From positions 1-21,594 of the IMG/VR virus record IMGVR_UViG_3300048110_000121: DNA of 21,594 nt, one strand, 5' to 3'. Positions 1 through 21,594 of the stretch are shown one piece after another (positions within the stretch are counted from its first letter, which is position 1; each line of letters starts with the position of its first letter). The position numbers were made by a program, and so were the translations under genes. The DNA is from a virus. The notes below the pieces were generated by a model. The model was not told the DNA's origin. It did no database searches and saw nothing but the letters and a program-made list of their open reading frames with translations.

Positions 1-1786
1 CTGGTCCATATAATTCATATACGACAGCTCTACCTTTGGTTCTTAGATCAAGTAAACTATTAGGTGTTATTGTTTCGGGTGAAAGACCAGACGGATGTCC
101 TAGCCCATATAGTTCTTTTGCATAATAGCCTTCGATAACTCTTAACTCATGTTCTGCCCACTTAGATGTAATACCCATACATCTCTTGGTGAGTTCCATA
201 TGAGCAATATAATTTCTTGCAATGGTTTGTCTTTCAGCAAGGTCTAAGTACACAAAAGGTCCAGTATCAACACCACCAATAAACCTAGATAAAGTAATAC
301 CTTGCGATATAGGTGTTAAGTTGCTAATAGTAGTTGCTTCATCAATTCCTTTTGTGAAGTCATTCAGTAGTGTATATGTTTGTTTATTCTGATATGATTT
401 AAATGTCTTAGCCCTACGACTAGGATCAATATTACCAAAGTATTCACTATTAGTTTGAGTTGTTCCTTTGGCTGGTCTTACTCTACCGAACCCCATAAAT
501 GGCGCTGAAGTTGCAAATTCAGGAGAAAGAGTACCCTTTCCAACTTGTTCTGTAGTAAATTCACTATTACCAGAGTTGGCTGGATCTCTCATCTTGGATC
601 TTACATCACCTGTAGAAAGTCTTCGCAGTCTCAGAGCATTTCTAAGGAAGTCATCAACATCAATCTTAACTTCCTTTATTCCATTATCACCTTGAGTGAG
701 ATAAGAAGTCAGAAGTGCACCCGTGGGTAGAGCAGTAGCTTTTATATCGCGTGCTGTATCATCCACAGTATATTCTGGATTAACACCAACACTTGGTGTG
801 TATGTAGATGGAGCAGCACTTCCATCAGGATAGGATTGATGTAATGATGTACCAGCAGTTGTTGCTGTTCTTGCATTACCTTCTAGGTCACCATATACTA
901 CGTTTGTACTAACCGTTTCAGACCATACTGTTTTTTCTGTATGCATATTATAGTTGTACATAATAATATTCTGACCACCGATAGTACCAGTATCACCAAA
1001 TATTGAGAGTGACTGTGCTGCCATATTAATATCTGGTGCAGATTGTATAAGTTTAGCTTCAGCGGTTTGTTCCATATTACCAGAAGCCGCTTGTATAATA
1101 TCACCTTCTACTGCAGTCTTGTATGTTCCCTTAACTGCGTTCGTAGTGTTACCTAAGAACGTATTTACTGATGACCCAGCGACAGTCTGAGAAAAGTTAC
1201 CGGATACTTTATGACCAAAATTACCAAAGACACTTGTTCTACTATTGCCTTCAATATTTTCTTTCTTATCACCTTTGGCATTTACTTTGTAGTTATTACA
1301 GTTGACCTCAAAGTCGCCATCTACATTCAGTGTTAGATTACCTTTATATGTAAGTGTACCATCGCCTTCTACTACAACAGTTTGTTCACCGTGAACAACT
1401 TCTACCCTTCTAGCACCAGCAACAATAACAATACTACCATCTGGTCTAATATCAATACCATGGGCTGTGTTATGTTTTATAAGAATACGTTCAGCACCTG
1501 GTGTATCATTCATTTCAAATACATGGCCACTGACTGTTTCATTAGTATCAGAACTATTATATGCAGTAGAACCTAACGGTGTTAAGTTTATACCAGCACC
1601 AACAAAAAGTTGGTGTTGCTGCCCTGCTCTTGATGTTTTATTAGTGGTAGGTTGATTATCATAATCATTGTCTGGATATTCTTTATTAGGATCTGACCAA
1701 GCATCTCCTTCTGTACCCTGCCCATCAGTAAAGCCTTGACCAAACCTACGGATTCTATCTTCATATCCATCTCTTGATGTCGTCAT
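1..1786 (-). CDS. Beta-helical baseplate spike/hub protein (gp5 C-terminal-like), partial
   Basis: The gene starts at ATG 1786 behind an AGGA Shine-Dalgarno and stays open to the left edge, so only the first 595 codons are present. Residues about 85-240 contain many short Gly-Asn/Gly-Asp repeats with alternating hydrophobic residues (VSGNFSQTVAG, GNTTNAVKG, VEGDI). This is the signature of the triple-stranded beta-helix of T4 gp5 and VgrG spikes. A Ser/Thr-rich stretch and an alpha/beta region of unknown role follow. The last ~80 residues (VIEGYYAKE, then TKGRAVVYELYG) faintly recall a peptidase M15 domain without its metal ligands. It sits last in the hub operon, so it probably forms the needle whose OB fold and lysozyme are encoded separately at 3707-4561. 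The spike-like fold is well supported; the C-terminal assignment is speculative. Confidence 0.72.
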   Translation of the reverse strand, partial: MTTSRDGYEDRIRRFGQGFTDGQGTEGDAWSDPNKEYPDNDYDNQPTTNKTSRAGQQHQLFVGAGINLTPLGSTAYNSSDTNETVSGHVFEMNDTPGAERILIKHNTAHGIDIRPDGSIVIVAGARRVEVVHGEQTVVVEGDGTLTYKGNLTLNVDGDFEVNCNNYKVNAKGDKKENIEGNSRTSVFGNFGHKVSGNFSQTVAGSSVNTFLGNTTNAVKGTYKTAVEGDIIQAASGNMEQTAEAKLIQSAPDINMAAQSLSIFGDTGTIGGQNIIMYNYNMHTEKTVWSETVSTNVVYGDLEGNARTATTAGTSLHQSYPDGSAAPSTYTPSVGVNPEYTVDDTARDIKATALPTGALLTSYLTQGDNGIKEVKIDVDDFLRNALRLRRLSTGDVRSKMRDPANSGNSEFTTEQVGKGTLSPEFATSAPFMGFGRVRPAKGTTQTNSEYFGNIDPSRRAKTFKSYQNKQTYTLLNDFTKGIDEATTISNLTPISQGITLSRFIGGVDTGPFVYLDLAERQTIARNYIAHMELTKRCMGITSKWAEHELRVIEGYYAKELYGLGHPSGLSPETITPNSLLDLRTKGRAVVYELYGP

Positions 1787-1797
1787 ATCTTATATTC

Positions 1798-3717
1798 CTA
1801 AAATGGTTGTTTTGCGTAGTAAGCATTAATACTACCAACAGTAATCTTGCCATCTGGTCCACGCCATGGTGGATTCAGTTCGTATGCTCTAGTGCCAGGT
1901 TTATATACTTCATAGTCATCACCCCTTCTTGCATATGCAGGAGCGGCTTGCATAATACCTAACTGGCCACCTGGGTAGCTGTTTTGTACTAAGTATCTTT
2001 CATACACTTCTAATTGTTGTGCTGCAGTCATATTTCTTATTTCACCAGTTGTATGCCCTAAACCTTCTGCAGTTGATGGAATAAATTGGAAGAGACCTGC
2101 TGCATCTGTTTTTGAATTTCTGGCATTAAGAATATAATTACTCTCACCTTTTATAACTCTATATAGTTCTTCTCTTGTTAATCCAGGGAACCTAACCATC
2201 ATTGCTATAAGTCTTGCAGTAAATTCAGGATCATTATCAAGTATTTCAGCAGACAGTCTGACTTGCCGTGGTTTACTTTCTAATGCTGCTAAACCAACTG
2301 CAACAAGATCACCAGAATTTCTTCTATTAAAGTTTGCAAGTATATATTGTGGTACACTAAATCCAGGGTCCAATGCATTATGATCAACATCACTGTGACC
2401 AAAGGCTTCGCCACTTGGCCATACATCATAGAAGGATCTTATAAACATCTTAAATGATTTCATTTGCTGTGAAGTAAAACTATTTGAAGAAAGATGTTTT
2501 CGTGGATTAGGTGTTCTTGGTAAACAATCATAGCCACCAACAATACAAATGCCAATAGATTCAGCATCATTATTACCAGCTTTTGCATGATAACCTTGTC
2601 TGCCTATAGGTCTACCTCTTTGTAATCTACCATCACGTCTAATAACATAATGGTAACCAATGCCACCATCACCAGGTGTATCAAGGTGCCAGTCGTTTAT
2701 TTCTTCTGAACCAATGTCTTGTCCATTATATGTTTCGGACCAGTGTACAATTACTTTTTTAATAAGCCTACTTGTATTTCTCATCTCAGAAATCAATTCT
2801 TCAGGACCATCACAGTAAGTAAACATACCTTCAGTTGATTTACCACCAGTCCATGTAGATTCGTTATCACCAATTCTTACAGGAGGTAAAACACTACGTT
2901 TGATTTGTGAGTCTTCTTTTACCGCAACTGCTGGATCTAAATTAAGACTATTAATTGTTTTTTCTACAACTTCAACTTCTAGTTCTGTATTATCTGTTAT
3001 AAGTGTAACAGCTTCTTTCTTTTTATCATTAGTGACTAGACTAATAACTTCCTCTTTGTCTACTTTTGTACCAGATAATAAGCCATCTAATACTCTATCT
3101 GATTCTGAATTAATTTTTCTAATAAGGTTAGTGAATAGATCACCACCAAAGAAGCCTAACAGATTAGTAAAACTTACAGTAAATCTAAGAGAAGCTGAAC
3201 CAAAACCAGTTGAAAAGGAGATACCACTATTAATAGTATCGTCTATTCTACCAATAGCTCCAGCTGCACGTGCTGGTGCCAAGTTTTGTAATACACCTGT
3301 TACATCATTAGCTGTTACTGAGGCAGTTAGTTTCAGAGCACGAGCAACAGCTTCTGGTGCACCAGAACCAATAGTTAGTTTTAGTTTACCATTTGATGGT
3401 GCTGTACCAGTAATTTTTTCTAAATCTGTTGATGCACTTGAAACATCACCAATAAGTTTATCAGCTAATCCTGGGACATCTCCTGTAATCTCTACAATAG
3501 CATCTACTGCATCACCTAGTTCTTGGTTTGGTATATCTGTTGCTTGTGATAAAGCCTTTATGCCATCTACAACTGTTTCAGCCTCTGTGAGTGTAGTTTG
3601 GAATTGTGCTATTACTTGATCAGCTGCTGGTTGTGCTTTTACAAGAATGTCACCTATGTTAGAGTTTTTTGTAATACTACCTAACTGGGCATTAAGGATT
3701 CCTAGATCAACTGCCAT
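1798..3717 (-). CDS. Tail-associated amidase plus lytic transglycosylase, 639 aa
   Basis: Bifunctional peptidoglycan hydrolase expected in the baseplate. Residues 1-290 are helical and repetitive, probably structural. Residues about 318-462 match the Amidase_2/PGRP fold of T7 lysozyme and AmpD: H325 in VHWSET, GYHYVI at 355-360, H377 in GYHAKAGN, then GHSDVDHNALDPG with H441 and D450. H325, H441 and D450 are the likely zinc ligands. Residues about 500-600 match a soluble lytic transglycosylase (SLT), with catalytic E525 in KGESNY and the GLFQFIPSTA motif at 541-550. Start 3717 was preferred over an upstream in-frame ATG at 3780: it has GGAG 8 nt upstream and overlaps the preceding gene by only 11 bp. 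Located between the gp5-like lysozyme and the beta-helix gene, it likely helps the tail pierce the cell wall. Confidence 0.88.
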   Translation of the reverse strand: MAVDLGILNAQLGSITKNSNIGDILVKAQPAADQVIAQFQTTLTEAETVVDGIKALSQATDIPNQELGDAVDAIVEITGDVPGLADKLIGDVSSASTDLEKITGTAPSNGKLKLTIGSGAPEAVARALKLTASVTANDVTGVLQNLAPARAAGAIGRIDDTINSGISFSTGFGSASLRFTVSFTNLLGFFGGDLFTNLIRKINSESDRVLDGLLSGTKVDKEEVISLVTNDKKKEAVTLITDNTELEVEVVEKTINSLNLDPAVAVKEDSQIKRSVLPPVRIGDNESTWTGGKSTEGMFTYCDGPEELISEMRNTSRLIKKVIVHWSETYNGQDIGSEEINDWHLDTPGDGGIGYHYVIRRDGRLQRGRPIGRQGYHAKAGNNDAESIGICIVGGYDCLPRTPNPRKHLSSNSFTSQQMKSFKMFIRSFYDVWPSGEAFGHSDVDHNALDPGFSVPQYILANFNRRNSGDLVAVGLAALESKPRQVRLSAEILDNDPEFTARLIAMMVRFPGLTREELYRVIKGESNYILNARNSKTDAAGLFQFIPSTAEGLGHTTGEIRNMTAAQQLEVYERYLVQNSYPGGQLGIMQAAPAYARRGDDYEVYKPGTRAYELNPPWRGPDGKITVGSINAYYAKQPF

Positions 3718-4561
3718 TATATGTCTCCAAAGTTTGTCTTGCAAATGTTCTGCGTGAAGGTTTATCAGCTGCGGCTGCATTCGGTCTCTCGTAGTTATCG
3801 CAGAAGAAATCTGTAGCTTGATTAATGTTAGTCATCGCAAGAAATTCATTGTAACGATAGAAACGTGGAGCTATAGATGAAAAGTCATGTATAAAGAATT
3901 GTAACTGTGTACTGAGATTACTAATATGTAGATTTCTTTCAGCAGCAAATTCTTCAAGTTGTTGTAGTCTTCCAGCATCTGGATTCCATTGAGCAATACC
4001 ATATGAAAACTCACCTACAGCTTCTGACACAACGTGTGTTCTCATACCTGATTCTTTTAGAAAGTTTCCTATAACAGCAGAAGCGGTTATTGGTGTAAAG
4101 GTACCCATTGAAATAAGAAAGTTATATGCTTTTTGTGTATTAGAATTACCAGATAGTGCAACATCAGATACAGTCCATGGTCGAAGTTTTGGTCTAGTAC
4201 CAATATTAGGTACTGATGGATCACTTACTGCTTGAGATGAACTGCTTGGTTGACTTCTTTCTATCTTAGGTATTGAACCTACAACGCAAGGCTGTTGGGA
4301 GTTTTTACCATCCAGAAAGACACCCATCACTATCGCACCTGGTAGTAAACGCATCTGTCTACCCACACCTGATACACCACCTTCAGTAGATGGTATAGTA
4401 ACAGAAGCCCAAGGTAGTGCTGCATCGGGTACTTCATTCTTATCTTCATTATGAATACCATAAATTCTAACCTTGACTCTGCCTACCCTATAAGGATCTG
4501 CAGTATCAACAACAATTCCGGTCCACCATCTAAGGTCGTCTCCATAGAAATCAGTAATCAT
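3707..4561 (-). CDS. 5: gp5-like baseplate hub protein: OB fold plus tail lysozyme
   Basis: This 284-aa protein corresponds to the N-terminal part of T4 gp5. Residues about 10-100 form the OB-fold hub domain (RWWTGIVVDTADPYRVGRVK, then ALPWASVTIPS and GAIVMGVFLDG). A Ser/Pro linker at 103-125 follows. Residues about 141-284 resemble the phage tail lysozyme family (Phage_lysozyme2): VIGNFLKESGM with E170 as likely catalytic acid, and SYGIAQW at 186-192. T4 gp5 uses a T4 gpE-type lysozyme and carries its own C-terminal beta-helix. Here the lysozyme family differs and no beta-helix is present; that function appears to lie in the gene at 1-1786. The start overlaps the gp27-like stop as ATGA, suggesting translational coupling. 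The product should act in the periplasm during injection. Confidence 0.88.
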   Translation of the reverse strand: MITDFYGDDLRWWTGIVVDTADPYRVGRVKVRIYGIHNEDKNEVPDAALPWASVTIPSTEGGVSGVGRQMRLLPGAIVMGVFLDGKNSQQPCVVGSIPKIERSQPSSSSQAVSDPSVPNIGTRPKLRPWTVSDVALSGNSNTQKAYNFLISMGTFTPITASAVIGNFLKESGMRTHVVSEAVGEFSYGIAQWNPDAGRLQQLEEFAAERNLHISNLSTQLQFFIHDFSSIAPRFYRYNEFLAMTNINQATDFFCDNYERPNAAAADKPSRRTFARQTLETYNGS

Positions 4562-5823
4562 ACTTTCACCACTTTCAATGATAGGTCATGTTTCTCGTCA
4601 TAGAAATTGTGTTTTGCTTCTACAATAAGATACTCTCCTGATTGTTTCTTATCACGAACCATCTTACCATCTTTCATCTGCAATACCACAATATTTATTT
4701 TATGACCAATTGTTCTTATATTATTAGCCATAAAACCATGAGCATTTACACTAATCTGTAGGGTGCCTGTTTGTACTGCCGTGATAATAGCTCTACGCAC
4801 TACCTTTGTAACAAGTCTATTTAGATCATCTTCGTCATATCCATAACTGTTACCGAATGTCATACTAGGTGTTTGTATATCAAATGTAAAGGCTGACTCA
4901 TAGTCATCTATAAATTTGTTGTCTATGGTAACCCATTTATTGTATAGATTGCCATCATAATAATCTTTTACTCTTACTTGTGGATCGTTATTCTTTTCGT
5001 TGAATGTAAGATCAAGAACCTCATACCTTTGCCCTACAGCACCCTTTATAACGGAAGAAAGAGTAGTACCACCAGCATTACCTGCTAGATATTCAATAGA
5101 ACGTATTGCTTCATTAGCATTCTCTTGATGTGCAGTAGGTCCGCTATGTGTATATGTATTGTTATTCAAGTCTGACGGATGTGACCTTGCATTCATCATC
5201 TCACTTAATGATTTAAACTGTAGGTTCTCGCTGTTGAGTGTAGAATATAAATAATATGGAAAGCCATCTTTATCTGTTGCTCTATAGCCTATCCATTTCA
5301 TTGCACCAAGAGGTGTTAAATAAGGTGTGATTACAGACATAACAGACTGTACTGGTTCTAAAGTAACATCAACTTTCTTTGCTAAGTAGCCACTGGCAAT
5401 TCTTCTTATAATCTGTAATGGTGTTCCGACAAAACTTTTAGATATTTTTTCAATCTTACCTCTAAACATATGTGGCTCTTGTAACTCAAACACATATGAT
5501 ATTGTAGAATCGTTTACAACTTCTTTAGATAAAACAGAAGTAAGCATAAATTCTCTTCGAATAGGTGTAACATTCTTTTCACCTACAATTATGTTCATAT
5601 CAATTCTAATTTTTTCAACACCAGTAATCTGTAACTGTGCAAATATGTTTTCGGTATCTACTACTAAAATTCTACCAACAATACCTTCTCTGCCTAAACT
5701 CTCAAAAAAATGTAGGTTAGCGATTACTGCTGTAATATCAACCACAGTATTATTACTATACTCATCTTTTGTAATAAATTTTACAGTATTATAACCATAC
5801 TGAGTTTGTGTAATACCAGCCAT
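4558..5823 (-). CDS. 27: gp27-like baseplate hub protein
   Basis: This 421-aa protein (T4 gp27 is about 390 aa) is the expected trimeric ring that joins tail tube to spike. The N-terminal region (VVDITAVIANLHFFESLGREGIVG, read in parts) and the EFMLTSVLSKEVV stretch fit the gp27/gpD-like beta-barrel family. So does the C-terminal barrel with GEYLIVEAKHNFYDEKH. The assignment rests on family resemblance plus position directly upstream of and ATGA-coupled to the gp5-like gene, as hub genes are paired in contractile tails. The start at 5823 has an AAAGGT Shine-Dalgarno and lies 3 nt after the gp53 stop. Nothing appears truncated. Confidence 0.82.
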   Translation of the reverse strand: MAGITQTQYGYNTVKFITKDEYSNNTVVDITAVIANLHFFESLGREGIVGRILVVDTENIFAQLQITGVEKIRIDMNIIVGEKNVTPIRREFMLTSVLSKEVVNDSTISYVFELQEPHMFRGKIEKISKSFVGTPLQIIRRIASGYLAKKVDVTLEPVQSVMSVITPYLTPLGAMKWIGYRATDKDGFPYYLYSTLNSENLQFKSLSEMMNARSHPSDLNNNTYTHSGPTAHQENANEAIRSIEYLAGNAGGTTLSSVIKGAVGQRYEVLDLTFNEKNNDPQVRVKDYYDGNLYNKWVTIDNKFIDDYESAFTFDIQTPSMTFGNSYGYDEDDLNRLVTKVVRRAIITAVQTGTLQISVNAHGFMANNIRTIGHKINIVVLQMKDGKMVRDKKQSGEYLIVEAKHNFYDEKHDLSLKVVKV

Positions 5824-5826
5824 TGG

Positions 5827-6558
5827 TTAACCTTTAATGATTGATTCAAATTGAGATGCAACTTCTTGTACGACTTTAGCATTTAATACTACGATTTCAG
5901 ATTGATTTTCATTGAACCTAATAAGTCTATCCAGATATGAAACAGCACTATACCCTGCAGGTATTGATTGTGTATGAGGATCTATATCTACCCACTCGCC
6001 ATCTGCATTCTCGTAGTGATGTACTGCAGTATATTGAGGTCCGTCTCCCGAACATATAAGTGTTTGTGTTTCACCACCCTCACCTGTATTTACACTCTCA
6101 CCTACATTAAAGTTATTAGATCCGCCAGTATCTACTACTAATTGTCCTAAATCAAGTAACACTTCTTTAATCATACCACCAACACCAGAGATTGATCCAG
6201 TAACAACTTGACCAATCTTAAAGTTTGTATTGCCAATGTTAGTAGCTGTAGTGAGCATACGATATGGATAGTTTTTCTTTGCTGTTTCAAACAACGTATT
6301 CTGATCTAATGGCCAACCACCTTCTCGTAGCTTTTGATTGAGAAGAAAGAATGTCCAATAGTAATCGGTTGTACCATATAGTTTATATGATAGTGTATCT
6401 GGTCTATCGCCCTGCGGTACAGTATATTTCTCATAGAATGTTACATCATCAGAAATATTACCTAGTAAATCTGCGTATGTATTTAATACTTGAAAGAGAA
6501 CACCTGACTCATTATCACCAAAGTTATAAACAGTTTTATTTAAGTTTTTAAAAAACAT
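5827..6558 (-). CDS. 53: Baseplate wedge subunit gp53
   Basis: This 243-aa protein resembles T4 gp53, the wedge component that links wedges around the hub. The N-terminal MFFKNLNKTVYNFG, the segment RPDTLSYKLYGTTDYYWTFF and the nearby PLDQNT are typical of the family: the protein measures how a short tail part is attached and is very Tyr/Trp-rich there. A Gly-rich beta insertion occupies about 115-175. The C-terminal segment contains RLIRFNENQSEIVVLN. The start codon shares one base with the preceding stop (TAATG), so translation is coupled to gp48. In T4 gene 53 also lies next to gene 5. Confidence 0.86.
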   Translation of the reverse strand: MFFKNLNKTVYNFGDNESGVLFQVLNTYADLLGNISDDVTFYEKYTVPQGDRPDTLSYKLYGTTDYYWTFFLLNQKLREGGWPLDQNTLFETAKKNYPYRMLTTATNIGNTNFKIGQVVTGSISGVGGMIKEVLLDLGQLVVDTGGSNNFNVGESVNTGEGGETQTLICSGDGPQYTAVHHYENADGEWVDIDPHTQSIPAGYSAVSYLDRLIRFNENQSEIVVLNAKVVQEVASQFESIIKG

Positions 6559-7601
6559 TAGTAACCTCCTCTGACTACATCATCTTTGTTAAGAGGTCTT
6601 GATTCTGTAAATGTAAGTGAGACATCAACATCTGTAAATCCACCATCTTCATGGAAGCCCATACCACTTGTGTTATATGTTACATTAATATCTCTTAAAT
6701 AAGATGGGAGTATTCTGGTAAAGACTTCTGAATTATTATAGAACATCTTAATCTCAAACGGATCAGGAAATCTATAACCAAGACTGATTGCATCTGCACC
6801 AATCTCATCAGGGTACATAACTGTACGGAATCTTTTAATGATTGCTTCGATTTGTTTAACTTCTGTTGCACTATTAGGTATCATTTTAAATTGGAATGCA
6901 AAACTACGAACCGGAACAGATTGGAATTGTGTTCTTGTATTAGGGTTCATTGCTACACGTGTAGCTGCACCTAAGGCAGCATTTGTTTTTTCAAAACTTG
7001 AAAATCTATTTGCAACTCTTACTGCAGCAACAGCACCAGCTTCATCTGCCATACCTTTTACCATACCATCAATCAAACCCTTTGAGCTGGTCTTAAATGC
7101 ATCAAAGGCAGCTTTACCAACAGTTGATCCTGATTCAACAGAACCTTGGACACTTGCACCAATAGCACCGAGATTAGTTGTATCACTATATGAAATACCA
7201 TCACGGAAGTTAATGTTTGGCGGAAGATATAATTGTATCTTTGGTGTATCAGGGCTAGTTGCTGTATTGCCTGCTCTTGGTGTTCTTTTTACGGTTTGTA
7301 GTGCTACCGCTTTGTTAGTAGTAGTAGCAACATCAATAGCACCTCTATTTGTCTCGGCAAGTTGATCTAATCCAGTTAATTCATTAGCGCCAGTACCAAT
7401 ACCTTGAGCACGTGAATCAAATGAAATTTTTTCATTAGTCTCTTTATCAACAACAATTTGCTCACCTAAGGCAAATAATCTGCCTGCATTGAGAGCTGTT
7501 ATCTTAATTTGTTCAAAGGTTATCTTTCCTGGATATTCTTTCGGATCATTACCTAGTGGAAATGCTAAAAGAAAGGATGATGGTGAACGGCTGTTAGTCA
7601 T
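6558..7601 (-). CDS. 48: Baseplate tail tube cap gp48
   Basis: This 347-aa protein matches the gp48/gp54 family that caps the baseplate and starts tube polymerisation. The C-terminal domain (about 225-340) is the most telling: SFAFQFKMIPNSATEVKQI, then RFRTVMYPDEIG, LGYRFPDPFEIKMFYN and DVDVSLTFTESRPLNKDD. This resembles the tube-protein fold found in gp19. An Ala-rich helical stretch lies at about 140-200. It is the first gene of the minus-strand hub operon, with a perfect TATAAATA late promoter 39 nt upstream and an AGGT Shine-Dalgarno. The choice of gp48 over gp54 rests on length and operon position. Confidence 0.8.
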   Translation of the reverse strand: MTNSRSPSSFLLAFPLGNDPKEYPGKITFEQIKITALNAGRLFALGEQIVVDKETNEKISFDSRAQGIGTGANELTGLDQLAETNRGAIDVATTTNKAVALQTVKRTPRAGNTATSPDTPKIQLYLPPNINFRDGISYSDTTNLGAIGASVQGSVESGSTVGKAAFDAFKTSSKGLIDGMVKGMADEAGAVAAVRVANRFSSFEKTNAALGAATRVAMNPNTRTQFQSVPVRSFAFQFKMIPNSATEVKQIEAIIKRFRTVMYPDEIGADAISLGYRFPDPFEIKMFYNNSEVFTRILPSYLRDINVTYNTSGMGFHEDGGFTDVDVSLTFTESRPLNKDDVVRGGY

Positions 7602-7612
7602 TGTAAATACCT

Positions 7613-7620
7613 AATAAATA
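7613..7620 (+). promoter_or_regulatory. Late promoter candidate for the plus-strand tail operon
   Basis: AATAAATA differs from the T4 late consensus TATAAATA at one position and lies 37 nt upstream of the gp4 start codon. With the minus-strand element at 7640-7647 it would form a divergent pair whose transcripts overlap at their 5' ends. Confidence 0.5.
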
Positions 7621-7639
7621 GAGTAGAAGTTTTCATTAT

Positions 7640-7647
7640 TATTTATA
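7640..7647 (-). promoter_or_regulatory. T4-type late promoter for the hub operon
   Basis: On the minus strand the sequence is TATAAATA, identical to the T4 late promoter consensus read by a gp55-type sigma factor with gp33. It lies 39 nt upstream of the gp48 start. That spacing is close to the other late promoter candidates here (37 and 35 nt). Confidence 0.75.
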
Positions 7648-7656
7648 AGGTAAATT

Positions 7657-8139
7657 ATGGCATACTCTGGTAAATATAAACCAAAAAACCCAGCAAAGTA
7701 TAAAGGTGATCATACAAAAGTAATCTACAGATCCATGTGGGAAAGACATTGCTTTAAATGGTGTGACGAGAACCCTATGGTTAAGAACTGGTCTAGTGAA
7801 GAGGTAGTAATACCATACTTCTATGAAGTTGATAAGAAGTATCATAGGTACTTTATGGATCTAAAGATAACATGGAAGACTGGTAAGGTTGATCTAATTG
7901 AGATTAAACCAGAAAAAGAAACCAAACCACCAGAATTTAAAGGTAGAAAGACCAAAAGGTATATTACCGAGGGTATGACCTATGTAAAGAATATGAACAA
8001 GTGGAGTGCTGCCCAGACGTTCGCAGCAGATCGTGGGTGGGGTTTTCAGATTTGGACAGAGAACACTTTAGAATCCATGGGCATAAAGCCTAAATCTACT
8101 AAGAAACTAAAACCATATTCACGCAAGAAGAAAAAGTGA
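7657..8139 (+). CDS. 4: Head completion nuclease-like protein gp4
   Basis: This 160-aa protein is clearly related to T4 gp4 (gp50/65 family), a head completion protein needed before head-tail joining. Shared segments include MAYSGKYKPKNPAKYKGDHT, YRSMWERHCFKWCDEN, WSSEEVVIPY and KKYHRYFMDLKI. The residues D in FMDLKI and E-x-K in LIEIKPEKE fit a PD-(D/E)XK-type nuclease core. The C-terminus is strongly basic (KPYSRKKKK). Its length is close to the T4 protein. It heads the plus-strand operon, with an AAGGT Shine-Dalgarno about 8 nt before the start. Confidence 0.92.
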   Translation: MAYSGKYKPKNPAKYKGDHTKVIYRSMWERHCFKWCDENPMVKNWSSEEVVIPYFYEVDKKYHRYFMDLKITWKTGKVDLIEIKPEKETKPPEFKGRKTKRYITEGMTYVKNMNKWSAAQTFAADRGWGFQIWTENTLESMGIKPKSTKKLKPYSRKKKK

Positions 8140-8147
8140 TATAAATA
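8140..8147 (+). promoter_or_regulatory. Possible internal late promoter before 8153
   Basis: A perfect TATAAATA begins two bases into the gp4 TGA stop codon. It is only 5 nt before the next start codon, so a transcript starting ~6 nt downstream would be nearly leaderless. It could equally be chance in AT-rich sequence. Confidence 0.3.
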
Positions 8148-8152
8148 ACATT

Positions 8153-8737
8153 ATGAGTAAACTATTCCAAAACCTAGAAATCGAAGCATTTAAAGCTGGC
8201 ATTACACCAAGGACAGATCAGTCTCGTGAGTGGTTTCGTCAACGTGCAAGAAACATTCGTAGGGTTAATCGCGAACAGCTGATGAAAAGTAATGAGGTAA
8301 TACAAGGTAGTAAAAGTGTTATTGGTAACATGTATATGTTCTTCTATGATCCAAAGCATAAAGATACACTACCATACTACGATCAGTTCCCTCTTGTCTT
8401 TATTGTTGGTGATGCCAAGGGTGGTTTTACTGGTTTAAATCTACATTATTTGCCACCAACACTACGAGCTAAATTACTAGGATCATTAATTGATCTAAAA
8501 TCTAATGATAAGTATAATGCATCTACCAAGTTAAGACTTAGTTATGATGTTTTAAATAACTCATCTAAGCATTCACTCTTTAAGCCTTGCTTTAAACAAT
8601 ATCTTACATCTCAAGTCCGGTCTCAATTCTCTATGGTACCAGCAGCTGAATGGGAGATCGCCACATTCTTACCTATGGCTCAATGGAAGAAATCATCAAG
8701 TACACAAGTTTATAGAGATTCAAGGAAAATGGTATGA
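8153..8737 (+). CDS. Conserved T4-like virion-type protein, function unknown
   Basis: I do not recognise this 194-aa protein with certainty. The N-terminus is helical and basic (REWFRQRARNIRRVNREQL). The centre reads GNMYMFFYDPKHKD, LPYYDQFPLVFIVGD and GLNLHYLPPTLRAKLL, the kind of conserved aromatic core found in structural genes of marine T4-like phages. In T4 the genes around gp4 include gp2 (DNA end protector) and gp3 (tail completion), so a head or tail completion role is possible from position alone. No clear Shine-Dalgarno precedes the ATG. Its stop overlaps the next start as ATGA, tying it to the tube gene. Confidence 0.75.
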   Translation: MSKLFQNLEIEAFKAGITPRTDQSREWFRQRARNIRRVNREQLMKSNEVIQGSKSVIGNMYMFFYDPKHKDTLPYYDQFPLVFIVGDAKGGFTGLNLHYLPPTLRAKLLGSLIDLKSNDKYNASTKLRLSYDVLNNSSKHSLFKPCFKQYLTSQVRSQFSMVPAAEWEIATFLPMAQWKKSSSTQVYRDSRKMV

Positions 8738-9330
8738 GCTATAACGTAGAACAATTAAAATCTCTTATATCACGAAAAGGCGGTATAGCTCAAGCTAATA
8801 TGTGGAAGGTACATCTACCTCCATTGCCTGGTGTACAAAGCTCTCGTGAGTTAAATGTTTTATGTAAAGATGTACAACTTCCAGGCAGACAGATTATAAC
8901 ACAAGAGCGTGTTATCGGTATGAAGCCTAAGAAAGTTGCCTATGCATATGGTGAGGAAGATGTTGCTATGACATTCTTACTCTTAAATGATTATGGCATA
9001 AAAGAATACTTTGAAGCATGGCAGAAAATGATTATTAATTTTGACACACAAGGCATTAAATACAAAGATGATTATTGTAGAGATATTATGATCACACAGC
9101 TTGCCAAAAGAAAAAAAGATGGTATAGATATTAACTTCAACATTGATCTAAGTGCTAATTCGCTTGCCGAGATGTTTGATCTAAGTATCAGAACCGATAT
9201 AGAAATTTATAAATGTAGACTGAGACGAGCATTCCCAACAACTATGAATGCTTTACAACTTAACAATGAGCAAAACGGATTGCTTGAACTAAACGTCCAG
9301 ATGTCTTACGACAACTGGGAATCTATTTAA
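8734..9330 (+). CDS. 19: gp19-like tail tube protein
   Basis: This 198-aa protein is somewhat longer than T4 gp19 (163 aa). The segments NMWKVHLPPLPG, LCKDVQLPGRQI and KKVAYAYGEEDVAMTFLLLNDYG (read in parts), then YFEAWQKMI, are characteristic of the contractile tail tube family. C-terminal LLELNVQMSYDNWESI would form the last beta strand. It could be the major tube subunit or a minor paralogue next to the baseplate; a second copy outside the window cannot be excluded. It lies just upstream of the gp26-like chaperone and tape-measure-like genes, a standard tail gene order. Translation is probably coupled to the upstream gene by ATGA. Confidence 0.82.
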   Translation: MSYNVEQLKSLISRKGGIAQANMWKVHLPPLPGVQSSRELNVLCKDVQLPGRQIITQERVIGMKPKKVAYAYGEEDVAMTFLLLNDYGIKEYFEAWQKMIINFDTQGIKYKDDYCRDIMITQLAKRKKDGIDINFNIDLSANSLAEMFDLSIRTDIEIYKCRLRRAFPTTMNALQLNNEQNGLLELNVQMSYDNWESI

Positions 9331-9341
9331 TGGAGTAAATA

Positions 9342-10049
9342 ATGGCACTACCTAAACTAAATGATCAACCTAAGTTTGATCTTATTATCCCTTCGACAAA
9401 GAAGACAGAACGATTTAGACCCTTTCTTGTGAAAGAAGAAAAGGTTCTCTTAATTGCACTTGAGACAAATGATGAAAGAGAAATGTTATCTGCTATTGCA
9501 GAAACTATTGAAACATGTTCGATGGGTAAGATTGACAAGAATAATCTTACATCTTTTGATATTGAATATTTGTTTACTCAACTCAGAGGTAAGTCAGTTG
9601 GTGAAACAATTCAAATCAATGCTATCTGTGAACACTGTGAGGGTAAAACAGAATATAAATTAAATGTTGATAATATTGTTATGGAAGGTGGAGATGTTCC
9701 AAATATGGTACCACTTACAGATGATATTTCAATTGAATTAGAATACCCTTCATACCAAACAATTAAAGCAGAAACTAATTCAGAACAAACAGAATCAGAA
9801 GTTGCATTTGCTATGATGAGATCATGTGTTAAGGCTGTTCTTACCGAAGATTCAAGAACAGAAATGAAAGACGAAAGTCAAGCTGACGTGGATGCCTTTA
9901 TTGACTCTATGAATAGTGAACAGTTTACTAAGATTAGAGAATATGTTGAAGGTGTTCCTACCATGAAACATACTATGAATTGGACTTGTGATAGTTGTAA
10001 TAAAGACAATGAAAGAATTTTATCAGGGATACAAGCTTTTTTCTCATAG
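9342..10049 (+). CDS. 26: gp26-like baseplate hub/tail assembly protein (0-frame product)
   Basis: This 235-aa protein resembles the T4 gp26 base plate protein family. It has an N-terminal alpha/beta region (FDLIIPSTKK, FRPFLVKEEKVLLIAL, SFDIEYLFTQLRGKSVGE) and two CxxC pairs, C96/C99 in ICEHCEGK and C216/C219 in TCDSCNKDN. The two pairs probably form a zinc ribbon. The gene ends TTT TTC TCA TAG, and the last Phe codons form a slippery heptamer T TTT TTC. A fraction of ribosomes would therefore shift to -1 and add 60 residues (see 10043-10225). By position, immediately before the tape-measure-like gene, it behaves like the G component of a lambda G/GT chaperone pair. The start at 9342 is preceded by GGAG. 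Confidence 0.85.
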   Translation: MALPKLNDQPKFDLIIPSTKKTERFRPFLVKEEKVLLIALETNDEREMLSAIAETIETCSMGKIDKNNLTSFDIEYLFTQLRGKSVGETIQINAICEHCEGKTEYKLNVDNIVMEGGDVPNMVPLTDDISIELEYPSYQTIKAETNSEQTESEVAFAMMRSCVKAVLTEDSRTEMKDESQADVDAFIDSMNSEQFTKIREYVEGVPTMKHTMNWTCDSCNKDNERILSGIQAFFS

Positions 10050-10136
10050 GTCTGTCTCATAATAGTCTTGTTGCATACTACCAAACAAACTTTGCCCTAA
10101 TGCAGCATCACAAATATAGTTTGACAGAGATAGACC
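10037..10136 (+). promoter_or_regulatory. Programmed -1 ribosomal frameshift signal
   Basis: T_TTT_TTC at 10037-10043 is in the gp26 reading frame, and both tRNA-Phe species can re-pair after a one-base slip. After a 5-nt spacer, 10049-10058 (GGTCTGTCTC) pairs with 10127-10136 (GAGATAGACC) as 10 continuous pairs with one G-U. Inside that loop 10069-10076 (TGTTGCAT) pairs with 10100-10107 (ATGCAGCA) as 8 pairs with one U-G. The gp26 stop codon TAG lies at 10047-10049, at the foot of the outer stem. Frameshifting itself is inferred, not observed. Confidence 0.78.
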
Positions 10137-10225
10137 AAATGATACCATGGGAAAGAGAAGTTTATTTGGGAATGCTGACTAATTGGTTAAAAGAACAAAA
10201 ACAAGAAGCGGAACGGAATAAGTAA
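10043..10225 (+). CDS. 51: -1 frame extension of gp26, gp51-like C-terminal domain
   Basis: In the -1 frame the codons from 10043 stay open for 60 residues before TAA at 10223-10225, and the tape-measure-like ATG follows one base later. The product begins LIGLSHNSLVAYYQTNFALM and continues QHHKYSLTEIDQMIPWERE, then ends in a basic helix rich in Lys and Glu. The block with HHKYSLTEID and IPWE resembles what I recall as the short gp51 (hub assembly catalyst) entries of marine T4-like phages. An internal ATG at 10100 could start a 41-aa form, but the open and protein-like sequence upstream of it favours a gp26-gp51 fusion of 294 residues (234 + 60). There is no Shine-Dalgarno before the internal ATG. 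Confidence 0.72.
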   Translation, partial: LIGLSHNSLVAYYQTNFALMQHHKYSLTEIDQMIPWEREVYLGMLTNWLKEQKQEAERNK

Positions 10226-10226
10226 A

Positions 10227-12245
10227 ATGGCATCATCGCTCAATGATCTAGCAAAAGAAGTCCGAGGCTCACGTGTAGCCACGGAACGTGTAGCTGACAG
10301 TTTTGAAAAATGGTTTAAGACTCAAGAACGTAGTAGGCTTGATCAGTTAGAAAAAGATAGAGAAGCCAAGAAAACAGCATATCAGGCTAAAGCAGAGTCG
10401 ACACCAGCTGCAGAACCACAAGAGAAAAAACAAAATAGTTTACTTAAAGGTCTTGCAAGCCCATTAGCTGGTTTTGGTGTAGGTGCTGCAGCCAAAGGTC
10501 TTGGAGTTATGGGTGCTGGCATTGGTGCATTCTTCTTAGGTATGGCTGGAGCTGAGGCTATCATGGGCAAGTTTGCTGCAGATAGTGGCGGCGAGAATAT
10601 AAAAAACTTGATGATTAATACAGCCGAGGGTCTTAAAGCCTTTGCTGCACCAGAGATGTTAAAGTTTGGTGCTTTGTTAGCTGGTGGTGCATTATTCGGT
10701 GCTGTTGCTGGACCTAGAAGGACTGGATATGCAGCTATTGGTATGGGTGCTATGGGTTTTGGTCTAGGTGCTTTTCTTACAGGCTTTAGTGTAGCAGACT
10801 TTGCAATAGAAAAGACTGGATCTAATGGTGCTAACTTACCAATTATTGCTAAAAATATCTATGATACAATCTCTATCTTTACAAAGGATAATGTTGGGCT
10901 TGCTCTTGGAGGTTTAGTTGGAGCCGGTGGTCTTCTAGGCGCTGCAGTAGGTGGTGGTAGACGTGGTGCTTTAGGTCTAGTAAGAGGCGCCAGTGGAATG
11001 ATTGGCTCTAATATGGTTACCTTTGGTATTGGTGCAGCACTTGGTTCTTTCTTCGCTGGCTTTGCTGCAGTTGATTCAGGAACAGAAAAGATAGGCGACG
11101 GCAGCACAATTAAGAAAGTGGCAGAGAATTTAAAAGGAACCCTTGAAGTATTTAAAGATATGACATGGATCACACCTCTCATAGCCGCTGGTGGGATCTT
11201 AGGTGCTGTTGCTGGTGGAACTGGTGGTGGATTATTGGCTGCTGGTGGAGCTGTCGTAGGTGCTAATATGGTAACCTTTGGTATTGGTGCTGCAATTGGT
11301 GCATTCTTTGCTGGCTTTGCGGCTGTAGATGGCGTTACCGCATATCTAACTGGAGATTCCAATGGTGAGGGTTTAAGAGCCACTGCTAAAAGTATGGCTG
11401 CATCACTAACAGAGTTAGGTGAGATTAATGCCGAAAAGGTTACTGCTGCTGCTGGTGCTATTAGTGCCATGGGCGGTGCTATGTTTAAGTTTTTTGGAGC
11501 CCAAGGTCTAGGTACTGTTACCAGTCTAGGTGACGCAGGTCTTACTGCACTTAAAAATGTATGGAATTGGATTACAGGTAAAGAAGAAACCACAGAAGCC
11601 ACAGGACCAATAGCAAACATTTTAAAAGCAATGGCTCCTCTTGAATCATTAAACGAGAACACTATTACAAATGCCAATACATTAAGTGAAGCCCTTGATA
11701 AATTATTTACATCATTTAGCAATATTGCGTCAATTGGATCTGTAGGCAATTTTGGAAAAAATATGGCTTCAATGGTTAATGATTTAGGTTTTGTGCTTAA
11801 TGTTTTACCTGCTCTTATTAATGGTGGTAAAGTTATGGATGGTACACAAAACTGGTTATCAGGTATCCTTGGTACTGATAGAGGTGTTGTTGCTGACTTT
11901 GGTGGAGGTCTTAAAAATCTTAAAGCTGAAGATTTAAAAACACTTAAGGAAGGTGTCGATGGTTTATATAAGGCATTAGGTGTACAAGTACCACCAGTAC
12001 CAACAGCTGAGCCTATATCAGATGTAGAAAAACAATTAGAACCAGCTATGAAAACATTAGACGCAGTAGTAAGCGAAATAAGAGAAAAACGAGCTCAAGC
12101 AGGCGCTAATATTGTTGATGCATCTTCAGTAGTTACAAACATAGAAGGCGCTAAACAGATAAACATTCAGAATGAAAAAGGTTCTTCTGTAGCCACTGCA
12201 GATGAAGCAATTGGTTGGTCAAATGAATACCAACGATTCATGTAA
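10227..12245 (+). CDS. Tape-measure-like / gp29-like hub protein, 672 aa
   Basis: The gene has the size, composition and position of a tail tape measure (T4 gp29 is about 590 aa). Residues 1-70 are charged and helical. Residues 75-370 are Gly/Ala-rich hydrophobic segments arranged as four related units; their core (AFFLGMAGAEA, AFLTGFSVADF, SFFAGFAAVDS, AFFAGFAAVDG) recurs at about 101, 182, 274 and 359. Residues 400-672 are soluble helices with a long terminal helix (LEPAMKTLDAVVSEIREKRA). The hydrophobic segments would suit membrane penetration during DNA ejection. Spacing after the gp51-like stop is one base. The only visible ribosome signal is CGGAAT within that frame, so coupling to the frameshift product is likely. 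A strong hairpin terminator follows directly. Confidence 0.75.
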   Translation: MASSLNDLAKEVRGSRVATERVADSFEKWFKTQERSRLDQLEKDREAKKTAYQAKAESTPAAEPQEKKQNSLLKGLASPLAGFGVGAAAKGLGVMGAGIGAFFLGMAGAEAIMGKFAADSGGENIKNLMINTAEGLKAFAAPEMLKFGALLAGGALFGAVAGPRRTGYAAIGMGAMGFGLGAFLTGFSVADFAIEKTGSNGANLPIIAKNIYDTISIFTKDNVGLALGGLVGAGGLLGAAVGGGRRGALGLVRGASGMIGSNMVTFGIGAALGSFFAGFAAVDSGTEKIGDGSTIKKVAENLKGTLEVFKDMTWITPLIAAGGILGAVAGGTGGGLLAAGGAVVGANMVTFGIGAAIGAFFAGFAAVDGVTAYLTGDSNGEGLRATAKSMAASLTELGEINAEKVTAAAGAISAMGGAMFKFFGAQGLGTVTSLGDAGLTALKNVWNWITGKEETTEATGPIANILKAMAPLESLNENTITNANTLSEALDKLFTSFSNIASIGSVGNFGKNMASMVNDLGFVLNVLPALINGGKVMDGTQNWLSGILGTDRGVVADFGGGLKNLKAEDLKTLKEGVDGLYKALGVQVPPVPTAEPISDVEKQLEPAMKTLDAVVSEIREKRAQAGANIVDASSVVTNIEGAKQINIQNEKGSSVATADEAIGWSNEYQRFM

Positions 12246-12246
12246 A

Positions 12247-12268
12247 AAAGGGAGCCGAAGCTCCCTTT
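12247..12268. terminator. Bidirectional rho-independent terminator
   Basis: The arms AAAGGGAGC and GCTCCCTTT form 9 perfect pairs closed by a CGAA tetraloop, with A-runs on one side and T-runs on the other. It sits between the convergent tape-measure-like and gp32 genes and should end both transcripts. Confidence 0.9.
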
Positions 12269-12293
12269 CTCATAATAACAATGGTCTTAGTTA

Positions 12294-13208
12294 TTAACCT
12301 TCAGCTGCAAGTTTAGCAAAGTAGGACATAGTGTCATCATTGTCTTCCGACATCTCTGCAGCTGTAGTAGGAGCAATAGTTTCTGAAGGAGAAGTTGCTT
12401 CCATACTAGCCATGACTGGTGCTGGTTCTGCGGTATCCAAGGAGACTGCCGCTGCTGTAGTCATGGTTTGATTACCAAGAACACGATCAAGTTTGGTTTT
12501 TAGCTCATCGTATGTCTTATAGTTCTTAGCATCAGTAAACTCAGTTAGATCATGCATAGAGTTGTAGTAACCCTCCAGCTCGTCATCATCTTGAGATAGA
12601 GCAGTACCTGAGGCAAACTCTGACTTATCATAATTACGATAGCCTTCTACTTGACGGATCTTGAGTTTAAAGTTTGCACCAGCCCAGAAATCAAATGGGT
12701 TGATAGGATCTTCATCCTGAAATTGTGGTTGCATTACATCCATGATCTTATCAAAGATTTTCTTACCGAACTGATAAAGCATTACTTTACCCTCGTTCTG
12801 AGGGTTAGCTGGATCAGATACAACAAGTGCATTAACCACATAGTGTAAACGCCGTTTCTGTCTACGAACAGTATCTTTGTTCGCTTCGATACCAGTGTTC
12901 CACAGCTCTGAGTTATGCTCAGAGACAGGGTCTTGTTGGCCAATTGAAGTCAAAGACTTCTCAATGTACCATTGACCTGTAGGGCCCTTGAACCCATGAT
13001 CCCAATAACGGACCCATGGTAGTTCGGCTCCCTCTGCTGCCGGTAAAAAACGGAGAATAGCAAAACCATTTCCTGCTTTATCCACAGTGGGCTTCCACAG
13101 ACGATCATCTCCATATGATTTCTTTTCATTACCACCACCAGCACTTTCTGCTGCTTGGATAAGTTTGGAGATGTTTGATTTATTACGTTTTAGATTTGCA
13201 AAAGACAT
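12294..13208 (-). CDS. 32: Single-stranded DNA-binding protein gp32
   Basis: This 304-aa protein matches T4 gp32, which coats ssDNA during replication, recombination and repair. The N-terminus carries the basic KRNKS motif (LAST-type) used for cooperative binding. The OB-fold core shows GHGFKGP-like WDHGFKGPTGQWYIEK, KRRLHYVVNALVVSDPANP, NEGKVMLYQFGKKIFDKIMD and NPFDFWAGANFKLKIRQVEGY (in parts). The C-terminal tail is acidic and Thr/Ser/Ala-rich (SEDNDDTMS), as needed for partner binding. There are no cysteines at all, so the zinc site of T4 gp32 is absent. The start at 13208 has AAGGAAA upstream, and a T4-type early promoter lies at 13246-13274. Confidence 0.95.
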   Translation of the reverse strand: MSFANLKRNKSNISKLIQAAESAGGGNEKKSYGDDRLWKPTVDKAGNGFAILRFLPAAEGAELPWVRYWDHGFKGPTGQWYIEKSLTSIGQQDPVSEHNSELWNTGIEANKDTVRRQKRRLHYVVNALVVSDPANPQNEGKVMLYQFGKKIFDKIMDVMQPQFQDEDPINPFDFWAGANFKLKIRQVEGYRNYDKSEFASGTALSQDDDELEGYYNSMHDLTEFTDAKNYKTYDELKTKLDRVLGNQTMTTAAAVSLDTAEPAPVMASMEATSPSETIAPTTAAEMSEDNDDTMSYFAKLAAEG

Positions 13209-13245
13209 TTATATTTCCTTTATATTTGCTGAAGTGTACTGTAAT

Positions 13246-13274
13246 ATCATAACATAAATTAGGCAGAATGTAAA
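13246..13274 (-). promoter_or_regulatory. T4-type early promoter for gp32
   Basis: Minus strand: -35 TTTACA (13274-13269), 17-nt spacer, -10 TATGAT (13251-13246) with an upstream TG (TGTTATGAT). It shares TTTACAT and spacing with four other promoters in the window. It lies about 38 nt upstream of the gp32 start and abuts the gp33 stop codon. Confidence 0.75.
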
Positions 13275-13277
13275 CCC

Positions 13278-13520
13278 TTAATCTTCAAAGATTAACATAT
13301 TCTGCCGAGGTAAGAAGTTCAAATTCATAGCTTCTGCCTCTACTTTCTCAACGATAACACCGTTGAGAAATTTCTTAACATCCTCTGGTTCAATATTGTT
13401 CTTATCACAGATAAGAAGTATTGCTTCCATATAGGATATTTTTTTCTTGAATACGGCTTTCTCAACAAGAGTTGAGAAGCCAGATTTATTTAGGAAGTTT
13501 GGTTTATCAGGCACTGGCAT
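13278..13520 (-). CDS. 33: Late transcription co-activator gp33-like
   Basis: This 80-aa protein resembles the short gp33 of marine T4-like phages. In T4, gp33 bridges RNA polymerase and the gp45 sliding clamp at late promoters. The segment KKISYMEAILLICDKNNIEPEDV followed by KFLNGVIVEKVEAEAMNLNFL (each in parts) is the helical core that contacts the polymerase beta flap. Gene order 33 then 32 also follows T4. I chose ATG 13520 (MPVPDKPN), which overlaps the upstream gene by 14 bp and has GGAG about 12 nt before it. ATG 13559 is an alternative with better spacing but a 53-bp overlap. The TATAAATA elements in this window are the expected targets of a gp33-dependent system. Confidence 0.8.
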   Translation of the reverse strand: MPVPDKPNFLNKSGFSTLVEKAVFKKKISYMEAILLICDKNNIEPEDVKKFLNGVIVEKVEAEAMNLNFLPRQNMLIFED

Positions 13521-14007
13521 AGACAGTGTTTTCTCCGAGATAGATTGTTCCAATATCATTATAAAATACTCCATGAGTTCGCTTGATCATACCATCTTTA
13601 TCAAAGGATGGCTTAATGCAACGATATTTAATTTTATGTTCTCCATGCTCACCATAGAACATATCAACAAATACTCCGTCACGTAAAAACTTTTCCAAGT
13701 TACTGACGTACTTCTGACGATTGGCCAATTTACTCTCAGCACCTTTTACATTCTTACGAACTTCTTGTCGTGCTGATGCAACCAACTCTTTTTGAGTTTT
13801 AATCCATTTCTGGACCTTACGGAAGTAAAAGATGTCATCTTCACTACGATTTAATACACTCTCATGAATGTTCTTAAAGGTAGGCGGATTAGCTGCCATA
13901 CGTTTCTCACGTGCTTCTGCTAATCTTGCAATAGCTGCTGCTTTATTCTCGGCAGACATTGGTTTACGAGCTTTCTTAAACTTCTTACGCTTTACTTCTT
14001 TAACCAT
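13507..14007 (-). CDS. Conserved basic protein upstream of gp33, unknown function
   Basis: This 166-aa protein is not recognised as a named T4 product. The first 40 residues are very basic (VKRKKFKKARKPM) and helical (AAAIARLAEAREKRM), followed by NPPTFKNIHESV. A predicted coiled-coil stretch (KTQKELVASARQEVRKNV to LEKFLRDG) precedes a small beta-rich C-terminus (YRCIKPSFDKDG, GTIYLGENTVY). The position corresponds to where T4 has gene 59 (helicase loader), but I see no clear gp59 similarity. The start at 14007 has AAGGAG 7 nt upstream and follows a strong early promoter. It overlaps gp33 by 14 bp. Confidence 0.8.
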   Translation of the reverse strand: MVKEVKRKKFKKARKPMSAENKAAAIARLAEAREKRMAANPPTFKNIHESVLNRSEDDIFYFRKVQKWIKTQKELVASARQEVRKNVKGAESKLANRQKYVSNLEKFLRDGVFVDMFYGEHGEHKIKYRCIKPSFDKDGMIKRTHGVFYNDIGTIYLGENTVYASA

Positions 14008-14034
14008 AACAAATCTCCTTCATTTGATATAAGT

Positions 14035-14063
14035 ATTATAACACATCCAATTACAGATGTAAA
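14035..14063 (-). promoter_or_regulatory. T4-type early promoter for 13507-14007
   Basis: Minus strand: -35 TTTACA (14063-14058), 17-nt spacer, -10 TATAAT (14040-14035) preceded by TGTGT. A-tracts upstream (14064-14095) resemble an UP element. The spacer contains the dyad ACATC/GATGT seen in two other promoters. The 5' leader would be about 21 nt with an AAGGAG site. Confidence 0.85.
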
Positions 14064-14082
14064 GCATTATTTTCGTTATTTT

Positions 14083-14292
14083 TTATTTTTTTTCGTCGAG
14101 AAGGATAATTTCAATCTCTTCACCGTCATCAATGTAACGATGTTTTATATATCCTTGCTCGCAGAGATATGTGATTGTGTCGCCGACTATAACATCTCGT
14201 TCGCCAACTCCCCATAGCTTTCCAATCATATAACCAATGAAAGCAGAGCCACCAAAGAATAACCAGTTTATAACTACGGGATCAATCCACAT
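14083..14292 (-). CDS. Small membrane protein, 69 aa
   Basis: The N-terminal third is one hydrophobic helix (VVINWLFFGGSAFIGYMIGK), followed by a soluble domain with acidic strands (DVIVGDTITYLCEQGYIKH, EEIEIILLDEKK). A single-pass inner membrane protein with a cytoplasmic tail is likely; function is not known. The start has AGGAG 7 nt upstream. A TATAAATA element overlaps the stop of the preceding gene 19 nt upstream, so it may be expressed late as well as early. Confidence 0.75.
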   Translation of the reverse strand: MWIDPVVINWLFFGGSAFIGYMIGKLWGVGERDVIVGDTITYLCEQGYIKHRYIDDGEEIEIILLDEKK

Positions 14293-14310
14293 ATAATTCT
14301 CCTTTAGTGT

Positions 14311-14318
14311 TATTTATA
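14311..14318 (-). promoter_or_regulatory. Possible late promoter before 14292
   Basis: Minus strand TATAAATA overlaps the TAA stop of the preceding gene and lies 19 nt before the membrane-protein start. A perfect consensus match, but shorter spacing than the other late promoters, so support is moderate. Confidence 0.4.
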
Positions 14319-14571
14319 CACAGTCAAATGAGACTACATTCTCAACACGGAAAGAGCGCCAGCCCTCAGCATTAATATCATAGACAGGAAGAACCTCTTC
14401 ATTAATATTACGAACCTTTTTCTGTGTGATAGGTTCATCTTTAGTTGCAGCAGGAATAATATCCTCTCGGAGAGTACACTGCATATCACGTTCGTCACCA
14501 TTTACCTTTTTAAAGACAACACGGCAAGTGCTTGTGCTTAACTGTTCAATCATTTCACTTCTAGTAATCAT
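14314..14571 (-). CDS. WYL_2 / DUF2693-like small protein
   Basis: This 85-aa protein fits the Sm-like SH3 beta-barrel family formerly called DUF2693, widespread in T4-like phages. Typical blocks are CRVVFKKVNGDERDMQCTL near residue 16-34, a central VRNINEEVLPVYDI and the terminal WRSFRVENVVSFD. Family members are presumed nucleic-acid or ligand binders; the exact role is unknown. ATG 14571 was chosen over a longer in-frame start at 14616. It overlaps the upstream stop as ATGA and has AAGGA 8-9 nt upstream. Confidence 0.82.
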   Translation of the reverse strand: MITRSEMIEQLSTSTCRVVFKKVNGDERDMQCTLREDIIPAATKDEPITQKKVRNINEEVLPVYDINAEGWRSFRVENVVSFDCV

Positions 14572-14801
14572 ACGTTTTTCCTTTCTATAACATATGCGCC
14601 TTCCGGCAGAGTCCATGCTTGCATTAACTTATAGTACATACCTGCATTCATGGCAATTAAATCAAATCTGTGTCGGTAATCATTCCACTGACGAATATAT
14701 ACTCTATCATCCCACATCAGAATACCAACATCTTCAAGTTCGCCTTCCTCATCTAGGATAGTAATGATAGTTTCGTCTTCCTCATGTTCTATCGTAAACA
14801 T
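14568..14801 (-). CDS. Conserved small acidic protein, 77 aa
   Basis: Not assigned to a named family. Acidic N-terminus (EHEEDETIITILDEEGELEDVGILM, shown in part), then a WDDRVYIRQWNDYRHRFDLIA stretch, and C-terminal LPEGAYVIE. It is all-beta or alpha/beta with no signal peptide or membrane segment. It resembles conserved small proteins of marine T4-like phages from memory only. Coupled to both neighbours: its ATG shares a base with the preceding TAA, and its TGA overlaps the next ATG. Confidence 0.72.
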   Translation of the reverse strand: MFTIEHEEDETIITILDEEGELEDVGILMWDDRVYIRQWNDYRHRFDLIAMNAGMYYKLMQAWTLPEGAYVIERKNV

Positions 14802-15130
14802 TAACGGCGCATATTTGCTATAGCAACAGCATCCTCTTTACGAGTAATAGGAACACCATTAGACTTATGCATCTGACCAATACCGATAATATAATCACCA
14901 GTATATTGTGTGGCATCTTTCTTAGTGCCATTACCAGCAACCTTATCAGAAGTCATTCTAGGACCAGTGTTATAATTTGGAATAGAATTACCAGCATCAG
15001 CCTTAACTTTACCAACACCCATCTTTTTCATAAAGGCTTCATGGTCAGCTGCACGTTGTTTCCAACCTGGTGCTTTTTTCTTCTTAGATTTACCATGGAC
15101 CTGAACGCCCTGTATCATGTGCATACTCAT
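14801..15130 (-). CDS. Conserved small basic protein with GNGTKKDATQYTG motif, 109 aa
   Basis: The N-terminus is basic (VHGKSKKKKAPGWKQRAADH), followed by Gly-rich loops. The C-terminal half carries GNGTKKDATQYTG, IGIGQMHKSN and VPITRKEDAVAIANM. I recall this last region as a recurrent block in small unknown proteins of marine phages. No enzymatic motif is clear. ATG 15130 was preferred because GGAG lies 6 nt upstream; a longer in-frame start at 15196 lacks a ribosome site. It follows a 274-nt gene-free stretch with strong RNA stems, which would form its leader if transcription starts upstream. Confidence 0.75.
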   Translation of the reverse strand: MSMHMIQGVQVHGKSKKKKAPGWKQRAADHEAFMKKMGVGKVKADAGNSIPNYNTGPRMTSDKVAGNGTKKDATQYTGDYIIGIGQMHKSNGVPITRKEDAVAIANMRR

Positions 15131-15404
15131 ATAAATCTCCAAACTATTTAAAGTAGCGCCTGAGAAACAACTACAAGGAAGTGTACTTTTAGGCAATAAC
15201 CCTTTGATAGAAAGAATGCCCTCCGTACCAGACGCTAGTTAAAATAGTTTTCGTGGGAGAGGCTTACTGCAGAACCTCTCCCCTTATCTGCATTATCGTT
15301 AGCAGCCAACGTCTGGGTTTCTATTCGGTACCAGCTGTCTATACCCACCTATCAGAACTTGTACATGCTTGATAGGTTTTTCGATAACAATTAACTAAAC
15401 TAAA
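15131..15404. ncRNA. Gene-free region with nested stems, candidate structured RNA or leader
   Basis: No credible ORF occurs here. Four perfect stems are visible: 15228-15234 with 15310-15316 (CCAGACG/CGTCTGG); within it 15255-15262 with 15275-15282 (GGGAGAGG/CCTCTCCC); 15288-15291 with 15302-15305 (CTGC/GCAG); and outside it 15347-15354 with 15370-15377 (ACCTATCA/TGATAGGT). The first three form a multibranch layout. The last is followed by TTTTTC on the plus strand, so it could end a plus-strand transcript. On the minus strand the whole would be a leader for the operon starting at 15130. No promoter was found in it and the strand is not settled. Confidence 0.45.
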
Positions 15405-15674
15405 TTAATCCCAATCGTTATCGAATTTCGTTGTGTGATACAATGTCTCGCCATAATACTCGGCAGCATACTTAGAAGCATCAGTCCACTGATAAATGTT
15501 GTGGGTTTCTTTAGGAGCTTCCACAGACTTACGCTTAGGCTTGATATTAGTATGCTTTACATTTTGCATAGTGCGAGCAGAGTTGGCTTTGATCTTAGCC
15601 ATTTTGTTACGGCGATCACCAATCTTTTTAATTAGGGCCAAACGATCTGCTTTTTGAGTTGCTGTCATAGTCAT
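15405..15674 (-). CDS. Small basic protein, 89 aa, unknown function
   Basis: The first 50 residues are strongly basic and helical (RLALIKKIGDRRNKMAKIK, HTNIKPKRKSV), suggesting nucleic-acid contact. The C-terminus is Tyr- and acid-rich (YQWTDASKYAAEYYGETLYH, FDNDWD). ATG 15674 has GGAG 7 nt upstream and was chosen over a longer in-frame start at 15713. It lies behind an early promoter at 15704-15732. No family recognised. Confidence 0.72.
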   Translation of the reverse strand: MTMTATQKADRLALIKKIGDRRNKMAKIKANSARTMQNVKHTNIKPKRKSVEAPKETHNIYQWTDASKYAAEYYGETLYHTTKFDNDWD

Positions 15675-15703
15675 ATGTAATCTCCAATGTTGTTTCTTTA
15701 AGT

Positions 15704-15732
15704 AGTATAGCATATAAGAAAGGCGATGTAAA
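15704..15732 (-). promoter_or_regulatory. T4-type early promoter for 15405-15674
   Basis: Minus strand: -35 TTTACA (15732-15727), 17-nt spacer, -10 TATACT (15709-15704) preceded by TGC, an extended -10. The -35 lies in the loop and arm of the terminator hairpin 15719-15749, so termination and initiation signals are interleaved. Confidence 0.75.
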
Positions 15733-15749
15733 GTATTATTATCGCCTTT
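15719..15749. terminator. Stem-loop terminator between 15405-15674 and 15761-16000
   Basis: AAAGGCGAT (15719-15727) and ATCGCCTTT (15741-15749) form a 9-bp perfect stem with a 13-nt loop, 12 nt past the stop codon of the 15761-16000 gene on the minus strand. T-rich sequence follows on both strands. Confidence 0.7.
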
Positions 15750-15760
15750 TTAAAAGTTTT

Positions 15761-16000
15761 TTATACTTGAGGTCTAAAATTGTTAGACATAGTTTCTTCT
15801 TGCAACTCTGCACGAATTTCAAGAGCGATTTTATCGAAGTCTTTATAGAAGCCTTCTGTGCTTGCATAAAACTTAAAGCACTCGTGGTAAGCATCAGCAT
15901 CTACAAAATTCCAGATGATCTTACCATCGATATCTAAATTTTCTGGGTTAACGATTGCGTTACGGATTGAGTTATTTAATGCTGTGATAATCTTTGACAT
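15761..16000 (-). CDS. Small conserved protein, 79 aa, unknown function
   Basis: An alpha-helical protein: LNNSIRNAIVNP, then IIWNFVDADAYHECFKFYAS, FYKDFDKIALEIRAELQEE and NNFRPQV. No signal peptide, membrane segment or known motif. The start at 16000 has AAGGAA about 9 nt upstream inside a leader that is almost identical to the leader of the gene at 16619-16810. The gene forms its own unit, bounded by an early promoter at 16033-16061 and a terminator at 15719-15749. Confidence 0.7.
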   Translation of the reverse strand: MSKIITALNNSIRNAIVNPENLDIDGKIIWNFVDADAYHECFKFYASTEGFYKDFDKIALEIRAELQEETMSNNFRPQV

Positions 16001-16007
16001 AATGTAG

Positions 16008-16061
16008 TTCCTTAATTATTGTTTCTATAACTCTTATAACACATCTAATACCAGATGTAAA
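16008..16061 (-). repeat. Promoter-leader direct repeat, copy 1
   Basis: This 54-bp block matches 16817-16870 at all but about four or five positions, all within the promoter spacer. It holds an early promoter (-35 16061-16056, 17 nt, -10 TATAAG 16038-16033), the leader and the AAGGAA ribosome site. Confidence 0.9.
16033..16061 (-). promoter_or_regulatory. T4-type early promoter for 15761-16000
   Basis: Minus strand: -35 TTTACA, 17-nt spacer, -10 TATAAG preceded by TGTGT. The spacer region has a 6-bp dyad ACATCT/AGATGT with a 6-nt centre. Very AT-rich sequence upstream (16063-16095) could act as an UP element. Confidence 0.85.
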
Positions 16062-16106
16062 CAACTAATTTAACTTTTTTTAAATTAATTTCAAAAACAG
16101 CAAAAG

Positions 16107-16125
16107 TGTTACAATAATGTTACAC
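16107..16125. repeat. TGTTACA-n4-TGTTACAC element, copy 1
   Basis: Two direct heptamers 11 bp apart, overlapping the stop codon of the HAD gene and ending 46 nt upstream of the -35 of the 16033-16061 promoter. The same arrangement occurs at 16917-16935. On RNA it can fold into an imperfect hairpin. Confidence 0.6.
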
Positions 16126-16617
16126 ATAGGATAGAAGCACATCCTCTAACCATTCGACATCATCTTTATTACACTGGAACAAGATACCGATACCACCGGC
16201 ATTTATCCACTCATTGATATTACTAGGCTTATCATCAATTAAGACATTAGGCTTACCAGTAATACGATCAATAGCCCAGAGATGTTTCTCATGGGTAAAG
16301 ATAAGTTTTTCAAGATCATGTGGCATACAGCCAGTATCTTCTAACCATTTACGCTTCCAATAAGCAGAGTTATATTCATCGCCTCTGAGAGGTGAAGAAC
16401 AGATACCCCAATCTCCATCTGAGAGACTTTCGACAAGAGCAACTATTTGACCAGTTTCTGGAAATGGTTCTATCTGATAAAAGAAATCAGTACAAGCAAT
16501 ATCTGCCAATGTCTTGGTGATATTCTTAATTGATTTCCAATGATCAACATTATAGTTGTCTTCAAGTTTACCAAAAAAGTCTGCAATGACTCCATCCATA
16601 TCTAAATATACTGTCAT
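16120..16617 (-). CDS. HAD-type 5'(3')-deoxyribonucleotidase-like phosphatase
   Basis: This 165-aa protein has all four haloacid dehalogenase motifs: DMDGV at 6-10 (nucleophile D6, acid D8), S74/S75 in ICSSPL, K111 in HEKHLW, and the acidic pair D128/D129 in LIDDKPSN. Cap helices lie at about 11-65. Length and motif spacing suit the 5'(3')-deoxyribonucleotidase (NT5C) branch, which dephosphorylates nucleoside monophosphates. In a phage this could tune nucleotide pools, but substrate cannot be read from sequence. The start has AAGGAG 7 nt upstream, encoded within the last codons of the preceding gene, so the two are coupled and share the promoter at 16842-16870. Confidence 0.85.
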   Translation of the reverse strand: MTVYLDMDGVIADFFGKLEDNYNVDHWKSIKNITKTLADIACTDFFYQIEPFPETGQIVALVESLSDGDWGICSSPLRGDEYNSAYWKRKWLEDTGCMPHDLEKLIFTHEKHLWAIDRITGKPNVLIDDKPSNINEWINAGGIGILFQCNKDDVEWLEDVLLSYV

Positions 16618-16618
16618 A

Positions 16619-16810
16619 TTATATCTCCTTCATAGTTATTTGAGAAAACTGATTAGTATCACGTAAACGAGCAAAGTATTCTTTAGCATGTCTGTGACTC
16701 AGACCAGAAGCGAATTCAACCATTGTGGCTTTACCATCAATATGGTGGTAAGCCTTGACAATCCAATTGTCTGTTGACATTGATTTTTTAAGTGTTTTAA
16801 AATCTAACAT
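16619..16810 (-). CDS. Small protein, 63 aa, unknown function
   Basis: Begins MLDFKTLKKSMSTDNWIVK and continues AYHHIDGKATMVEFASG and LSHRHAKEYFARLRD; no family recognised. Likely a compact beta-beta-alpha fold in the cytoplasm. ATG 16810 was chosen because AAGGAA lies about 8 nt upstream; an in-frame extension to 16861 would run through the promoter. The last codons (MKEI, stop) contain the ribosome site of the HAD gene. Confidence 0.7.
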   Translation of the reverse strand: MLDFKTLKKSMSTDNWIVKAYHHIDGKATMVEFASGLSHRHAKEYFARLRDTNQFSQITMKEI

Positions 16811-16816
16811 ATTATA

Positions 16817-16870
16817 TTCCTTAATTATTGTTTCTATAACTCTTATAACACATCCAAACACAGATGTAAA
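16817..16870 (-). repeat. Promoter-leader direct repeat, copy 2
   Basis: Near-identical to 16008-16061 (see there). It carries the promoter and leader for the 63-aa gene and HAD gene. The two copies flank about 755 bp holding both genes, so recombination between them would delete or duplicate this cassette. Confidence 0.9.
16842..16870 (-). promoter_or_regulatory. T4-type early promoter for 16619-16810 and the HAD gene
   Basis: Minus strand: -35 TTTACA (16870-16865), 17-nt spacer, -10 TATAAG (16847-16842) preceded by TGTGT; dyad ACATC/GATGT in the spacer. Directly preceded by the terminator at 16886-16907. Confidence 0.85.
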
Positions 16871-16885
16871 CCCCTAAATGCAAAA

Positions 16886-16907
16886 AAAGTGCAAATAAAT
16901 GCACTTT
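16886..16907 (-). terminator. Rho-independent terminator of the secreted-protein operon
   Basis: AAAGTGCA and TGCACTTT form an 8-bp perfect stem with a 6-nt loop. On the minus strand the stem is followed by a run of T (seven consecutive, counting the arm). It lies 28 nt past the stop of the 16935-17630 gene. Confidence 0.88.
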
Positions 16908-16916
16908 CTTCTATTC

Positions 16917-16935
16917 TGTTACATATATGTTACAC
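16917..16935. repeat. TGTTACA-n4-TGTTACAC element, copy 2
   Basis: Same arrangement as 16107-16125. It touches the stop codon of the 16935-17630 gene and ends 47 nt upstream of the -35 of the promoter at 16842-16870. Confidence 0.6.
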
Positions 16936-17630
16936 TAATTAGATAGTGGATTATCCAATGCTTCTTGTAGTTGAGTACGCATTCTTTCTTCTAAATTAGA
17001 TTGATCCAGCTCTATTCTTTCTTCTGTAGCTCTCATAGTGTCTCGTACATCTTTTTCTGTCTCTCGTATAACAGATTCGACTTCACGAATTGATTTAGTA
17101 ACACTATTCTGTACAGTATTCATCTCAGTACGAACACCTTCTAGTGTAGTACCAATATCAGATTGAGTTGTTTTAATTCTTGCTTCTGATAGACTTAGCT
17201 CACTTGCGATCTTGTCTCTCAAGTTAGCCATTACATCTTGGTTATCTTTAAGTGTAAGGCGGAACCTTTCTTCAAAGGCATCTATCTTTGCATATATTTC
17301 TGTACGCAATGAACGCACTTTACTCTCTGATGTTTCTACAGAACCCTCCAGTGACTCGACCAGAGCCTCTAACCTATCGATGTCGGCTTTTAAATCCTGT
17401 TTAATGTCTTGAGTGTAACCAATAGCATCTTCCAACTTCTGAACTTGTAACGCATTAGCTGCATTAATTTCATCAATGTCAATCTCTTGGATAATCTCTT
17501 TCATATCCATATAATCTTTATAGATTTCAAAGCCACCCCAGGCACCACCGCCTAAGGTTGAGAGTGCTGTAAGAATTGCAAACATCTTACCGCCTCTAAA
17601 AGTTGTACCCGCAAATTCAAACTCTGCCAT
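16935..17630 (-). CDS. Membrane-anchored coiled-coil protein, 231 aa
   Basis: One hydrophobic segment near residues 16-35 (MFAILTALSTLGGGAWGGF) is followed by almost 190 residues of heptad-rich, charged helix (LKADIDRLEALVESLEGSV, AYAKI-type heptads, IREVESVIRETEKDVRDTM, RTQLQEALDNP). It looks like an inner-membrane anchor with a long rod, or a virion coiled-coil component. It is the last gene of the late operon of secreted proteins. The start has GAGG upstream, embedded in the end of the previous gene, one base past its stop. A terminator follows. Function not recognised; a lysis or envelope-spanning role is only a guess. Confidence 0.78.
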   Translation of the reverse strand: MAEFEFAGTTFRGGKMFAILTALSTLGGGAWGGFEIYKDYMDMKEIIQEIDIDEINAANALQVQKLEDAIGYTQDIKQDLKADIDRLEALVESLEGSVETSESKVRSLRTEIYAKIDAFEERFRLTLKDNQDVMANLRDKIASELSLSEARIKTTQSDIGTTLEGVRTEMNTVQNSVTKSIREVESVIRETEKDVRDTMRATEERIELDQSNLEERMRTQLQEALDNPLSN

Positions 17631-17631
17631 T

Positions 17632-18036
17632 TTAATCCTCGAATGTTAGTTCTTTAAGTTGCTGTAACTCTTTCTCGAGTTTCATAACTTCTAATTGTTT
17701 CTTTCTTAATTCCAATTCATATAATCTGTTACAATCAATTCTTGATTTAGTTCTCTTACCAAGTGGTATTGTTATTCTAGCAAATACACCTACATCAGTT
17801 TGTTGACCTACAGTAAAATCTCTTTGAGGATCATAATACTCTTTATCAATAATACCAGTTACACCAAACTCTAAGTTTGTTGCTGATCCAATTGCATTAG
17901 TACAATCTAGTTCACCGGCTCTAAACTTGTCCGATTGATAATTACCACCAGATCCTGGCAATTGTAAGTTTAATGATGATGAATCAGCGTGTGCTGAAAC
18001 TCCAATCATAATAAACAATAGTGTTAGTATTCTCAT
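17632..18036 (-). CDS. Secreted protein with C-terminal coiled coil, 134 aa
   Basis: A clear signal peptide (MRILTLLFIMIGVSAHA, cleavage likely before DSSS) precedes a Gly/Ser-rich segment (LNLQLPGSGGNYQSDKFRAG). A beta-rich domain with two cysteines follows (ELDCTNAIGSATNLEFGVTG; VFARITIPLGKRTKSRIDC). The end is a charged helix (LELRKKQLEVMKLEKELQQL). From memory similar secreted proteins exist in marine T4-like phages, without known function. Export to the periplasm or outer membrane is expected. Position between the chaperone-like and coiled-coil genes suggests it is part of the same envelope assembly. Confidence 0.76.
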   Translation of the reverse strand: MRILTLLFIMIGVSAHADSSSLNLQLPGSGGNYQSDKFRAGELDCTNAIGSATNLEFGVTGIIDKEYYDPQRDFTVGQQTDVGVFARITIPLGKRTKSRIDCNRLYELELRKKQLEVMKLEKELQQLKELTFED

Positions 18037-18044
18037 ATGTCATC

Positions 18045-18422
18045 TCACTTTACTCTCGAACAAATCCTTGATTTAATTCCTGTCGATTGCACATCTTGTT
18101 TCAATTGCTTAGAAGTGGTACAGATATAAGTTACCTTGTCACAATCAGCATCTCTTACATACAACTCAAAAGATTTATGTTCCAGATACCCTATCTTCAT
18201 AACTTTCTCTGGTGCTGCAAATGGTACTGATTTCCATTCATCATCATACACATTTATTTCGTAATAACTTGCATCACTTCGTCTATTCCACATCTTCATT
18301 TTTATAACTGATACACCTTCAACATAAGCTGGTTCTATCTCAGGATAGGTTGGTGTCAGTTCATGAGCTGCGGCACTATTAGCAAATAGTATTAGCGCCG
18401 CAGCGAATTTATATTTCATCAT
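18045..18422 (-). CDS. Secreted fimbrial-chaperone-like beta-sandwich protein, 125 aa
   Basis: Signal peptide MMKYKFAAALILFANSAAA, cleavage before HELTP. The mature part (about 106 residues) reads like one immunoglobulin-type domain: VSVIKMKMWNRRSDASYYEI, VYDDEWKSVPFAAPEKVMKIG, KSFELYVRDA, then VTYICTTSKQ and SRICSRVK. The pattern of paired strands, a mid-domain Pro, and a C-terminal Cys-Ser resembles the N-terminal domain of PapD-like periplasmic chaperones, but it is shorter than a full chaperone (two domains). This is a resemblance, not a firm assignment. The neighbour at 18520-19029 looks like a fimbrial subunit, its possible partner. Confidence 0.72.
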   Translation of the reverse strand: MMKYKFAAALILFANSAAAHELTPTYPEIEPAYVEGVSVIKMKMWNRRSDASYYEINVYDDEWKSVPFAAPEKVMKIGYLEHKSFELYVRDADCDKVTYICTTSKQLKQDVQSTGIKSRICSRVK

Positions 18423-18447
18423 CTTAATATTCTACCTTCGTACAGTT

Positions 18448-18519
18448 TTACGGACACCCACCTAGCCTTCTACACGTCATACTGCCGCTGGAGCTACTGG
18501 ATGAACTACTGCCACCATT
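18448..18519 (-). other. In-frame open extension after the UGA stop of 18520-19029
   Basis: Directly after TGA (18520-18522) the same frame stays open for 23 codons to TAA 18448-18450. It encodes Asn-Gly-Gly, eight serines, Gly-Ser, then MTCRRLGGCP. A Ser-rich linker plus a two-cysteine tail is protein-like and unlike the AT-rich intergenic sequence elsewhere. It could be read by UGA readthrough or mark a recently shortened gene. Confidence 0.45.
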
Positions 18520-19029
18520 TCAATCTGCGATACACTCAGCAACTACGTTAGCTTTGTATTCGCCACCTGGTAGTGATTTACCAACACCATACTTAGCTTC
18601 TGACTCAACTGAGAACCATGTAGATCCTGCAAGTGTTAAATCAAACTCTGTTACGTTGTCGTACTCTACTTTAGCTGCTTCATAAGCAGACATACCTGAT
18701 ACAGAATGGCTCTTAACTGTTGTTTCTCCATCCCAGTTTACTCCATCTGAAAGATTAGGTGCTGTTGAGAATGAGTTAGGCCAAGAAATCTTAGCTTTAT
18801 ATTTGTCAGCAACTGTAACATCATAACGGACTACTGGATCTATACCACCGTCAGCTGTTTTAGTGCTTAGTTCATCAGGTGTAGGGTTACCATACACACC
18901 AGATGTGTCTGTGAAAATTGAACATTTAGATGATACGTTGCCAGTAATTGGTGTGTTGTTAGCTTGAGCAATTGCCCCTACTGAACACACAACACCGATA
19001 GCACCTAAAGTTAGTGTTTGTTTGAACAT
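18520..19029 (-). CDS. Secreted pilin/fimbrial-subunit-like protein, 169 aa
   Basis: Signal peptide MFKQTLTLGAIGVVCSVGAIAQA, cleavage before NNTP. The mature protein is predicted all-beta, with one cysteine near the start (NVSSKCSIFTDTSGVYG) and one near the end (GGEYKANVVAECIAD). A G-x-Y-x-A-x-V strand precedes the final Cys, as in fimbrial subunit and spore-coat-U-like beta sandwiches. No catalytic motif. Start 19029 has AGGAGT about 5 nt upstream, lying across the stop of the preceding gene. The family call is by pattern only. The frame after UGA continues (see 18448-18519). Expected location is the periplasm or cell/virion surface. Confidence 0.75.
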   Translation of the reverse strand: MFKQTLTLGAIGVVCSVGAIAQANNTPITGNVSSKCSIFTDTSGVYGNPTPDELSTKTADGGIDPVVRYDVTVADKYKAKISWPNSFSTAPNLSDGVNWDGETTVKSHSVSGMSAYEAAKVEYDNVTEFDLTLAGSTWFSVESEAKYGVGKSLPGGEYKANVVAECIAD

Positions 19030-19032
19030 AAG

Positions 19033-19947
19033 TTACTCCTGTTGTTCTTTATTATATTGCGACCGAACCATTGACTGATGTTTTGTATCAGTCGCAAAGC
19101 TCCGCATCGCACGAGGGTTGTCAGGTATATCTGTACTTTCAAATTGTAACACATCGTTATATTCACCACCTGGTATTGTTATTATATAGTAAGGCTCAAT
19201 TTTTGGCACTTGTGCCAGAGCTGCCAATATAGAAGCTTGTTCTGTAGTATTAACCATTTCATCAATTGAACTTTCTGCTCCCATTCTTTTTTCAAAGTTA
19301 GCTTCTTCCTCTTCAGGTTCTTCTACTTCGATTTCTTCTTTAGTTTCTACTTCCTCATCTAATGATAAGTTAGCTTGTACCCATTCATCATAAAAAGGAT
19401 CGTCTGCTGTAGGCTCTTCCATAGTATTTAGATAATTTAGAAGCGCATCATCAAATCCAGGGCATTGAGGATCAGCTAATGGTGTTAGATAACACTTCTG
19501 AAGCTCTTCATCAATGACTTGTCTGTAATTATAAACCATAAAAGGATCTTCAATCTGACCATCGCCTTCTACAGACATTGATCCATTACCCCATCTTGAG
19601 GAATCTATATACGGAAATCTAAAATATTTCTGTACTGTACCTCCAGGAATTCCATCCCAATCATCTACTTCTTCAAACACATAACCACCATTTACTGCAT
19701 CTTCATTACGCACATAAACTGTAGCATCCGCACTTGGATCCTTAACCATTTTATACCTATACGTCAGACCATGGATCTGTACGCTAATATAAGGGCCACT
19801 TGTGTCAGGTAAGATAGTTCCCATACCCCAAGATAGGCCAGCTATGGCTGCGTTAGTTGTTCCTCCGTACGTCGTATCAGAGTAACAGTAGGAGGAGGAG
19901 ACCCCCAACAGTAGCGCCGCCAAATAAAGTTGATTTCTCATCTTCAT
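19033..19947 (-). CDS. Secreted protein, 304 aa, marine phage type, unknown function
   Basis: Signal peptide MKMRNQLYLAALLLGVSSS precedes a mature protein with a Trp/Gly-rich beta domain (GLSWGMGTILPDTSG, YISVQIHGLTYRYKMVKD, VYVRNEDAVNGGYVFEE, WDGIPGGTVQKYFRFPY, WGNGSMSVEGDG). An acidic low-complexity linker at about 195-225 (EEVETKEEIEVEEPEEEE) leads to a small C-terminal domain (PYYIITIPGGEYNDVLQFES). Three cysteines, one near the signal end and two in QKCYLTPLADPQCPG. Start 19947 was chosen for AAAGGA 6 nt upstream. Its first 71 nt overlap the end of the preceding gene in another frame. Role unknown; likely part of the same surface or envelope assembly. Confidence 0.78.
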   Translation of the reverse strand: MKMRNQLYLAALLLGVSSSYCYSDTTYGGTTNAAIAGLSWGMGTILPDTSGPYISVQIHGLTYRYKMVKDPSADATVYVRNEDAVNGGYVFEEVDDWDGIPGGTVQKYFRFPYIDSSRWGNGSMSVEGDGQIEDPFMVYNYRQVIDEELQKCYLTPLADPQCPGFDDALLNYLNTMEEPTADDPFYDEWVQANLSLDEEVETKEEIEVEEPEEEEANFEKRMGAESSIDEMVNTTEQASILAALAQVPKIEPYYIITIPGGEYNDVLQFESTDIPDNPRAMRSFATDTKHQSMVRSQYNKEQQE

Positions 19948-20458
19948 CTAAGTCCTTTAAAGGGTTGAGTGAACCAGTATCTGTGTCTGGTTGTAATTCT
20001 TTATTTGCCAACCATGCTGCCTTTGCTTCAGCACCAATCTTACCATCAAATGGGCAAGGAGTACCTGCATTCATCATAGCATCAAAGACACGTTCATCTT
20101 GGCACATTACTGAAACAGCTGCCACCTTCATACCCATATCATATAATACCTTAGCATTCTTTAGCTTCTCACAGTTCATATCACGAACCATCTTACCAGC
20201 TGAAATACCAAGTATCTGAGTTTGAACAGCACCCGTCACACCTGTAGTACAGAGGTCAGAGTTAGCAGAATTGATTGAGGGGGAAATAGCAGAAGGTGGA
20301 GGTGACTTAACAGTCGTTGTAGATCGACTTGTGCTATCTACAGTGCTATCATTGGTATTATCTGTGTAGATAATATCATCTGTCGCATCTTGTGCATGTA
20401 AAGTATTAGCGGCAATTAGAAAGATCAAAACCGCTAGGTAACCTAGTCGTTGTAACAT
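19877..20458 (-). CDS. Secreted protein with C-terminal oligo-leucine tail, 193 aa
   Basis: First gene of the late secreted operon. Signal peptide MLQRLGYLAVLIFLIAANTLHA precedes a Ser/Thr/Asp-rich linker and VKSPPPSAISPSINSANSD. A folded domain follows with four cysteines (SDLC, RDMNC, SVMC, TPC): GAVQTQILGISAGKMVRDM, KVAAVSVMCQDERVFDAMMN and CPFDGKIGAEA. The C-terminus is GGATVGGLLLLLLL, a short hydrophobic tail that could anchor it in a membrane. The PPPSAISPS block is familiar from conserved unknown proteins of marine T4-like phages, by memory only. No catalytic motif seen. The start follows a perfect late promoter by 35 nt. Confidence 0.8.
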   Translation of the reverse strand: MLQRLGYLAVLIFLIAANTLHAQDATDDIIYTDNTNDSTVDSTSRSTTTVKSPPPSAISPSINSANSDLCTTGVTGAVQTQILGISAGKMVRDMNCEKLKNAKVLYDMGMKVAAVSVMCQDERVFDAMMNAGTPCPFDGKIGAEAKAAWLANKELQPDTDTGSLNPLKDLDEDEKSTLFGGATVGGLLLLLLL

Positions 20459-20492
20459 ATTAAAATCCAGTCAAAAAAGATTGTATATGCCT

Positions 20493-20500
20493 TATTTATA
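20493..20500 (-). promoter_or_regulatory. T4-type late promoter for the secreted-protein operon
   Basis: Minus strand TATAAATA, a perfect T4 late consensus, 35 nt before the start at 20458. It implies that the six-gene operon 20458-16935 is expressed late, like virion and lysis genes. Confidence 0.78.
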
Positions 20501-20517
20501 TCTTTTCTATTCACCAG

Positions 20518-21279
20518 TTAGGCTAGGTACTCTGATAATTTATTAACTTTATTTAGAAAAGAGTAATATGAACTGGTAACTCTATAATGATTATAAAACA
20601 AATGCTTATGTATTCTTTGCCATAAAGTCTTTTCTAACATAGGATAACCAAAACTAAAAACAATACATTCATAGTGTGCATAGTTGCGCCACATTTGTAT
20701 GTTCCAAAATTTAGTTAGATCGCTGTCAGTGTAAGGCTTTTCTCGCCGTTCCATCTGACTTGTGTTATTATAAGTTTGATCATCATAAACAATATGTAAT
20801 GTAATGCCACCTTCAGACCACCAAGGGACTTCCTTACAGGGTCTTTCTTCTGTATTAATAACATTATCATAAAAATGTGTATCGCACTTTAAGGCTTTCA
20901 GCTCCTTCATGAACTGTGCCTTTTGTTCTTTTGTATTAAATACAACACCAATGTACCTGTGCCTAGAATCGTCATGACCTTGGCAACTGGTAAAGGTTAG
21001 ATAGCCTTTTTTCTGTAGAGCCAGTACGCCATCTTTTACACCTGGCTCTAAGTTTCTTTCCATAATATCAGAATACTGACTTACAAAGGTAGATACATAT
21101 CTTCCAAAGTCATCTTTAAATACATATGTACGACCATTATCAAAGTGAAGATTGCCTTGTATAAACATCGCATGGTGGTGGCAATCTTCAGCTGAGTTTA
21201 ATTGTGGTTCAACTTCTTCAGAATATACCTGTTCATACTCCATACGATATTCATATTGAGATTTAAACAATTTAAACAC
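20518..21279 (-). CDS. CQGH-motif protein, 253 aa, unknown function
   Basis: Soluble protein with many His, Tyr and Trp residues. HHHAMFIQGNLHF lies near residues 34-46. The central region GVLALQKKGYLTFTSCQGH at 84-102 is followed by SRHRYIGVVF. A 'helix, hydrophobic strand, SC-x-G-H' pattern recalls TYW3-like S-C-S-G motifs, but no more similarity is visible. WWSEGGITLHIVYDD follows at about 157-171, then a helical C-terminus (FWNIQMWRNYAHYECIVF). The start is GTG 21279, adjacent to the preceding TAG; ATG 21243 is an alternative. No strong ribosome site is seen, so coupling to the upstream small gene is likely. Confidence 0.75.
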   Translation of the reverse strand: MFKLFKSQYEYRMEYEQVYSEEVEPQLNSAEDCHHHAMFIQGNLHFDNGRTYVFKDDFGRYVSTFVSQYSDIMERNLEPGVKDGVLALQKKGYLTFTSCQGHDDSRHRYIGVVFNTKEQKAQFMKELKALKCDTHFYDNVINTEERPCKEVPWWSEGGITLHIVYDDQTYNNTSQMERREKPYTDSDLTKFWNIQMWRNYAHYECIVFSFGYPMLEKTLWQRIHKHLFYNHYRVTSSYYSFLNKVNKLSEYLA

Positions 21280-21399
21280 CTATTTATTTAACATTCTTGC
21301 ACAAGTCATAAATGAATTTTCTCCTAAACAATCTTTCCATTGATATGTACCTACTGCTAGTAGAAACCCAATAACGATTGCAAGCATTATCTTATTCAT
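21280..21399 (-). CDS. Short membrane peptide, 39 aa
   Basis: ATG 21399 is preceded by AAGGAGG with 5 nt spacing, the best ribosome site in this region. The product MNKIMLAIVIGFLLAVGTYQ is a hydrophobic helix or uncleaved signal sequence, followed by 19 residues with two cysteines (WKDCLGENS, MTCARMLNK). It overlaps the stop of the upstream gene by 8 nt and touches the next start. Possibly a small envelope protein; no family recognised. An IM spanin or lysis accessory peptide is a guess from size only. Confidence 0.68.
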   Translation of the reverse strand: MNKIMLAIVIGFLLAVGTYQWKDCLGENSFMTCARMLNK

Positions 21400-21586
21400 G
21401 TTCGCCTCCTTCACCACGTAGTGTATAAAAGATTTGAGGCTTACGTTTAGCTGCTTCAAATACTGACACAGTTATGAAAACGCCACATAGTAATAGGGCA
21501 TGAAATAGAATATTAATACCTAGATACATCCAAGTACCAGTCATTGCAGTAAAGACAATACACCACATCCAAGCAAGGATCTGCAT
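21392..21586 (-). CDS. Small membrane protein, 64 aa
   Basis: Two hydrophobic segments fill most of the protein: ILAWMWCIVFTAMTGTWMYLG-type residues 3-22 and ILFHALLLCGVFITVSVF at about 26-43. A charged tail follows (EAAKRKPQIFYTLRGEGGEHE). A double-spanning inner-membrane protein with a cytoplasmic tail is likely. The ATG lies 8 nt from the right edge, so the ribosome site and possible upstream start cannot be judged. It forms the left-going set with the 39-aa gene, whose Shine-Dalgarno is inside its coding end. Confidence 0.65.
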   Translation of the reverse strand: MQILAWMWCIVFTAMTGTWMYLGINILFHALLLCGVFITVSVFEAAKRKPQIFYTLRGEGGEHE

Positions 21587-21594
21587 AACAAGAT

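Follow-up and report, generated by a model that had tools for sequence, protein, structure and literature searches.

Genes and reading frames at the gp26 locus

The window comprises 21,594 nucleotides of viral DNA (positions 1 to 21,594 of IMG/VR record IMGVR_UViG_3300048110_000121). Features at and around gp26 are compiled in Table 1. The 3' end of the gp26 open reading frame reads GCT_TTT_TTC_TCA_TAG; the heptamer T_TTT_TTC in the gp26 frame, the nearby TAG, and an open -1 frame had been described by a sequence-only reading of this DNA, and all three were found. A -1 shift at the heptamer would lead to the product ...GIQAFF-LIGLSHNSLVAYYQTNFALMQHHKYSLTEIDQMIPWEREVYLGMLTNWLKEQKQEAERNK, the stop codon of which is located one base ahead of the ATG at 10227. 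The -1 frame contains ATG codons at positions 10100, 10139, and 10172; the first of them had erroneously been taken as the only one. From the slip site to position 10100, which lies 21 codons past the slip, the -1 frame of the window harbors no ATG, GTG, or TTG codon. The -1 peptide matched phrog_634, "baseplate hub assembly catalyst", with E 3.9e-27.

Table 1. Features at the gp26 locus of the window.
Feature	Position	Strand	Basis
Tail tube-like protein, directly upstream of gp26	8734-9330	+	phrog_45 tail tube, E 2.6e-31
gp26, frame 0 product, proposed short tail assembly chaperone, 235 aa	9342-10049	+	PF12322, phrog_150, AlphaFold2 model, 2ob9 alignment
Shine-Dalgarno-like AGGG, possible stimulator, 8 nt 5' of the slip site	10025-10028	+	codon skew in relatives
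Slippery heptamer T_TTT_TTC	10037-10043	+	in gp26 frame; T_TTT_TTN in 80/80 non-redundant relatives
Frame-0 stop TAG of gp26	10047-10049	+	
-1 frame, C-terminal domain of the proposed long form (gp51-like)	10037-10225, TAA 10223-10225	+	phrog_634, tblastn, pN/pS
672-aa protein, candidate tape measure, begins 1 base past the -1 ORF	10227-12245	+	position; relatives' matches

The gp26 protein matched PF12322 (T4_baseplate) with 179 bits at a cut-off of 24.5 and also phrog_150. An AlphaFold2 model of gp26 was confident with a pLDDT of 93.5. The top VIA-align match of its N-terminal domain was the HK97 tail assembly chaperone (TAC) 2ob9 (85 of 107 residues, rmsd 3.6) with Z 7.1, which is below 8, the level from which such scores are safe; the next-best row among the chains compared reached Z 4.8. 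Foldseek alone gave E 4.0 for gp26 against 2ob9. The model of a T4-type gp51 did not return 2ob9 and had no structural match above Z 3.8, and a sequence search of the PDB with the gp26 profile yielded nothing credible. The predicted structure is suggestive of an HK97 TAC-like fold of the gp26 N-terminal domain.

The 672-aa protein downstream gave no credible match to families including PHROGs (E ≤ 0.1), and none to a tape measure. The equivalent gene of some relatives matched tape-measure PHROGs, namely in VH7D (1.1e-8), phiN3 (3.5e-5), L048 (7.8e-7), and L087 (3.1e-12). Judging from its position and these matches, it is plausible that the 672-aa protein is the tape measure. The slip site had been claimed to lie beside a tape-measure-like gene; the position is right and a tube-like gene is located upstream, but the 672-aa protein itself carries no tape-measure match. 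As a test of the tape measure, scaling of tail length with ~0.15 nm per residue fits S-H34 and S-N03 (936 and 933 aa, tails of 129 and 138 nm), and fails for S-CREM2 (1565 and 1456 aa vs a tail of 418 nm), where a virion protein of ~2668 aa is encoded elsewhere. Hydrophobic stretches rich in glycine also occur in the 672-aa protein, and two of its segments form a near-identical repeat, with IGSNMVTFGIGAALGSFFAGFAAVD at residue 259 and VGANMVTFGIGAAIGAFFAGFAAVD at residue 344.

Elsewhere in the window, positions 1798-4561 on the minus strand encode two tail hub proteins in which several domains for peptidoglycan cleavage are present; one is gp5-like with a lysozyme-like part, the other carries amidase and SLT transglycosylase domains. 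Positions 17632-20458, also on the minus strand, hold a run of short ORFs without Pfam match, several of which seem by eye to carry N-terminal signal peptides (e.g., 18045-18422, 18520-19029, and 19033-19947).

Conservation of the slip site and switch of the reading frame

A tblastn search with the -1 peptide matched 570 phage records, among them phages of Synechococcus, Prochlorococcus, Vibrio, Rhizobium, Sinorhizobium, and Pseudomonas. Among the matches listed, the alignment nearly always starts at the FF of the slip site, i.e., at residue 1. A total of 98 loci were parsed and 80 of them were non-redundant; none of the IMG/VR loci found via the -1 domain was omitted from the set. T_TTT_TTN in register was present in 80/80 non-redundant loci (45 C, 24 T, 10 A, and 1 G at the last position), whereby the parser required a T run, so that this number counts loci in which the -1 domain follows such a run, and relatives are not independent samples. 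The frame-0 stop follows 2 to 11 codons past the start of the P-site codon. Elsewhere in these gp26 genes, an in-frame T_TTT_TTN is rare (12 in 18,853 codon positions). The residue ahead of the slip varies (S, D, N, A), with T as the last base of its codon in every case. The P-site codon is TTT throughout, although TTC accounts for 29% of the Phe codons elsewhere in gp26. Furthermore, the A-site codon is TTA (Leu) in 10 loci, which alters the amino acid and keeps the slipperiness. These results confirmed that the slip site is real, beyond chance, and strongly conserved.

The site is degenerate (NTT_TTY) with the -1 frame open in the Ackermannviridae phiMAM1, Bue1, and Vibrio 1.244.A, and in Cygsa01. 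The homologues L120, L122, L123, and L104 from this group show GTT_TTC, CTT_TTT, or ATT_TTC at the site, and two of these homologues also have a TAATG overlap. In S-PM2, the protein beside the frameshift pair (L093:4182-7685) has a weak ADP-ribosyltransferase-like match (PF01129, 1.3e-5) and a tail lysozyme domain (7e-25).

Selection on the reading frames was analyzed by pN/pS and stop counts in 75 aligned loci. Over the last 40 codons of gp26, frame 0 had a pN/pS of 0.59 and no stops, and 438 of the 3000 codons in frame -1 were stops. Between the slip and the first conserved ATG, pN/pS was 0.34 for frame -1, in which none of the 1425 codons was a stop; the other frames had values of 1.4-1.9 and 164-192 stops (11-13%). 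The pattern flips at the heptamer; hence, protein-level selection changes there from frame 0 to frame -1. The 19 codons ahead of the first conserved ATG in the relatives are under purifying selection and are therefore translated, in line with the earlier statement that the -1 frame 5' of 10100 reads as protein. The sequence signal, its conservation, and the frame switch are thus established.

Codon usage upstream of the slip site was skewed in the relatives. Glu codons at this site were GAG in 28/39 cases as compared to a background of 26%, and Gly codons were GGG in 18/79 cases as compared to 4.6%; together, this skew creates a Shine-Dalgarno-like GAGGG about 9 nt ahead of the slip. Downstream RNA folding was on average stronger than in control windows (mean z -1.10 vs -0.23). 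The stem-loop in this window is weak (z -0.85); strong ones occur in some lineages only (S-PM2 and the TTTTTTA group), and most relatives are without them. A conserved downstream RNA structure was therefore dropped as a stimulator.

Instead of being fused to gp26, the -1 domain might be made as a separate small protein with its own start, for example an internal one or one reached through termination-reinitiation at the gp26 stop. Public annotations indeed show it as a separate gene, and in several distant relatives a start overlaps the frame-0 stop, as TAATG (VH7D, Cygsa01, and Vibrio 1.244.A) or TGATG (RHph_Y68, Atu_ph04, PhiW-14, and phiN3); reinitiation could yield a free C-terminal domain there. 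However, T_TTT_TTN is kept by most of these lineages, too. No ATG, GTG, or TTG lies upstream of the slip in frame -1 in 76/80 loci. For most loci, the conserved Met, located about 21 codons past the slip, is the first start codon after it, and in seven of the 80 loci a -1-frame stop immediately adjoins the slip. The frame switch at the heptamer together with this paucity of upstream starts makes an own start of the -1 domain very unlikely here. Independent initiation was rejected, as the window has no -1-frame start before 10100 and the codons in between are under selection. In many phage records, the -1 domain appears as a gene of its own named "baseplate hub assembly catalyst", the start of which is often placed within the conserved domain, so that the true junction is missed.

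Still less probable is a long form arising by transcriptional slippage on the T run instead of ribosomal frameshifting. In all relatives, the T run at the site is 6-7 or slightly more bases long, but transcriptional slippage is usually productive only on runs of about 9 or more A or T, and in most relatives the run consists of 6 T and is interrupted by C, A, or G. Moreover, the run is placed in exact X_XXY_YYZ register, with the Shine-Dalgarno-like enrichment upstream. Homopolymer runs are prone to error, but a sequencing or assembly error that broke one ordinary fused gene was rejected as practically negligible, since the identical break recurs in many independently sequenced isolates and contigs with the frame-0 stop few codons past the site.

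One gene or two: T4 gp26 and gp51

T4 gp26 (208 aa) and gp51 (249 aa) each matched PF12322 and phrog_150, and the profile of the frame-0 gp26 also matched both. A profile built solely from -1 peptides recognized the gp51 C-terminus in 7/7 T4-type phages, but gp26 in 0/7. T4 gp51 scored 21.1 bits with this profile as compared to a maximum of 10.1 bits for 1400 shuffled sequences; the weakest gp51 match, that of AM101, reached 9.9 bits and was no better than this maximum. T4 gp26 ends with ...GLKEFFELL at the slip position, and gp51 carries on into the -1-type domain, which is equivalent to the last ~50 residues of T4 gp51 only. T4 gp51 also holds a complete gp26-like domain; hence, the T4 pair represents short and long paralogues and not two halves. 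The link to the T4 pair drawn by the sequence-only reading was corroborated, except that gp26 and gp51 cannot be viewed as the two halves of one product.

Homology to T4 gp26 and gp51 is accompanied by a difference in gene copy number. One PF12322 gene was found in 10/10 frameshift-type phages, with Cygsa01 placed among these although its site is degenerate, and two in 6/6 T4-type phages. Apparently, T4 swapped frameshifting for gene duplication. In a tree, which is unrooted and in which the gp26 rows of RB43 and Aeromonas 31 are long and unsure, the frameshift type was separated from T4-type gp26 and gp51 with a support of 100/98, and gp51 formed one clade (100/100). An argument for frameshifting as the older state comes from VH7D, which belongs to the Straboviridae as T4 does and has the single frameshift gene. 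Inspection by eye revealed no leftover heptamer at the equivalent place in T4 genes 26 and 51, which are divergent. Unlike in T4, the gp51 (long) and gp26 (short) genes of RB43 (L101:3001-4294) form a tandem on the same strand and overlap at their ends.

A broader scenario is offered tentatively and may well prove wrong. Single-gene frameshifting at T_TTT_TTN would be the ancestral condition in many lineages, both T4-related and more distant ones (Kyanoviridae, Schizotequatrovirus, Pootjesviridae, Emdodecavirus, Chakrabartyvirus, and Ionavirus) and would have been replaced once by duplication in T4-type Straboviridae, with the tandem 51-26 genes of RB43 as a possible surviving intermediate. 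The Ackermannviridae, which kept the -1 frame with a degenerate NTT_TTY site or an overlapping start, might represent a third route to the long form.

Proposed role and comparison with known systems

The virion proteome of S-CREM2 does not contain gp206 and gp207, the homologues of gp26 and gp51, although the products of the next two genes, gp208 and gp209, are present (PMC10665884 Table 3). A review from 2010 counts gp26 and gp51 among the hub assembly chaperones, describes T4 gp51 as essential, not in the particle, and of unknown function, and also cites reports of gp26 in the hub (PMC3004832). Taken together with the tail tube-like neighbor, the tape-measure matches of relatives, and the 2ob9 alignment, these data make a short and a long TAC the best explanation. 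We thus consider it highly probable (about 0.92) that this marine T4-like phage makes its tail assembly chaperone in two lengths, gp26 (short) and gp26-51 (long), by programmed -1 frameshifting. Both propositions had been put forward from the DNA sequence; the frameshift is supported by the invariant heptamer, the frame switch, and the paucity of upstream starts, and the chaperone role by the upstream tube-like gene and the suggestive match to 2ob9.

We infer that the shift occurs in cells at a rate at which most ribosomes would read gp26 up to the TAG at 10047 and release the short form. A fraction would slip back by one base at T_TTT_TTC, with the two Phe tRNAs re-pairing with TTT and TTT; these ribosomes would bypass the stop and add a helical domain of 60 residues, resulting in the long form gp26-51. 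If the analogy to lambda G/GT and HK97 gp13/gp14 holds, the unfolded tape measure would be covered by the short form, and docking of the complex for assembly of the tube would fall to the added domain. T4-type phages would make the same two forms from paralogous genes, the short one from 26 and the long one from 51. A concrete role is thereby indicated for gp51, the essential protein without assigned function in the 2010 review (PMC3004832). Furthermore, one gene with frameshifting and two genes without it constitute a natural experiment on why phages retain recoding.

The likeness to HK97 lies in its TAC structure, 2ob9, with which the N-terminal domain of gp26 aligned better than with any other PDB chain compared. 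Compared with lambda gpG/gpGT and HK97 gp13/gp14, gp26 is longer (235 aa), contains an extra beta-rich, often Cys-bearing region, and has no sequence match to any solved structure. The slippery site is T_TTT_TTN here, whereas lambda uses G_GGA_AAG.

Phage Adele (Vandenendeviridae / Andersonviridae) resembles the window in its conserved -1 frameshift, which lies at the polyT GTTTTT, and its -1 frame runs without interruption between TAC-N and the tape measure (PMC12846349); phage families and motif are different. T4 genes 26 and 51 (Straboviridae) share PF12322 with the window, and T4 gp26 ends at the slip position, but here the two forms have a gene each, which makes a frameshift unnecessary; these genes are divergent in T4 and lie in tandem on the same strand in RB43. 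TAC genes of T4-like phages were identified by Vladimirov, Gautam and Davidson (Virology 2022, 566:9-15), as stated in PMC10885494 and PMC12846349. According to the former, some T4-like phages do not use frameshifting but encode a short TAC and a longer fusion in one gene each; according to the latter, TAC-N genes of T4-like phages contain polyT -1 slippery sites. These genes very probably belong to the same protein family as gp26/gp51 of the window, a contig from a marine phage with the frameshift-type arrangement. In GenBank, at least one record, AM101, names T4-type gp26 and gp51 "tape measure protein assembly chaperone". Hence, going by the 2022 study as cited and by this naming, a frameshift chaperone is not new in kind: frameshifting in this family and its two-gene replacement in T4 have been in the literature since 2022, judging from the citing papers, and the locus described here is a new, well-supported member.
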